From an uncultured Pseudomonadota bacterium (GTDB taxonomy: Bacteria > Pseudomonadota > Alphaproteobacteria > RF32 > CAG-239): a stretch of DNA of 59,191 nucleotides. The translations under genes and the position numbers were made by a program. The stretch lies in assembly GCA_949295085.1 (NCBI GenBank), contig CASFJS010000017.1:1-59191 (forward strand). Reading direction: 5' to 3'. Within the stretch, counting starts at the first letter, position 1. Each line of letters opens with the position of its first letter. A model generated the notes under the pieces. The model saw only the letters and a program-made list of their open reading frames with translations, had not been told where the DNA came from and ran no database searches. This document shows positions 1-59,191 of this stretch, piece by piece.

Positions 1-413
1 GGCGCCTCAGACAAACATATTGACAAGGCTTATCAATCTGACTCCGGCATTGCAAAACCTAATCGCTCGCATTCCCGGACCCTGTTAATTGTTCTTTGGA
101 TATGAGGCTATGTGCTTAAGGGAAGATCCTTCGCTGCGCTCAGGATGACGTATCCAAGTCATTCTGAGGAACAACAGCGACGAAGAATCTCATCTGTCAT
201 CGCCTGAGCGAATGTAGTGAGCGAGGTCAGCGATCTTCCGATTATGTTAAAACAGTTGAAGACCCCTTAGCCTCGGGAAGAATACTTCCCGAGGCGGGGT
301 GACATGGTTGGTTGCAGGAATGCTTGGCAAGGCGGCACGACAGTCTTTTTTTACCATCGCTTGTTTTCGTTTATTAAGCCAAACTTTAGCTCCGACATTT
401 TCCTTATTACAAT
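1..413. repeat. Dispersed palindromic repeat block, no gene
   Basis: No convincing gene lies here. Bases 1-108 are open in frame 1 up to a TGA at 106-108, so the tail of a gene entering from the left is possible but unproven. Bases 118-300 hold intergenic repeat modules: a CCTTCGCTGCGCTCAGG unit (near 128), a CATTCTGAGGA...CGACGAAGAATC unit (near 160-189), a TCGCCTGAGC...GCGAGGTCAGCGATC unit (near 200-237), and a perfect hairpin CCTCGGGAAG/CTTCCCGAGG (271-280/285-294) flanked by CCCTTAG and CGGGGTGACATGG. Related modules recur at 17030-17330 and 58800-59070. Confidence 0.7.
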
Positions 414-437
414 GAAAAACCCCGCAAAATGCGGGGC
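414..437 (-). terminator. Rho-independent terminator of the glycan-modification operon
   Basis: CCCCGC/GCGGGG hairpin with a 5-nt loop. Read on the minus strand it is followed by a run of T. It lies just beyond the stop codon of the deacetylase gene and ends the three-gene minus-strand operon. Confidence 0.8.
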
Positions 438-447
438 TTAAAGATTT

Positions 448-1284
448 TTAGCTAAATTCCTGTTCAATACTCTTATCCAACAGCGTTTCAAGCTCTTTTT
501 GGCGCCAGTCTTTTAAAATGTTGCGGTCAAAAACATCAGACAGATACTCGCGGTCAACCGAGGGCATACCGGGGTGAATACCAACCTCAACCGCCTGATA
601 GCCCTCCGGAACCTTAATGTTTTTGACCTTATCGCGCGAGATTTTGCAGGTGTTGATAATGCTGTAAAAATAAGTATCCGACTTGTATTTCCAGAGCAAT
701 TTATTGGCCGCGGCGCAAGAAATCAGCACCAGATTTTTAATCAACCCGCCGTCTTTGAGCCACTCGCAGCCTTGTGTTGATTTTATCGTCGACCACGGAT
801 TTTCATTAACAAAGCGCAGGCGGGGAATTTTATATTCCTGCTGTAATTCCAGAAAGGCCTTGAAAATGCCGGGTATCATATGAACATGACGGTGCGAGTC
901 AATATGCGTCAGCTTGAGGCCGGCTGCCAAAGCTTTTTCAATCTGCGCCTTGACCTCGATTTTGACCTGACGTTTGAGCTCTTGCGGGTGCAAAACGGAC
1001 AATAACGCCAGATTGACAAAACCATTGCAAAACTTGCCGCTGTTGTCCGTTAACATCGGAATACGATGACGTGATAAAACCGGATATTCGTTGGTTAAAA
1101 CCGCGTGCAGACCAATGTTCAAATCCGGCATTTCTTTGGCCAGTTCAATAGCCTGCGGCGCGTATTTCATATTAATCATAATGCTGGTTGAGTTCAAAAC
1201 GCCCTCTTTGTGTGCCTTGAGGATGGCCTGATTGACCCCGGGGGAAATACCGAAATCATCGGCATTAAAAATCTTTTTAAGCAT
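448..1284 (-). CDS. ChbG/YdjC-family carbohydrate deacetylase (NaxD/HpnK-like)
   Basis: About 278 residues. The N-terminus KKIFNADDFGISPGVN carries the family's metal-binding DD motif, and THIDSHRHVHMIPG supplies the HxxxH-type metal site, so the fold is the YdjC TIM-like barrel that removes N-acetyl groups from amino sugars. I chose the ATG at 1284 because it overlaps the preceding glycosyltransferase stop by 8 bp (ATGCTTAA) and matches the family start; a longer frame reaches 1383 but runs through that gene. It is last in an operon with a GT2 and a GT39 enzyme. In Francisella the same trio (FlmK, FlmF2, NaxD) puts deacetylated galactosamine on lipid A, so deacetylation of a polyprenyl-phosphate N-acetylhexosamine is the best guess. 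HpnK of hopanoid synthesis is a related alternative. The substrate is inferred. Confidence 0.88.
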   Translation of the reverse strand: MLKKIFNADDFGISPGVNQAILKAHKEGVLNSTSIMINMKYAPQAIELAKEMPDLNIGLHAVLTNEYPVLSRHRIPMLTDNSGKFCNGFVNLALLSVLHPQELKRQVKIEVKAQIEKALAAGLKLTHIDSHRHVHMIPGIFKAFLELQQEYKIPRLRFVNENPWSTIKSTQGCEWLKDGGLIKNLVLISCAAANKLLWKYKSDTYFYSIINTCKISRDKVKNIKVPEGYQAVEVGIHPGMPSVDREYLSDVFDRNILKDWRQKELETLLDKSIEQEFS

Positions 1285-2227
1285 TCTTGTCTTCTCCGTC
1301 TTTGTATTCGGCGATGTAGAGCGGACGTTTTTTAACCTCCATGTGGATTTTGCCGATATATTCGCCGATAATGCCCAAAACAATCAGCTGCACCGAGCCG
1401 ATAAACACAACCGTGGTCATAATCGTGGCATAGCCCGGCGTCGGGTGTTTCAAAACAAAATGCTCAATAATCACATAAAGCCCCAAAAGGCCGGAAATGC
1501 AAGCCGTCAACAGTCCGAGGTAAATCGACAGTCGCAGCGGTTTGGTCGAAAACTGAACAATGCTGTTTAAGGCCAGCGCCAAAGACTTGCGGAAATTATA
1601 CTTGGATGTGCCGGCAAAACGCTCGGGCGCGACAAAGTCTATCACCTTGACATTCTCATTGGGCATTGCCCAGGACAACAGCCCGCGGAACAGGCGGTCG
1701 TGCTCGCTAAACTTTTTCAAAAAATCAATATAACTGCGGTCAATCAGGCGGAAATCCGGCGTTTTGGCCGGAATTTTGGTGTCGGACAAAAAGTTGAGAA
1801 TCTTATAAAAAGCGGCGGCGCAGAAGTCATAAAACTTTGAGGTGGCCTGATTGTCAACCCGCTTGGTTAAGACAATCTCGGCGCCCTCCTGCCAGTATTT
1901 AACCATCTCTTTGATATAAACCGGCGGATGTTGCAGGTCGGCGTCCATAAAGATAACCGCGTCGCCTTTGGCATAATCCATGCCGGCGGTCATGGCAATC
2001 TCGTGGCCGAAGTTGCGCTTAAAATGTACAATGCGCACGTGCTTATCCTTTTGTTGCAGCTTGCGGCATTTGGCATAAGTGTCATCGGTTGAGCCGTCGT
2101 CAACAAAAATCAGCTCATAGCTTTTAAGCGGCAGGTCTTTCATGACCCTGACCAGTTCTTTGTGCAGTTCGTTGACGCTTTCGCCCTCGTTGAAAGCGGA
2201 TATGACCACGCTGACGCTGTCTTTCAT
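1277..2227 (-). CDS. Polyprenyl-phosphate glycosyltransferase, GT2 (ArnC/GtrB/FlmF2-like)
   Basis: 316 residues. The GT-A domain comes first: VVISAFNEGESV nucleotide-binding start, FVDDGSTDDT, and the MDADLQHPP metal-binding DxD region (residues about 95-103). KYNFRKSLALAL leads into two C-terminal transmembrane segments (about 228-252 and 262-286). This is the DPM1/ArnC/GtrB layout: the enzyme loads a sugar from a nucleotide donor onto undecaprenyl phosphate at the inner membrane. The start overlaps the upstream GT39 stop by 4 bp (ATGA), and its end overlaps the deacetylase start by 8 bp, so the three genes are translationally coupled. The sugar is not readable from sequence; the deacetylase neighbour suggests an N-acetylhexosamine. 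Confidence 0.9.
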   Translation of the reverse strand: MKDSVSVVISAFNEGESVNELHKELVRVMKDLPLKSYELIFVDDGSTDDTYAKCRKLQQKDKHVRIVHFKRNFGHEIAMTAGMDYAKGDAVIFMDADLQHPPVYIKEMVKYWQEGAEIVLTKRVDNQATSKFYDFCAAAFYKILNFLSDTKIPAKTPDFRLIDRSYIDFLKKFSEHDRLFRGLLSWAMPNENVKVIDFVAPERFAGTSKYNFRKSLALALNSIVQFSTKPLRLSIYLGLLTACISGLLGLYVIIEHFVLKHPTPGYATIMTTVVFIGSVQLIVLGIIGEYIGKIHMEVKKRPLYIAEYKDGEDKNA

Positions 2228-3645
2228 TTGTTTTCTCCCGCAATTTTGCCGTAATAAAGTTTGTATTCTTTGATTTGGCCCAAAATATTTTCGGCTTTTA
2301 GCAAATATACCTCAGGTTCGGGCAAATTTGCAAAGGTTTTTTGATAATTTTGATAAGCCCACAAATTTTCATCAACCACCAAAATACCCTTGGCCGCAAC
2401 ATCTTGCATATCAATCCACGGGTTATTTTTTGGCGACATCAGGAACAACACCGCCGGATGATTGGCGGCATAAACGCCGACGGTTGAGGCCAGCCAGACG
2501 CTGCCGCCGACATAAGCGGTATTCCCGCCGCCGACAGCAGCGGTAAAGTCCGCCGCATTGAGCTTAAACTTGGCGCTGTCGGTTAACAGACATTGCAGCA
2601 AAAAGGCAACCGCAAACAAGCCGAGCGCCGCGTAACAGGTCTTGAGCAACGGACGAAAGCTCTTGCGGATATCAAACGGCAGCCAGACAAAAAAGGCAAT
2701 ACCCAGCATATACATCACCGGTGAGCCCCACATGCTTTTGAGTTTGATGCCCAAAACCAGCGATATTGCCGCCATGACCAGCAAAGGCAAAACGCCGGCA
2801 AAAAAGATAAACACACGGTCGGTCCCGGCGACGGAGACGGTCTCTTTGGGGCTGCAGTGCCGCGCCAGCAACAACGCTATCAGCGCAAAGGCCGAAGTCA
2901 GCGCCTGAGCACCGATAAACTTGAACGGATAGATGAGATGCGCCAGACCAAAGGGATAAGTTTTGCCGCCGCCGGAACGTCCGAGAAAATAGTCAATAAC
3001 AAACCAATCGTGCTGCCACAGCCAGTAAATATGCGGCGCAACAACCGCCACGGCAACCGCCGCGGCAAGGTAAACTTTCCAAGACCTGAGGCGCGCCCTG
3101 CCCGCTTTGGTTAAAACCAGATAAGCGGCCAGACACAACAGTAGAATGCCGGAAACGTATTTGGTCAGAATGTTCAGACCGGCAAACAGGCCGAACAACA
3201 GCCAGTCCGTCAGGCGGTTGTCCTTAATACCGCGGTAGAAATGATATGTTGCCGCCGGCCACAACAGCAAGGCGATAATGTTGACGTTATATTCGGGCGT
3301 AACCAGACTGTAATAAGCGACACCCTCGAGAATCAGCGCGGCAATCAGCGCCTTTTGCTCCGGCAAAAACAAACGCGCCAGTTTATAAATATAGGCCAGA
3401 CCGCCGATAACCAACAACTGGCTCAGGACGTAAAGCGCAGCCGGCGACGATGTCAACTGATATATCCAATCCGCCAAAAGTCCGGACAAAGGCGGGTGTT
3501 TGTTGGTACCCCATTCGCCGATAAAGCCCCAGACCAGAGCCTCGGCGCTGTCCATCGGCAGATTGGGGCGCAAAAATATCGGCAAAATTGACCAGACAAG
3601 TAAATGGCACAACAGAAAAAGGCTTAACGTTTTGGCGGGTTTCAT
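2224..3645 (-). CDS. GT39 family membrane glycosyltransferase (ArnT/FlmK-like)
   Basis: About 473 residues, strongly hydrophobic in the first 370. The N-terminal loop RPNLPMDSAEALVWGFIGEW followed by GTNKHPPLSGL is the GT39/PMT_2 signature, with the acidic residue that contacts polyprenyl-phosphate sugar. Roughly ten or more transmembrane helices follow, then a soluble periplasmic C-terminus (about 380-473). I chose the ATG at 3645 over an upstream TTG (3651) because AAGGAG (3654-3659) lies 8 nt before it. The product should transfer the sugar made by the downstream GT2 onto lipid A or another periplasmic acceptor. The ArnT-ArnC-deacetylase-like order resembles polymyxin-resistance cassettes; the acceptor is inferred. 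Confidence 0.87.
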   Translation of the reverse strand: MKPAKTLSLFLLCHLLVWSILPIFLRPNLPMDSAEALVWGFIGEWGTNKHPPLSGLLADWIYQLTSSPAALYVLSQLLVIGGLAYIYKLARLFLPEQKALIAALILEGVAYYSLVTPEYNVNIIALLLWPAATYHFYRGIKDNRLTDWLLFGLFAGLNILTKYVSGILLLCLAAYLVLTKAGRARLRSWKVYLAAAVAVAVVAPHIYWLWQHDWFVIDYFLGRSGGGKTYPFGLAHLIYPFKFIGAQALTSAFALIALLLARHCSPKETVSVAGTDRVFIFFAGVLPLLVMAAISLVLGIKLKSMWGSPVMYMLGIAFFVWLPFDIRKSFRPLLKTCYAALGLFAVAFLLQCLLTDSAKFKLNAADFTAAVGGGNTAYVGGSVWLASTVGVYAANHPAVLFLMSPKNNPWIDMQDVAAKGILVVDENLWAYQNYQKTFANLPEPEVYLLKAENILGQIKEYKLYYGKIAGENK

Positions 3646-3693
3646 CGGCAAATCTCCTTACCCCGATATCATATAAGCTTGCGGCAATAAAGC

Positions 3694-3736
3694 AAGAAAA
3701 AAGGCACTCTTTTCAAATTAAAAAGAGTGCCCTTAA
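3694..3736 (-). terminator. Terminator of the outer-membrane protein gene
   Basis: Eleven-bp stem GGCACTCTTTT/AAAAGAGTGCC (3703-3713/3721-3731). On the minus strand it is followed by a T tract (the A run at 3696-3702). It separates the barrel gene (stop 3767) from the GT39 operon (start 3645), so the latter needs its own promoter in the remaining roughly 50 bp or depends on readthrough. Confidence 0.85.
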
Positions 3737-3766
3737 TTCAAATATTATTCTGAATTAATCTGAAAT

Positions 3767-4564
3767 TTAGAACAATACTTTGGCGTTCAAACCAACCGTG
3801 TAGTCGTATTTAACATCTTTGTCTTCCGGCAACAGGTTGTAGTCACCATACATACCAACGGTGAAGTTGTCGGTTACGAAGTAGTTAGCCGCCAACTGGA
3901 GGTACAGATCCTCGTTGTGATCATCGCCCTCACCATCATATTCGTCACCGAATTCATAACGCAAACCGCCATCAACCGAAGCTTTGCTCCAAGCTTTGTG
4001 AGCGCCGACAAACCAAGCATATCTCTGCTCGTTGTTGTCTCTGTCGATATCGGCATCAACCGAGAAAGAGGTGTACGGTGTGAAACCGCAGTCCATTTCA
4101 TAGCCCAACATTACATGAGCATTAACGCCCTTTCTCCAACGTTCGCTGGTTTCGTCATCCATTTTATCCTGACCATAGAAGCTCTGCGGATCATATGTCC
4201 AATAAGAAGCACCAACCTGTGTCAAAACTTTGCCGAAGTTGTGGTTGTATTTAACACCCAATTCATAATCAAAGTTATGATCGTTGTTCAGTCTTTCTTC
4301 TTTATCATAGTCGAAAGTATTTCCGATAGCACCAAATACGGCCAAATTATCGGTCAAACCGAAAGCCAACTGCTCACGGGCATACAAATCTTTTTCAGCG
4401 CCGCCATGTTCGCCTTCCATTTTTTCACGCGAAAACTGAACTTTGGTGTCGGACAGGAATTTGCCCTGTGTCGGCAAGAAGAACGGATTGGTAATATCTG
4501 CAGCAAAAGCAGAAGAAGTAAACATAACTGCCGCAGAAGCAAGCAACATAGTTCTAAATTTCAT
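3767..4564 (-). CDS. Outer-membrane beta-barrel protein of unknown cargo
   Basis: 265 residues. A Sec signal peptide is clear (MKFRTMLLASAAVMFTSSAFA, cleavage after AFA). The mature part alternates polar and aromatic residues in the manner of beta strands, with acidic and Asn-rich loops, and the C-terminus ends in VLF, the terminal Phe that BAM recognises. The length fits a 10-12 strand barrel. AAGGAG sits 8 nt before the ATG, and the gene is monocistronic, between its own terminator and a divergent intergenic region shared with dut. There is no plug or enzymatic motif, so I cannot name a substrate. A small structural porin or OmpW/OprG-like channel is possible. Confidence 0.8.
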   Translation of the reverse strand: MKFRTMLLASAAVMFTSSAFAADITNPFFLPTQGKFLSDTKVQFSREKMEGEHGGAEKDLYAREQLAFGLTDNLAVFGAIGNTFDYDKEERLNNDHNFDYELGVKYNHNFGKVLTQVGASYWTYDPQSFYGQDKMDDETSERWRKGVNAHVMLGYEMDCGFTPYTSFSVDADIDRDNNEQRYAWFVGAHKAWSKASVDGGLRYEFGDEYDGEGDDHNEDLYLQLAANYFVTDNFTVGMYGDYNLLPEDKDVKYDYTVGLNAKVLF

Positions 4565-4767
4565 AAAAAGTCTCCTTGTTTGTTAAATTTAACAATGCAG
4601 CCGTTTTCTGACTACGTTCAACAGACTATTGCAATTTTTAGTCGTTGCCAAATCACAAAATATTTCAAAATACTAATAAAGTATATTTTGGTATGTTTAT
4701 GTTTGGTATTGTCAGTTTAGTAATATCCGGTTAATATAAGGTTAACATCATTAAAACGGAGCATATT

Positions 4768-5214
4768 ATGCAACTAAAAGTAAAGTACTTGAACCCAAGC
4801 CTGCCGCCGCTTACCTCCAAAGACGGCGACAGCGGTTATGATATCCGCGCGGCAATTGACGAATCGTTTGTTGTTCCGGCAAAGAGCATTGCCTGCATTC
4901 CGGCGGGGATATGTTTGGAACTGACGGATTATCCGGTCGAAAACGGCTGGTCTGCCGAGATTCAAATCCGGCCGCGATCGGGTCTGACCAAAGACGGCGT
5001 TATCGCCCAGCTCGGCACGGTTGATGTATCTTACCGCGGCGAGATTAAAGTCAATATCATGAATTTTAATGACCATGCGGTTGAGATTAAACCGCTGGAG
5101 CGGATTGCGCAGATTGTGGTTTGTCCGGTCTATAAGCCGGAGGTATGCCCGGCGGAGGCTCTGACCGACACCGCGCGCGGCGGCAACGGTTTTGGTTCCA
5201 GCGGCACAAAATAG
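4768..5214 (+). CDS. dut: Deoxyuridine 5'-triphosphate nucleotidohydrolase (dUTPase)
   Basis: 148 residues, the usual length of a trimeric dUTPase, which converts dUTP to dUMP and PPi and so keeps uracil out of DNA. All five family motifs are visible in order: DSGYDIRA (1), RPRSGL (2), GTVDVSYRGEIKV (3), ERIAQIV (4) and the Gly-rich RGGNGFGSSG arm (5). The start has an ACGGAG ribosome-binding site. It is monocistronic, divergent from the outer-membrane protein gene and closed by a strong terminator. Confidence 0.97.
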   Translation: MQLKVKYLNPSLPPLTSKDGDSGYDIRAAIDESFVVPAKSIACIPAGICLELTDYPVENGWSAEIQIRPRSGLTKDGVIAQLGTVDVSYRGEIKVNIMNFNDHAVEIKPLERIAQIVVCPVYKPEVCPAEALTDTARGGNGFGSSGTK

Positions 5215-5251
5215 AAAAAGAAGCCCTGAGTAACTTCAGGGCTTCTTTTTT
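5215..5251. terminator. Bidirectional terminator between dut and the repeat-protein gene
   Basis: A long stem AAGAAGCCCTGA/TCAGGGCTTCTT with A runs on the left and T runs on the right, so it can work on both strands. It sits between the dut stop and the converging gene that ends at 5254. Confidence 0.9.
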
Positions 5252-5253
5252 GT

Positions 5254-6564
5254 TTACAAGAAAGTTCCGTAAGCTATCGGCGAAAGTTCGTAACTCTGGG
5301 GCTCATATCCGGAAGACTCCGTTGATGAACTTTGGCGATATACCGGTTCCTTTTTTTCTGCAGGTTCGGACAACACCTTTTCGGCTTCTGTTTCAGTCTG
5401 CGGTCGCGGCAGCCAGATATCAAGATAAGCCTCAAACTCCTCCGGATTATCACGGAAGAACAGATATGCCAAGGCTTTTATCGTCAGCTTATCGTTCTTA
5501 ATCCGTTGCATGACCTCATCATGACTGCCCTCTTCCATCAGTCGGATATCCGCCGCTTCTTTGTCTTTGTTCCCGTCGCAGACAGGAAACTCCGCACTCT
5601 GGTAATCCAGTTTTTGAAAACAAGCGGACAATGCTTCATAATCCAGAGGTTTGACCTCGAGCAGCTCTCGCCAGAAAGAATTAATCCGGCCGACCCGCGC
5701 CCGAATATACGCCATATTCAGCCGGTTGGAAGCTTTTTGTGCCAGCAGTCGTTCGGCATTACGATTCAAATAGCGGTGCCGGTTAATATAGCAGACCAAT
5801 TCGTCTTCCGAACGGTTTTCAAGCAATGCCGTATGGGCATCTTCCCATAAACCGTAACGCCCGACATAAGCTTTAAACTCCGGCTCTTTGACCGTCTGCA
5901 GCATTTTTATCTGCTGGGCAACCGGAAGCTCGTGACGGGTAATGAAAGCATAATACTCGGAAACATCGCCGCCGGTTTTCAGCCGCGCAAACATTTCATC
6001 CAGAAGCTCCGGCGCCAGACCGTGCCTGCTGATATGCGACCGGATCTCGTCCGGATTGCCGCGGCTTATCAACCTGCGCTGCTGAGCCGGCTGCAAACCA
6101 TGACGGGAAAGATAGGCAATAATCTCATTATGGTCGCCGCGGGTTAAAATAACATCCTGCCCCTTGGCGCCAAAACCGTGGTATGACAGATAAGCGTCTA
6201 TTTCCGCCTGATTGCCGCGAATGGCTATCATTTCCTGAATTTCTTCCGGTATGATATTATCGGTTGTCGGAGAGTGATGACACGCGGCACAACCATCGGT
6301 AAAACGTTTTGGCGGCGTCGCCTCGCCATAACGGCGGATCATATACATAATCTCTTCGTGATTGCCGCGATCCATTATCCGTTTGAGTTCTTCCGTCGGC
6401 AGTGTCTGTACTTTCCAATAGTTGCCGTGTCCGTAGTCACACTGACAATCCTGCCAGTATCCGCGCACGGTTTCCAGTGCTTTCATAATCTTTTCATGAA
6501 GCTGATTTTCGTGCCAAACGGCAGCTCCCTGAGCCACACATTCGTTGACTGTTGTCTTTTCCAT
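5254..6564 (-). CDS. Unknown alpha-solenoid protein with about ten 26-residue repeats
   Basis: 436 residues, no signal peptide or membrane segment. From about residue 55 to 370 it is built of 26-residue units, each a predicted helix pair: a turn R-G-N/D followed by xEIxxYxxRHGLxPxxQ. The clearest units are TRGDHNEIIAYLSRHGL, SRGNPDEIRSHISRHGL and IRGNQAEIDAYLSYHGF; units towards the C-terminus are more worn. A Cys/His patch lies near residues 40-48 (CQCDYGHGN) and another near 93-98 (CAACHH). The last 60 residues are Ser/Glu/Pro-rich and probably disordered. No Shine-Dalgarno sequence precedes the ATG; the leader is AT-rich. The repeat suggests protein-protein binding. I cannot assign a function. 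The gene at 12876 has similar helical architecture. Confidence 0.75.
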   Translation of the reverse strand: MEKTTVNECVAQGAAVWHENQLHEKIMKALETVRGYWQDCQCDYGHGNYWKVQTLPTEELKRIMDRGNHEEIMYMIRRYGEATPPKRFTDGCAACHHSPTTDNIIPEEIQEMIAIRGNQAEIDAYLSYHGFGAKGQDVILTRGDHNEIIAYLSRHGLQPAQQRRLISRGNPDEIRSHISRHGLAPELLDEMFARLKTGGDVSEYYAFITRHELPVAQQIKMLQTVKEPEFKAYVGRYGLWEDAHTALLENRSEDELVCYINRHRYLNRNAERLLAQKASNRLNMAYIRARVGRINSFWRELLEVKPLDYEALSACFQKLDYQSAEFPVCDGNKDKEAADIRLMEEGSHDEVMQRIKNDKLTIKALAYLFFRDNPEEFEAYLDIWLPRPQTETEAEKVLSEPAEKKEPVYRQSSSTESSGYEPQSYELSPIAYGTFL

Positions 6565-6765
6565 ATAAAAAAGATTTTGTGAGTTAATAATTAAATTTAA
6601 GTTGTTCTGACAATAAATTCATAATCATATTTTGTTATTTATGACACTAGCACTTTAAAACAATTTTTCAAGAGAATTCATTGCCGCAAAAAAAATCACC
6701 AACTTTATAAAAACACTTGCCAAAAGAAAAAAAGTATAATAAAAGGGAGGGCGAACTTGCCGGAT

Positions 6766-6841
<76 letters not shown>

Positions 6842-6851
6842 TTTAGTTTCC

Positions 6852-6887
6852 AAGGCTTTACGATAAATCGCAGAGCCTTATTTTTTT
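6852..6887 (+). terminator. Terminator of tRNA-Thr
   Basis: AAGGCT/AGCCTT stem (6852-6857/6874-6879) followed by seven T (6881-6887), 10 bp after the tRNA CCA end. Confidence 0.75.
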
Positions 6888-6961
6888 ACTCAAAAAATCA
6901 AATTTACCCCTAATTTTTGATATAAATTAATCACGGTAAATATAAAACTCAGGCTTCAAAT

Positions 6962-7077
6962 TCACCTTTCATGAAACTTTGCCCGGCCGGCATTGGCCAG
7001 CATATCAGCAAGGTTGTTTTCCATGGCGTGAGATTGATAAGCTGCTGCATGAACTGGAACTTTGCCCCCGTAAATAC
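6962..7077 (-). pseudogene. Possible 3' remnant of a protein gene
   Basis: On the minus strand one frame reads as ordinary coding sequence for about 38 codons (YGGKVPVHAAAYQSHAMEN... ending NAGRAKFHER and a stop at 6962-6964), with balanced codon use and no start. It abuts the end of the HigA-like gene. I take it as the worn 3' end of a lost gene next to the tRNA; chance cannot be excluded. Confidence 0.3.
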
Positions 7078-7398
7078 TTATTGAGAAGTTTCGTTTTTAA
7101 GTTCTTTTATAGCAAGACGGACTCCAAGGGCGTGCAGCGCCTTATAAATGGTTTCAAAGCGGGGTTTTACATCTCCGTTTAAGGATTTGTAAAGACTTGC
7201 GCGGCCGACACCCATTTTTTGAGCTAATTCGTTCATGCCACGAGCACGGGCAACGTCGTTGATTGCTCTTATGATATGTTCAGGGTCTTCGCTTTCCAAA
7301 CTGAGCTCAAGATATTCTTTAATATCCTCCTCAGAAGTTAAATAATCCGCAACATCAAATCTGCTTAATTTGCAATCATTTTCGGTTATTTCAGACAT
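7078..7398 (-). CDS. higA: HigA/HI1420-type antitoxin, Xre family
   Basis: 106 residues. The N-terminal segment SRFDVADYLTSEEDIKEYLE is the toxin-contacting region typical of 'addiction module antidote' proteins. It is followed by a helix-turn-helix domain (MNELAQKMGVGRASLYKSL, about residues 55-73) and the family tail RFETIYKALHALGVRLAI. In this family the antitoxin binds the HigB/RelE-like ribosome-dependent RNase and also represses the operon. It overlaps the toxin frame by 13 bp, the usual toxin-first order. Because the toxin frame is broken here, this may be an orphan antitoxin. Confidence 0.9.
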   Translation of the reverse strand: MSEITENDCKLSRFDVADYLTSEEDIKEYLELSLESEDPEHIIRAINDVARARGMNELAQKMGVGRASLYKSLNGDVKPRFETIYKALHALGVRLAIKELKNETSQ

Positions 7399-7680
7399 CT
7401 TTTTAACTCCTTTGCTTTTTCAATATCCTTGTTTTGGGTGGACTTGTCGCCGCCGCAAAGCAGGACAATGACAACATCACCTTGCTGGCAAAAATACAGG
7501 CGATAGCCGGGACCATAGTGTATACGCGCCTCCGAAACACCCTCACCAACGGGTTTAACATCTCCCAAATTTCCGCCTATCATGCCATTAATACGGTCAA
7601 GTATACGTATTTTTGCGTGCCGGTCTTTTAATTTATCTAACCATTTGTCAAAGCGTTCGGTTTTTTACAATCGTAAACAT
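7386..7680 (-). pseudogene. higB: HigB/RelE-type toxin gene with a +1 frameshift in an A6 tract
   Basis: The expected start is the ATG at 7678-7680, preceded by AAGGA (5' of the gene). It reads M-F-T-I-V-K and then, after GTAAAAAACC, goes out of frame and stops within ten codons. Removing one A of the six (7661-7666) restores V-K-TERFDKWLDKLKDRH... joined to NLGDVKPVGEGVSEARIHY-GPGYRLYF, which is the complete family sequence of about 97 residues. The catalytic core after the lesion (RIHYGPGYRLYF, VVIVLLCGGDKSTQ) is intact. The lesion may be real inactivation, slippage-dependent expression, or an assembly error; a shorter frame starting at 7583 lacks the first third of the toxin. Confidence 0.88.
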
Positions 7681-7850
7681 ATTTGTCCTTTCTTTATATA
7701 AGATTGTATCCTACAGGAAACAAGAAGTCAAGAGGTCTCTTTAAAATTTATTGCCGTTTCCCTGTTTTCTAATGCTTTTTTTGGCTCAAACAGTAAATGA
7801 ATATCTAAAACGGCGATGTGGCGCTTGTCGGTTATTGGTGAATATGTCTT

Positions 7851-9167
7851 TTATTTTATGCCGGCGGCAAGGGTTTTAACACAATTAATAAAGTCTTCGC
7901 CGCGCTCCATAAAGTTTTTGTAATAACCGAAACTCGGCGCCGTCGGCGAGAACAAAACCAGCGTGCCGCCGGCTTTTTGCAATTCTTTATAAGCGACGTT
8001 GACGGCTTCTTGCAAGCTCTCGGCCTCAATCAATTTAAAATCCGGCCGGCGGACATATTTTCTGATACTTTCGGCAATCTGGTGGCCGCATTGGAACAGC
8101 GTTACCGCCACCTTAACCTTGGGGTTGGCCTCGATGAATTTGGCGTAGTCGGTATAGTCCTGTTTGTTTTCAATTCCGCCGGAGATAATCGCCATGTTAT
8201 CGTCAAAGCTCTGCATACCGCCGATGGCCGCTTCCGGCGCGGTGGAAATACTGTCATTGATGAACAGGATATTGCCGACGCGGCCGATTTTTTGCAGGCG
8301 GTGCGGCAGCGGCTCAAACGACGGCAAAAAGCTCAACGCCCGCCGCCAGTCCAGTCCCAGATAGTCCAAAACCGTCATAACGCCGGCCAGATTGGTCATA
8401 TTATGGTTGCCGCTTACTTTCAACGTGTCGATGTTGCAGACCGGCTCGTTTTGATAATAGAGCTCTTTGCCGGCGGCGTGAAAGCCCTCCTCTTTTTGGT
8501 AAAACATACGGTGCGGCAAATCCGACGTATAGCGCATCAGCTCGGCGTTTTCGGCGTTAACCACCGCCATACCGGCCCCGGCGGCCAGGTGCACTTTGTC
8601 GCGGCAATAGCCCTCATGCCCGCCGTGCCAGTCGGTATGCACCGAAAACAGATTGGTAAACATAACCACATCGGGCGAGTTTTCCAGATCAGCCGCCTGA
8701 TAACTCGAAAATTCGCCGATAACGTAATCGTTATCCTCGTCAATCAGCTCTATCAGCGCTTTGCCGATGTTGCCGCCGAGGGCTACTTTCAACCCCAGCC
8801 CTTGCATCATATGATACATCATGCTGACGCTGGTTGATTTGCCCTTGGAGCCGGTAATGCCGATAACTTTGGTCTGCGGGTGGTTGGCTTTCATCTCGGC
8901 CAAAAACAGGTTGGTGCTGGAGGTTATGGCAAGCCCCTGCTCCTTTAAGCGCAGAAACTCCGGCTTATAAATGCTCACCCCCGGAGAGCGCACCAGAACA
9001 TCGGCTCGGGCAGCCAGTTCATTGAGCCGCGCGATACCGTCGTCATCGTTATAGGTCCAGATATTGCGGCCGAGCCGGTGCTTTTCAAGATAATCTTTGA
9101 CGGCACGACCCTCGGTGCCCAACCCCCAGATAATAATGTTTTTATCGACCAAGTCCTTAACCAGCAT
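7851..9167 (-). CDS. murD: UDP-N-acetylmuramoyl-L-alanine--glutamate ligase (MurD family, divergent)
   Basis: About 438 residues, the size of MurD, the cytoplasmic ligase adding glutamate to UDP-MurNAc-Ala. Visible: Rossmann-like start NIIIWGLGTEG, P-loop GITGSKGKST, GGNIGKAL, the lysine of HEGYCRDKVHL (normally carbamylated), SGNHNMTN, and the C-terminal domain. Two substrate regions differ from textbook MurD: NDSISTAPEAA replaces the usual NDSKATN, and FSPTAPSFGYYKNF replaces LSPACASFDQF. These recall MurD2-type L-glutamate ligases, so specificity is uncertain. I prefer the ATG at 9167 (AAGGAG 12 nt upstream, family-like start) over the ATG at 9194. It overlaps the MscS gene end. Confidence 0.9.
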   Translation of the reverse strand: MLVKDLVDKNIIIWGLGTEGRAVKDYLEKHRLGRNIWTYNDDDGIARLNELAARADVLVRSPGVSIYKPEFLRLKEQGLAITSSTNLFLAEMKANHPQTKVIGITGSKGKSTSVSMMYHMMQGLGLKVALGGNIGKALIELIDEDNDYVIGEFSSYQAADLENSPDVVMFTNLFSVHTDWHGGHEGYCRDKVHLAAGAGMAVVNAENAELMRYTSDLPHRMFYQKEEGFHAAGKELYYQNEPVCNIDTLKVSGNHNMTNLAGVMTVLDYLGLDWRRALSFLPSFEPLPHRLQKIGRVGNILFINDSISTAPEAAIGGMQSFDDNMAIISGGIENKQDYTDYAKFIEANPKVKVAVTLFQCGHQIAESIRKYVRRPDFKLIEAESLQEAVNVAYKELQKAGGTLVLFSPTAPSFGYYKNFMERGEDFINCVKTLAAGIK

Positions 9168-11577
9168 TTTTCTTCTTTGCTCCTTTTTTGGCATAGAATT
9201 GTCCCTCGGTTTCCTGCGCCACGGTCGAGCCCTGATGGATAACCATCTGACGGAACGGAATTTCTATGCCCTCTTCAATAAAGCGGCGGTTGATGATATA
9301 GCGAATATCGCTCGGCGCCGTCCAGCCGTTCCAGATATCGGTAACATAAAAACGCAGCTCAAAATCCAGACTGCTCTCGCCAAAGTCCTGAAACAGAACG
9401 TACGGCGCCATTTTTTTGGATACTTTCGGGTGGGCAGCGGCGCATTCTAACAAAATGTTTTTAACTTTTTCGACATCGGTGCCGTAAGCAACGCCGACTT
9501 TAACCGAATAACGCACCCAGTTGTCCTCATGCGTTAAGTTGGTAACCGAGTTGGAAAGAACGGTCGAGTTCGGAATAATCACGCTGTGGCGGTTGAAGGT
9601 TTCAATTTCGGTCGAGCGGATATTAATCTGCTTAACCTTGCCCTCCTCGCCATTGATAACCACCCAGTCGCCGACCTTGACCGGACGCTCAAACAGCATA
9701 ACAATGCCCGACATAAAGTTGTTGACAATATCCTGCAAGCCCAAGCCGACACCAACCGACAAGGCGCCGGCGATCAGGGCGATGTTGGTTAAGTTGCCGC
9801 CCATCACGGCGATGGATAAGATACCGGCCAGCACATAGCCGATATAGGCAAAACCCGAAGCCAGCGAATGTTTGGTGCCGGCGTCGATGTTGGTTTTTTC
9901 CAGCAGGCGGAACTCTATGCGGTAGCGGACGAACTTGATAATCCATAAGCAGAGCAAAAAGACCACAATGCCCCAGAAAACCGAAATTAACGAGATTTCG
10001 ATACCGCCGATCATAAAGCCTGAAACCGCCTTGTAGACCGCGCCCTTAAGCACATCAAACGGCACGCCCCACAACAAAAGCAATGCGCCGAGCAACAATA
10101 AAATCAATATCGGCTCGGCGATAATACCGAACCAAAAATCAAGCTTGCGCAAAAAGCGGCGTCTGACACGGAAAGTCCTGACCCAAAGCCCCATCAGCAA
10201 AACATGCTGAACGACATCGTATATCAACCGCCGCAAAATGCTGAACACGGCAATCACAATCGCCGAGAGAATCGAGTTGTTGATGATAAACGACGCCAAA
10301 CGCGGATAGCCAAAAACCGACAAGACAATAATTGCCAAAGCAAAAAAGCTTATCAGCATACCGATACGAAAAGCCTGTCCTTCGCTTTCGTCTTCTTCCG
10401 TATCGTCCGTGTCGTCTTCTTCCGGAACGGCCTGATCGGAAGTAAAATAAATATGGGCAATCAGCACCACGCAAAAGGCCTTGATGACCGATGATATGGC
10501 CACCAGATACGACAACAAGTCAAACGAGTATTTGCCAACCGCAACGATATGCTGCAAAAAAGACATAATGCCGACCAGAGCAATGGTCAGATAAATGGCG
10601 CGGGTCAACCGGCGGGCTTTGTCGGTGGGCATATTAATCAGCCGCCATTTTTCATTGTACGGCGTAAAAACCACGCGGCAGGTGGCGCGGCCGATGATAA
10701 TATAGAGCAGATAATACAACGCACCGACCAAAACCGCACCGAAAAAGCCGCTGCTCAAGATACCGGCAACCAATATCCAGTACAGGCAGAAACCGATGAT
10801 GGCGGTCGGGATAATGCCATAGGCGCACCACACGGCAAAGGCGGCTATAATCTTGCGCCCCAGACGCGGCGCCTCAATATCCACACGGTAGCCCCAGCGG
10901 CGAATAACAAAACGCCGCAGCCACAGCCCCAAAAAGCTGATGAAAGCAATAACAACAATCATCAAAATCACATTGTTGCGGACGTCAATTTTCTGCTCGG
11001 CCGTCAACTCGGCATAGCGGACAAACGGCGATTTGACAATATCCATACCAAACGAAAAAAGCTCGCTGCCGGCTTTGAAAAAGACTGCCGGATTAACCAA
11101 AGCGCCCTCATATACCAACAGATTGCCCCATAAGGCCTGATTGCGGATATCAAATATCCGCAGGCTGATTTCATCAATCTTGGCGATTAAAATTTCAATC
11201 TCGGACAAGCGCGTTCGCTCATCGGCCAGCTCACGGTTGTACTCCTTGCGCTTTTGCGAGATAATTTTTGCTTCCGGCAGATTGTCGTTGACCTCACCCA
11301 AAGATTCTATCCTCTTTTCGGTGCGGCTGATTTCGTTGTCGGCATCTTTGCGGCAGGAATCAAGTTTTGCCGCGGTTTCGTTAAGATAAGACAACTCCGC
11401 GACCATGGCGTCGATATCCGGTTTTTTGGCGGTGGTCAGTTTTTCTATCCGGTTTAAGCGCGCCGAAACCTCGCTGTAGCTCAAACCGTTGCCGAGGTTA
11501 TCCAGCGGCGACGCCGCAGCCGGACACAGCGGCAGCCCGAACAACGCCAAAAATAAAAACGCAAGCCATTTTTTCAT
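9157..11577 (-). CDS. Large MscS-family mechanosensitive channel (DUF3772/MscK-like)
   Basis: 806 residues. A signal peptide (MKKWLAFLFLALFGLPLCPAAA) is followed by a periplasmic coiled-coil-rich region (about 30-150: repeated heptad-like RIEKL/ETAAKL/TEKRIESL), then about ten membrane segments. The MscS pore and beta domain follow near residues 620-790 (VGVGLGLQDIVNNFMSGIVMLFERP, given here only as start GLGLQDIVNN and end LFERPVKVGDWV; then NIRSTEIETFN and PNSTVLSN). An acidic cytoplasmic loop EEDDTDDTEEDESEG sits near 390. Channels of this class open on membrane tension and release solutes during hypo-osmotic shock. It overlaps both neighbours by a few bases, in an operon with an Asd-like protein and MurD. 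Confidence 0.93.
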   Translation of the reverse strand: MKKWLAFLFLALFGLPLCPAAASPLDNLGNGLSYSEVSARLNRIEKLTTAKKPDIDAMVAELSYLNETAAKLDSCRKDADNEISRTEKRIESLGEVNDNLPEAKIISQKRKEYNRELADERTRLSEIEILIAKIDEISLRIFDIRNQALWGNLLVYEGALVNPAVFFKAGSELFSFGMDIVKSPFVRYAELTAEQKIDVRNNVILMIVVIAFISFLGLWLRRFVIRRWGYRVDIEAPRLGRKIIAAFAVWCAYGIIPTAIIGFCLYWILVAGILSSGFFGAVLVGALYYLLYIIIGRATCRVVFTPYNEKWRLINMPTDKARRLTRAIYLTIALVGIMSFLQHIVAVGKYSFDLLSYLVAISSVIKAFCVVLIAHIYFTSDQAVPEEDDTDDTEEDESEGQAFRIGMLISFFALAIIVLSVFGYPRLASFIINNSILSAIVIAVFSILRRLIYDVVQHVLLMGLWVRTFRVRRRFLRKLDFWFGIIAEPILILLLLGALLLLWGVPFDVLKGAVYKAVSGFMIGGIEISLISVFWGIVVFLLCLWIIKFVRYRIEFRLLEKTNIDAGTKHSLASGFAYIGYVLAGILSIAVMGGNLTNIALIAGALSVGVGLGLQDIVNNFMSGIVMLFERPVKVGDWVVINGEEGKVKQINIRSTEIETFNRHSVIIPNSTVLSNSVTNLTHEDNWVRYSVKVGVAYGTDVEKVKNILLECAAAHPKVSKKMAPYVLFQDFGESSLDFELRFYVTDIWNGWTAPSDIRYIINRRFIEEGIEIPFRQMVIHQGSTVAQETEGQFYAKKGAKKKNAG

Positions 11578-12581
11578 TGCTTATCCTTTTTTAAAAACTG
11601 TTTTACCAAAGCCAGAATATTTTGCGCGGCAATACGCGCGGCATCGCCGGCAATCCACAGGCTGATGCCGTTATCGACCGTCATGTCCTGACGAACGCGG
11701 CCGACAAAAATGCTGCCCTCACCCTGAGCGTCGGTCAAAGAGGCATAGCCGCCGTCTTCCTGACGGTCGACCACCAGAACGCCTTTGGCTTTTTTGATGT
11801 CTTCACGGGCTATGGCGGCGTCAATCTCGTCAAAAGTTTCGACATTGACATATTGACCAATCCCGACAAAAGCCGGCACAACGGCACAATTGGCGTGGAT
11901 TTTGACATCGCCGCCCAAGACCTGCCGGCCGTGCGAATCATACAGCCATTCGGCCAAAGTCTCTTCGCCGATAAACGAACCGGCCTGCGGAATCACATTA
12001 AAGGCCAGAGTTTTATGAAACAAGCCGTTGTCTGTCGTCACGGTGTCGTTCATCAAAATACGGCGGGTGGCGTTATAAAGCTCGCTCATACCGTCCTGCC
12101 CCTCGGTATCGGCGGCGATAAAAGCCGTCAGGCGGATGCTTTTAATCCGGTATTTGGTCGTCAGACCGGCCAAAGCGCCCAAAAGCTGCACCACCGGCGG
12201 CTGCGGCACATTGATAATGCCTTTGCGGGCGGCGGCAAGCGACGCATCGTTAACCCCGCCGACAATCATCGGAATATCGGCCTCACCCTCAAGCGCCATC
12301 GTCGCATTAATGACTTTGGCACCGGCGGCGGCAGCCTTTGGCGCATAATGCGCGGCGGCGCGCTCGTCGGCGGTGAATATCACGGCGGCAAAGTCCTCGG
12401 GGCGCAAATCCGCCAAGGGCAAAACCGGCAGCTCGTCATCGCCGAAAGAAACCTTCGGCCGGCCGACGGGTTTGTCGACAAAAACGGCAACATCATTCGC
12501 GGCAAAACCGCGCAAGGCCAAAAGCGCCAACAAATTTTGGGCTAACGCATTATGATATCCGACAAGGGCATATTGGGGCAT
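11574..12581 (-). CDS. Aspartate-semialdehyde dehydrogenase-like protein lacking the catalytic Cys
   Basis: 335 residues with the Asd fold throughout: N-terminal dinucleotide region ALVGYHNALAQNLL, the middle LYNATRR (cf. VYNATSG) and the C-terminal FVGRVRQDMTVDNGISLWIAGD, close to the Asd consensus. However, where Asd has N-C-S/T with the catalytic cysteine, this protein reads GIINVPQPPVVQ, and where the catalytic histidine of GHSE is expected it reads VGIGQYVNVE. It therefore should not reduce aspartyl phosphate. USG-1 of enterobacteria is a known Cys-less relative of unknown role. The start lies 14 nt after AAAAAATG-type leader; translation ends overlapping the MscS start by 4 bp. A structural or regulatory role is inference. 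Confidence 0.85.
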   Translation of the reverse strand: MPQYALVGYHNALAQNLLALLALRGFAANDVAVFVDKPVGRPKVSFGDDELPVLPLADLRPEDFAAVIFTADERAAAHYAPKAAAAGAKVINATMALEGEADIPMIVGGVNDASLAAARKGIINVPQPPVVQLLGALAGLTTKYRIKSIRLTAFIAADTEGQDGMSELYNATRRILMNDTVTTDNGLFHKTLAFNVIPQAGSFIGEETLAEWLYDSHGRQVLGGDVKIHANCAVVPAFVGIGQYVNVETFDEIDAAIAREDIKKAKGVLVVDRQEDGGYASLTDAQGEGSIFVGRVRQDMTVDNGISLWIAGDAARIAAQNILALVKQFLKKDKQ

Positions 12582-12875
12582 TTTTTATCTTCTGTTCAAT
12601 CTCAAAAAAAACAAACTCAGGTTATTTATAACATCTTTTTTGGCCAGACCAAGAATTTTTTGCAAAAAATCCGCCGTTTATATGTTGACACATTTGGACA
12701 AAAATGATATATTGTTCCTGTTTTAAGATGATTGTAACTATTATTGTTAAGGAATTTGGCTTCTTTTTGCGTTATGCGGGAAAATGCCGGGTTGTTTGAC
12801 AATAGCGGTTGCGGTTGTTTTGAGGCTCTTGTACGAAACGCGTGCAAGATTTTTACAAATTTAATTTTTTTTATT
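12582..12875. other. Divergent intergenic region, 294 bp
   Basis: AT-rich region between the minus-strand Asd-like operon and the plus-strand helical-repeat gene. It should carry promoters for both. A longer reading frame for the plus gene begins at 12744, but its first 44 codons look non-coding. I see no strong hairpin or RNA gene. Confidence 0.5.
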
Positions 12876-14318
12876 ATGACACACAAAACTTTTTCGGAAA
12901 CATGTGTTTCCGCCGTTTCCCCTGTCGTCAAAATTTTTTCGGCATGGGCTATCAAGTACACCAGAAAGGATAACCGGTACGCCGAATATTTTCTTCTCTC
13001 GCACAAAAGAGAGATGAAGCTGCTCAGCAAGGCACCGGACCGGAATTTCCGCCGGATGGCTGAGCACCTCTGGCGGCCGGAAACAAGGATCCAATGCCTG
13101 AAAGACGGCAGGCTCTGGGAGCTGTTTATCGACGACCTCCAGAACAGCACGGAGTTCCAGGCCGCTTTCCTCACCGGAAACAGAGAGGAACAGGAGCGCG
13201 CCGTGGCCTGCAAAAGCTACACGCTCTCAGACAGAGAGCTGGTAGTGGTTTGCAACAGCCAATCCTGTTTTATCCGCGAGCTGCTCCAGAAGCAGCCGGC
13301 CAGCTTCACCGAAAAAACGGTGAGCCGGATGAACGAGGAGGCTAAGACCTTCTTGTTTACCCTTATCGTCTCCGGCAAGAGGATTGACATCCTCAGCCGG
13401 TTGGACACCCTCCTCTGGGATGCCCGCTCCGCGCAGGTTAAAGAACTGCAGTGGCGCGGCAAAGAGGGGCTGGCGCTGCTGATGGCAGATAAGGCTTATC
13501 GCCCCAACCTTTCGGCCGAACAGCTGGTCGAACTGCCGGAGTTTGAACTCTGGGCAACTCAGGCTGATCCGCTGGTGGTCGCCGACAAAATGGTTGACTA
13601 CTGGCAGCAAAGCTACCAGTCCGAAAGGCTGATGAAGCTGGCCAACCGGCTGGTGGAATACGGCCGCAAGGACGCCATTAACAAGGCGCAGCAGATTGCC
13701 GCCCTGCCCAACCAGGGCATTGCTCTGGTATCGCAGTTCATCAAGGCCGGCATTGCCTGCCCGCGGTTTTTCAAATTGCTGCGGGTTAACGACCTGGCCG
13801 GACTGCTTGAGCGGAACCTCAGGCTCTGTTGCGCGCATGGATGCGTCAACCAGATACCTGAGGCGGAACTCCGCGAGTTGCCCGAGGCTCTTAGAGAGCA
13901 GGCGTTGATTGCGCTGGCTTACGAAGGCGCTCTGCCGCAGCGGTTGTTCGATGAGGTAGCACCTGAGCTTAAGACAAAGCTCTTTGATATTATCGAAGAG
14001 AATGCTCAGGTTGAGTGGTTCCGGCCACTGGTTGAGCGCAAGCCGGAAGGCAATGTTGTCGGCACGCTCAAGAGCCTGCACCGCATCAGCGGCCGGGTTC
14101 AGGATATGTCGCTGGGAAGCTCTGTATGGGCTGAGGTTTTTGCCTCGGAGGGCTTTTATGATGGCGAGCACGTCATCAAGCTCCTGCAGAGCAAAAACTA
14201 TCAGGCTATTCTGAAATTGGTTCAGAAACAGGGCCTGACCAAGGAGCAGTATACCGCCATGCTCTTTGGACCGCTGAGTGCTCAGGCACCGCAGTTTGAA
14301 GCCTATGTAAAAAAATAA
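12876..14318 (+). CDS. Unknown helical-repeat protein
   Basis: About 480 residues from the ATG at 12876 (MTHKTFSETC...). No membrane segment. The sequence is a chain of amphipathic helix pairs of 25-30 residues, for example LSDRELVVVCNSQSCFIREL, LSAEQLVELPEFELWATQA and LPEALREQALIALAYEG, so an alpha-solenoid is likely. Codon use is richer in G/C at third positions than in its neighbours, which may mean separate ancestry. No Shine-Dalgarno sequence precedes the ATG; the leader is a T/A-rich tract (AATTTAATTTTTTTTATT), as for the repeat protein at 5254-6564. The frame can be extended back to 12744 but I do not trust that part. Function not recognised. Confidence 0.75.
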   Translation: MTHKTFSETCVSAVSPVVKIFSAWAIKYTRKDNRYAEYFLLSHKREMKLLSKAPDRNFRRMAEHLWRPETRIQCLKDGRLWELFIDDLQNSTEFQAAFLTGNREEQERAVACKSYTLSDRELVVVCNSQSCFIRELLQKQPASFTEKTVSRMNEEAKTFLFTLIVSGKRIDILSRLDTLLWDARSAQVKELQWRGKEGLALLMADKAYRPNLSAEQLVELPEFELWATQADPLVVADKMVDYWQQSYQSERLMKLANRLVEYGRKDAINKAQQIAALPNQGIALVSQFIKAGIACPRFFKLLRVNDLAGLLERNLRLCCAHGCVNQIPEAELRELPEALREQALIALAYEGALPQRLFDEVAPELKTKLFDIIEENAQVEWFRPLVERKPEGNVVGTLKSLHRISGRVQDMSLGSSVWAEVFASEGFYDGEHVIKLLQSKNYQAILKLVQKQGLTKEQYTAMLFGPLSAQAPQFEAYVKK

Positions 14319-14326
14319 TCTGTTTT

Positions 14327-14366
14327 CTCCCCTGCCTTGTGAAAGGCCAAGGGGAGTTTTTGTTTT
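14327..14366 (+). terminator. Terminator of the helical-repeat gene
   Basis: CTCCCCT...AGGGGAG stem with an inner CCTT/AAGG pairing, then TTTTTGTTTT. It lies 8 bp after the stop codon. Confidence 0.85.
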
Positions 14367-14395
14367 AAAAAACTTAAAGTTTTGCCATAAGTTGC

Positions 14396-14425
14396 TTGAC
14401 ATAAACACCAAAATGGCTTTAACTT
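14396..14425 (+). promoter_or_regulatory. Likely sigma70-type promoter of hisS
   Basis: TTGACA at 14396-14401 with TAACTT at 14420-14425 (18-bp spacer), about 40 bp before the hisS start. The -35 box is perfect; the -10 is weak. Confidence 0.5.
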
Positions 14426-14463
14426 TAGGCTTGTCTGATCAATTTTTAACGGAGATATGAGTA

Positions 14464-15768
14464 ATGACCGCACGCACGTTACAAGGATTTATGGAACTTT
14501 TGCCGCAGGAGCAAATTGTGTTCAACCACATGAAAGACGTCATTGCCCATACCTACGAATTATTCGGATTTGCGCCGCTTGATACGCCGGTGTTGGAACT
14601 GGCGGAAGTTCTGCTCTCAAAATCCGGCGGCGAGACGGAAAAGCAAATTTACGCGTTCAAAAAAGGCGACACCGATCTGGCCATGCGTTTTGACCTGACG
14701 GTGCCGCTGGCCAAATATATCGCGCTTTATAACAATGAGCTGACGTTTCCGTTCAAACGCTACCAAATCGGCAAGGTCTACCGCGGCGAACGCCCGCAAA
14801 AAGGCCGGTTCCGCGAATTTTATCAATGCGATATCGACATTATCGACCGCGATGAGCTGAATATTGTTTATGACGCGGAAGTTCTGGCGGTGATTTACAC
14901 GGTATTCAGCAAGCTGGAGCTGCCGGCTTTTAAAATCTATATCAACAACCGCAAACTTTTGAGCGGCTTTTTGGAGTATCTCGGCATTGCCGACAAAACG
15001 GTTGATGTCTTGCGGCTGGTGGATAAAATCAAAAAAATCCCCGAGGAGGCTTTTTTGGCCGAGCTTGCTGATTTGGGACTGGCGGACAAGGCGCGTGACG
15101 GCCTGCTTGAATTTATCAAAATCAACGGGACAAACGAACAAATTATAGCAAAACTTGAAGATTTTAACATTGGCGACGGCTTGTTTGCCGAGGGGCTTGA
15201 GGAGCTCAAAACCGTTGTGGCGCAAGCGCAAAATCTCGGTCTGCCGGCAGCCAACATCCAGATTGACCTGAGCATTACCCGCGGGCTGGATTATTATACC
15301 GGCACGGTTTATGAGACCTTTTTTGACGAATATCCGCAGTTCGGTTCGGTTTGTTCCGGCGGAAGGTATGATAATTTGTCTTCGGTGTTTACGGACAAGA
15401 AATTCCCCGGCGTCGGCATATCCATCGGACTGACGCGGCTGTTTGACCAGTTGCGCGCCAACAACCTGCTGCCGATTAAGACTCTGACACCCAACAAAGC
15501 GCTGATTATCACGCAAGATGCCGCCTTTACCGAGGCGGCGGTCGCGCTGGCCTCCAAATTGCGGGCGCAGAATATTGCGGTCGACGTGATGTATCGGCAA
15601 TGCAAGTTCAAAAAGAAAATGGAATATGCCAACAAAATCGGCGTGCCGTATCTGGTTATCATCGGCGAGGAAGAAGCCAAAACCAAGCTTTACAGCCTTA
15701 AGGATATGGCTTCCGGCGAGCAAAAGAGCCTTGATGCCGCGGCACTGGCCGATGTTTTGCTAGGTTGA
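14464..15768 (+). CDS. hisS: Histidyl-tRNA synthetase
   Basis: 434 residues. Class II synthetase motifs are visible: motif 1 region FGFAPLDTPVLE, motif 2 KRYQIGKVYRGERPQKGRFREF then CDIDI, histidine-binding ITRGLDYYTGTVYE, and motif 3 region GVGISIGLTRL. The C-terminal anticodon-binding domain spans about 340-434 (ALIITQDAA...MEYANKIGVPYLVIIGEEE). It charges tRNA-His in the cytoplasm. The start is preceded by ACGGAGATATGAGTA. It is monocistronic, with its own promoter. Confidence 0.97.
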   Translation: MTARTLQGFMELLPQEQIVFNHMKDVIAHTYELFGFAPLDTPVLELAEVLLSKSGGETEKQIYAFKKGDTDLAMRFDLTVPLAKYIALYNNELTFPFKRYQIGKVYRGERPQKGRFREFYQCDIDIIDRDELNIVYDAEVLAVIYTVFSKLELPAFKIYINNRKLLSGFLEYLGIADKTVDVLRLVDKIKKIPEEAFLAELADLGLADKARDGLLEFIKINGTNEQIIAKLEDFNIGDGLFAEGLEELKTVVAQAQNLGLPAANIQIDLSITRGLDYYTGTVYETFFDEYPQFGSVCSGGRYDNLSSVFTDKKFPGVGISIGLTRLFDQLRANNLLPIKTLTPNKALIITQDAAFTEAAVALASKLRAQNIAVDVMYRQCKFKKKMEYANKIGVPYLVIIGEEEAKTKLYSLKDMASGEQKSLDAAALADVLLG

Positions 15769-15811
15769 TTTGCGCCCCTTTTTGCTGTTTAAATCCGCTT
15801 TCGTAAAAAAA

Positions 15812-16219
15812 CTATTTATTGCTTTTTGGGGATTTGATTGTTTTTGAATACGCAAAAGCAATCAACAAGCTGGCGGGCAACCCAAAAGACAAAATATTAT
15901 CAACCAATTTAACCGCCGTATCAAAAAAATTATCGTCAGGGGTAAACACAACACCCCAACAAAACAACAATATAATCGTCAATATCCGGCAATACGGAAG
16001 CCAGCCGAATGAGCTGCAATAATACGCCGATTTTGGGTAATTATCTAAAATATATTTTATAAACCGCGGCGTTTTGTTAACAAAAATCAATAGAACGCCT
16101 ACAACGAAAAAAAGCAATAAAATGCTGCTAAAATTGTCAATTTCCGCATAAGCAAAAGGAATGGACAACAACTCATATAATCCGCCGAATAATAATGTTT
16201 CTTTTGAATATAGTTTCAT
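15812..16219 (-). CDS. Small unknown four-helix membrane protein
   Basis: About 135 residues. The frame runs up to 16324, but AAGGA (ending at 16229) stands 9 nt before the ATG at 16219 (MKLYSKETLLFGG), and the longer start would overlap the upstream gene by 77 bp. Four hydrophobic segments are visible: LLFGGLYELLSIPFAYA, SSILLLFFVVGVLLIFV, ILTIILLFCWGVVF and ILSFGLPASLLIAFAY. A basic tail (KTIKSPKSNK) is likely cytoplasmic. It follows the unknown gene at 16248 by 28 bp and is probably co-transcribed with it. A role as a partner or immunity protein for that gene is only a guess. Not recognised. Confidence 0.6.
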   Translation of the reverse strand: MKLYSKETLLFGGLYELLSIPFAYAEIDNFSSILLLFFVVGVLLIFVNKTPRFIKYILDNYPKSAYYCSSFGWLPYCRILTIILLFCWGVVFTPDDNFFDTAVKLVDNILSFGLPASLLIAFAYSKTIKSPKSNK

Positions 16220-16247
16220 TTCATCCATTCCTTTTGTCTTGATCTTA

Positions 16248-16865
16248 TTATCCGTTGTTACCTCTTTTGCAAGTTTCAGCATATGCCGCTTGCATTCGAG
16301 CCAATCCTGCTCCAGCATCTTCAATATATGGATAAGCTTTTTTAATGCCTTTTATCAAAAATTTAGCTTTTGGATCTTTCACAAAATTATTTAATATTTT
16401 CGCTCCGTATTTGGCAATATTTTTATCCACAAATTGATTTCCCGTCGATATCGTATGCGGAACATCTGACATATATTTTAATTCATTGAATTTATTGGCA
16501 AAGCCTCTCATTGAACAATTTCCAATTGGCTGAGCGATCTTTGGCGTCGGTTTGCCGAGAGCGGCATAAAAGCTGTTTTGTGCCTCTGTATCGTTGCCGG
16601 ACAGGCGTTGGCTTAAGTCTTGAACCGGTGCGCCGTTATCATTGCCGACCGTCAAACCGCTCGGTGCGCCGAGCTTGGTTGAGAGATTGTTCATCTCGTC
16701 TAAATCAAAACGTGTTTGCAACTTGTCGCGTAGGCTCATATTGCCGTAATCAATATTATCCGGGTTCGGATATTTGGCCTGCAATGCTTTAAGCCTCTTT
16801 TCCTCGCCCGCTCTTTGTAATTTTTCCAGCTGTTGCCGGAATGCTGTTTTTTCCCCTATTATCAT
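16248..16865 (-). CDS. Unknown soluble protein
   Basis: 205 residues. The N-terminal third is a charged helix (EKLQRAGEEKRLKALQAK). The middle is Asn/Gly/Pro-rich (LTVGNDNGAPVQDLSQRLSG). The last 80 residues hold KFNELKYMSDVPHTISTG, YGAKILNNFVKDPKAKFLIKG and AGAGLARMQAAYAETCKRGN, which could form a small helical domain. There is no signal peptide. AAGGA precedes the ATG, and a plausible promoter lies at 16919-16948. It lies between the repeat block at 17030 and the membrane protein gene downstream. A secreted-toxin-like layout was considered, but no known catalytic motif is visible. Function unknown. Confidence 0.6.
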   Translation of the reverse strand: MIIGEKTAFRQQLEKLQRAGEEKRLKALQAKYPNPDNIDYGNMSLRDKLQTRFDLDEMNNLSTKLGAPSGLTVGNDNGAPVQDLSQRLSGNDTEAQNSFYAALGKPTPKIAQPIGNCSMRGFANKFNELKYMSDVPHTISTGNQFVDKNIAKYGAKILNNFVKDPKAKFLIKGIKKAYPYIEDAGAGLARMQAAYAETCKRGNNG

Positions 16866-16918
16866 CCTTGATATTCCTTTCTGTTCTAAAAAGAGGACAA
16901 AATTATTCCCCGCTTATA

Positions 16919-16948
16919 TTCATAGAATAAAATTTGAACCAAAGTCAA
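16919..16948 (-). promoter_or_regulatory. Possible promoter of the 16248-16865 gene
   Basis: On the minus strand TTGACT (16943-16948) and TATGAA (16919-16924) with an 18-bp spacer, about 55 bp before the start codon. Confidence 0.4.
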
Positions 16949-17029
16949 TACGGCCGCCGACTTATCAACAACTTTATTTTGTCTTATACGGAAAATTAAA
17001 TCTATGGTTGTTTTTTTTGATTAGATCCT

Positions 17030-17355
17030 TCGGCGCTGAAGCGCCTCGAGGATGACTGTAAAAGAAAGGAGCGCCTCGAGGATGACTGTAAAAGAAACAC
17101 TCCTCAGAATGACATTAACATTTAGACTGTCATTCCTCCGAACAAAAATACACCTAACAATGTCATCGCCTGAGCTTGCCTGAAAAGGCAAGCGAGGTCA
17201 GCGATCTTCCGATTTTTAAAACCATGTCACCCCACCTCAAGAGGCATTTCTCTTGAGGCTAAGGGATCTTCCGCTTATATTAAAAACAGTTGAATATGCC
17301 TGAGCCTCACTTCGTTCAGCGGCATGACAGTTTTTATTGCTTGGCCAAAGGCGGG
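17030..17355. repeat. Second dispersed palindromic repeat block
   Basis: Intergenic, no gene. It contains two tandem copies of GCGCCTCGAGGATGACTGTA-type sequence (17039-17094, period about 32 bp), a TCGCCTGAGC...GCGAGGTCAGCGATC unit whose centre is the hairpin GCTTGCCT/AGGCAAGC, and the hairpin CCTCAAGAG/CTCTTGAGG (17235-17243/17250-17258) flanked by CCATGTCACCCC and CTAAGGG. The latter is the inverted equivalent of the hairpin at 271-294. The last 32 bp (17324-17355, starting ATGACAGTTTTTATTGC) recur exactly at 59072-59103. Confidence 0.75.
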
Positions 17356-17368
17356 CTGGCTTAGCATT

Positions 17369-17402
17369 AAAAAAGCGGGCTTGTTGTAAACCCGCTTTTT
17401 TT
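17369..17402 (-). terminator. Terminator of the ffh-rplS operon
   Basis: AAAAAAGCGGG/CCCGCTTTTTT stem with an 11-nt loop, functional on the minus strand right after the rplS stop (17419). Its symmetrical A/T flanks make it potentially bidirectional. Confidence 0.9.
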
Positions 17403-17418
17403 ATCTTTGGCAAAAAGA

Positions 17419-17820
17419 TTATTCGCTTTTGCTTTCTTCTTCGTCTTTGGCTTTGGCCGTTGCCGTCAAATCGTCGGCAATACGCGCCGAACGGCCGCGC
17501 AAAGCACGCAGGAAATATAACTTGGCACGACGCACCTTACCGATACGCGAAACCTCAATCTTGGCAACATTCGGCGAATACAGCGGGAAGACCCTCTCTA
17601 CACCCTCGCCGAAAGAAATTTTGCGAACAGTGAAAGACGAGTTCAAACCATCGTTTTTGCGCGCGATGCAAACGCCTTCATAAACCTGAATACGTTCTCT
17701 GTCGCCTTCCTTAACCTTGGTATGAACTCTCAGAGTATCGCCTGGTTTAAAGTCGGGAAGATTTTTACCTTCGAGCAACTTTGCCATCTGCTCTTTTTCA
17801 ATATTTTCAATAATGTTCAT
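17419..17820 (-). CDS. rplS: 50S ribosomal protein L19
   Basis: 133 residues. The core [22 protein letters not shown] and [20 protein letters not shown] segments (each quoted in part) are diagnostic for L19, which sits at the 30S-50S interface. An alphaproteobacterial C-terminal tail rich in Ala/Lys/Glu follows (about residue 112 on). It is the last gene of the operon ffh-rpsP-rimM-trmD-rplS. Confidence 0.97.
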
Positions 17821-17860
17821 TGTTTTACCCTTTTTTATTACGGTTGGTTAGCTTTTACAC

Positions 17861-18550
17861 CTAAATCTTTTTAGATGCAAGATATTTTTTCCACAGGTCC
17901 GGCCTGCGTTGTTCGGTTACAATTTCCGATTGGAGATGACGCCAGTCGGCTATCTTTTGATGATGTCCCGAGAGCAAAACATCCGGTACGCGCCGTCCCT
18001 GCCATTCGGCCGGTTTGGTGTACTGCGGATATTCCAGCAGACCATCCTCAAAGCTTTCGGAAACAAAAGATTCATCGTTTCCCAAAACCCCGGGTAGCAA
18101 GCGGATTATGGCATCAAGCATAATCATGGCTGCTTGTTCGCCACCGGTCAGGACATAGTCGCCGATTGATATATCCTCGGCGCCGAAAACCTCCAGAACC
18201 CGCTCGTCTATTCCCTCAAAGCGGGAACAGATAATCGTCAGCTCTTGTTCGGCCGCCAGTTCGTGAACCTTGGCCTGAGTTAAAGGCGCACCGCGCGGCG
18301 ACATATTCAACAACCTGCCGCCGTGATAACAGTCTTGAAGCGCCGCCCCAAGGACATCCGGCCGCATTATCATGCCGGCGCCGCCGCCCGCGGGGGTATC
18401 ATCTACCGAACCATGCTTGTCAAAAGCATAATCGCGGATATTGACTGCCTCATAAGACCATTTGCCTTCATCTAAAGCTTTGCCGGTCAGCGACGTTCCC
18501 AAAAATCCGGGGAAAAGCTCGGGAAATATGGTTAAGATTTTAACCTTCAT
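17861..18550 (-). CDS. trmD: tRNA (guanine37-N1)-methyltransferase
   Basis: About 229 residues. It makes m1G37 in tRNAs, preventing frameshifting. SPOUT/TrmD motifs: KILTIFPELFPGFLGTSL, DDTPAGGGAGMIMRPDV, CSRFEGIDERV, SIGDYVLTGGE and the trefoil-knot region with RLLPGVLGN. I chose the ATG at 18550, which overlaps the rimM stop by 11 bp and matches the family start; the frame extends to 18577 inside rimM. Confidence 0.97.
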   Translation of the reverse strand: MKVKILTIFPELFPGFLGTSLTGKALDEGKWSYEAVNIRDYAFDKHGSVDDTPAGGGAGMIMRPDVLGAALQDCYHGGRLLNMSPRGAPLTQAKVHELAAEQELTIICSRFEGIDERVLEVFGAEDISIGDYVLTGGEQAAMIMLDAIIRLLPGVLGNDESFVSESFEDGLLEYPQYTKPAEWQGRRVPDVLLSGHHQKIADWRHLQSEIVTEQRRPDLWKKYLASKKI

Positions 18551-19070
18551 TCTCCGCACCCTCGCCATCTGCGGCAAACTGCATCATCTCAACAATAATA
18601 AACTGTTCTTTGATATTTATGACCGGAACATAAGTTTTGGTAAACGGCAACATTTCCAACGCACCCTGCGGTGTTTTGATTTCAATCAAATCGCCGGCGC
18701 CGAAATTATACAGCGCGTTAACTTTGCCAACCACAGTGCCGCTTTTGTCTCTGGCTTCCAAACCAATCAAATCGGTATGATAAAATTCTTCTTCCGCCAG
18801 GGACGGCAATTTGTCACGGCTGACATAAAGCCCTGTTCCGACAAGGGGTTCGGCGGTGTTGCGGTCATCAACGCCCTCAATCTTTACCCTGAGGAGTTCT
18901 TTGGAACGGCCGACAATTTTGAGACGGAATGTCTTGTCGCCCCGCTCGTTGCTCAAAGCACCATAGCGGGTCAGGTTTTTCTCGTTGTCGGAAAAACTTT
19001 TGACCTTAACTTCACCCCTGATGCCGTGAACGCCGACAATCGCGCCCAAACAAACCCTATCTTCTGTCAT
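18540..19070 (-). CDS. rimM: 16S rRNA processing / ribosome maturation factor RimM
   Basis: 176 residues. The N-terminal RimM barrel begins CLGAIVGVHGIRGEVKVKSF. A PRC-barrel follows (EEFYHTDLIGLEARDKSG, VLPFTKTYVPVI-like segment). It assists 30S head assembly and binds S19. It sits between rpsP and trmD as in most proteobacteria. The C-terminal tail is acidic. Confidence 0.96.
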   Translation of the reverse strand: MTEDRVCLGAIVGVHGIRGEVKVKSFSDNEKNLTRYGALSNERGDKTFRLKIVGRSKELLRVKIEGVDDRNTAEPLVGTGLYVSRDKLPSLAEEEFYHTDLIGLEARDKSGTVVGKVNALYNFGAGDLIEIKTPQGALEMLPFTKTYVPVINIKEQFIIVEMMQFAADGEGAENEG

Positions 19071-19101
19071 AACTATCTAAAACCCTTGAGCAACTAATAG
19101 G

Positions 19102-19539
19102 TTATTCGGCAGAAGCCTCTTCGGCCGGAGCAGCTTCTTCGGCCGGAGCTTCGGCAGCGGCTTTGGCTTCAGCCTCCGCGGCAGCAGCCTCAGCAGCGGC
19201 TTTGGCTTTTTCTTCTTTTTCCTTAATGCGCTCCAAAGTCTTGGCCTTCGGGGCAGACTTCTTCGGCTGATCGCGCAAAGCCGGCGCAGCGACCAAACCT
19301 AAACCGGAAAGCATTTTGGCCATTCTTTCGGTCGGCTGAGCACCTTGTGATAACCAGTATTTTACTCTTTCTTCATTGATAACAAATCTGTCGGCGTGGT
19401 CTTTCGGCAGCATCGGGTTGTATGAACCCAATCTTTCAATAAATCTGCCGTCACGCGGTGCGCGCTGATCAGCGGCAACAACCTTGTAAAACGGACGTTT
19501 TTTAGAACCACCACGGGACAGTCTGATACGTACTGACAT
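19102..19539 (-). CDS. rpsP: 30S ribosomal protein S16 with Ala/Glu-rich tail
   Basis: 145 residues. The first 85 are canonical S16 ([30 protein letters not shown]). The rest is a low-complexity Ala/Glu/Lys extension (residues about 100-145), longer than the core alone needs but a common feature of alphaproteobacterial S16. Second gene of the ffh operon. Confidence 0.96.
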
Positions 19540-19581
19540 TTATTTTCCTTTCTTTAATCATTTAACATTCGGCAAACACCT

Positions 19582-20973
19582 CTAAAAAGGCCTCTTGCCA
19601 CCCATGCCCCCGAACGGCAACCCGCCGAACGGAGATTTTTTTAATAACGGCGAACCAAGCAGTTTTGACATACCGCCCAGTTTGCCCATTTGCTTCATCA
19701 TCGCGGACATCTGCTCATAAGATTTGAGCAGTTTGTTCACTTCATGAACTTCCACCCCGGCTCCGGCAGCAATTCTTTTCTTGCGCGAAGCCTTGATGAT
19801 ATCGGGGCTGCGTCTTTCTTTTAAGGTCATTGATAAAATAATGGCCTCTTGTTTTTTAATCAGCTTATCGCCGCCGGCAGCCTCAATCTGCGACGAAAAC
19901 TTTGACAGCCCCGGCAACATTCCCATAATGCCGCCTAAAGAGCCAATCTTTTGAATCTGTTTAAGCTGGGATAACATATCCTCCAGATTAAACGATCCTT
20001 TCATCATCTTGTGCGCCAGCTTTTCGGCGTCTTCTTTATTGACGTTGTCCATAGCGCGCTCAACCAGCGAAACAACATCGCCCTGCCCTAAAATACGTCC
20101 GGCCAGACGATCGGCATGAAATTCTTCTATTTCATCAAGCTTTTCGCCGGTGCCCAAAAATTTTATCGGCACGCCGGCAGTCATTTTCATTGACAAAGCC
20201 GCACCGGCACGCGAGGAACCGTCAATTCGGGTCAGGATTAAACCGGTTACACCAACCTGTTCGTTAAATTCTTTGGCCACGGTGCAGGCGTCCTGACCAA
20301 TCATTGCATCAGCAACCAGTAAGACTTCCGTCGGCCCTGCAATCTGTTTGACCTCTTTAACTTCATCCATCAACTCGCGGTCAATATGCAGCCGGCCGGC
20401 TGAGTCCAAAACAACGACATCAAAGCCGCCTTTTTTGGCAAATTCCAACGCACGTTTGGTTGTCGCGGCCGGTTTTTCGCCCTTGACAACCGGCAGAGCC
20501 GTGCCGTTGATTTGTGCCGCCAGCTGCGCCAATTGTTCCTGCGCCGCCGGACGATAAATATCCAATGATACCAGCAAAACCTTCTTTTTCTGTTTGGTTG
20601 CCAGACGCTTGGCCAGTTTGGCCGCGGTTGTGGTCTTACCGGAACCTTGGAGACCAACCATCAGCAAACAAACCGGCGCCGGCGCGTTCAAGTTAAGCCC
20701 GGCATTGCCGGAATCTAACAGTTGCAAAAGTTCGTCATGGACGATCTTGACAACCATTTGCCCCGGTTGAATCGAGCGGATGACCTTTTCGCCCAAAGCC
20801 TGTTCTTTGACATGAGATATAAACTCTTTAACCACCGGCAGCGAAACATCCGCCTCCAGCAGCGCAACGCGAATCTCGCGCATGGCGGTATTGATGTCGT
20901 CTTCCGACAGAACGCCGCGCGAGGTTATTTTGTTAAACACGCCGCTCAGTTTATTACTCAGAGCTTCAAACAT
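19582..20973 (-). CDS. ffh: Signal recognition particle protein Ffh (SRP54)
   Basis: 463 residues. N domain, then the G domain with the P-loop GLQGSGKTTTAAKLAKRL, DIYRPAAQEQL, DSAGRL, TRIDG and GTGEKLDE. The Met-rich M domain (about 300-440) binds 4.5S RNA and signal peptides, with a Gly/Phe-rich end. It targets inner-membrane proteins co-translationally. GAGGA precedes the ATG, and the leader contains two hairpins. Confidence 0.98.
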   Translation of the reverse strand: MFEALSNKLSGVFNKITSRGVLSEDDINTAMREIRVALLEADVSLPVVKEFISHVKEQALGEKVIRSIQPGQMVVKIVHDELLQLLDSGNAGLNLNAPAPVCLLMVGLQGSGKTTTAAKLAKRLATKQKKKVLLVSLDIYRPAAQEQLAQLAAQINGTALPVVKGEKPAATTKRALEFAKKGGFDVVVLDSAGRLHIDRELMDEVKEVKQIAGPTEVLLVADAMIGQDACTVAKEFNEQVGVTGLILTRIDGSSRAGAALSMKMTAGVPIKFLGTGEKLDEIEEFHADRLAGRILGQGDVVSLVERAMDNVNKEDAEKLAHKMMKGSFNLEDMLSQLKQIQKIGSLGGIMGMLPGLSKFSSQIEAAGGDKLIKKQEAIILSMTLKERRSPDIIKASRKKRIAAGAGVEVHEVNKLLKSYEQMSAMMKQMGKLGGMSKLLGSPLLKKSPFGGLPFGGMGGKRPF

Positions 20974-21009
20974 TTTGTCCTCAAAAAGCTGTTCCTACAT
21001 ACTATTGCA

Positions 21010-21054
21010 CGCCAGTGTGCGAACCCTCGCTGACTGGCGGCACTCCGCAGAGTG
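21010..21054 (-). promoter_or_regulatory. Structured 5' leader of ffh
   Basis: In the ffh leader the sense strand forms CACTC/GAGTG (21041-21045/21050-21054) and then CGCCAGT/ACTGGCG (21010-21016/21033-21039), 37-80 nt before the start codon. Neither is followed by a T run, so they are not terminators. A stability or regulatory role is possible. Confidence 0.4.
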
Positions 21055-21238
21055 TGTAAATTTTCAAACCTCATAATTAGAAAATTTATTGGGTTTATAA
21101 AGATTTTTTAATTAAAAGTCAAGCTTAAAAATGTTTTTACGGATGATTACATCTGCAGTTGTTTATGATTAGAAACGGAAAATTAAGGATTGTGCGGCTA
21201 AAATGGTAAGGTTGAGATAACAGAAAACGGAGTGTTTT

Positions 21239-21772
21239 ATGAAAATTGTTGACGCCCAAACGACCTCCTGCCTCAAAGATATTGAGAAGCTTTATACGGA
21301 GGCTTTTCCGGCCGAACAACGAGCGCCGTTCGAGATGTTTTTGAGCAAACGTGCGGACGGGGTGGAAATTTTGGCTCTGGAGGATGACGGCGGCGTTTTT
21401 TGCGGTATGGCGATTGTCTTTACCACGGCGACAACCGCATTACTGGCTTATTTTGCCATCGTACCGGAAAAGCGCGGCGGCGGTATCGGTTCACAGGCGC
21501 TTAAGCTATTAGAACAGCGTTGGCAAGATAAAAACTTTTGTCTGGAAATCGAAAGCACCAAAGTCAATGCCGATAATGCCGAGCAACGACGCTGCCGCAA
21601 GGCTTTTTATCTGCGCAACGATATGATTGAAGTTGATTTCGGTGTCAGGTTGTTCGGGGTTGAGATGGAAATTTTGAGCAACCATGCGGGATTAACCTAT
21701 GATGATTATCTGGCGCCATACTGCCGTGTTTTCGGCAAAGAATGCGGACGGAATATTGCTAAAATTTGTTAA
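21239..21772 (+). CDS. GNAT-family N-acetyltransferase
   Basis: 177 residues. The acetyl-CoA-binding core is FAIVPEKRGGGIGSQALKLLEQ (the R/Q-x-x-G-x-G/A loop; quoted as GGGIGSQAL), after the typical beta4 strand ALLAYFAIV. The C-terminus carries AFYLRNDMIEVDFGVRLFG, typical of small-molecule or peptide acetyltransferases in this superfamily. The substrate cannot be told. ACGGAG precedes the ATG. It is a single gene upstream of tRNA-Glu. Confidence 0.85.
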   Translation: MKIVDAQTTSCLKDIEKLYTEAFPAEQRAPFEMFLSKRADGVEILALEDDGGVFCGMAIVFTTATTALLAYFAIVPEKRGGGIGSQALKLLEQRWQDKNFCLEIESTKVNADNAEQRRCRKAFYLRNDMIEVDFGVRLFGVEMEILSNHAGLTYDDYLAPYCRVFGKECGRNIAKIC

Positions 21773-21853
21773 TCGCGGCAAAAATTCGCGGTCAGGTAAA
21801 AAAATATCTTGCAAGTTAGAAAAAATTAGATTATTAAAGGAGTGATTTTTGAC

Positions 21854-21929
21854 GGTCCCATCGTCTAGCGGTCTAGGACATCGCCCTCTCACGGCGGTAA
21901 CGCGAGTTCGAGTCTCGCTGGGATCACCA
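21854..21929 (+). tRNA. tRNA-Glu (anticodon CTC)
   Basis: Cloverleaf: acceptor GGTCCCA/TGGGATC (one G-T pair), D-arm TCGTCTAGCGGTCTAGGACA, anticodon stem GCC/GGC extended to TCGCC/GGCGG with loop CTCTCAC (anticodon CTC), T-arm CGAG-TTCGAGT-CTCG, discriminator A and encoded CCA (21927-21929). Confidence 0.97.
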
Positions 21930-21936
21930 ATGCAAG

Positions 21937-21967
21937 CGGCAGGTATGGAAACTGCCGTTTTTCTTTT
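21937..21967 (+). terminator. Terminator of tRNA-Glu
   Basis: CGGCAG/CTGCCG hairpin (21937-21942/21952-21957) followed by TTTTTCTTTT. Confidence 0.85.
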
Positions 21968-22349
21968 ATAAATCAATAACTTAACCGAGTTCGGATGTTT
22001 GTTTTTTGAAAATTGCGTTTTGGGAGAATTTTCCGAACTCGTTTAGAGATAATCCTTTATTTTTCAATAAGTTAAGAGAGTTTGAGTCTCGTTAGTGTAG
22101 CGCGCAAAATGGTTCTGCAAATGTTGCAAAATGGTTTTGCATCGGTTTAAAAGTCTAGGTTTTGTTTAAGTTTTAAAAGGTGGGGTTTGTCGAAAAGCCT
22201 TTAAATCCGCCGTTTTCATAGCTGCGTTTTAAGCTGGTTTAAATGGTTTTAACCTCTTCTTAAATTTAAAATAAAGGGGCATTTAACGCCCCTTTATGCA
22301 TGCTTTATACATATCATAAAGTGTCAAAATTGACGTTACTGATAAGTAG
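21968..22349. other. Gene-poor stretch downstream of tRNA-Glu
   Basis: No intact gene. It holds an inverted repeat CGAGTTCGGA (near 21986) / TCCGAACTCG (near 22032); a degenerate copy of the tRNA T-arm end (GAGAGTTTGAGTCTCGTTAG, 22076-22096); two direct repeats GCAAAATGGTTYTGCA (22104-22119 and 22126-22141); and a hairpin AAAGGGGC/GCCCCTTT (22273-22280/22288-22295). The mixture looks like the remains of an inserted element next to a tRNA, without proof. Confidence 0.45.
22273..22295. terminator. Isolated hairpin, terminator-like
   Basis: Eight-bp stem AAAGGGGC/GCCCCTTT with loop ATTTAAC. It lies downstream of no intact gene, so it may have closed a gene now lost. Confidence 0.5.
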
Positions 22350-22598
22350 CTCATTGGCTTTTTTGCCGGAAAAGACGGTATTGCTTTGGGGCTGACGGGA
22401 TTAGCTCTCGGAGTTGGAAAGGAAGTTACGGATCTAACGCGAAAATATTTTAACGAAGAACAGAAGAAAGCTTATGGAGGTTGGTCTGGTATTTGGTCCG
22501 ATAGCCTAAAAGATATGAATAACAACATAAAAGGTTTTGCTCATGGCTTTGTTGACAACCAGCCTTGTTATCCATTGTTGAAAAAGCCATTGCCATAG
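22350..22598 (+). pseudogene. Gene remnant, small hydrophobic protein fragment
   Basis: The frame is open from after a TAG (22347-22349) to 22598 and reads LIGFFAGKDGIALGLTGLAL then GVGKEVTDL, a Gly-rich hydrophobic segment followed by polar sequence ending SLKDMNNNIKGFAHGFVD. The pattern recalls the 'HFIaG...GvgKEv.D' core of YfiM/DUF2279-like small envelope proteins. A start codon with a ribosome-binding site is lacking (only a TTG at 22386) and the beginning appears cut off by the TAG. I regard it as a decayed fragment; a short expressed peptide is possible. Confidence 0.4.
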
Positions 22599-22754
22599 TG
22601 CTTTACAAAATATATAAAACTGTATACATGTAGTATATATTTGTATTCTAGTAGGGAAGCCATGAAAACAAGTTACTGATTATCAATTTTTATTGATATA
22701 CTTTACAAGATGAGCTACTATCCGAATAATATAAATATGAACCAAGGGGAAAGA

Positions 22755-23378
22755 ATGCAAAAATCTTCCGAAAAATGGCTGACTTGGGCCAAAGAAATTC
22801 AATCAATTGCTCAAAACGGACTAACATATACCAAAGACGTTTTTGATAAAGAACGTTTTGAAAAATTAAGAGAAATATCCGCAGAAATTATGAGTTGTTA
22901 CAGTGAACTCCCCATTAAAACAGTCAAAAATCTATTTTGTAGCGAAGAAGGTTTTCAGACTCCAAAACTTGATACAAGAGCCGTTATTTTTGAAGATAAT
23001 AAAATTTTGCTTGTAAAGGAAAATGATGGACGTTGGTCTTTGCCCGGCGGATGGGTGGATTTTGACCAGACAATCAAGACCAATACGGAAAAAGAAGTCA
23101 AAGAAGAAGCCGGTCTGGATGTCAAAGCTGTCAAAATTTTGGCTGTTCACGACAGAAACAAACATAATAAACCGCCTTATGCTTATAATGTCTGCAAATT
23201 TTTTATTCTGTGCGAAGTAAAAGGCGGCTGTTTTCAAAAAAATACGGAAACCGTCGGGAGCCGATTTTTTTCTCTTGACGAGCTTCCCTGCCTTGCCGAA
23301 GAAAAAAACACCAAAGAACAAATTGAAATGTGTTTTAAAGCCTGTCAGAATTCTCATTGGGTGACTGAATTTGATTGA
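22755..23378 (+). CDS. Nudix hydrolase (NUDIX_N plus YjhB-type Nudix domain)
   Basis: About 207 residues. The ATG at 22755 follows AAGGGGAAAGA; an earlier in-frame start (22710) has none. An N-terminal helical segment (SEKWLTWAKEIQSIAQNGLT) matches the accessory domain often found before this Nudix class. The Nudix fold starts near residue 65 (TRAVIFEDNKILLVKE) with the box GGWVDFDQTIKTN...EKEVKEEAGL, where the first box Glu is replaced by Gln and R of REUXEE by K. The enzymes cleave nucleoside diphosphates linked to another group, often ADP-ribose or NADH. The gene is clearly more AT-rich than its surroundings, suggesting recent gain. Confidence 0.88.
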   Translation: MQKSSEKWLTWAKEIQSIAQNGLTYTKDVFDKERFEKLREISAEIMSCYSELPIKTVKNLFCSEEGFQTPKLDTRAVIFEDNKILLVKENDGRWSLPGGWVDFDQTIKTNTEKEVKEEAGLDVKAVKILAVHDRNKHNKPPYAYNVCKFFILCEVKGGCFQKNTETVGSRFFSLDELPCLAEEKNTKEQIEMCFKACQNSHWVTEFD

Positions 23379-23689
23379 TTTTATCATAGATGAGCAAATA
23401 TTTTGTTTTTAAAAATTTTATTTATAGGTTTGATCATTATCGGTACGACAGGACTAAAACTTGTTCATTAAATAAAGAGTGATATTTCGTTCGGAAACCG
23501 TTATTTTTTTATGACATTCCAGTTGCGGCGGACAGAGGCTTGATATATCCGTCGGGAGGGGGGGGGTGCCGCCGGGTATACTTTGGGCGGCAATAATGTT
23601 GACAGTTACGGGGTTGACCACAGCAGCTTTACTTTCGCGTGACGAGGTTGCTTATCAAACAATCTGACTGCCGATTATCCCTGCGGATA
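23379..23689. other. Intergenic stretch with a worn gene fragment and a G9 run
   Basis: No intact gene. On the plus strand about 23516-23642 reads IPVAADRGLIYPSG, then loses frame at nine consecutive G (23558-23566), and continues in another frame as AAGYTLGGNNVDSYGVDHSS up to a TGA at 23640-23642. The two halves look like one protein fragment split at the homopolymer. Function not recognised. Confidence 0.35.
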
Positions 23690-24514
23690 TCAGACAAATG
23701 ATGATAGATGTTTGATAAAGCTGACAGGGTAGCCTTCGTCCGTACTTATCGGTTCATATTGTTGCAAAAATTTATTAAAACAATCTTCATCTATGAAAAG
23801 CTCTTCTGCATTGTCACGCGACCTTTTCAAAGTGCGTTTTTTGGCAATATCCATATCGCAAAGCACGGCACAAAACCGGATATTCGGCGTCAATTTCTTT
23901 GCCCATTGAAAATATTCCGTACGTTTTTCCCTGCTCCAAAAACCATAATCCAAAATAACATTTTGGCCTGATTTGACGGCCTTGGCGGCTTCCCGACGGA
24001 TAAAATTATCTACTTCCCGATAGCGGCGTTCAAAATTGTCCGGTGTGCGACCGTATTTTTGCAGCATGATTTCATCGTGGGTAAATCGAACCGCCGGAAG
24101 TTCTGATTCTAATTTTTTAGCCAGCGTCGTTTTGCCAAATCCCAGAAAGCCACACATCAGATAAATATCCGGCTGAGGATGAACAAGAAGATGTTGAAAC
24201 CATTTTTCCTGAAATTCGGTTTGTTTTTCAATTTCATCGTCTGATAAAGACAGGTGCTTAGGGGCAATCACAAGCTTGTCATCGTTATCATCCAAACGGT
24301 GTATAACGGCAATGCATTTTCCCTCAAACTCCGATACCGGATGGTTTATCCCTAAGATATAAGCATCCAGTTCTTCACCATCGTCAGAAACGGTATTGGG
24401 CACATATCCGTAATTAACCGGATAAACAAAACCGTGTTTGGGGTGGACAGATCCCAAAGGGCGGTCTGTTTTTATCTTAACGATTTTGCCGAGATATTGC
24501 TGCGGAACAAACAT
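23690..24514 (-). CDS. Fusion of inorganic pyrophosphatase-like domain and P-loop (AAA_33/zeta-like) kinase
   Basis: About 274 residues from the ATG at 24514 (GGAGAG upstream). Residues 1-100 match family I inorganic pyrophosphatase: KTDRPLGSVHPKHGFVYPVNYGYVPN, DGEELDAYILG (the catalytic Asp cluster) and LDDNDDKLVIAP (segments quoted in part). From about residue 118 comes a P-loop ATPase: MCGFLGFGKTTLAKKL (Walker A), FTHDEIML, and VILDYGFWSREKR, the layout of zeta-toxin/AAA_33 small-molecule kinases. It follows the NMN adenylyltransferase gene by 14 bp, and that enzyme releases PPi, which the first domain could hydrolyse. The kinase substrate is unknown; a nicotinamide riboside or other nucleoside kinase is a reasonable guess. 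Confidence 0.87.
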   Translation of the reverse strand: MFVPQQYLGKIVKIKTDRPLGSVHPKHGFVYPVNYGYVPNTVSDDGEELDAYILGINHPVSEFEGKCIAVIHRLDDNDDKLVIAPKHLSLSDDEIEKQTEFQEKWFQHLLVHPQPDIYLMCGFLGFGKTTLAKKLESELPAVRFTHDEIMLQKYGRTPDNFERRYREVDNFIRREAAKAVKSGQNVILDYGFWSREKRTEYFQWAKKLTPNIRFCAVLCDMDIAKKRTLKRSRDNAEELFIDEDCFNKFLQQYEPISTDEGYPVSFIKHLSSFV

Positions 24515-24528
24515 TTTTCTCTCCGTCT

Positions 24529-25074
24529 TTATTTTAGACAGCTTTTTTTGTGATTGAAATATTCCTCCACAATATGCCGGTTTTCTGAATGGATATAATT
24601 CTTCCAACGCTCGTCGCCAAATTTTATCATATCGCGAATCATTGAACCGCTGACAAACGGAAACGACGGATCGGTACGATCTACCAGTTCAATATGGTCA
24701 AAATATTCTTTAAACCAGTGGGCATCGTACAAACTGCCGGCGTAGTAGACATCCGGCCGCGGCAATGATGGAAAAGTTTCGCCGATAAAATCAAGAACAT
24801 ATTCGCCCCACTCTGCCGGATTATTGATATCAAAAAGGCCGATAATTCTTAATCGTTCGTATTCCGGTCTGGAGCGATAAATGTTTTGAATCATTTTTTT
24901 GCGCGTGGTGTAATTGAACGGATTGCGCGGTGTTCCCCGCTCCTGTATTGAGCCTAAAACAATGGTTACTCTTTCACAGTCCGTCAACATACGGTCAATC
25001 AGCTTGGCATGGCCAATATGAAAAGGCTGTGCCCGCATAACAGTTAAACCGTGTCGGTATTTAAAATCAGACAT
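24529..25074 (-). CDS. NadM-type nicotinamide-nucleotide adenylyltransferase
   Basis: 181 residues. A nucleotidyltransferase Rossmann fold with the HxGH motif in TVMRAQPFHIGHAKLIDRML (quoted in part as PFHIGHAKLI), then VTIVLGSIQERGTPRNPF, TTRKKMI, and the C-terminal substrate motif VSGSMIRDMIKFGDERWKNY, which corresponds to the SGTxIR signature. This is the pattern of archaeal-type NMN adenylyltransferases (NMN + ATP to NAD + PPi). Other cytidylyltransferase-like activities cannot be excluded. Its leader is long and structured (25075-25205) with a terminator hairpin overlapping the ribosome-binding site. The next gene adds pyrophosphatase and kinase domains. Confidence 0.85.
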   Translation of the reverse strand: MSDFKYRHGLTVMRAQPFHIGHAKLIDRMLTDCERVTIVLGSIQERGTPRNPFNYTTRKKMIQNIYRSRPEYERLRIIGLFDINNPAEWGEYVLDFIGETFPSLPRPDVYYAGSLYDAHWFKEYFDHIELVDRTDPSFPFVSGSMIRDMIKFGDERWKNYIHSENRHIVEEYFNHKKSCLK

Positions 25075-25206
25075 AAAAAAACTCCTTTATCAAGGAGCCG
25101 GCAGATAAAAAAGAAAAGACTTTCCTTTGTAACAACCTGGCTCGGGTTAATGTTCTCTGCTTATAAGCCCTGCAAGCACCAAGAACAATTTTAGGATAGC
25201 GGCTTT
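25075..25206 (-). promoter_or_regulatory. Riboswitch-like structured leader of the NMN adenylyltransferase gene
   Basis: Read on the minus strand: -10-like TATACC at 25207-25212; then a possible three-way junction closed by TCCT/AGGA (near 25192 and 25121); a long arm with GTTCTT/GAGAAC and inner TGCTT/AAGCA; a short arm AACC/GGTT; and finally CTCCTT-GATA-AAGGAG followed by seven T and directly by the ATG. The last hairpin is both an intrinsic terminator and a trap for the AAGGAG ribosome-binding site. AAGGA of the closing stem can also pair with TCCTT of the terminator, giving a switch. Parts of the 3' half (ACCC...CCAGGTT...AGGAAAG) faintly recall the TPP aptamer, but CUGAGA and GCG are absent, so I do not assign a class. 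Confidence 0.6.
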
Positions 25207-25231
25207 GGTATAAAAATCAAGCAAAAAAATC

Positions 25232-25262
25232 TTGACTTCGAGTTTACTCTAAGCTGTATACT
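25232..25262 (+). promoter_or_regulatory. MerR-type promoter with 19-bp spacer
   Basis: TTGACT (25232-25237) and TATACT (25257-25262) are separated by 19 bp, too long for normal sigma70 use. Between them lies an imperfect dyad ACTTCGAGT-TT-ACTCTAAGC. Overlong spacers with a central dyad are the hallmark of promoters twisted into activity by MerR-family regulators (SoxR, AdhR, NmlR, CueR). It drives the gene at 25295 and closely resembles the promoter at 27005. Confidence 0.65.
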
Positions 25263-25294
25263 GATATTATCTTGACAAAGTAACGAGTTGTAAA

Positions 25295-25795
25295 ATGAGC
25301 AAACAAACGGTCTTTTATTATCATTTTGAGCCAATCGGCGGATGGTTTATCCTGAATTCCGTCATGCTGGTTACTTTTGGTTACTGGAGTATTGTCTGCC
25401 CCTGCCTGTTATATTGGTCGCAGATGCAGGTGTTGTGGGGGGTTACGTTATTTTCGTGGTTGGCCTGGGGGTGGCGCGACGTGGTTAAACATCGGTTGGC
25501 CGTATTTGACAACAAAAGTATTACGATTGACCATTGTCAACCCTTGGCATGGAAAGATATTAAAGCCGCCGAAGAACGTCTTGTCCGTTGCGGGTTGCGG
25601 AAATGCCGGATTATCGTACTAATACCTAAAGACGGAATTGATTACAAATATAACTTCCTGCAACGGCACAACGGCGGATTTACGGCTTTTTCGCTGCCGC
25701 TGTATGATGTTGTCAAACCTGATGATGCTGTTAAGATGACCGAACTGGTCAACAAAAAAATTAAAATTAAACAGTTGCCGAAAACTGCAAAATAG
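25295..25795 (+). CDS. Unknown membrane protein with C-terminal PH-like domain
   Basis: 166 residues. Two transmembrane segments near the N-terminus (about 14-38 and 42-60: WFILNSVMLVTFGYWSIVCP and VLWGVTLFSWLAWGW) are followed by a soluble part with beta-strand character (LAVFDNKSITID, PLAWKDIKAAEE, IIVLIPKDGIDY), resembling small bacterial 'PH-like' membrane proteins. No catalytic motif. It lies behind a MerR-type promoter, so a stress-induced envelope protein is likely. It ends at a strong terminator. Not otherwise recognised. Confidence 0.75.
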   Translation: MSKQTVFYYHFEPIGGWFILNSVMLVTFGYWSIVCPCLLYWSQMQVLWGVTLFSWLAWGWRDVVKHRLAVFDNKSITIDHCQPLAWKDIKAAEERLVRCGLRKCRIIVLIPKDGIDYKYNFLQRHNGGFTAFSLPLYDVVKPDDAVKMTELVNKKIKIKQLPKTAK

Positions 25796-25803
25796 TTTGA
25801 TGA

Positions 25804-25839
25804 AAAAAACAGCGCCAATTTACCATTGACGCTGTTTTT
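25804..25839. terminator. Bidirectional terminator
   Basis: AAAAACAGCG/CGCTGTTTTT stem with A and T flanks between the converging genes ending at 25795 and 25850. Confidence 0.88.
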
Positions 25840-25849
25840 AGGATCGTTT

Positions 25850-26677
25850 TTATTCGACAATAAAATCCGGACGGACTTTTTGTTTGGCCAGGAAATCTTC
25901 CAATGTGCTATCCTGGTCGTCAAGCAAAGCCGCCGTCAGGCCACTCACGGTCCAGCAGGATTTTATATCCGCCAACCGGGCTCCGACAATATCCGTCTGT
26001 ATGTTGTCGCCTATCATCAGAATATTGTGTCTCTGAGTGGTTGGACAACAACGCCGAATAAGGCGCTCAAAAATGCCGATATACGGTTTGCCGTAAGCTA
26101 TAACCCTGCCACCGTAAAAATGATAGGCATCGGCAATGGCTCCCTGTTCCAAAAACAGTTTGCCGGCTTTATAACCCAAGATATTGGGATTCACACAAAC
26201 CATGGGCTTTCCTGTCTGGGCGAGTTTTTTAAGCTCGGGCATAAATTCCGAGATATCGTCGGTTTTCCGCCTTTCCAGCAGAGGCATACCACAATAGATG
26301 AAATCAGCTTTTTCCGGCGTATCAACCATCCAATACATAGACTTGCTAAACAGCAAGGGAAAACCAATCTCCGGATTTTGCTCATTGGCGGTGCCAAACA
26401 CCCAAAATTTATACCCCGTTACCATCAGTTGTTCACTGCGGATAATTTCGGCGGCATATTCTCCGGATGTCAACAACTCCATATAATGCTCATCTTTTTT
26501 GATGCCCTGCCGAAAATAAGATTCTTCAACTTCTTCCGCCAGACCGGATGTGTTCGCCAATACAAAGACTCGTTTGTTGCTATCCATAAGTTCCGCACAC
26601 AAATCTTTGTATTCCGGTTTGATATCGGAAAAAATAATAACTTTGAACTTTTCGGCTATATTTTTTATATCTGCCAT
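25850..26677 (-). CDS. HAD-IIA (NagD-like, TIGR01459-type) hydrolase with degenerate motif I
   Basis: 275 residues. It fits the NagD-like HAD layout: motif II region VFVLANTSG, cap domain with IYCGMPLLERRKTDDISEF, the substrate-proximal CVNPNILGYKAG, motif III YGKPYIGIF, and motif IV MIGDNIQTDIVGA with both acids. Motif I is odd: it reads IIFSDIKPEYKDL instead of DxDGVL, so the second Asp and the following loop are missing and about ten residues seem deleted. Phosphatase activity is doubtful. It converges with the gene at 25295 and is monocistronic. Confidence 0.8.
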   Translation of the reverse strand: MADIKNIAEKFKVIIFSDIKPEYKDLCAELMDSNKRVFVLANTSGLAEEVEESYFRQGIKKDEHYMELLTSGEYAAEIIRSEQLMVTGYKFWVFGTANEQNPEIGFPLLFSKSMYWMVDTPEKADFIYCGMPLLERRKTDDISEFMPELKKLAQTGKPMVCVNPNILGYKAGKLFLEQGAIADAYHFYGGRVIAYGKPYIGIFERLIRRCCPTTQRHNILMIGDNIQTDIVGARLADIKSCWTVSGLTAALLDDQDSTLEDFLAKQKVRPDFIVE

Positions 26678-27004
26678 AGGATTTTTCCTTAACCTTACTC
26701 CGTTTCCGGCCTCGGCAAAGGTTTATGTTTTTAATATCCGCAAATCCCTGGAAAAGATGTTTTACGGCAAAAACGGCTGCCTTAATGTTGGTCCCGGACA
26801 TACCTGGTATATCTCTGCGGGCGGCGCTTATAGCGGAGCGCTCTTTCGGCCGTAGTTTTTGCAACGATATCTTTTTTACGTATTTGCGGTATTGTTAATA
26901 ATTAAATTCAAAATAGCATTCCGGTGCAATTTAATACATTTTGCGACAAAAAACAAGTTATTTTTAGACAAAAATATTTTTAAATTAAGATTGTGAAAAA
27001 ATGC
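26678..27004. other. Divergent intergenic region
   Basis: About 330 bp between the HAD gene (minus) and the metallophosphoesterase operon (plus). Apart from the MerR-type promoter that follows at 27005 I see only AT-rich sequence (26870-27000) and a GC-richer stretch near 26790-26850 with GGAGCGCTC-like palindromes; the short frames there are not convincing genes. Confidence 0.5.
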
Positions 27005-27035
27005 TTGACTTAAAGTTAACTCAACGTTTTATACT
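27005..27035 (+). promoter_or_regulatory. MerR-type promoter of the phosphoesterase/alcohol dehydrogenase operon
   Basis: TTGACT (27005-27010) and TATACT (27030-27035) with a 19-bp spacer containing the dyad ACTTAAAGTTAACTCAACGT centred on AGTTAACT, the centre also found in SoxR- and AdhR-type operators. The same boxes, spacer length and dyad position occur at 25232. It precedes an Fe-alcohol dehydrogenase operon, which fits an aldehyde/electrophile-sensing MerR regulator encoded elsewhere. Confidence 0.7.
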
Positions 27036-27072
27036 GTCAAACAGAATCGACTGACACAAAGGAGAAAATTTT

Positions 27073-28215
27073 ATGCTATCCTGGAGCGTTATGGCCTCAA
27101 TGATCGGCTGTACGATTACGATGTATTTGTTTGTGCGCTACGCAATAATAACCGGATTAAGCTGGTGGATTTGCCTGCCGCTGTTTTTTGTTCTGCTGAT
27201 TATCGGTTGCACTCAGCCGCTAACAAGTTATCGGTTTGAGCCGCATCTTGGCTCGCTTTATCCGCTCTACCGTTACGGCCTGTATTTTCTCTTTATCGGT
27301 TGTCTTATTTTAATGCTGTTAACGCTCATGGCCGATGCGCTGTGGTTTGTCGGCTATAAGCTCAAATGGCTCAATGTTATGCCGACCGATAAAACCGTCT
27401 GCGTCAAATTTCACTTCGGACTTATTTTAGCGGCGCTGGTTATGACAAGCTATGCGCTTTATTGCGGAGTGAAAGTGCCCGAAGTTAAAGAAATCACTCT
27501 GGCTTCTGACAAAATCAAAAACAACCGCAAAATCGTGCTGTTAAGCGATATTCATATCCACCGTGTGATTGATGCGGACAAAGTGCGCAAGATTGTTGAG
27601 CGTGTTAATGCCCTTGAACCGGATGTTATTATTCTGGCGGGCGACATTGTTGATGACGATATGCGGCGAATTAAGCCGACGGTTGAGTTGTTGAAAGAAC
27701 TTAAAGCCAAAGAAGGCGTTTATTTTGCCAGCGGCAACCATGAGTTTTATGCCGGTTACCGCGAAAGTCTGATTGCTATGCAGCGGCTCGGTTTTAAGAC
27801 ACTTGAAAATGCCGGCCAGAACCTTGGCGACTTGTTTATTGCCGGAATTCCTGATTATCGCACATCGCAACGTGTCGGTTTGTTGTGCAAACCGGAAGTG
27901 GCACTGCACAACGCCAAGGACGAACAATTTAAGATTTTGGTATCACACACGCCGATTAACCTCGGCAAAGACAATCATTTTGACTTAGCGGTTTCCGGCC
28001 ACACCCACGGCGGACAAATTTTTCCGTTTCATATTCTGGTGCAATGGTCGCACAAATATCTGGCCGGGTTGTATGATATCGGCAACAAGGCCAAACTCTA
28101 TGTTTCGCGCGGCGCCGGCCAGTGGGGCCCGCAGATGAGGTTTCTGGCACCGTCGGAAATAACTTTAATCCATTTGGTTTCACAACAAAATAAAGGAGAA
28201 AAAAATGAGCTTTAA
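27073..28215 (+). CDS. Membrane-anchored calcineurin-like metallophosphoesterase (YkuE-like)
   Basis: 380 residues. Four or five hydrophobic segments fill the first 150 residues. The phosphoesterase domain then shows all dimetal motifs in order: LLSDIHIHRV (D-x-H), ILAGDIVDDD (GD-x-xD), ASGNHEFYAG (GNHE), LVSHTP and SGHTHGGQI (GHTH). Related proteins cleave phosphodiesters or pyrophosphates such as UDP-diacylglucosamine or cyclic nucleotides; this one's substrate is unknown. AAAGGAG precedes the ATG. It overlaps the alcohol dehydrogenase gene by 11 bp and is the first gene behind the MerR-type promoter. Confidence 0.9.
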   Translation: MLSWSVMASMIGCTITMYLFVRYAIITGLSWWICLPLFFVLLIIGCTQPLTSYRFEPHLGSLYPLYRYGLYFLFIGCLILMLLTLMADALWFVGYKLKWLNVMPTDKTVCVKFHFGLILAALVMTSYALYCGVKVPEVKEITLASDKIKNNRKIVLLSDIHIHRVIDADKVRKIVERVNALEPDVIILAGDIVDDDMRRIKPTVELLKELKAKEGVYFASGNHEFYAGYRESLIAMQRLGFKTLENAGQNLGDLFIAGIPDYRTSQRVGLLCKPEVALHNAKDEQFKILVSHTPINLGKDNHFDLAVSGHTHGGQIFPFHILVQWSHKYLAGLYDIGNKAKLYVSRGAGQWGPQMRFLAPSEITLIHLVSQQNKGEKNEL

Positions 28216-29368
28216 TTTTTACGTTCCGGTTAATGTGTTCTTCGGCCGCGGCGAGCTTGACAACCTGCATAAACACACCCTGCCCGGCAAAAAGGCTTTG
28301 GTGGTAATTTCCAACGGCAAATCGGCGCGCGCCAACGGTTATCTTGACCGCTTGTTGTCGCAGCTTGATAAGGCCGGTGTTAAGCACGCCTTGTTTGACA
28401 AGGTAGAACCCAACCCGTTGAAATCGACGATAATGGCCGGTGCCCAGGTTGCCCGCGACAACGGTTGTGATTTTGTTGTGGCGCTCGGCGGCGGCAGCGT
28501 GATGGATGCGGCCAAGGCGATTGCCTGCATGGCGGTCAATGACGGCGATTTGTGGGACTATATGCCCTGGGGCACCGGTAAGGCCAAAGAAAAACAGTAT
28601 AAAGACCTGCCGCTGGTCTGTATTTCGACCACCGCCGGAACCGGCTCGGAGATTGACAACGGGGCGGTTATCACCAACCCCGAAACCAATGAAAAAACCG
28701 CCTATTTCGGCGAGTTTCCGGTCTTGTCAATCGTTGATGCCGATTTGATGGCGAGCGTGCCGGCCAAGCAGACGGCTTATCAGGGATTTGACGCCCTCTT
28801 CCACTCGACGGAAGCCTATATTGCCAACACCGCCAATCTGATGAGCGATATGTTTGCCCGCGCGGCGATTGAAAATGTCGGCAAATATCTGGCGCGCGCC
28901 ATCAACAACGGCAGCGATATGGAGGCGCGCGAAGGCATGGCTTTTGCCAACTCGATGTCCGGCTATGTGATGTGTGTCGGCAGCTGCACCAGCGAACATT
29001 CGCTGGAACACGCCCTCTCGGCTTATCATCAGGAACTGCCGCACGGCGCCGGCCTGATTATGATTTCCAAAGCCTATTACACGCACATGATTAAGGCCGG
29101 CGTGCGCGGCGAGCGCTTTGTCGATATGGCGCGTTTTCTCGGTATGACGGATGCCAAGGAGCCGATGGATTTTATCAAAGCTTTGGACAAACTGCAGCAT
29201 GATTGCGGCGTCGGTGAGCTCAAAATGTCGGATTACGGCATTATGCCGGAAGAATTCAAGACCATGACCGAAAATGCCAAAGACTGTATGGCGGTATTGT
29301 TTAACTTTGACCCGGCACCGCTGAGCCTTGATGATTGTGTGGCCATTTATCAGGCGTCGTACAAATAA
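28205..29368 (+). CDS. Iron-containing alcohol dehydrogenase (group III, BDH-like)
   Basis: 387 residues. The NAD(P)-binding signature VVALGGGSVMDAAKAIA is followed by STTAGTGSEIDNGAVIT, the iron ligands in YQGFDALFHSTEAY (Asp and His), and SEHSLEHALSAYHQELPHGAGL (quoted in part; the two further His). Such enzymes interconvert alcohols and aldehydes, often to detoxify aldehydes. The start follows AAAGGAG and overlaps the phosphoesterase end. Control by the MerR-type promoter fits an aldehyde response. Confidence 0.93.
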   Translation: MSFNFYVPVNVFFGRGELDNLHKHTLPGKKALVVISNGKSARANGYLDRLLSQLDKAGVKHALFDKVEPNPLKSTIMAGAQVARDNGCDFVVALGGGSVMDAAKAIACMAVNDGDLWDYMPWGTGKAKEKQYKDLPLVCISTTAGTGSEIDNGAVITNPETNEKTAYFGEFPVLSIVDADLMASVPAKQTAYQGFDALFHSTEAYIANTANLMSDMFARAAIENVGKYLARAINNGSDMEAREGMAFANSMSGYVMCVGSCTSEHSLEHALSAYHQELPHGAGLIMISKAYYTHMIKAGVRGERFVDMARFLGMTDAKEPMDFIKALDKLQHDCGVGELKMSDYGIMPEEFKTMTENAKDCMAVLFNFDPAPLSLDDCVAIYQASYK

Positions 29369-29380
29369 GGAGAAAACAAA

Positions 29381-29851
29381 ATGAAAAAACTATTGCTGAC
29401 AGCCGCGGTGGTTTTGAGTTTAATCAGTTTTAACACGGGAGCACAAGAAATGAGAAAAGCCGAAATCGACACGATATTTGAACAAGGCGAACCCAATCCC
29501 TACGGTGAATTTTTTACCGGACAGACTTATCTGACGCGCTTAAGTGCCAATGATGAGGTCTGGAATTCGTCTATCGCCAACGTTACCTTTGAGCCTGGCG
29601 CGCGCACCAACTGGCACAAACATTCCGGCGGACAGATTCTGCTGGTTTTGGGCGGCGAAGGACGTTATCAGGAACGCGGCAAGGAAACACGTATCTTGCG
29701 TAAGGGTGACGTGGTGCGGATTCCTTTGAATATTGAGCATTGGCACGGTGCGGCGCCCAATTCATGGTTTACGCATATATCCATTGAAACCAACCTGCCC
29801 AATAATCAGACAACCTGGCTGGAGCCGGTCAGCGACGCCGAATATAAATAG
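29381..29851 (+). CDS. Secreted cupin-domain protein
   Basis: 156 residues. Signal peptide MKKLLLTAAVVLSLISFNTG then AQE. One cupin barrel: motif 1 FEPGARTNWHKHSGGQ-ILLVLGGEG and motif 2 RKGDVVRIPLNIEHWHGA (two His, a Glu-like and a further His for metal). It closely resembles cupins that accompany aldo-keto reductases, alcohol dehydrogenases or carboxymuconolactone decarboxylase-like proteins. TAAGGAG precedes the ATG, 12 bp after the dehydrogenase stop. Third gene of the operon, closed by the terminator at 29871. Confidence 0.88.
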   Translation: MKKLLLTAAVVLSLISFNTGAQEMRKAEIDTIFEQGEPNPYGEFFTGQTYLTRLSANDEVWNSSIANVTFEPGARTNWHKHSGGQILLVLGGEGRYQERGKETRILRKGDVVRIPLNIEHWHGAAPNSWFTHISIETNLPNNQTTWLEPVSDAEYK

Positions 29852-29870
29852 TAACTTTGTACATTAACTC

Positions 29871-29898
29871 AACCGCCGAAAATTTGTCGGCGGTTTTT
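29871..29898 (+). terminator. Terminator of the cupin operon
   Basis: AACCGCCGA/TCGGCGGTT stem (29871-29879/29887-29895) followed by TTT, 20 bp after the stop; the converging gene begins its stop at 29897. Confidence 0.88.
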
Positions 29899-30553
29899 AT
29901 TTGCGATTAATCAGACGATAAATACAAGCGGCGACAATACTGCGCGGCTTGAGTATATTCAACACCTCTGCTCCGCAGCCTTTTTGTTTGGCAACATGAT
30001 AGGCATCGGGACAATCAATTTCCAGATGGCGCGGACTTAGCCCCAGAATATTGCCGGATTGCGGCAGGTGCGACAAGGCAATGCGTTGGCCGTAAAAAAG
30101 CGTCAGTTTGGCTCTGACGCTTGAGAAATCGAGATGGGACGCCTGCTCCGGTATCCGTAAGACACTGACCGCATAGCCTCCGTTCGGACAGGCGGTGTCA
30201 AAATTATTGTGCAGCATATAAAGTTCCAAACTCGGTATGCCAAGTGTGGTCTTGACGCCTTTCATCGTTTTGGGAAGATATTGATAGCGGTTTATCATCC
30301 CCTGCTCGATAATCGCCGAGGTCGCGACAACATCGTTCCAGTTCAGGCCTCTTTTAACTCTGGCATCAACCTTTAAAGTGCCGCGCAAATGTATCAACCC
30401 ATCGTCATAACGATGCGGGTCTTTTTCTATCTCTTTATTTCTGATGAGGTGGGTGATGTATTCTTCTTTTGTGTCAAAAACACAAGAGAGTGAAGCTGCC
30501 TTATCATTATACTCAACTCCGTGGCAAACCGGAGTTTTTGTTATTACCGGCAT
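29897..30553 (-). CDS. Unknown conserved-looking protein
   Basis: 218 residues, no signal peptide, one short hydrophobic stretch near the end (SIVAACIYRLI). Readable blocks: LIHLRGTLKVDARVKRGLNW, GIPSLELYMLHNNFDTACPN, LTLFYGQRIALSHLPQSGN and HLEIDCPDAYHVAKQKGCG. The Asp/Cys/His residues of the last block could form a site, but I recognise no family. No Shine-Dalgarno sequence precedes the ATG; the leader is AT-rich (GTTAATAATTTAAG), as for two other unknown genes in this window. Divergent from kdsB. Confidence 0.6.
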   Translation of the reverse strand: MPVITKTPVCHGVEYNDKAASLSCVFDTKEEYITHLIRNKEIEKDPHRYDDGLIHLRGTLKVDARVKRGLNWNDVVATSAIIEQGMINRYQYLPKTMKGVKTTLGIPSLELYMLHNNFDTACPNGGYAVSVLRIPEQASHLDFSSVRAKLTLFYGQRIALSHLPQSGNILGLSPRHLEIDCPDAYHVAKQKGCGAEVLNILKPRSIVAACIYRLINRK

Positions 30554-30760
30554 TTTGATACACCACTTAAATTATTAACTTTGTCTTAACAATAACTTAT
30601 TTTTTTGTCTAAATCAAGTATTTTTTTTTATTTTTTTATTTTTTGTCCGATTATTTTGTTTATAAACGTTTTTTGCCGATTTGCGCCCGAAAAAATATTT
30701 TATTTTTTTGAAAAATATGCTATAAGCAGAGACGGTTTTAATTTTGCAAAAGGAAGAATC

Positions 30761-31534
30761 ATGTCCAAAGTTATTACAATGATACCCGTCAGAATGGCAT
30801 CAACGCGTCTGCCCAACAAACCGCTTTTGGATATCAACGGCAAAACACTTATTCACCACGTTTATGAACATGTTAAAGCCGTTGTTCCGGGAGATATTGT
30901 TATTGCTGCCGGTGATCAGGTGATTGTTGACGAGGCACAAAAATTCGGTGCCAAAGCTATTTTAACCGACCCCGGCCTTCCCAGCGGCACCGACCGGATT
31001 GCCGCCGCCTTGAAAGAAATTGATCCGGACGGCACAAACTATGATATCGTTGTCAATTTTCAAGGCGACGGTATCAATGTTGATCCGAAAGTTAATCTTG
31101 GTCTGATTGAGATGGTCCAACGCACTGACTGTGATATTGCCACCTGCGGCATGATCTTCAAAAACGATAAAGATGTTGCCGACCCAAGTATGGTTAAAAT
31201 CTGCATGGGCCTGCGCGACGGTGAAACCGAGGGGCGCTGCCTGTATTTTACCCGTGCTGCCGCCCCTTATATCCGTAACCCCGAAAAATGCAAAAACAAA
31301 GATTTTTATCATCATATCGGTATTTATGTTTTCAAGGCATCGTCGTTGAAAAAAATGGTTTCGCTGCCGGTTGGCGTTTTGGAAGCAAGAGAATCTTTAG
31401 AGCAGCTGCGCGCACTTGAAAACGGTATGACCATCTGCGCCAAGATTATTGATAATATGAAACTGGTACAAGAAGCGCCGGCCGATATCAACACACCGGA
31501 AGAATACGAAGAAGCTCTTAAATGGATTAAGTGA
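30761..31534 (+). CDS. kdsB: 3-deoxy-manno-octulosonate cytidylyltransferase (CMP-KDO synthetase)
   Basis: About 257 residues from the ATG at 30761 (AAGGAAG upstream; the frame runs back to 30605 through AT-rich non-coding sequence). Motifs: IPVRMASTRLPNKPLLDING (nucleotide-binding P-loop-like start), SGTDRIAAAL, VVNFQGDGINVDP (normally QGDEP; here the Glu is replaced by Gly-Ile), YFTRAAAPYIR, HHIGIYVF and LEQLRALENGM. The enzyme activates KDO with CTP for lipopolysaccharide inner-core synthesis. The QGDGI substitution is unusual but all else is typical. Monocistronic. Confidence 0.94.
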   Translation: MSKVITMIPVRMASTRLPNKPLLDINGKTLIHHVYEHVKAVVPGDIVIAAGDQVIVDEAQKFGAKAILTDPGLPSGTDRIAAALKEIDPDGTNYDIVVNFQGDGINVDPKVNLGLIEMVQRTDCDIATCGMIFKNDKDVADPSMVKICMGLRDGETEGRCLYFTRAAAPYIRNPEKCKNKDFYHHIGIYVFKASSLKKMVSLPVGVLEARESLEQLRALENGMTICAKIIDNMKLVQEAPADINTPEEYEEALKWIK

Positions 31535-31553
31535 TTTTTGCTTTGTTTTGTGA

Positions 31554-31586
31554 TAAACATCCCTCTGCCGAGCAGAGGGATGTTTA
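31554..31586. terminator. Bidirectional terminator between kdsB and the HAD gene
   Basis: Perfect 15-bp palindrome TAAACATCCCTCTGC with loop CGA (31554-31586) between two converging genes. Confidence 0.9.
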
Positions 31587-32252
31587 TTATGCCATCGTCG
31601 TATTTTTATCAAGCCAGTCCTTAAATTCTTCCAAGCTGTAAACTTCCGGTATCCAGCGCATATCTTCGGGCATATCGGTGGTAAATTCGCAACGGTAACG
31701 CAGCGGATGAGCGCCGCTCTTTATCGCCGCCTGCTGGTTGTAAATACGATCATCAACCAAGATGGTTTCTTCGGCTTTCAGCCCGTATTTGTCATAGCAG
31801 GCGCGCAGCATATCTTCCTTGGCGGTGTCATGCATAAATTTGCCATGCTGGACACACTCGATGGTTAAAAAGTCCGTCACCTCGGCCAGAAGCTTGTTTA
31901 AAAACTTTTTCTTGGTTTCGACATCAAAAGTCGCCGACATGGTAAACTGGCGGTAGCCTTTTTGGTGCAGCTCTTTTAGAGTTTCGATAACATGCGGATA
32001 AAGCGGACGATTGCAGAAAAACTCAGGCGAATGGCAAAAATCATAATCCATCTCGATGCCATGTTCAGGATGGGTTTTTAGCTCCAAAGCGCCATATTTC
32101 GGGTTAATCGGCAAAACCTTTGGCAAATCTTCCCATTTAATATTGCCATAAGTCGGCGCATATTTGGGGTGTTGGGTCAGAAAGTTGAAATAAGCGTAGT
32201 TCAGATTGGCCAAAACACCGTCAACATCCCAAAATATGTTTTTGATAATCAT
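31587..32252 (-). CDS. HAD-superfamily hydrolase
   Basis: 221 residues. Motif [19 protein letters not shown] is complete (DxDG), motif II is [13 protein letters not shown], and motifs III/IV are [14 protein letters not shown] and [14 protein letters not shown]. The long cap insert between motifs I and II (about 20-80) holds [14 protein letters not shown] phosphatase of small metabolites or a 5'-nucleotidase-like enzyme is likely; substrate unknown. It overlaps the rnhA stop by 4 bp and is last in the AlbA_2-rnhA-HAD operon. Confidence 0.87.
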
Positions 32253-32701
32253 TGCGTATCTCCTTTTGTTATAAACTTGGCCTGTTCTCTTGCCAATTTG
32301 TCACATCTTTCATTCTCGGGATGGCCGTTGTGCCCTTTGACCCAAACCCATTGTATCCGGTGTTTTTCAAGCTCCGACTCGAGAAGCTGCCACAAATCGA
32401 TATTCTTAACCGGCGATTTTTTATTGGCGGTGCGCCAGCCGTTTTTTTGCCAGTTTGGCAACCATTGAGTCACACCGTCCATAACATAGCGGCTGTCGGT
32501 ATAGAGCTTAACCCGGCAAGGCTTTTTAAGGGCACGCAAAGCCTCAATAACCGCCGTTAATTCCATACGGTTGTTGGTGGTATCCGCCGCGCCGCCGCAA
32601 AGTTCTTTTTCTGCCGCGCCGTAGCGTAAAATAGCGCCCCAGCCCCCTGCTCCGGGATTGCCGGAACAAGCTCCGTCGGTAAAAATTTCGACATCCGGCA
32701 T
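32249..32701 (-). CDS. rnhA: Ribonuclease HI
   Basis: About 150 residues from the ATG at 32701, which immediately follows the upstream stop. The catalytic DEDD set is visible: [16 protein letters not shown] (D), [12 protein letters not shown] (E), [10 protein letters not shown] (D) and [16 protein letters not shown] (the flexible His and last D). It degrades RNA in RNA-DNA hybrids. The frame extends to 32740 within the previous gene. Confidence 0.96.
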
Positions 32702-32702
32702 C

Positions 32703-33770
32703 TTAGAATTCTCCGCGGAAATAGTCATTGAAAAACTCATTCATAATCATGTTATAATCATCTTCGCCACGAATAACTTTGGCCACAAAAGAGCGCAGCT
32801 TGTTTTTGGGAATATAGATACGAAAATCTTTCGGCATGGCCATATTGGCACCGATAACGCCTTCAAGCTGAAAATCGTCCTCAATAAACGGCGACAAGAC
32901 AATCTCGACATTGCAAAACTTGATGGCACCGCGCGGCGGCAGGCGAAGCTCCGGACGCGTAATAATGTTTAACTGTCCCTCAATACCGGCGATAACCTCC
33001 ATCTGGTTATAGTTGGAAAAACGAACTTTGTTATATTCGCCACCGTCATTTACCACCTCGGCGGACAAGAACATCTCGCGGGCGATAACATTTGAAATAT
33101 TGGCGCCCTGGATTTCAAATGAGACCTTTACATATTGCTCCGGCGGATTGTCAATGCTGTTGGGGTAGAGCATATCTTCATCCTGATTTTCCAAAGCCTC
33201 AATTTTCTTGTTGGCAACTTTGAGGTCAATATTGGGCTGCGGATAGCGGCCGAACATTCCGGCAATCACGGCATAAGGCGCCGGAACATTGTTAGAGCCG
33301 GAACGAATATAGATGGTGGAATTGCCGGTTGTCATCAAAGGGGATACATCGCTTTTGGGAATATAGGTGGCAATAAACCCATCTCCATTTTCATCAACAC
33401 TGATGATGTGGTTGCGGACTTTATTGTGACTTGGAACCGTGCAACCGGAAATGGCATTTTCCAGCCAGCTTAAAAACCGATGTACGTTTTTGACCTTGAC
33501 TTTGGCTTTGGCAACATCGCCGATTTCGCCATCACGCGAGCACTCGACGCCCCAAATGACAACGCCGCCTTCGGAATTGCCAAAACCGGATATGGCCTTG
33601 GATAAATTCTTGCGATCGTCACGATGCAGGGTATTGAAATTTTTGCCGTCGGAAGCAGCTTGTTTGAAGTCGATAAAAAGTTCTTCACTCTGGCGGTTGA
33701 CAATGAACTCGTCTATTGCCTCTTCACCAAAATAAACCAGTTTTTGAAAAATATCTTCTGCGCGTGACAT
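32703..33770 (-). CDS. AlbA_2/Schlafen-like putative nucleic-acid-binding protein
   Basis: 355 residues. The N-terminal 160 residues carry the AlbA_2 (Schlafen-type) pattern: [16 protein letters not shown] (E...DFK core), [21 protein letters not shown], and [27 protein letters not shown] (quoted in part), which ends the domain. The rest (180-355) is beta-rich and unrecognised ([35 protein letters not shown]). AlbA_2 proteins occur as transcriptional regulators and in some phage-defence contexts; no partner of that kind is adjacent. It is the first gene of an operon with rnhA, which hints at nucleic-acid metabolism. Confidence 0.82.
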
Positions 33771-33840
33771 GGCTAAAAAACTCCTGCAAAATACCGCCTA
33801 CGATTGTTTTTATGTTAGCGGATAATCTTTAAGATTTTAT

Positions 33841-35100
33841 TTATGCCAGAAGCTTTTGCAGCTCATCATATTCCGTGTATTTATCAACAGCGCCCAATAA
33901 TGTATATGTCGGATTGGAGGCAAAAATCCCTGCAGCGATATTTTTGATATCGTCTTTGGTTACGGCGTCGATTTTGGCAATAACTTCCTCAACGCTCAGA
34001 CTGCGACCGTAAATCAGATTTTGGCGGGCCAAAACCTCGGCCGTCGACGAAGAACTTTCGAGTCCCATTTTAATGCTGGCCTTAAGCTGCATTTTGGCGC
34101 GCGAAAACTCTTTATCGCTGACTAAGTCGTTGCAGATTTTTTTGATCTCATCAACAACTACCGGAATTAGAACCGGAATATCTTTGGCGCCGGTACCGGC
34201 ATAAATACCAAATATTCCTTCCTGAGTATGCGCGGCGGTAAAGCTGTAGACCGAATAGACCAGACCACGCTTTTCGCGAATTTCCTGAAACAGGCGTGAC
34301 GACATACCACCGCCCAAAATTGTCGACAAGATGGCGACATCATAGTAGCGCTCGCTTTTATAAGGACAAGCCTTAAAGCCTAAAACCAGATGGCTCTGCT
34401 CTATCGGGCGACGCTCTAAGAAAAAGCCGCCGCCATAATTTTGTGCCTCGGTGGTAAAATTGGTCTTAGTGCGAAAACTTTGCATCCGTTTGGCGACCAT
34501 ATCGACAAAATCCTGATGTTTGATGTTGCCAACCGCGCAAAGCACCATATTTTCGGCGGCATAGTTGCTGCTGATGTAGTCAAGCAATGTTTGACGATTG
34601 AATGAACGAACCGTTTTTTCCGGACCGAGGATCGAACGGCCTAAAGCCTGATCCGGAAAAGCCGTTGCTTGAAAATAATCAAAGACGATATCGTCCGGCG
34701 TATCTATGGTCTGCTTAATTTCCTGAATAACGACATCGCGCTCTTTAATTAATTCTTCTTCCGGAAAGGTCGAATTTAGTATCGAATCGGTCAAAACATC
34801 TACGGCCAATTCGGCATTTTCTTTCATCATCTTGGCATAATAAGCGGTAAACTCTCGCGAAGTGTAGGCGTTTGACTGACCGCCGACATCTTCTATTTCC
34901 TCGGAAATCTGCAAAGCCGTGCGCGTCTTGGTCCCCTTAAAAGACATATGTTCCAAAAAATGCGATATACCGTTATTGCTCTTATTTTCGTAAGCCGATC
35001 CGGTTCTTACCCAGACACCTAACGAAACAGTTTCCAATTGCGGGCGCTCTGAGGTTATGATTCTTAATCCGTTGGTTAAAGTGGTTATTTGTGAATTCAT
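33841..35100 (-). CDS. M16 family zinc peptidase (processing-peptidase-like)
   Basis: 419 residues. The inverted zinc motif HFLEHMSFKGT (HxxEH) is at about residues 48-58, with the distal Glu in the ENAELAVDVLTD region. The second M16 half (residues about 190-400) contains GGGMSSRLFQEIREKRGLVYSVYS (quoted in part), the typical inactive-repeat signature. Members cleave presequences or misfolded peptides; this soluble single-chain type resembles alphaproteobacterial relatives of mitochondrial MPP. It lies 20 bp after the hpnE stop, so it probably shares the trmFO-hpnCDE transcript. Confidence 0.94.
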   Translation of the reverse strand: MNSQITTLTNGLRIITSERPQLETVSLGVWVRTGSAYENKSNNGISHFLEHMSFKGTKTRTALQISEEIEDVGGQSNAYTSREFTAYYAKMMKENAELAVDVLTDSILNSTFPEEELIKERDVVIQEIKQTIDTPDDIVFDYFQATAFPDQALGRSILGPEKTVRSFNRQTLLDYISSNYAAENMVLCAVGNIKHQDFVDMVAKRMQSFRTKTNFTTEAQNYGGGFFLERRPIEQSHLVLGFKACPYKSERYYDVAILSTILGGGMSSRLFQEIREKRGLVYSVYSFTAAHTQEGIFGIYAGTGAKDIPVLIPVVVDEIKKICNDLVSDKEFSRAKMQLKASIKMGLESSSSTAEVLARQNLIYGRSLSVEEVIAKIDAVTKDDIKNIAAGIFASNPTYTLLGAVDKYTEYDELQKLLA

Positions 35101-35120
35101 TTTTACCCCGTTTATTTTAA

Positions 35121-36197
35121 TTACATCGTTTTTATCGCTGTTTTGACGGCTCTTATTGCCGATTTAACGGCCGTTTCCATGCGGCAAGGATAATTTTTCA
35201 TCGTCCAGTCGCCGGCCAGAAACACGTTCGGATATATTGTCAAAGCATTATCCGGACGGCGCTCATTATTGCCTTTGTCTTGGCAAATAGTGGCGTTTTT
35301 GCAGCATAATGCTTTGTACGGCGGCATAAAAGCCGAATTAACGCCTCTGATTTTATCAACCTCCTGCCATGACTTCAGAGCCTGTTCCGGTAATTTTTCA
35401 TCCCGAGAAGATCCGTTAAAAATCGTTACGGACAAGCTCTTATCGTTCACACAAACTCTGTCGGTAAAACCGTTTGCAACACCGATAAGCGATATCTTGC
35501 CCGGCAAAAATATTCGCTGCGACGTGCGGTATATTATATTGACAATTTGATTATGTTCAAGAGGAATGACCGGTAAAACTTTGCTGCAATTAAAATTGTC
35601 CAAGGCTATGATAACTTTGTCGCCGGCCGCAATATCCACACAACCGTTTGAAAATTCGAGCTGAGCCGCTACGCCAAATTGCGCTTTTATTTTATGCAAA
35701 CGCGTCTCCCGGTGTATCTCGTCGGCATAGGCGGCCAGTGTGTTAATAACCCTTTGGCTTAAATTTTGCTCAGAACACCACATACGGCGTTGCCGCGAGC
35801 TCCACGGAAAAGTGTTCCGGATGATTGTCCGGCAAATTGCCGGAGATATCTCCCGGGGTTCCGTGTTACATAACAATTTAAAAAATTGTCGCAAGTTTCG
35901 ATGATACGAAAAACTTAATTCCTTATCCCGCATATCGATAAACGGAACACGCGAACACCACTCGTTTTTTTTAACGAATCCGGCCATAAAACAATCCGCC
36001 CCCATAATCATGTGAACGGCGTTATCCAGACGCATTTCCATGCCTGCGTCATCATAGGAATACGCCCTGCCGCCCAAATATTCTGCCGCTTCATATATAA
36101 TGGAACGAACATCGGGGTAATGCCGCTTCAGATACCAGGCTGCAGCCAAACCCGCTATTCCACCACCGATAATGTGATATGTCCTTTGCGGCAACAC
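35121..36197 (-). CDS. hpnE: Squalene-associated FAD-dependent desaturase HpnE
   Basis: 358 residues, at the short end for HpnE (about 400-420). N-terminal FAD-binding HIIGGGIAGLAAAWYLKRH, then EAAEYLGGRAYSY. The C-terminal cofactor motif is NVFLAGDWTMKNYPCRMETAVKSA (quoted in part: AGDWT...PCRMETAV). It reduces hydroxysqualene to squalene. Start is GTG at 36197 with GGGAG upstream, inside a minus-strand operon after hpnC and hpnD. Weaker central sequence, so some divergence. Confidence 0.88.
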   Translation of the reverse strand: MLPQRTYHIIGGGIAGLAAAWYLKRHYPDVRSIIYEAAEYLGGRAYSYDDAGMEMRLDNAVHMIMGADCFMAGFVKKNEWCSRVPFIDMRDKELSFSYHRNLRQFFKLLCNTEPREISPAICRTIIRNTFPWSSRQRRMWCSEQNLSQRVINTLAAYADEIHRETRLHKIKAQFGVAAQLEFSNGCVDIAAGDKVIIALDNFNCSKVLPVIPLEHNQIVNIIYRTSQRIFLPGKISLIGVANGFTDRVCVNDKSLSVTIFNGSSRDEKLPEQALKSWQEVDKIRGVNSAFMPPYKALCCKNATICQDKGNNERRPDNALTIYPNVFLAGDWTMKNYPCRMETAVKSAIRAVKTAIKTM

Positions 36198-36203
36198 GAG
36201 AAT

Positions 36204-37040
36204 TTATCTCCCGCCAAAAGCCTTTAAGATTAAAAATATTTTGCTCGGCCATCCCAGCCGCGGTTTGGGTGAAATAACCTCCCAACCACGATTTTTCATC
36301 ATATCAAAATAGCGCTTGTAAATATAGGCTATTACTCTGATGTTGCGTGCCGTTTTTTTATCCAGCCCCGTCAAAAGCTCAAACGCCCGGTTATAATTTT
36401 TTTCGACCGTTTGACCCAATTCTTCGCGGGCAATTGCCAAATTGTTATCCACGACGACCGTCATCGGATCCGTTGACATAATGCCGGCTTTTTGTAAAAG
36501 CTCTCGCGGAATATAGAGTCTTCCGGCGACGGCATCGTCCCTGATATTGCGTAAAATTTCGGTCATTTGAACGGCCATACCCAAAGAGGTTGATAATTCC
36601 CGAATCAAAGTCTCATCCCTGCAACCGAGAATGCGCAAAGACAAACTGCCCGGTGCGCAGGCCACACCCTGACAGTAGCGCTCGAATTCCGGCAATGACG
36701 GCGCCTGCAGAGGCCGCGGCAAATTCATGGATATACCGTTCAGCAGATCAATAAGATCCTGCTTGGGCAAATTAAAACGCATGCAATTTTTGTAAATATT
36801 GCGTCCAATATCCGATTCCGGAACTTTTTTGTCATAGATATTGTCCAGTTCTTTACGCCAGGCATTTAACAATTCCATTTTTTGAGTTAACGGAGCCGAA
36901 CCGGAAACAATATCATCGATATGGCGACAAAAAGCATAGAGTGTATATATTGCCCGCCGTTCTTTGGTCGGTAATATGTACAACCCCCAAAAAACAGACA
37001 AACCGGATTTTTTAACAATCTTTTTTATCTGTTTGTTCAT
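36204..37040 (-). CDS. hpnD: Presqualene diphosphate synthase HpnD
   Basis: About 278 residues from the ATG at 37040, overlapping the hpnC stop by 4 bp (ATGA). Squalene/phytoene synthase family: first Asp motif FCRHIDDIVSG (DDxxD-type), YCQGVACAPGSLSLRIL, and second Asp motif QMTEILRNIRDDAVAGRLYIPRE (quoted: NIRDDAVAGRLYIP). It condenses two farnesyl diphosphates to presqualene diphosphate. Middle gene of hpnC-hpnD-hpnE. Confidence 0.93.
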   Translation of the reverse strand: MNKQIKKIVKKSGLSVFWGLYILPTKERRAIYTLYAFCRHIDDIVSGSAPLTQKMELLNAWRKELDNIYDKKVPESDIGRNIYKNCMRFNLPKQDLIDLLNGISMNLPRPLQAPSLPEFERYCQGVACAPGSLSLRILGCRDETLIRELSTSLGMAVQMTEILRNIRDDAVAGRLYIPRELLQKAGIMSTDPMTVVVDNNLAIAREELGQTVEKNYNRAFELLTGLDKKTARNIRVIAYIYKRYFDMMKNRGWEVISPKPRLGWPSKIFLILKAFGGR

Positions 37041-37879
37041 AAGACATGTCCTTGTCCAAAAAGCTTGCGTTTTACGGCGCTGAGGCCGCCAAACACAAAA
37101 GCCCAGAGCCAATCTGCCATATTAAGGCATGGCGGATTTTGCAAAAAGTCAATCCTTTTGTATTTTTGTAACATGGAATTGGTTAAAGAAAGAATAACAC
37201 ATATCTTCAACCTTAAAGTAAAATTTGTAATCTGGCCGGGCAACATATTGACATCTTTTAAGATTTTTTCAATTCGGCCGCATAATTCAAGCAATATCTT
37301 ATCGGCTCCCGGTGTTGTGTAATTCAGACCGAAATCACCGGGCCGAACATCGTATTTTTGCATAATATCTGCCGGAATAAGGCATCTTTTTTGCAGACTT
37401 ACGTCCTTTTTTATCCGTCCCAGATAATCAACCAGATAACAAACAATGCACAATTGTTCCATTGGCAAGACGGCTGACACCCGTTCGTTATACAATGCCA
37501 GAATCAGTCTGCCTTCCGGCGCGGCCAAAGCACGACAATACCCCAGAAGTTCTTCCCAAATGCGGATATGCGGCGCGCCGGCATTTTGTTCATACCCCCT
37601 CAAAACATCCAAAAACAACGACGCATCGAGGTTTTCGGTAACGAACATTTTGCCAAGCTTTTTTGCCGCCGGATAATCATCGTCTGTTTGCGGGTGCAAA
37701 AATGCCTGCCGGATATTTTCCAGCCGGCGTAATTTTTCATCCGTCGAAGACGACGGATCGTCGGCTATGCCCCGCACAATACTGACGCCACGATTATATG
37801 TATTTATCAATGCGGCAAAACGTTTTGCACATAAACGCATAATCAGAGATTGGGAGTTTTCCACCGTTTGATGATTCAT
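37037..37879 (-). CDS. hpnC: Hydroxysqualene synthase-like protein HpnC, divergent
   Basis: About 280 residues from the ATG at 37879 (an upstream TTG at 37906 overlaps trmFO). It is a squalene/phytoene synthase family member by position and by segments such as LINTYNRGVSIVRGIADDPS (first Asp region), YCRALAAPEGRLILALYNE, and VDYLGRIKKDVSLQKRCLIPADIM (second Asp region, quoted in part). Both Asp-rich motifs are weaker than in HpnD: the second reads D-x-x-G-R-I-K-K-D, lacking the usual DxxxD. HpnC converts presqualene diphosphate to hydroxysqualene. Activity is likely but not certain. Confidence 0.82.
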   Translation of the reverse strand: MNHQTVENSQSLIMRLCAKRFAALINTYNRGVSIVRGIADDPSSSTDEKLRRLENIRQAFLHPQTDDDYPAAKKLGKMFVTENLDASLFLDVLRGYEQNAGAPHIRIWEELLGYCRALAAPEGRLILALYNERVSAVLPMEQLCIVCYLVDYLGRIKKDVSLQKRCLIPADIMQKYDVRPGDFGLNYTTPGADKILLELCGRIEKILKDVNMLPGQITNFTLRLKICVILSLTNSMLQKYKRIDFLQNPPCLNMADWLWAFVFGGLSAVKRKLFGQGHVL

Positions 37880-37886
37880 TGTATCT

Positions 37887-39239
37887 TTAAGCCTTTGTTT
37901 GTTCAAGCCACGGGGCTATGTCATTTTGCGCCCGGCGACAATAAGCCTGCTTGCGCTCGGCGCCTTTAAGCTTGCGAAATTTTCCGTTAACGGTAATTGT
38001 GCCGGGGATTGACGGGAAAAGGCCGAAATTGACATTCATCGGCTGATAGTTTTGCGGATTGGTCGTATCGCGCAGGTGTGACCAAACCGCGCCAAAGGCT
38101 GTTGTCCGCGGCGGCAAAACAGGCGTGCGCCCCACAAACTCGCAAGCCTTAAAATAACCGGCCAGCCAGCCGACGGCGGCACTTTCGACATATCCCTCAC
38201 AACCGGTTATTTGTCCGGCAAAGGAAAGATGAGGCTGTGTCTTCAAACGCAAAAAATCATCCAGCAGCAACGGACTGTTAATGAAAGTATTACGGTGGAT
38301 ACCGCCGAATCTGGCAAAACTTGCCTTTTCGAGCCCGGGTATCAGCCGAAAAACCCTTTGTTGCTCACCGTATTTCATCTTGGTTTGAAATCCGACCATA
38401 TTGCGCAAAGTGTCTTCTTTGTTGTCCTGACGCAGCTGCACGACGGCATAGGGTTTTTGTCCGGGGGTATGCGGGTTGGTCAGCCCCACCGGTTTCATCG
38501 GCCCGAAAAGCAACGTATCCCGCCCGCGCTCGGCCATCACCTCAACCGGCAGGCAGCCGTCAAAATAAGAGCCCTTTTCAAATTCGCGAAAAACCATTTT
38601 GTCGGCATTCAGAAGAGCCTCCACAAAGGCATAATATTCATCTTCGGTCAACGGACAATTGATGTAATCAAACTTATCGCCTTTATCGTAACGCGATTGA
38701 TACCAGGCTTTGGTAAAATCAATACTGTCTTTGTACACGACCGGCGCTATGGCGTCAAAAAAATTGAGCCCGCAACTGCCGGTTGCCGCCAAAACGGCAT
38801 TGATCAGTTTTTCGGAGGCCAAAGGTCCGGCCGCAATGATTGCCGGCTGTTCCGGCGGCGGTAATTCGGTGACTTCTTCACTTACAAAATCAATCAACGG
38901 GTGGCCGCGCAGTTTTTGATCAATAAATTGCGAAAATTCTTCCCTGTCAACGGCCAATGCCCCGCCGGCGGGAACTCTTGTCGCGTCGGCGGCCGCCAAA
39001 ACCAAAGATCCGGCCCGACGCATTTCCTGATGCAGCAAGCCGACGGCGCTGGTATCGGCATCATCCGAACGCAATGAATTGGAGCAAACAAGCTCGGCCG
39101 CTTTAGATGTTTTATGAGCCGGTGTCATAACCAAAGGGCGCATTTCGCGGATACTCACTTTTATTCCGCGCGCGGCTAACTGCCATGCGGCCTCGGCTCC
39201 GGCCAGACCGGCACCGATAATATGTATTTTTCCACCCAT
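37887..39239 (-). CDS. trmFO: Folate-dependent tRNA-m5U54 methyltransferase TrmFO
   Basis: 450 residues, normal for TrmFO. FAD-binding [16 protein letters not shown]; family motif [11 protein letters not shown]; the catalytic Cys region [27 protein letters not shown] and the C-terminal [11 protein letters not shown]. It methylates U54 in tRNA T-loops using methylenetetrahydrofolate. It is the first gene of the minus-strand operon leading into hpnCDE, 7 bp before hpnC. Confidence 0.97.
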
Positions 39240-39390
39240 TATGCAAAATCTTTATCAAAAATATCAATGTTGGGATTTTATAAACGGATTTATCGTAAAA
39301 GTAAACAAAAACTTCGTTTATAAGTCGTGCATAACATTTGCCATTCTAAATAAAAAACAATATACTGGTGCCCGATACGGAGGATATTTT

Positions 39391-40512
39391 TTGAAAAAGG
39401 TTTGTTTTTTTGGCTTTTTTCCGGCAATCTGGCTGTGTTTTTGCGGTCCGGCTTATGCCAGTGAAGATCCGGAAACTTTTGAGCTGCCGACAGATTTTAC
39501 TTTTGGTAATCTGCCGGATATTGAGCCTTTGGATGTTGAAACAAACGAATCACTCCCGCCTCCCGCCTCTATGGAAGCCGTATCCGAAACAATGCCGCAG
39601 CAGACATCTTTGCCTGAGGAAATGCCGCTGCCGGCAGATGAAGAAGTTGAGGACATCTATATTCCCTCTGCCAATAATCCGCCGGCGGATGCCTTTAGCG
39701 AAGACAGAAGTCTGACCGAAACACTCAAAGAAGATGCCGCCAAGCAGACGTCCAGTCCTCTGGAGGGAACCTGGGTTGAGAAAATCACTTCCTCCAACCC
39801 GCTGTCTTTACTGACGGCCGATAAGTCCGCCGCCGCTGATGATGAAGCGGATGAGGAGGAGCATTTGGAAGATATGATTCAGGGCGCCCGCGGCAACGAT
39901 TTGAACGGCCGTTCAAATGCCTCTGTTTTTGATGTTGCCGGCGTGATGCTCCGGATGAATTTGTATCAGGCCGAAAGGACTCTGCAAAAACGCGGATTTA
40001 GAAAAATCAACGCCAGATTTCAAATTCCCAATTTTATCAAATGGCGCAATGAAGAAGCCTGCCGGCGCGAGGGTGTCGTCGGGTATGAGCGTTTGGAGGC
40101 CTGCGTTATCGACAAAGCCAAAGAAGACGGCTATGAATATATGGAATATCTTAAATATGCAAAGTTTGACAGTAAGGAAGAAATAGAGGTTTATTTTACC
40201 AGCAACTTTACCGATAATAAGGTTTATAAAATCGTTTATCGCTCCAGGATTGCGACCATTACCGGAAATTCGCCCAAGGCTATTTATATCCGCAATATTA
40301 AGGTTTATGATTTTTGGAAAAAAATCAACCAGAAATACGGCCAGCCGGATAATAAAACAACCGTCACCTGGGGATTGGGCGGAGATAAACCTTATCTGAA
40401 AGCGGATACCGGCTATTTGTTGCTGGAGGATCCGATGTTTCGCGAGCTTGATTATACGCGAATGTCACGCGAAGATCAGCGTTTTATTCACAGCGACTTT
40501 TATAATTTTTGA
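39391..40512 (+). CDS. Exported protein of unknown function, first gene of the chpT cluster
   Basis: About 373 residues. I take the start as the TTG at 39391, because GGAGG (39379-39383) lies 7 nt before it and the product then begins with a clean signal peptide (KKVCFFGFFPAIWLCFCGPAYA). The frame reaches back to 39241 through non-coding-looking sequence. Residues 25-180 are acidic, Pro/Ser/Glu-rich and probably disordered. The C-terminal 180 residues form a folded domain (SVFDVAGVMLRMNLYQAERT, TLQKRGFRKINARFQIPNF, KIVYRSRI, KKINQKYGQPDN). No family recognised. It is 45 bp upstream of chpT, in the same direction. Confidence 0.78.
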   Translation: MKKVCFFGFFPAIWLCFCGPAYASEDPETFELPTDFTFGNLPDIEPLDVETNESLPPPASMEAVSETMPQQTSLPEEMPLPADEEVEDIYIPSANNPPADAFSEDRSLTETLKEDAAKQTSSPLEGTWVEKITSSNPLSLLTADKSAAADDEADEEEHLEDMIQGARGNDLNGRSNASVFDVAGVMLRMNLYQAERTLQKRGFRKINARFQIPNFIKWRNEEACRREGVVGYERLEACVIDKAKEDGYEYMEYLKYAKFDSKEEIEVYFTSNFTDNKVYKIVYRSRIATITGNSPKAIYIRNIKVYDFWKKINQKYGQPDNKTTVTWGLGGDKPYLKADTGYLLLEDPMFRELDYTRMSREDQRFIHSDFYNF

Positions 40513-40557
40513 TATTATGCCGGGGGTTTAGGTGTTATTTATTGGGAAACGGAACAA

Positions 40558-41151
40558 ATGACAAGAGATTTAGTGACAGAGCTTGTTTGCACACGGATCA
40601 GCCATGATCTGGCCGGAAATATCGGCGCGGTTGCCAACGCCGCAGAGCTTTTGGAGGAAGGTGATCTGGATTTTTTGGATGATATCAAGGCGATTTTGAA
40701 GCATAGCTCGCAAACTTTGGCGGCGAGGATGAAGTTTTTTCGTATGGCTTTCGGTTTGGATAACGCCAATCTTGAAAATACCGATATTGTTATGAAAACG
40801 GCGCAGGATTATCTGAGCTGCCTCGGCAATAAAGATTACCCGGTTGAATTGCGGTTTGAGGTCAATACTCCGGGAAAATACCGAAAAGCCCTGCAAATGC
40901 TTATGATTATGGCGGATTTGTTGATCCGCGGCGGGCAATTGCGTATTTTTGAAACCGCCGGCGGTCTGGCGGCCGAGATTGCGGAAAACGTCAAAATTGC
41001 CGCCGATAAGGTTGAAAAAATACGCCTTTTTTCCGAGGGAAATATGCCCTCGCCCGATGCCGGTCTGGCTCCTTTGTATGCCCTGGCCGAAAACGGGCAA
41101 CGTTTGAAACTTAACAATGAGGGCGGCTTTTTGCGCCTTACAGCGGAGTAA
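40558..41151 (+). CDS. chpT: Histidine phosphotransferase ChpT
   Basis: 197 residues. The phosphorelay helix LVCTRISHDLAGNIGAVANAAELLEEGD (quoted: CTRISHDLAGNIGA, with phospho-His in SHDL) and the following helix SSQTLAARMKFFRMAFG match ChpT, the alphaproteobacterial dimeric phosphotransferase that passes phosphoryl groups from CckA to CtrA and CpdR. The C-terminal half is the degenerate ATPase-like fold (ETAGGLAAEIAENVK). No ctrA or cckA is in this window. It is followed 8 bp later by a CheY-like gene and then cheR, a frequent alphaproteobacterial arrangement. Confidence 0.88.
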   Translation: MTRDLVTELVCTRISHDLAGNIGAVANAAELLEEGDLDFLDDIKAILKHSSQTLAARMKFFRMAFGLDNANLENTDIVMKTAQDYLSCLGNKDYPVELRFEVNTPGKYRKALQMLMIMADLLIRGGQLRIFETAGGLAAEIAENVKIAADKVEKIRLFSEGNMPSPDAGLAPLYALAENGQRLKLNNEGGFLRLTAE

Positions 41152-41159
41152 TATGTTAT

Positions 41160-41543
41160 ATGCCCAGTTGTCTTATTGCCGATGATTCAAAAGTGATGCG
41201 CATGCTGCTCGGTAAAATTATGGAAAATTTCGGCTATACGGTGAGTGAGGCCGAGGACGGCGAGGATTTGCTCGAGCAATGCGGCCAAAGTATGCCCGAT
41301 ATCATTATCAGCGATTGGAGTTTGCCTTTGGTTGACGGTATTGACGCGTTGTATAAAATCCGGTCGGACCGCAAAATAACCCAGCCGATTTTTTTGTTTT
41401 GCTCTTATTTAAAAGATACGGATATCATTAAACAGGCTCTGGCCGGAGGGGCCGACGACTTTATCATGCGGCCGTTTGACGAAGATATTATTGCCTCAAA
41501 ATTGAAAATTATCAAAATCATGCGGGGAGTGCAACGCCCATGA
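41160..41543 (+). CDS. CheY-like single-domain response regulator
   Basis: 127 residues, receiver domain only. Acidic pocket LIADDSKVMRMLL (DD), phospho-acceptor in IIISDWSLPLVDGI (D at about residue 52), and C-terminal SYLKDTDIIKQALAGGADDFIMRPFDEDI (quoted: GADDFIMRPF), where the usual conserved Lys of KP is replaced by Arg. The Thr/Ser site is Ser in FCSYLK. It sits between chpT and cheR and overlaps cheR by 4 bp. Confidence 0.92.
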   Translation: MPSCLIADDSKVMRMLLGKIMENFGYTVSEAEDGEDLLEQCGQSMPDIIISDWSLPLVDGIDALYKIRSDRKITQPIFLFCSYLKDTDIIKQALAGGADDFIMRPFDEDIIASKLKIIKIMRGVQRP

Positions 41544-42448
41544 GACGCGCTGATTTTGAATTTTTGCTTGATTTGCTTAAAGAAAACGCCGGATGGGAAT
41601 TTGACGAAACCCAATATTTTATCATTGATAAAAAAATATCCAATTTTATCCGCGAAAAAGGTTATGATTCGGTTGATGATCTTGTCTTGGATCTTAAAAC
41701 GGGAAAAAGACCTCTTATTGCTCAGGTTGTTGAGGCGATGGCCTTTTCCGACACGGCGTTTTTCAGAGATTTTGAGGTGTTTTACCGTTTTCAACATGTG
41801 TTGTTGCCGGTATTAAAAGAAAAATGCCGGGCTTCAAAAAAACTAAATATATGGAGCCTTGGCTGTTCAACCGGCCAGGAGACTTATTCCATCGGTATTG
41901 CCATCAACCGTGCGCACAAAATGTTTGCCGACTGGGATATTCATATTCTGGGGTCTGATTTATCATCGCTGGCCATCAGCAAGGCCCAACACGGCAGTTA
42001 TAATAATTTTGAGATACAGATGGGGCTTAATGCGCGCACCATTCTGGAGTTTTTTGATTATCAAAACGAGCAATGGAATATCCGGGATGATATCCGGCAG
42101 ATGGTGGATTTCCGGCGTTATAACATGCTTGAAGAGGCCATTGTCAAATCAAAATTTGAAATTGTTTTTTGTCGCAATGTGCTACGTTATTTTTCTCCGG
42201 AATATCAGGATGAAATTTTGCGCCGAATCAGCGAAAAACAGCCGCAGGGCGGTTATTTGTATCTGGGAAAGGATGAGAAGATACCCGCGGTTGAAAAATA
42301 TTACTACCGGCTGGATCCGGACAGCGGCGCCTATGTTGCCAAAGGCATTCACGCCAACCTTAACATTAATTCCGGAAAGCTGACCGAGCGGGCGCCCGCC
42401 GAGCCGGCCATGCCGAGTTTTGTGCGCCCGAGCAGCCTTATTAAGTGA
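41540..42448 (+). CDS. CheR-type protein-glutamate O-methyltransferase
   Basis: 302 residues. N-terminal CheR helical domain, then the SAM-dependent methyltransferase: the pre-domain motif MAFSDTAFFRDFEVFYRF (standard is NETSFFRD; here SDTAFFRD), SLGCSTGQETYSIGIA (SAM loop), ILGSDLSSLAISKAQHG, and EIVFCRNVLRYFSPE. The C-terminal 50 residues are an extra unstructured tail. CheR methylates chemoreceptors; in clusters with chpT it may instead serve a non-motility sensory system. No chemoreceptor or flagellar gene lies in this window. Confidence 0.92.
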   Translation: MRRADFEFLLDLLKENAGWEFDETQYFIIDKKISNFIREKGYDSVDDLVLDLKTGKRPLIAQVVEAMAFSDTAFFRDFEVFYRFQHVLLPVLKEKCRASKKLNIWSLGCSTGQETYSIGIAINRAHKMFADWDIHILGSDLSSLAISKAQHGSYNNFEIQMGLNARTILEFFDYQNEQWNIRDDIRQMVDFRRYNMLEEAIVKSKFEIVFCRNVLRYFSPEYQDEILRRISEKQPQGGYLYLGKDEKIPAVEKYYYRLDPDSGAYVAKGIHANLNINSGKLTERAPAEPAMPSFVRPSSLIK

Positions 42449-42494
42449 ATTTTCGGCCGTTGCGACCAGATTGGTGTCTGTTGTTGGGGCAACA

Positions 42495-42527
42495 AAAATA
42501 TCCCGGAAAAAATTTCCGGGATATTTT
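42495..42527. terminator. Bidirectional terminator between cheR and the Cys-rich gene
   Basis: Fifteen-bp stem AAAATATCCCGGAAA/TTTCCGGGATATTTT (42495-42509/42513-42527) with a 3-nt loop. Confidence 0.92.
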
Positions 42528-42546
42528 GTGGACGATACAGGTCGGT

Positions 42547-44310
42547 TTATTTAAACCACCAGCCGTAGCAACCACTCCAACAGGTGTTGACATCGTGGTA
42601 GCCCGTGGCGCAACCATTCTTCTTGTAGCAGGTTATACCACTCGCCTCATCCTTTTCTTCGTCATATGTATAAGCAGCGCCGGGCTTTTCTGTTGAGTAG
42701 TCCCCTGTACAGCCGGTTGCTTTGTAACAGGCGAAACTTCCGTAGGTTGCACCTTTTCTTTCAAAGATGGAACCGTTCACCTCGCCATAACCGTCCGCGC
42801 AGCCGCTGACCTTAAAACACTTGAAGCCGCCGGATTCATCGCCGCTGACCTTAAAGTATGACGTACTCGGCTTTTCATCCACTTCATCGTAGCCCGTGGC
42901 GCAGCCGGTTGCCTTATAGCATTTGAAGCTTCCATAGGTGGCACCCTCTCTTGTAAAGATGGTCGCGCTGACATCGCTATAGTCCTTAGCGCAGGCGGTA
43001 ACCTTATAGCACTTGAAACCGCCGGATTCACCACCGGAAACCGCAAAGTAATCCGTACTCGGCATTTCTTCCACTTTATCGTAGCCCGTGGCGCAGCCGG
43101 TTGCCTTATAGCATTTGAAGTTTCCATTGGTGGCGCCATCTCTTGTAAAGATAGTGGCATTGACATCGCCATAGCCCGTCGCGCATTTGGTAACGTTGTA
43201 GCAACTCGTGTTTCCGAACGCAGCACCATCGGAGACAAAGTATGTCGCATTCGGTTCTTTTTGCGCCGTGTAGGGTTCTTTGCAGCCGCCCACTTTATAA
43301 CAGCTCGTACTCGTCGTTTCATCTTTACTCCCCTTAACATCGCTAAAGATATCCTCAGACGGCTTGCTGGCTTCTGTATAACCCGTGGCACAGCCGGTAA
43401 CTTTGTAGCAGGTTTTGCCGCCGGCCGTCTTTGTCTCCGACGTAAAGTATGTTGTACTCGGCTGAGCAGACGTATATTTGTTAGCCGTGTCACATCCGGT
43501 AACCTCGTAGCACGTTGTCTCCTTGCTTGTATGTGGTACGGACGTAAACGGAGGTTTATCCGGCGCCTTTTCCAGACAATTCGTCGCACAGCCGTTTATT
43601 TTATAACATGTCTTCGATCCATGCTTTTGTTTTGTCATATCAATACACGTTTTTGTGCTTTCCGCACAGGTATCGTCACTTGAACAACCGGTCGCACAAT
43701 AAATCTGCTTATAGCCTTTCAAGGTTACTTGATAATCATCGGTTATCTTTATACAATTATTCGTACTAGCAGCACCGATACTTTCCTGGCACAGAGGACT
43801 CAGGTCATAGCCAGTGACACAATCCGTCGGGAGCCAGTCATGCGGTTTTTTCGTTTTATATGTAACCATTTTGGCTTTTTCTTCCTTCGTACTTGCGTTG
43901 TAGGGGTCTCTGCAGGAGAATTTCGATTTCTCATAACAAACAACCCCGCCGCCATCGGAAACCGAGGCCTGGGGGTAATTAACCAACGCCGTATTTTTTG
44001 TAAATGAACTTCCGGCGACGTATCCTTTCGCACATTCACAGCTCTTATAGCGTGTGCTGGTGTCATCCGTACATCCATCGACCCCCACGTGAACGCCGCT
44101 GTTACAGGCGTATTTGTATTCCGGTGGCGCCGTACTTAAAAGGCCATAATCCACGCACGCCAAACTATCGGGTTGCCCCGTCAGATCATCCTCCGAGGAT
44201 TTAAGCGCCTCCTGATAATCCTCAATCGGGGTTACCTTGGCCCAGGCAAAGGACGGCAGCGTCATGCCGATAAGCAATAAAACTGCCGATTTCTTAAATA
44301 TCGCCGTCAT
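42547..44310 (-). CDS. Secreted cysteine-rich tandem-repeat protein
   Basis: About 587 residues from the ATG at 44310 (AAAGGA upstream; an ATG at 44340 lies further up). Signal peptide MTAIFKKSAVLLLIGMTLPS...AWA. From about residue 225 on there are about eleven units of the form C-Y-K-x-x-G-C-A-x-G-Y, 30-37 residues apart. The C-terminal units alternate two types: one of 34 residues (YDEVDEKPSTSYFKVSGDESGG-like) and one of 30 (SDVSATIFTREGATYGS-like), giving a 64-residue super-repeat present about two and a half times with near-identical DNA. Paired Cys suggest disulfides outside the cytoplasm. Adhesin or surface filament role is a guess. The promoter and 5' hairpin match those of the gene at 57815. 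Confidence 0.85.
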   Translation of the reverse strand: MTAIFKKSAVLLLIGMTLPSFAWAKVTPIEDYQEALKSSEDDLTGQPDSLACVDYGLLSTAPPEYKYACNSGVHVGVDGCTDDTSTRYKSCECAKGYVAGSSFTKNTALVNYPQASVSDGGGVVCYEKSKFSCRDPYNASTKEEKAKMVTYKTKKPHDWLPTDCVTGYDLSPLCQESIGAASTNNCIKITDDYQVTLKGYKQIYCATGCSSDDTCAESTKTCIDMTKQKHGSKTCYKINGCATNCLEKAPDKPPFTSVPHTSKETTCYEVTGCDTANKYTSAQPSTTYFTSETKTAGGKTCYKVTGCATGYTEASKPSEDIFSDVKGSKDETTSTSCYKVGGCKEPYTAQKEPNATYFVSDGAAFGNTSCYNVTKCATGYGDVNATIFTRDGATNGNFKCYKATGCATGYDKVEEMPSTDYFAVSGGESGGFKCYKVTACAKDYSDVSATIFTREGATYGSFKCYKATGCATGYDEVDEKPSTSYFKVSGDESGGFKCFKVSGCADGYGEVNGSIFERKGATYGSFACYKATGCTGDYSTEKPGAAYTYDEEKDEASGITCYKKNGCATGYHDVNTCWSGCYGWWFK

Positions 44311-44341
44311 GTCCGTATCCTTTCCTTTTTGATTACACATC

Positions 44342-44366
44342 GCAAATAAAGTTCTTTTATTGCCAC
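44342..44366 (-). promoter_or_regulatory. 5' leader hairpin of the Cys-rich repeat gene
   Basis: Right after the predicted transcription start, the sense strand reads GGCAATAAAAGAACTTTATTTGC and can fold GCAATAAA with TTTATTTGC (one bulge). A stronger version of the same hairpin stands at the same distance from the matching promoter at 58687-58720. Confidence 0.5.
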
Positions 44367-44377
44367 GTTTTTATTTA

Positions 44378-44406
44378 AGTATATCATTAATTGGTTAAAA
44401 AAGCAA
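44378..44406 (-). promoter_or_regulatory. Promoter of the Cys-rich repeat gene (shared motif)
   Basis: On the minus strand TTGCTT (44401-44406), 17-bp spacer and TATACT (44378-44383). The whole stretch from 44379 to 44413, including the spacer TTTTAACCAATTAATGA, is identical at all but one base to 58730-58764 in front of the gene at 57815. Confidence 0.75.
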
Positions 44407-44501
44407 TAATAAATCCGCCGTTCCGGATAGCGGCAGGATATTGTCACCCGAAGTTTTTATGAAATATTTTTCATTAAAGAAACGGTGTTTCCGCCTCGCA
44501 A

Positions 44502-47500
44502 CTACTTATCCGTTGCGCCGAAAGTGTCTTGCCATAATTCTTTGACCGAATTGGGGCTCAGGGCAGACAACGGATTGATATTAATCTCCGGATCATTTGC
44601 CGGGCCGCTTATCCGGTAATTTACCGCAAAAACAGTTCCGTCGCTGCCGCTTAATAAGGTGCCGACAAGCGGAATCCTGCCCAAAAAACTGTTAAGACCG
44701 TATGCCGGCGCCAGCATTCCCCTGAAATCAAGCTCGCCTCTTTCATTATCATACACGCCGCTGCCGGATATGCCGATAACATTGCCGAAAGCCTTTGCAT
44801 CGGACAAAACCAGACGCCCGTCCCGATAAGTGAACGGCGCATCAAAATGCGTAAAAGCTATGCCGTCGCCGGAAAGCATATCAACAATGCCGGTTAGGGA
44901 AGCCAGAGTCAGCAATTTGGCAAAAATGTTGGTCTTGACCAAATTGAAATCACGCGCTTTGATATGGCCGACAAAAGCCTTGTCCGCACCGCGCCTGGCG
45001 CTGATATTAATGCTGCCGCCGTCTACATGCTCATACAGGTGCAAAAATTTTAGGGCTGATCCGGCATCGTTGCTGTCGATATTTAACAAATACTCACCAT
45101 TCGGCCGCGAACCATAATCGAGTTTTAGCCGGGAGATGTTTTTTGATTTGCGGCGGCCGGATTGAAAGTTGCCGACAATGTGCATATCATGAATGCCCGT
45201 CTTGTTTAATATTTCGGCCGTTCCGGCAAAATTGCTGACGGCAACCCCGGCGTTGGTCCACAGTTTGTCAACCGCGATATTAATTTTGGTATCGGGGATG
45301 TTGTCCCACATATCCGCTTCCGGCGCCGAGGCTTGAGAAACGTTATCCGTCTGATCGTCGCGGGGGGCTTCCTCCTCCGTAAAAAAGGCCGATAAATCAT
45401 AAGAAGAACCGGATATAATGATATCAACGCTTTCGGACGGGTCATAATTAAACTTTATTCGGGCTTTGGCATTGGTCTTTGGCCCTTTGATATGGCTAAA
45501 GTCTATTATCGAGATACGGCTTGCGGTATCCAGAGCTATTTTGCCATTGACCTTAAATTCCGGCTTTGACAGGCTAAAAGCCGGAACCGACCTGACTTTG
45601 TCGCCTTTGATATCTATTGCCGCGGTAATTTCTCCGGCAACACCGGCTTCTTTTTTGAAGCCTAAAAAGCCGTAATCGATAATCGTGTTGCGCAAATTGC
45701 CGTGAACATCAACAACCGTCTTGTCATCGGCATAAACCGTAATAATCGCCTTGGCCGGTATTGAGCCCTTAACATAAGGGGCGTCAAGCGCCGCAATGTC
45801 AATTCCCAGCTTATCGCGCAACGCTTTATCAAAATTGAAGCTTACCCGATAACGGCGCAAAAAATCATCCGAAACAAAACTTTCTTCCCACAACAAACTC
45901 ATCGGCAGCCCGGCAATTGAGGCCACACCCGATAAATTCATCCGGCTGTTGTCCAAAAGCAGCCGGAGACTTTTGGCCTCAACGGTGTAATCTTTAATGA
46001 CGTTTTTAATGGCAACATTATGCAAAACGGCATCAACGTTAACCTTGACATCTTCCGGAGCCAGATCGTTGCGCAACTCAAACTCCAATTTTAAATCGGC
46101 AACGGCACTGCCTTTAACAGAATCCGGATCAAGCCCCATCTGGCTCGGATAATTTAACGGTTGGTGGTCAATCAGCCGCAGAACATCGCTGATGGAGCCG
46201 GCGGCATTAAGCTCCATCCTTAAAAAATTATCGTATTTGTCCAGATCATATAAATCGACATAACCGCGATTGAGCACGACATCGTCCGATTTGGCTTTGT
46301 CGAGGTCTATGCGGATATTGTGCTCGCTAAACGTTGCCCGGCCGTCAATATCGGTTACTTTGGGCATTTCGTTCAAATACAGAAGCGTGCCGCCGCGGAT
46401 ATCCGCCGTACCGGACAAGCCCTTGAATATGACGCCTTTGGCGGCTTTGTCATAGCCGAATTCAAAGGAAAAATCGCCGTTTTTAATAACGCCGTCAAAT
46501 AAACTTTCGCGGCACCAGCTCCAGGCATCTTCACCAAAATATCTGGGCCAGTATTCGGTTAAATCATTGGTGGGAAGCTCGTTAATTTTGGCCGAAAGGC
46601 GAATTTGCAAATCTTTAAGAGAACCGTGACGCAAATATTCCTGCAAGCCCTTAACATCCAGCCCTAAAGAGGCCTCCTGAGCCCCCAGATTCAACCGGGC
46701 ATCGGTTATCTTAATATCATCAAGATTGCCGCTTAACTCACCATTTAAAATCAGACCGGAAACATCATAATCATAGTTTTTGTCTGCCGAAAAATTTATT
46801 TTGCCTTTTTCACCGTTGAGTTCAAAGGCTATTTTATCCACTATCTTTTCACTGTTTTGCAAAATGTCATCCTTGTATTCGGCAATGTTTTGCAAATTAA
46901 ATGTCGTGGCAAGGCTGCCATGCAGCGGAATCCGAATATTGTAAAAATCTTTTGAAGCTTCGGCCGGCGTTAACAACCCAATTAAATTGGCCGGTATCAG
47001 ATCCGAAAAAGAAAAACGCAAATCAACCGCCGTGTCGGAATAATTGTATACGGCCGACAGCCCCAATGATGACGTGTTGCCGTCAAAAGGCATTAAGGCG
47101 TTTATTTCGGTACTTAAGCTGCCAAAACCACGATCAAAAGAATAATTAACATCGCTAAAACGCCACTTTTTGCCAAGGTCTACCTCCAGAAGTTCGACAT
47201 CGGCACGGGTGATGTTGATGGTGTTGATGTAGCTTTCGGGATAGGTGTTGTCCTCGGAGTTGAAGTGTTCCCAAAAATCGGCGGCGCGGTCAAAATAGTA
47301 CTCAAGCTTGCGGCGCCCTATTTCGGTGGTGTCTTTATCATCTTTGACCCCGTAACGGCTGAAAATAAATATTTGGGGCTCATCAATCTCAATCACACTC
47401 GGCGCGATGATACCGTGCAATAAAGCCCTGATACTGAAAGATAAGGCCACCCTCGGGGCATTGACGGTTATGCTGCCTTCTTTTTTGTAAACAACATTGC

Positions 47501-47741
47501 CGGCAATAATCCGGAGCGGCTGCACCGAACGAACCAGCTCCAGATTAACGCTGTCCAAGGTCACCTCATAATTGGTGTCTTCATGGTTAAGCGCCCGGAT
47601 GATGTATGGTTTTAAAAACGGCAGGCCGATAGACCCACGATACAGTTGCCAGATGAACAACAGCAACCCCACCAGCAAAACAACGCCGGTGAAATCCGCA
47701 ATTTTGCGCAAAGTATAGCTCCGATTACTTAATTTTTTCAT
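44502..47741 (-). CDS. YhdP/AsmA-like envelope protein (DUF3971)
   Basis: 1079 residues. A single N-terminal transmembrane segment (VVLLVGLLLFIWQLY, about 20-35) and then a very long periplasmic region of beta-rich repeats, with the AsmA-family start YIIRALNHEDTNYEVTLDSV, and the AsmA_2-like end LTGIVDMLSGDGIAFTHFDAP, GVYDNERGELDFRGMLAP and NSFLGRIPLVG (each quoted in part). This is the build of YhdP/TamB-type bridge proteins that move phospholipids between inner and outer membrane. The end of the alpha/beta hydrolase frame overlaps its start by 17 bp. Last gene of the amidase-PBP1A-prfB operon. Confidence 0.9.
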   Translation of the reverse strand: MKKLSNRSYTLRKIADFTGVVLLVGLLLFIWQLYRGSIGLPFLKPYIIRALNHEDTNYEVTLDSVNLELVRSVQPLRIIAGNVVYKKEGSITVNAPRVALSFSIRALLHGIIAPSVIEIDEPQIFIFSRYGVKDDKDTTEIGRRKLEYYFDRAADFWEHFNSEDNTYPESYINTINITRADVELLEVDLGKKWRFSDVNYSFDRGFGSLSTEINALMPFDGNTSSLGLSAVYNYSDTAVDLRFSFSDLIPANLIGLLTPAEASKDFYNIRIPLHGSLATTFNLQNIAEYKDDILQNSEKIVDKIAFELNGEKGKINFSADKNYDYDVSGLILNGELSGNLDDIKITDARLNLGAQEASLGLDVKGLQEYLRHGSLKDLQIRLSAKINELPTNDLTEYWPRYFGEDAWSWCRESLFDGVIKNGDFSFEFGYDKAAKGVIFKGLSGTADIRGGTLLYLNEMPKVTDIDGRATFSEHNIRIDLDKAKSDDVVLNRGYVDLYDLDKYDNFLRMELNAAGSISDVLRLIDHQPLNYPSQMGLDPDSVKGSAVADLKLEFELRNDLAPEDVKVNVDAVLHNVAIKNVIKDYTVEAKSLRLLLDNSRMNLSGVASIAGLPMSLLWEESFVSDDFLRRYRVSFNFDKALRDKLGIDIAALDAPYVKGSIPAKAIITVYADDKTVVDVHGNLRNTIIDYGFLGFKKEAGVAGEITAAIDIKGDKVRSVPAFSLSKPEFKVNGKIALDTASRISIIDFSHIKGPKTNAKARIKFNYDPSESVDIIISGSSYDLSAFFTEEEAPRDDQTDNVSQASAPEADMWDNIPDTKINIAVDKLWTNAGVAVSNFAGTAEILNKTGIHDMHIVGNFQSGRRKSKNISRLKLDYGSRPNGEYLLNIDSNDAGSALKFLHLYEHVDGGSINISARRGADKAFVGHIKARDFNLVKTNIFAKLLTLASLTGIVDMLSGDGIAFTHFDAPFTYRDGRLVLSDAKAFGNVIGISGSGVYDNERGELDFRGMLAPAYGLNSFLGRIPLVGTLLSGSDGTVFAVNYRISGPANDPEININPLSALSPNSVKELWQDTFGATDK

Positions 47742-48561
47742 TGTTTTGCAACCAGATTAAAATATCGCGGTCGTTGTTATGATCATACAAATCGGCATGG
47801 CCGGCATCGGGATAAATAATCAGCTCTTTCGGTTCGTTAGCCACGCGGAAAAGTTCTTTGGCCCGCTCAACCGGAACAGTCTTGTCCTTGGCTGCGGCCA
47901 TCATCAGCAGCGGGACGTTCAACCGCGCCAAATTCTCCGTGTTGTCATATTTATCCTTAACCAGCCAATCAAACGGAAACAGCGGCCAGATACGCTGTTT
48001 GACAACATTTAGAATACTGTCGAACGGAACTTCCAGAATAAGCGCGGCAACCGGCTGGTTTTTCTGCTCAAAAGCCGTATGGACGGCCGCGTAGCTGCCC
48101 ATTGACATTCCGTAAAGTATTAAATCCGCGTTGCGGTAGCCCAAAGAATGCAGATAATCAACCGCCGCCAGAGCATCCATGGCCAGGTTCTCTTGCCGCA
48201 AATCGCCCTCAATACCGCCAAAACCGCGATATTCGCCGATAAAGGCTCCGTAGCCGGCCTTAACCAAAGGCACCAGTTTGTGGTAGAAAGCCTCTATGTT
48301 ATAGGCATTGCCGTGAAAGTAGACAACCACTTGTTGTTTTGCTCCGGGCTTAACAAACCACCCGTATAGTTTTGTGCCGTCTGCGGCCGGGTATTCAACT
48401 TCTTGCGCCGGAAAACCGGAAGCGATGGCGGCCGCCGGATCAGAACGCTCGGACGCGGGGTGATAAAAAAACCATTGCGGACAAACATAGACCGCCAGAC
48501 AAAACAGTATGTACCCTAAAACGGCCGCGGATAAAATAATTTTTACGGACTTTTTAAGCAT
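47725..48561 (-). CDS. Membrane-anchored alpha/beta hydrolase (ABHD13/Bem46-like)
   Basis: 278 residues. N-terminal membrane anchor ([19 protein letters not shown]), oxyanion region [14 protein letters not shown], nucleophile elbow [11 protein letters not shown], acid in [13 protein letters not shown] and the catalytic His in [11 protein letters not shown] lipase- or thioesterase-like serine hydrolase at the inner membrane facing the periplasm; substrate unknown. Its start overlaps the prfB stop by 8 bp (ATGCTTAA). Confidence 0.9.
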
Positions 48562-49664
48562 GCCCTTCTCCCAATTTGTCCGCCAGAGCCGCCGATAAAA
48601 ACAAATCTATGTCTCCGTCAAGCACCGCCCTGGTATCTGATGTTTCAACCTCCGTCCGCAGATCCTTGACCATTTTGTAGGGCTGCAAAACGTAAGAACG
48701 TATCTGATAGCCCCAACCGTTATCCCCCTGATTGTCCCGCTGCTCTACGGCCCTGGCCTCGCGTTTTTTTATTTCCATTTCATATAAACGCGCCCGCAGC
48801 ATTTTCCAAGCGGCGTCACGATTTTGGAATTGCGAACGCTGATTTTGGCATTGTACGACGATACCGGTCGGAATATGGGTGATACGAACGGCCGAATCCG
48901 TTTTGTTAATATGCTGGCCGCCGGCACCGGAGGCACGGTAGGTGTCAACCCGACAATCCGCCTCGTTAATATTGATTTCAATTGTATCATCAATGACCGG
49001 ATAAACACCGACGGAAGCAAAACTGGTGTGGCGTCGGGCATTGCTGTCAAAAGGTGAAATACGCACCAGCCGGTGAACGCCGGTTTCGGATTTTAACCAG
49101 CCGTAGGCATTGTGGCCGGAAATCTTGAGCGTTGCCGATTTGATGCCGGCAACTTCGCCCTCGGTTTCTTCAATGTATTCAACCTTGTAACCATGCGCCT
49201 CGGCCCAGCGTGAATACATCCGAAGCAACATCTCCGCCCAGTCCTGGGCTTCGGTGCCGCCCGATCCCGAGTGGACCTCCAAAAAGGCATCGTTGGCATC
49301 GGCTTCGCCGGATAACAAAGCCTCAAGCTCGGCATGCCTGACCTTGTTTTGCAAATCGGCCAGTTGCGCCGCTATTTCATCAAGTCCGGATTGATCATTT
49401 TCGGCTTCGGACAATTCGGCCAGCTCAGCCAGATCCTCGGCATTTTGGCTCATCTGCCGAAAACCGGTTAAAGACGCTTCCAAAATATTCTTTTCGCTCA
49501 TCAGCTTTTGCGCCTTTTGCGGGTGATCCCACAAAGATGCGTCAGCCTTCAGACTCTCAAGTTCCGATAAACGCAAAACGGCATTGTCGTAGTCAAAGAG
49601 ACCTCCTCAGCAATGTTAAGGATTGCCTGATTGACTGGTTTAACTCATAGATATCGGCTCGCAT
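48554..49664 (-). CDS. prfB: Peptide chain release factor 2, with programmed +1 frameshift
   Basis: Full-length product about 369 residues: 23 codons from the ATG at 49664 (AGGAGG upstream), a +1 shift at CTT-TGA-C, then the main frame to 48554. The frameshift site is described separately. RF2 motifs: codon-recognition SPF ([12 protein letters not shown]), and the catalytic GGQ in [19 protein letters not shown] (quoted in part). RF2 terminates translation at UGA and UAA, and the in-frame UGA lets it sense its own level. The frame without the shift would begin only at 49576, missing the first 30 residues. In an operon after mrcA. Confidence 0.96.
49592..49607 (-). promoter_or_regulatory. prfB autoregulatory frameshift site
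   Basis: On the minus strand AGGAGG-TCT-CTT-TGA-C: the SD-like AGGAGG (49602-49607) is three bases before the slippery CTT (49596-49598), and the in-frame stop TGA (49593-49595) is followed by C. This is the classic RF2 signal. When RF2 is scarce the ribosome slips +1 onto TTT and continues. Confidence 0.97.
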
Positions 49665-49677
49665 AATTTTTTGCCTC

Positions 49678-52149
49678 CTAGTATTCGCCTCCGAACTGAA
49701 TTTCGTCATCACTGTTATCTTCGTATGTAATCACCGGTGTTTCCGGGGTTTCTTCCGGAGTTTCGGCAGCCGGATCATCGCCGATAACCTTTTGCATTGT
49801 CCGGCGTTGCGCCGCTTCCGGCTTTAGGGCTTCCCATATCACGCTGTTGTCTGCCGGAGTGGCCGGTTTTCCGGTTTCGTGATTAATGCGCACAAGTTTA
49901 ATACCACCCGGAATACGGAACGGAACGTCGGGCTGACCGTCAAGAGCCTCCCTCATAAAATCATGGAATATCGGCAAAGCCGCCGCCGCGCCGGTTTCGT
50001 AACGCCCAAGGGTGCGCGGCTCGTCAAAGCCGACATAAACCGCGGCCACCAAATCCGGCGAAAATCCGACAAACCAGGCATCCTTGGTATCATTACTGGT
50101 TCCGGTTTTGCCGGCAAGGTGTTTGCCGACGGCGCGCAACCGTCCGCCGGTACCGTGTTGAACGACGCCCTCCAAAATGCTGACCATCTGATAAGCGCTC
50201 AACGGATCTATAATTTGTTCGCGATTGTCCGGTAATTGCGGTGTTGTCTGTTCCTCCCATCTGGCGACGGAACACCCCTCGCAATCACGCGTGTCGTGAC
50301 GATAAATCGTCCGCCCCTCCCGATCCTGAATACGCTCAATCAGGTACGGCGAAACCTTTTTACCGCCGTTGACTATGATACCGTAGGCCGATGCCATGTT
50401 AATCAGCTTGGTTTCACTGGCGCCCAAAGACATTGACAACAACGGCGGCAAATTATCATTAACGCCCATCTTTTTGGCATATTCGGCAATCTTGTCCATG
50501 CCGACATCCTGAGCCAAACGAACCGTCATAAGATTGCGCGATTTTTCAATACCCTGACGCAAAGTCATCAGGCCGTAAAACTTTTTGGAATAGTTAGCCG
50601 GTTTCCATAACGGCTGTCCGGCTCCCTGATCCAGAACAAACGGCGCATCCAAAATTAAATCCGTCGGTTCATAACCATTTTCAAGCGCAGCCAGATAAAC
50701 TATCGGCTTAAATGCCGAACCGGTCTGGCGTTTGGCTTGTGTTGCGCGATTGTATTGTGATTTTTGGAAAGAGTAGCCTCCGACCATAGCCAAAATTTTG
50801 CCGGTATGCGGGTCTAAGGCTACCAGAGCACCTTCAACGTTTGGCAATTGGCGCAGATAATAACTGCCGGCCGCCATTTTATGCTTTTCAACATCTTGCT
50901 TGGCAATTTTTTCGACCAATACGACATCGCCTTTTTTTAAGACATCGGATACTTTTTGCGGCTGACCGCCGACAGATTGATTCCGCAAATTTTTACGCGC
51001 CCAGGCCAAAACGTTTAACGGGATTTCGCCTTTTTCGCCGGATTGCAACTCGATTTCGGCTTTGGTATCAGACACGTCTTTGACAATGGCTAAAAGCCAA
51101 ATATCCTTAGCCCCGTCCGGCTTTTTAATGTTTTTGAAAGCCTCTTGCCAGCCATCTTCCAAAGGAATATTCTGCAGAGCTCCGCGCCAGCCGTGACGGC
51201 GATCGTAATCTTCCAGCCCTTTGTCAAAAGCTTTGGTTGCTATTTCCTGCAGGCGTGGATTTAGGGTGGTCCGGATCAATAAGCCGCCCTCATAAAGAGC
51301 ATCCTCACCATATTCTTTCTTAACCAGTCTGCGGACATCTTCGCTGAAGTACTGGGCATCTTTAACCAATTCATTTTGAGCCGATATGACGTTGAGCGGT
51401 TTGGCTTTGGCGGCGGCCGCCTCGTCTTCGCCGACATAGCCGTCCTCGCACATCCGGTCAATCACCCAGTTGCGGCGGGCAACGGCGGCATCGTATTTGG
51501 TTTTTGGATTATAGTTGTTCGGCCCTTTGGGCAGAGCTGCCAGATAAGCAGCCTCCTCAAGAGTAAGCTCATCAAGCGCTTTGTTAAAATAGTTCATGGC
51601 CGCCGCGGCAACGCCGTAGGAACGGTTACCCAAATAAATTTCATTTAAGTAAAGTTCCAGAATGTGCTCTTTGCTGAAAGACTGTTCAATTTTGATTGCC
51701 AGCAACGCCTCTTTGATTTTGCGTTTATATGACAGCTCCGAAGACAATAAGAAGTTTTTGGCTACCTGTTGTGTAATGGTCGACGCGCCGGTCGGACGAC
51801 GGCCACTGCCAAGGTTTTTGATATTGACCAAAACAGCCCGCATAATGCCGACCGGATCAATACCGAAATGATGGTAAAAAGTTTTGTCCTCGGCCGAAAT
51901 AAAGGCTTGTTTGACCCGTTCCGGAATCTTGTCTTCGGGAACGAACAGTCTTTTTTCGAAAGCATATTCCATCATCACCTGACCGTCGCCGGCGTACAGG
52001 CGAGTTGTTACGGCAGGAGTGTATTCTGCCAGCTGACGGTATTCCGGCAATTCCTGCGATATTTGCCAAACCGAGGTTATAACCAGTATAAAGGCTATCA
52101 CCGCAAAAAAGAAACAGGTGCTGATAAATGACGAAACAGTCTTAAGCAT
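49678..52149 (-). CDS. mrcA: Penicillin-binding protein 1A (bifunctional transglycosylase/transpeptidase)
   Basis: 823 residues. One N-terminal membrane anchor (FFFAVIAFILVITSVW), then the GT51 transglycosylase with AFISAEDKTFYHHFGID and STITQQVAKNFLLSSE (catalytic Glu in EDKTF), an OB/linker region, and the transpeptidase with SAFKPIVYLAAL (SxxK, residue about 480), SRNLMTVRL (SxN) and AGKTGTSNDTKDAWFVGF (KTG). It polymerises and cross-links peptidoglycan. The C-terminus is acidic. It lies between the amidase and prfB in one minus-strand transcript. Confidence 0.97.
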   Translation of the reverse strand: MLKTVSSFISTCFFFAVIAFILVITSVWQISQELPEYRQLAEYTPAVTTRLYAGDGQVMMEYAFEKRLFVPEDKIPERVKQAFISAEDKTFYHHFGIDPVGIMRAVLVNIKNLGSGRRPTGASTITQQVAKNFLLSSELSYKRKIKEALLAIKIEQSFSKEHILELYLNEIYLGNRSYGVAAAAMNYFNKALDELTLEEAAYLAALPKGPNNYNPKTKYDAAVARRNWVIDRMCEDGYVGEDEAAAAKAKPLNVISAQNELVKDAQYFSEDVRRLVKKEYGEDALYEGGLLIRTTLNPRLQEIATKAFDKGLEDYDRRHGWRGALQNIPLEDGWQEAFKNIKKPDGAKDIWLLAIVKDVSDTKAEIELQSGEKGEIPLNVLAWARKNLRNQSVGGQPQKVSDVLKKGDVVLVEKIAKQDVEKHKMAAGSYYLRQLPNVEGALVALDPHTGKILAMVGGYSFQKSQYNRATQAKRQTGSAFKPIVYLAALENGYEPTDLILDAPFVLDQGAGQPLWKPANYSKKFYGLMTLRQGIEKSRNLMTVRLAQDVGMDKIAEYAKKMGVNDNLPPLLSMSLGASETKLINMASAYGIIVNGGKKVSPYLIERIQDREGRTIYRHDTRDCEGCSVARWEEQTTPQLPDNREQIIDPLSAYQMVSILEGVVQHGTGGRLRAVGKHLAGKTGTSNDTKDAWFVGFSPDLVAAVYVGFDEPRTLGRYETGAAAALPIFHDFMREALDGQPDVPFRIPGGIKLVRINHETGKPATPADNSVIWEALKPEAAQRRTMQKVIGDDPAAETPEETPETPVITYEDNSDDEIQFGGEY

Positions 52150-52216
52150 TATGACTCCGGCCGCAAAAATTTCGGTTTGATAATCTTTTAGTCAAAAAAT
52201 CATTCTATGTCAAATA

Positions 52217-53443
52217 TTAATGCTTGGGATTTTGAAAATATTGATCAATTGCTTTAACGGCGGCCTCACCAAGTTTGCGCCGGTAGGATTTCTGACGCAG
52301 CTGTTTTTCCTCCTTGGGGTTGGACAAGTAGCCCAATTCCAACAAAACCGACGGAACGTCCGGAGCCTTTAGGACGGCAAAACCGGCAAAACGATGTGCG
52401 TTGCTGACCGTTTTGGCTACTTTTGACATCTGACGGCTCAAAAGCGTGGCAAACTCGGCCGACGAATTGTTGGTCTCGCGCTGGGCCAGATTAAGCAAAA
52501 TATCACTGACTTCTCTGGAATGTTCGGCAAAATTAAGTCCGGCGACAATGTCGGCTTTGTTTTCTTTTTCCGCCAAAGCCGCGGCTTCTTTGTCGGAGGC
52601 GGTTTCGGACAAAGTATAGACCGACAAGCCCACGGCTTTGCGGTTGCGAGCGCTGTCGGCATGAACGGATATAAACAAATCGGCATCGTGGCTGCGCGAG
52701 ATTTTAACACGTTCGCGCAGCGGAATAAAGACATCGCGGCTGCGTGTCAGATAGACGGTATATTTGCCCTTTTTATCCAGCATTTCTTTTAATTCCCTGG
52801 CCATCGACAAGGTGATGTTTTTTTCGTAAGTTCCGCTGTATCCTATGGCGCCCGGATCAACGCCGCCATGGCCGGCATCAATAACAATAATTTTGCGTTT
52901 GCTGGTTTTGGCAACGGCTTTCGGTGTGGTGACGGGCTGTTTGCTTTGTGCCATATCGGCCGAATTATAGTCATTGCTGGTCAGGGCGTGTGCATTACCG
53001 ACTTTAGCCAGAAAATCGCGTTCGGACGCGGTTTCCAAATCGATTGCAAAGCGCCAGTTGAAATTGCTTTGCGGCGCCAACATAAAGGCTTTTTTTATCA
53101 AAACCGGTTTTTGCAGGTCAAAAACGATACGCACGCCGTTTACACCGGTTGCACCGACCCGCACATTTTTAACCAACACGTTGTTATCTTTGTTGCGGCT
53201 GACCGAAGGCGCCACATCAACGCCCTGCGTGTCAATCACCAAACGATTTGGCGCGCTTAAAGTAAACACTTTATAATCGAATTTGGAATCCGCATCAAAA
53301 ACTATGCGTACACTGCCTATGCCCTGGCCGATACGCAGGCCGGTAATTTTGCCGGCACAAGCATTGTTTGCCAGAATCGAAAACAGCGCCACCGCCGTGA
53401 CAAATCTGCAAATTTTACATACAACTTGTCGCAAACCGAACAT
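52217..53443 (-). CDS. N-acetylmuramoyl-L-alanine amidase with AMIN domain (AmiC-like)
   Basis: 408 residues. Signal peptide (MFGLRQVVCKICRFVTAVAL, ending near NNACAG); AMIN domain about 30-140 (ITGLRIGQGIGSVRIVFDAD); amidase_3 catalytic domain from about 185, with zinc ligands in IVIDAGHGGVDPGAIG (His), EKNITLSMARELKEML (Glu), and ISVHADSARN (His), and the second Glu in SVLLELGYLSN. It cleaves the amide bond between MurNAc and the stem peptide, splitting septal peptidoglycan at division. First gene of the operon with mrcA, 68 bp upstream of it. Confidence 0.95.
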   Translation of the reverse strand: MFGLRQVVCKICRFVTAVALFSILANNACAGKITGLRIGQGIGSVRIVFDADSKFDYKVFTLSAPNRLVIDTQGVDVAPSVSRNKDNNVLVKNVRVGATGVNGVRIVFDLQKPVLIKKAFMLAPQSNFNWRFAIDLETASERDFLAKVGNAHALTSNDYNSADMAQSKQPVTTPKAVAKTSKRKIIVIDAGHGGVDPGAIGYSGTYEKNITLSMARELKEMLDKKGKYTVYLTRSRDVFIPLRERVKISRSHDADLFISVHADSARNRKAVGLSVYTLSETASDKEAAALAEKENKADIVAGLNFAEHSREVSDILLNLAQRETNNSSAEFATLLSRQMSKVAKTVSNAHRFAGFAVLKAPDVPSVLLELGYLSNPKEEKQLRQKSYRRKLGEAAVKAIDQYFQNPKH

Positions 53444-53928
53444 CTTTCATCCTTTTACCCTTGTTTTTCAGTATACGTCAGAGTTATTTACAATGTCTTA
53501 AAAAAATATCGGTACTTTGATAAAAATGTTGTTGTGTTTTTTAATAAAGGCGTATATGCTGTTGTCGTTTTCGGCAGGCCATCTTGTATCGGAACGGGAT
53601 TGTGACTTTGAATGCGAACGTTTTTATCATACAAACCCGGTTTTGGTACCGCGCTTTTTCATAACGATCAGGTGCCGGTCCCGAAAGCAGACAAAAGAAT
53701 TTTGCCGAGTGATTTAATAAGAGATTTTTTTTGAAAAGCCCAAAATTAATTAACGGAAAACCGGCTTTTCAACACAACGAAAAACGGCGCGCACCTTCGG
53801 AGGATAAGTCGCAGCCTTTGTAGAGCAGCGGATTTGTGAATATTGCGCGTTTTTTGCGTGTATCTTGATTAAATCTTCGGTACGGGAACTAAATTTAGAC
53901 GGCTTTTTAAGCCCTGACGGAGATTTTG
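53444..53928. other. Divergent intergenic region and long rne leader
   Basis: 485 bp between the amidase gene (minus) and rne (plus). On the minus strand GTATACTG near 53472 could be the amidase -10. On the plus side, 53700-53928 probably forms a long untranslated leader for rne, with several short complementary segments (AACGGAAAACCGGCTTTTC near 53750-53770). In other bacteria the rne leader mediates autoregulation by RNase E. The frame 53517-53717 inside it does not look like a gene. Confidence 0.45.
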
Positions 53929-56397
53929 ATGACGAAAAGAATGTTGATTGATGCAACCCAGCCCGAAGAGACACGGGTTGTGGTTGTTAACGGAAATAAG
54001 CTTGAAGACGTTGAGTTTGAAAGCGCTAATCGAAAGCAAATAAAAGGGAATATCTATCTTGGCAAGATTATGCGGGTTGAACCTTCTTTGCAGGCCTGCT
54101 TTGTTGATTATGGCGGAAACCGCCACGGATTTATGGCCTTTGGCGAGATTCATCCGGATTATTACAATGTTTCTCCCGAAGAAATTGCAGAGATTGAAAA
54201 AGAAGTTGATGAAATCATCGAAAACAAAAAACGTATTATCCGCGAAAAAGAGATTGAACGGGAGCGTCGTGCCGCCGAAAAAGCCAAGGCCCGTGAAGAA
54301 GCCTTAAAGGCGCAAGAAGCTCAGGCGGCCGCCGAAGAAGCCGCTAAAACAGAAACCGATGTTGAAAAGGCGCCCGATGAGCCCGTGACCGACAACGCAT
54401 CATCCGCCGAAAGCTCTGCCGAGCAACCGGCGCCGGAGGTTGTTCGTATCAGTGAAGAAGAATTTATCGCCGAAGAGGAAGCCAAAGCTGAGGGCGAAGG
54501 CGGCAAAAAGAAAACAAAACGCCGGGTCTTGAAGAAAAGATATCGCAAACGGTTGGCCGCCGAAGAAGCCAAAGGGGAAATCAATAATCAAGAGCAGGAA
54601 GTTAAAGTTTTAGCCGAAGATTCCGGCCTGACGGAGGCAAGTATATCTCAGGAAGCTGATGATGAGGATAATGTTCTTCGTTCCGACGAGTATGATACCG
54701 AAAAATTCAACGATAACACCGAAACCGATGACGATGATGAAGTTGATGACGAAAATGATGACATTGACGAAAATCTGGACTTTGAGTTACAAAGAAAATT
54801 AATCAGAGCCCGTAAATTATACCACCGCCATAAAATTCAAGACGTTATTCAGGAAGGACAAACCGTTTTGGTACAGGTGGTTAAGGAAGAACGCGGCAAT
54901 AAGGGAGCGGCGTTGACAACCTATTTGTCGCTGGCGGGGCGTTATTGCGTTTTGATGCCAAACCGGATTAAAAGCGGCGGTGTCTCACGCAAAATTACCA
55001 ATGCCGCCGATCGCAGCCGCTTAAAAGGTATTGTTCGCGAGCTGCCGCTCAATCCGGATATGTCGATTATTGTGCGCACCGCCGGGGAGGAAAAAAGCAA
55101 AACGGATATCGTCCGCGACTACAACTATTTGATTCGGGCATGGAATCAGATCCGAATCGATGCCCTCCAGAACAAAGCGCCCAAACTCATTCATGAAGAA
55201 GGCAACCTTATTAAACGCGCTTTGCGTGATATTTATACCAAAGATGTATCGGAAATTTTGGTCGCCGGCGAGGATGCCTACAAATCGGCCAAAGACTTTT
55301 TCCGTATTTTGTCGCCGCACAGTCTTAAAAAAATCAAAAGTTACCGCCATAACGATATTCCGCTGTTTCAACGTTTTCAGGTTGAAGGACAGCTGGATAA
55401 GCTGCATGAGACCAACGTTCAGCTTGAATCCGGCGGCTATTTGGTTATTAACCCGACCGAAGCTCTGGTTTCGATTGATGTTAACTCCGGACGTGCCACC
55501 AAGGAAAAAGATTTGGAAGAAACAGCCCTCAAAACAAATCTGGAGGCCTGTGATGAAATAGCGCGCCAACTCAGACTGCGCAATTTGGCCGGATTGGTTG
55601 TCATCGATTTTATTGATATGGACGAGCCGGCCAATAATCATGCTATTGAAAAACGGATGAAAGAGGCCTTGAAAAAGGACCGCTCGCGCATCCAAATCGG
55701 CAAGATGAGTATGTTCGGCCTGCTGGAATTGTCCAGACAGCGGATGCACTCGGCTTTTTGGGAAAGCAATTATCAGGTATGTCCTTACTGCCACGGCAAA
55801 GGTATTACCCGAACTTTGGAATCGGCCGGAGCTTATATTTTGCGCTCGATTGAAGAAGAAGGCATTAAAAATCGTTCATCAAGAATCAACATCATCGTGC
55901 CAACGGATGTGGCGATTTATTTGCTCAACAGCAAACGCCGTGCCCTGACCGAGCTTGAACAGAAATACCGTTTGGATATTATCATCAGTGCGAGCAACGA
56001 TGTTAAGTGTGTTTCCGACTATAAAATCGAGCGGACAAAAGCCGCGATAAAAGATCCTGATGAAAAGGGAAGCTCCCTGCCGGCAATGCCGGAAGATGGC
56101 GACGGACAGTCATCGGAAGCAACAGCGGAAAATGCTCAAAAGGGCTCGCCGGAACCAATGTCCGAGGACAATAATATGCGGCCGCGGCGCGGCCGGCGCG
56201 GCCGGTTTGATCGGCGGCGGGGACGCGGCAACAATACCCGGAAAACTCCGGCCAATATCCAGCCCAAAGAACATCAGGAGGCCGTTATCCTCTATAACAG
56301 CCATGAGGATATTCCCCCCGTTTCGGAAGAAAAACCGGCGGAAGAAGCCGCAAAGAAAGGAAAATCTGCCTGGTGGAAAAAGCTTATCAAAGGATAA
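53929..56397 (+). CDS. rne: Ribonuclease E, alphaproteobacterial type
   Basis: 822 residues from the ATG at 53929. It cuts single-stranded RNA and organises the RNA degradosome. N-terminal start MTKRMLIDATQPEETRVVVV; the S1 domain is interrupted by an insertion of about 200 residues (about 85-290) that is Glu/Lys/Ala-rich and then acidic (ETDDDDEVDDENDDIDE), as in Caulobacter-like RNase E. The catalytic core follows: VSIDVNSGRATKEKDLEE (metal-binding Asp), VVIDFIDMDEPANNHAIEK, and the zinc-link Cys pair CPYCHGKG. The C-terminus (about 700-822) is basic and disordered (RPRRGRRGRFDRRRGRG). Confidence 0.97.
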   Translation: MTKRMLIDATQPEETRVVVVNGNKLEDVEFESANRKQIKGNIYLGKIMRVEPSLQACFVDYGGNRHGFMAFGEIHPDYYNVSPEEIAEIEKEVDEIIENKKRIIREKEIERERRAAEKAKAREEALKAQEAQAAAEEAAKTETDVEKAPDEPVTDNASSAESSAEQPAPEVVRISEEEFIAEEEAKAEGEGGKKKTKRRVLKKRYRKRLAAEEAKGEINNQEQEVKVLAEDSGLTEASISQEADDEDNVLRSDEYDTEKFNDNTETDDDDEVDDENDDIDENLDFELQRKLIRARKLYHRHKIQDVIQEGQTVLVQVVKEERGNKGAALTTYLSLAGRYCVLMPNRIKSGGVSRKITNAADRSRLKGIVRELPLNPDMSIIVRTAGEEKSKTDIVRDYNYLIRAWNQIRIDALQNKAPKLIHEEGNLIKRALRDIYTKDVSEILVAGEDAYKSAKDFFRILSPHSLKKIKSYRHNDIPLFQRFQVEGQLDKLHETNVQLESGGYLVINPTEALVSIDVNSGRATKEKDLEETALKTNLEACDEIARQLRLRNLAGLVVIDFIDMDEPANNHAIEKRMKEALKKDRSRIQIGKMSMFGLLELSRQRMHSAFWESNYQVCPYCHGKGITRTLESAGAYILRSIEEEGIKNRSSRINIIVPTDVAIYLLNSKRRALTELEQKYRLDIIISASNDVKCVSDYKIERTKAAIKDPDEKGSSLPAMPEDGDGQSSEATAENAQKGSPEPMSEDNNMRPRRGRRGRFDRRRGRGNNTRKTPANIQPKEHQEAVILYNSHEDIPPVSEEKPAEEAAKKGKSAWWKKLIKG

Positions 56398-57737
56398 TCG
56401 GGCTGCTTGGCCGGCGTGTCGGTTTGTTTGTTGTTGCGGCGACCCTGTCGTTTTTGGGGGTATTTGAGGCCGCCGCGGCGGATATCCGCCTGATTTCGGA
56501 CGAAGAAACCGAGCAATTTTTGGGCAGAATTATTGCTCCTTTGTTTAGGGCGGCGGGACTCAAATTTGACCGCCGCAATGTTTTTATTGTCGAAGATAAT
56601 TCGCTTAATGCTTTTGTGGCCGACGGTAATCGCCTGTTTATTCATACCGGAACATTGACAAAAGCCGATGACGTCAATGAGCTTGCCGGTGTTGTCGCTC
56701 ACGAAATCGGCCATATCCGGGGCGGACATATTTTAAGACAAAAACTGCAATTGCAAGATATTAACCGAGTCTCTCTTATTTCTGCTTTGTTGGCCGGTAC
56801 CGGTGCGGCTTTAAGCGGGCGCGGCGATGTTGCCATGGCGGTTATGCTCGGCAGCCAAAGTTCTTTGCTTAATCATTATACCGGTTATCGCACCAGTGAA
56901 GAACGTTCGGCCGACGAGGCAGCCGTTGGTCTGCTGGCCGCCACCCGGCAATCGCCGGCGGGTATTTTGCGTTTTATGAAAAAAATTGCTCAGGATAATA
57001 CCCTCAGCGGACGCGCGGAAAGTCCTTATTTCCGGACTCATCCGATTACGACCGAACGTATTGCTTTTTTTGAAAAGGCGGTCGGACAATCAAGTTATCG
57101 GCAAACATCCCCCGAAGACGAAACTTTTTTGCGCATTCAAGCCAAATTAAAGGCTTTTTTGCAGCCGCCGGAACGAACTTTTCGTGAATATTCACCGGAT
57201 CGGACGGATGTTGCGGCACAATACGCCAGAGCTATTGCCTATTTGAAACAATTGCGGTTTGAAAATGCCCTGCAGATACTGGATGCCCTGCTCCTGCAAG
57301 AAAAAGAGAATCCGTTTTTTTATGAACTTAAGGGACAAATTTTAATGGAAACCGGACGCATTAAGGAGGCTAAAAACACCTTTGCCAAGGTTCTTGAGTT
57401 GTTGCCTCAGGCTCCGTTAATGCAGATCAACTATGCGCAGGCCGCTCTTGAAGATAGTCCGACACTGTCGGAAGCCCGACGAATAGCAGCCATCCTTAAT
57501 CAGGCTTTGCGGCGTTCGGCAAACGGGTTTGCCTGGCTTTTGTTGTCCAAGGCTTACGGAATTGCCGGTGATACCGCGGCGGCCAACTATGCCGCAGCCG
57601 AATATTCGTTACGAATAGGCGCCCTGCCCACGGCTAAAAAACAATTGGCACAAGCACGTAAATATCCGGCCTCCGCTCAGATAAAACTGAAAATCGATGA
57701 TTTGCAACAGCGTTTGGAATTGCTGGAAAAAAATTAA
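56373..57737 (+). CDS. M48 family metalloprotease with TPR domain (BepA-like)
   Basis: 454 residues. Signal-like hydrophobic start (RVGLFVVAATLSFLGVFEAAAA). Peptidase M48 with HEIGHIRGGH (zinc motif HExxH) at about residues 110-120 and the third ligand in SADEAAVGLL. C-terminal TPR repeats from about 285 to 454 (YARAIAYLKQLRFENALQIL, AKNTFAKVLELLPQAPLMQ). BepA-like proteins in the periplasm degrade or refold outer-membrane proteins stalled at BAM. The frame starts at a GTG (56373) inside the end of rne; the exact start is uncertain. Confidence 0.92.
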   Translation: MEKAYQRIIGLLGRRVGLFVVAATLSFLGVFEAAAADIRLISDEETEQFLGRIIAPLFRAAGLKFDRRNVFIVEDNSLNAFVADGNRLFIHTGTLTKADDVNELAGVVAHEIGHIRGGHILRQKLQLQDINRVSLISALLAGTGAALSGRGDVAMAVMLGSQSSLLNHYTGYRTSEERSADEAAVGLLAATRQSPAGILRFMKKIAQDNTLSGRAESPYFRTHPITTERIAFFEKAVGQSSYRQTSPEDETFLRIQAKLKAFLQPPERTFREYSPDRTDVAAQYARAIAYLKQLRFENALQILDALLLQEKENPFFYELKGQILMETGRIKEAKNTFAKVLELLPQAPLMQINYAQAALEDSPTLSEARRIAAILNQALRRSANGFAWLLLSKAYGIAGDTAAANYAAAEYSLRIGALPTAKKQLAQARKYPASAQIKLKIDDLQQRLELLEKN

Positions 57738-57769
57738 TTTTTGCCGTTTGCCGACGGGATAATTCGTTA

Positions 57770-57805
57770 AGGCCTCTTCGGAATCCGTTGATACCGAAGA
57801 GGCCT
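57770..57805. terminator. Hairpin between converging genes
   Basis: Twelve-bp stem AGGCCTCTTCGG/CCGAAGAGGCCT (57770-57781/57794-57805) without a long T run. It probably acts as a bidirectional terminator for the M48 gene and the gene ending at 57815. Confidence 0.75.
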
Positions 57806-57814
57806 GTCTTAAAA

Positions 57815-58585
57815 TTAATAATAAGCCACCGCACATCTGGCGTAATCGTAACCAGAGGAGTGGTTCTTGATGGAGGTGCTGTACACATTGCCATCATACA
57901 AGTTCAGAGCCAAGATATTGTCACGACTATTCTCGTTGGAAGACCAATACCAGTCAATGACATTCAGAATAGTTGTGTCTCCGGCCGTTTTTATAGCGGC
58001 ATTAACTTCCGTTTTATTGTCATACAATGTTTTTAATTCACTGGCGCTCGGCAAAAACCAACTGCCTTTGGATAAGCCGCCGTAAGTGCTGGTGTAGCAT
58101 GAACCTGCCGACAGACTGGCATTTTCTCCCTGAGCGGCAACAATCTTCTGAGTATTGTCTTTGCCATTGGTGGCACACGTGGTATAATTGGAAGTTGTAC
58201 AGTTGGTTAAAGACGATATGTCAGTACCATAACTTCCCCATTGAATGCCATTTTTTCCTTTGTCCAGGCTGATAGCCAGTTTTTTGCGCGTATCAAAGAC
58301 AACGCCGATAGCGGTTTTACCATCAGGTTTTTTATTATAACATTTAAGGTCATTATATAAAATCGCACCAACCGTGCAGGTGACGGTGGTTGCAGGAGTG
58401 GAAACACAGAAAGCCTTTGTCTGGTCAAACGGACATTTTAACGTGTCTTTGCCGTCGCAATCATCGGCGGTCATGGTATAGCCGAGGTCTGCACAAGACG
58501 GCGGCGTTGCGCAGTCAATTGCCGCCAAAGCCGCGCCGGAGACACAACAGAAGCCGACCCCGGCCAGTAATAAATACTTTTTCAT
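57815..58585 (-). CDS. Secreted Cys-rich protein with Lcl/DUF1566-like C-terminal domain
   Basis: About 256 residues from the ATG at 58585 (AAGGAGG upstream; the frame runs on to 58726 through the leader). Signal peptide MKKYLLLAGVGFCCVSGAALA. The mature N-terminus has a Cys-rich module C-x6-CADLGYT-x5-DC...LKCPFD-x3-FC (about 23-65). The C-terminal 180 residues look like the Lcl/DUF1566 fold: GVVFDTRKKLAISLDKG, GSWFLPSASELKTLYDNK (the conserved WxLP...EL), WYWSSNENSRDN and a final YARCAVAYY (cf. VRCV). Such domains occur in surface proteins of many gut bacteria. Shares its promoter and leader hairpin with the gene at 42547. Confidence 0.85.
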   Translation of the reverse strand: MKKYLLLAGVGFCCVSGAALAAIDCATPPSCADLGYTMTADDCDGKDTLKCPFDQTKAFCVSTPATTVTCTVGAILYNDLKCYNKKPDGKTAIGVVFDTRKKLAISLDKGKNGIQWGSYGTDISSLTNCTTSNYTTCATNGKDNTQKIVAAQGENASLSAGSCYTSTYGGLSKGSWFLPSASELKTLYDNKTEVNAAIKTAGDTTILNVIDWYWSSNENSRDNILALNLYDGNVYSTSIKNHSSGYDYARCAVAYY

Positions 58586-58686
58586 CGCTTTTTTCCTCCT
58601 TTTGTTGCGGCAAAACGAACCATTGTTTGCTACAGACAAAGAGGAATAAAGAGGCAGGAAAAAAGAAGTTTTGAGGATTAAAAATA

Positions 58687-58720
58687 GTGTGGCAAATAAA
58701 CGTTCCTTTATTTGCCACAC
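58687..58720 (-). promoter_or_regulatory. Perfect 14-bp hairpin at the 5' end of the mRNA
   Basis: GTGTGGCAAATAAA/TTTATTTGCCACAC with a 6-nt loop. It starts one or two bases after the expected transcription start of the promoter at 58729 and is followed on the sense strand by TATTTTT, so it may stabilise the mRNA or act as an attenuator. A weaker equivalent lies at 44342-44366. Confidence 0.7.
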
Positions 58721-58728
58721 TTTCATTC

Positions 58729-58757
58729 AGTATATCATGAATTGGTTAAAAAAGCAA
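58729..58757 (-). promoter_or_regulatory. Promoter of the Lcl-like gene (shared motif)
   Basis: On the minus strand TTGCTT (58752-58757), 17-bp spacer and TATACT (58729-58734). Thirty-four of 35 bases are identical to the promoter at 44379-44413, including the spacer, which ordinary promoters do not conserve. Confidence 0.75.
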
Positions 58758-58799
58758 TAATAAAACTTTGCGGCGTTATGTTGCCGGACGACACGGGGT

Positions 58800-59070
58800 T
58801 CTCTCGGGTCATTCTGAGGAGTTCTTCTTTTCCTGTCATTCTGAGGAGCGTTTCTTTTTCTGTCATTCTGAGGAGCGAGAGCGACGAAGAATCTAAGAGA
58901 TCCTTCGCTTCGCTCAGGATGACGTACCTACCTGTCATTCTGAGGGACGAATGTCCCGAAGAATCTAAGAGATGTTTCGCTTGCGCTCAACATGACGGTA
59001 AGAAAGAGATCCTTCGCTGCGCTCAGGATGACAGTAAGGAGCGCTCAACATGACGATAAAGGGTGCTCAG
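58800..59070. repeat. Third dispersed repeat block, tandem modules
   Basis: At least four copies of a CATTCTGAGGA unit (58811, 58839, 58863, 58935) and several of CCTTCGCTKCGCTCAGGATGAC (58911 and 59012 best), with GACGAAGAATCTAAGAGAT between them. The modules match those at 118-190 and are partly self-complementary. A reading frame through them (58712-59053) is a by-product. Confidence 0.8.
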
Positions 59071-59071
59071 G

Positions 59072-59103
59072 ATGACAGTTTTTATTGCTTGGCCAAAGGC
59101 GGG
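59072..59103 (+). repeat. 32-bp exact repeat of 17324-17355
   Basis: ATGACAGTTTTTATTGC... to CAAAGGCGGG occurs base-for-base at 17324-17355. After it come ATGGCTTCTCATG and the hairpin TTACTTTTGT/ACAAAAGTAA (59119-59128/59133-59142), another short palindrome; nothing else recognisable lies up to the window edge. Confidence 0.85.
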
Positions 59104-59191
59104 GGATGGCTTCTCATGTTACTTTTGTGCGGACAAAAGTAACCAAAAGCCGCCGGGAGGCTCGCTTCTTCAGACGGTTTTGCCAACGCCG

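Follow-up and report, generated by a model that had tools for sequence, protein, structure and literature searches.

The nadM locus and the NAD supply of its genome

In the window, that is, the whole 59,191-nt stretch of DNA analysed, the minus strand carries nadM, which encodes an archaeal NadM-type NMN/NaMN adenylyltransferase. The next gene of the operon encodes a fusion of an inorganic pyrophosphatase domain with an AAA_33 (P-loop kinase-like) domain (Table 1). The first-pass annotation had called the nadM product an NMN adenylyltransferase, and the profile searches agree: NadM scored 31.6 bits with Pfam PF01467 (CTP_transf-like; cut-off 21), matched PRK01153 and TIGR01527 of NCBIfam at E 1e-14, which is below their cut-offs, and has the NMN adenylyltransferases 2qjo and 1ej2 as its best relatives in the PDB.

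Three other CTP_transf matches in the genome are, by our reading of their sequences, a PEP-mutase-type enzyme, a CoaD-like fusion and a glycerol-3-phosphate cytidylyltransferase-like protein. As these three read otherwise and no nadD was seen, the nadM of the window is the sole candidate for the adenylyltransferase step. The genome has nadE; NAPRTase/NAMPT and QPRTase were looked for in it and not found, and NadM may be fed by a riboside or nucleotide route. The pyrophosphatase/AAA_33 fusion stands where relatives have a second RNA element (E2) followed by pncA, pncB and nadE, and it could both drive the adenylylation in the forward direction and provide NMN or NaMN.

Table 1. Features of the nadM locus, in positions of the window.
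Feature	Coordinates	Strand	Remarks
Promoter-like sequence	25193..25220	-	-35 TTGATT 25215-25220, -10 TATCCT 25193-25198, 16-nt spacer; from sequence
Leader of nadM	25186-25075	-	with a combined terminator and Shine-Dalgarno-trap hairpin at its end
E1 putative aptamer hairpin (P1, bulged G, P2, loop)	25152..25186	-	covariation in 48 distinct leaders
P1	25181-25186 / 25152-25157	-	GUUCUU/GAGAAC; part of E1 hairpin
P2	25174-25178 / 25158-25162	-	UGCUU/AAGCA; part of E1 hairpin; conserved bulged G
P2 loop, 11 nt	25163-25173	-	GCAGGGCUUAU; part of E1 hairpin
P3 hairpin	25134..25148	-	AACC/GGUU, loop CGAGCCA; double changes in 4/4 pairs across E1 leaders
Switching strand GAGCC	25139..25143	-	two possible pairings: pseudoknot with GGCUU 25165-25169 in the P2 loop; antiterminator with GGCUC 25095-25099
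GGCUC, antiterminator partner	25095..25099	-	overlaps 5' arm of terminator
Intrinsic terminator CUCCUU-GAUA-AAGGAG-U7	25075..25097	-	CTCCTT 25092-25097, AAGGAG 25082-25087, seven T 25075-25081; 3' arm doubles as Shine-Dalgarno; from sequence
nadM (181 aa)	24532..25074	-	ATG at 25074; motifs MRAQPFHIGH and SGSMIRD
Pyrophosphatase/AAA_33 fusion	23690..24514	-	next operon gene after nadM

One hairpin as terminator and Shine-Dalgarno trap

From the likeness of the upstream sequence to a promoter, transcription in the window would start at or near P1, close to position 25186. The arrangement TTGA[CT]-16..19-TANNNT is found directly 5' of P1 in 35 of 53 relatives. At the other end of the leader, CTCCTT-GATA-AAGGAG, seven T and the ATG follow each other on the minus strand just as first described. 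The hairpin CUCCUU/AAGGAG with its U7 run is an intrinsic-terminator attenuator, and its 3' arm is the Shine-Dalgarno sequence, 7 nt from the start codon in the window, so that the proposal of a single hairpin acting as both terminator and Shine-Dalgarno trap holds. In 44 of 45 leaders, GGAG and ATG are separated by 7-9 nt. Read by eye, the terminator arms change together in one main-operon leader (L119; CUCUUUC/GAAAGGG) and in leaders of a paralogous operon (CCUUU/AAAGG).

The folding energy of the leader taken singly is no better than chance (-32.7 kcal/mol versus a shuffled mean of -32.95 kcal/mol, z 0.06), and single-sequence folding was set aside as uninformative. Because of this, one sequence alone is insufficient for a riboswitch claim, and comparative conservation carries the case.

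The leader fold is conserved upstream of nadM orthologues

The leader was recovered by DNA similarity 5' of nadM orthologues, which are present in 80 of the 152 genomes of the family; a species-level genome collection gave 55 loci, whose titles are those of gut and rumen Alphaproteobacteria. The genomes surveyed are mostly metagenome bins. The repeated pattern opens with P1 (GUUCY..RGAAC), a bulge whose last nucleotide is a conserved G, P2 and the loop GNAGGGCUUAU; P3 (AAAC-YGAGCCR-GUUU) comes after a short linker, and GGCUCC..GGAG-U7-AUG after a second linker, which is variable. The conserved fold consists of two hairpins, one bulged and one small (P3), whose loops are able to kiss; the three-way junction of the first-pass annotation is not conserved. 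Likewise, the alternative pairing of AAGGA with the TCCTT of the terminator did not hold up, as just 8 of 45 leaders have an AAGGA in the stretch from P3 to the terminator.

Across 48 distinct leaders with this element (hereafter E1), double changes were found in 10 of the 11 P1/P2 pairs and, with P3 included, in 14 of 15 pairs; 96.9% of the cells are paired, compared with at most 51% in slid controls. These counts come from hand-registered, linker-free alignments (compressed A3 and A4, with a few rows placed by hand) of sequences that are kin, and paired cells are not equivalent to independent events. RNAalifold returned P1 and P2 without guidance for the E1 set and also for the set of E2 copies described below. 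The initial proposal of a riboswitch-like leader had been staked beforehand on covariation and conservation among homologous leaders, and both were found.

A covariance model built from 44 E1 leaders and no E2 (R1) placed E1 before nadM in 54 of the 152 family genomes at E <= 4e-12; its next tier comprised 36 matches (E <= 0.006) immediately 3' of nadM, which are the E2 copies. A model built from E2 only (R2) in turn recovered E1 copies at E 6e-8 to 5e-3. All these E-values are rough, being based on a shortened calibration. As the E1-only model finds E2 and the E2-only model finds E1, the same fold was found independently. Among 385 genomes sampled from the class, R1 matched this family plus a single genome from a different one (G182; E 8.5e-6, 5' of nadM); two weak matches elsewhere in this sample were judged to be chance. 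Weak R1 or R2 matches outside the nadM region (G031, G107, G057, G115, G068, G140, G007, G240 and G244) had no conserved loop by eye. Several nadM orthologues of the family (groups g14, g6 and part of g1; some divergent) have no leader, and the leader is therefore not required for nadM. In the viral collection, neither model gave anything significant among the matches listed for loose patterns, and the NadM of the window has no relative there; no sign of a phage origin emerged.

In the leaders of L094-L111, the linker that joins P3 to the terminator holds insertions as long as about 180 nt, with the ends GATAAATTTATCTAGCTGGCAAC ... CTATCTAAATTTATC. They resemble a miniature inverted-repeat element and leave the aptamer and the terminator undisturbed.

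A second copy precedes pncA in the operon of relatives

The layout of the operon in relatives is [E1]-nadM-[E2]-pncA-pncB-nadE. The genes in a row encode NadM, an isochorismatase-domain protein, which we read as PncA, a nicotinate phosphoribosyltransferase (TIGR01513, 453 bits) and NAD synthase (NadE; TIGR00552, 200 bits), and this row is the Preiss-Handler salvage route. E2 lies directly 3' of nadM and before the PncA-like gene in most relatives. In some relatives E2 is missing and nadM is followed at once by nadE or pncB, and in the genome of the window only E1 was found when E2 was looked for.

E2 is composed of the same bulged hairpin and loop, followed by AACCY-n-AUAAGCC-n-RGG-AUG. In the E2 alignment, made in the same way, 97.0% of the cells are paired and 15 of 22 pairs show double changes. 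The pseudoknot between GGCUUAU of the loop and AUAAGCC, counted separately, is paired in 94.6% of the cells, with double changes in four of seven pairs (25 cells) and at most 40% pairing in slid controls. Within the main operon it is rewritten as GGCCUAU/AUAGGCC in L090 and likewise in L100, which has one further loop change.

A fixed attenuator with a Shine-Dalgarno hairpin, or a temperature-responsive hairpin, setting a low basal expression would account for the complete terminator and Shine-Dalgarno hairpins of the window and for the unremarkable minimum free energy of its leader. It would leave unexplained the covarying distal hairpin, the invariance of the bulged G and the retention of the 11-nt loop twice per operon with different platforms, and we regard such an unregulated structure as quite improbable.

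GAGCC has two possible partners

The GAGCC of the P3 loop and its two partners, the P2 loop and the GGCTC of the terminator, make up what is, as judged from sequence, a conserved switch. Both pairings are retained in nearly all E1 leaders, yet are almost invariant. As the E1 pseudoknot, the antiterminator and the terminator hardly vary, the support for them is conservation, not covariation; the pseudoknot GGCUU/GAGCC of E1 is proposed from this conservation and by analogy with E2. The expression platform consists of mutually exclusive folds, GAGCC/GGCUC versus CUCCUU/AAGGAG. For the window, the forced antiterminator fold amounted to -29.4 kcal/mol and the terminator plus P3 to -26.7 kcal/mol with the pseudoknot left out of the count, a distance of 2.7 kcal/mol. 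In folds of the growing transcript, the antiterminator appears before the 3' arm of the terminator exists. An optional sixth antiterminator pair is intact in most relatives; three leaders show a joint change of G-C to A-U, and ten cannot form the pair, among them that of the window, which has an A-C mismatch.

In the proposed mechanism, the ligand would stabilize the pseudoknot between the P2 and P3 loops. In E1 this would occupy GAGCC and release GGCUC, whereupon the CUCCUU/AAGGAG-U7 hairpin would form, stop transcription and hide the Shine-Dalgarno sequence. When no ligand is bound, GAGCC would pair with GGCUC and nadM would be expressed. In E2, ligand binding would close a P3 formed by CCY and the Shine-Dalgarno RGG, and translation would be blocked. 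The platform of E1, a terminator, and that of E2, a stem hiding the Shine-Dalgarno sequence, both predict an OFF switch, as would be expected of feedback on a salvage pathway; to this extent the OFF logic suggested at the outset stands, with other pairing partners.

The motif has no match among Rfam families

We consider it probable, at about 0.7, that the leader represents an uncatalogued riboswitch class, for which we use the working name nadM-pncA motif, sensing NAD+ or a close metabolite of the NAD pathway and shutting off NAD salvage. At E <= 10, the leader matched nothing in Rfam 15 except three families far below their cut-offs. These matches, the L10 leader (16 bits, cut-off 44), PGK and CRISPR-DR, were rejected as chance. 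Over the window Rfam 15 found two tRNAs only, and over eight relative loci no regulatory family above cut-off. A weak likeness to TPP riboswitches had been suspected earlier; the TPP model (RF00059) had no match in the leader at E <= 10, and its best score in the genome, elsewhere than the leader, was 17.6 bits versus the 54.3 needed. TPP riboswitches have in common with the motif the control of coenzyme genes and the terminator and Shine-Dalgarno platforms.

The NAD-I riboswitch (nadA motif) comprises two neighbouring domains within a single UTR, each with a ACANCCCC bulge (PMC7297122), and the core of NAD-II (pnuC motif) is ACACGG, accompanied by an A-rich strand (PMC10085692). The leader contains neither the ACANCCCC bulge in a stem-loop nor the ACACGG core or an A-rich strand before the ribosome-binding site, in line with the earlier remark that it is unlike the published NAD riboswitches. 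With NAD-I, the nadM-pncA motif shares NAD biosynthesis genes and two similar aptamer domains, but its bulge is one or two nucleotides ending in G, and E1 and E2 precede different genes rather than lying adjacent in one UTR. The likeness to NAD-II (PMC7749635; PMC10085692) includes NAD-pathway genes, with pnuC also present in the paralogous operon described below, a pseudoknot able to hide the Shine-Dalgarno sequence and an OFF switch. In contrast to NAD-II, which is found in Streptococcus and Haemophilus, the nadM-pncA motif occurs in Alphaproteobacteria, combines a bulged hairpin, its loop 11 nt long, with a distinct P3 hairpin, and in one copy type (E1) uses a terminator. A diverged TPP, NAD-I or NAD-II riboswitch might be considered because the pathway is that of NAD-I and NAD-II and a TPP likeness had been noted, but the missing Rfam match, the absent hallmarks, including the A-rich triplex strand, and the different topology make it very improbable. 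On this sequence comparison, the motif appears to work like a NAD-responsive OFF switch and belongs to neither NAD-I nor NAD-II. It also resembles a known UTR with two aptamer classes, in which two sensors of one ligand per transcript are proposed to give transcriptional and translational control, but it repeats one aptamer at two gene starts in the operon.

E1 and the pncA-proximal element might instead be sites for a regulatory protein that attenuates by feedback, comparable to ribosomal-protein leaders, with no metabolite involved. Conserved loops and bulges can serve proteins, and all known copies lie in NAD-salvage operons, where autoregulation would be possible. We find this unlikely: the weak L10-leader match, being chance, lends it nothing, the aptamer core is kept although the genes that follow differ (nadM, pncA-like, F420-ligase-like), and a loop-loop pseudoknot with a bulged G and switching strands would be typical of small-molecule aptamers.

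Candidate ligands and a paralogous PnuC operon

Copies of the element stand in the 5' regions of the genes of one pathway (nadM, pncA-like, pncB and nadE, and the nadM2/pnuC operon). The gene row in relatives argues for a ligand within the NAD pathway, as had been supposed for the leader. The nadM2/pnuC operon is a paralogous one, found in six genomes (L222-L227; G005, G006, G008, G009, G039 and G078), with genes for nadM2, an F420-ligase-like protein, an unknown protein, PnuC (above the NCBIfam cut-off in L223), a deoxyribosyltransferase-like (NDT-like) protein and a radical SAM protein, not all of them everywhere. In all six genomes, a diverged E1 lies 5' and a diverged E2 lies 3' of nadM2; these copies are matched weakly, R2 recovering the E2 in five of the six and R1 the E1 in three. 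Their loop sequence differs from that of the main operon, and the E2 pseudoknot is rewritten from GGCUUAU/AUAAGCC to GACAGU/ACUGUC or, elsewhere, GGCAGU/ACUGCC. The RNAs of the paralogous operon are possibly a variant class with an altered ligand.

Since the leader is kept in a genome in which NAPRTase/NAMPT and QPRTase were not found, and which may use a riboside or nucleotide route, nicotinate and nicotinamide are unlikely ligands and NAD+ is the simplest common one. A riboswitch of the same new class could still respond to a pathway intermediate (NMN, NaMN, NR or nicotinate) rather than NAD+. Such an intermediate is realistic, as the affinity of NAD-II for NMN is about three-fold higher than that for NAD+ (PMC10085692), and the different loop in the PnuC operon may reflect altered specificity. 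Nevertheless, the metabolite common to the Preiss-Handler and PnuC operons is NAD+, and for nicotinate the enzyme inventory of the window genome speaks against it; we hold an intermediate as ligand to be a tentative option, at clearly less than even odds. Returning to NAD+, the more specific proposal of a third structural class of NAD+ riboswitch, occurring twice per operon with different platforms and with a PnuC-operon variant of changed specificity (e.g. from NAD+ to NMN or NR), is at this stage speculative.

The literature searched describes two NAD+ riboswitch classes, both rare, and no NMNAT-associated or third NAD riboswitch was found in it (most subscription journals lie outside its coverage). 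That NAD+ riboswitches should be so scarce, given how central the coenzyme is, has been called puzzling (PMC7749635). A third class, if true, would make the discrimination of NAD+ from its precursors by RNA testable through its covariation-backed pseudoknot, two platforms and variant set, and would show how NAD salvage is controlled in a large, uncultured group of gut Alphaproteobacteria.

In one of the six paralogous loci (L224, G078; reverse complement, about 1180-1240), the gene behind the paralogous E2 seems truncated, with a stop following MAEFSQNTYLTIINFSKI; the RNA element itself is complete.
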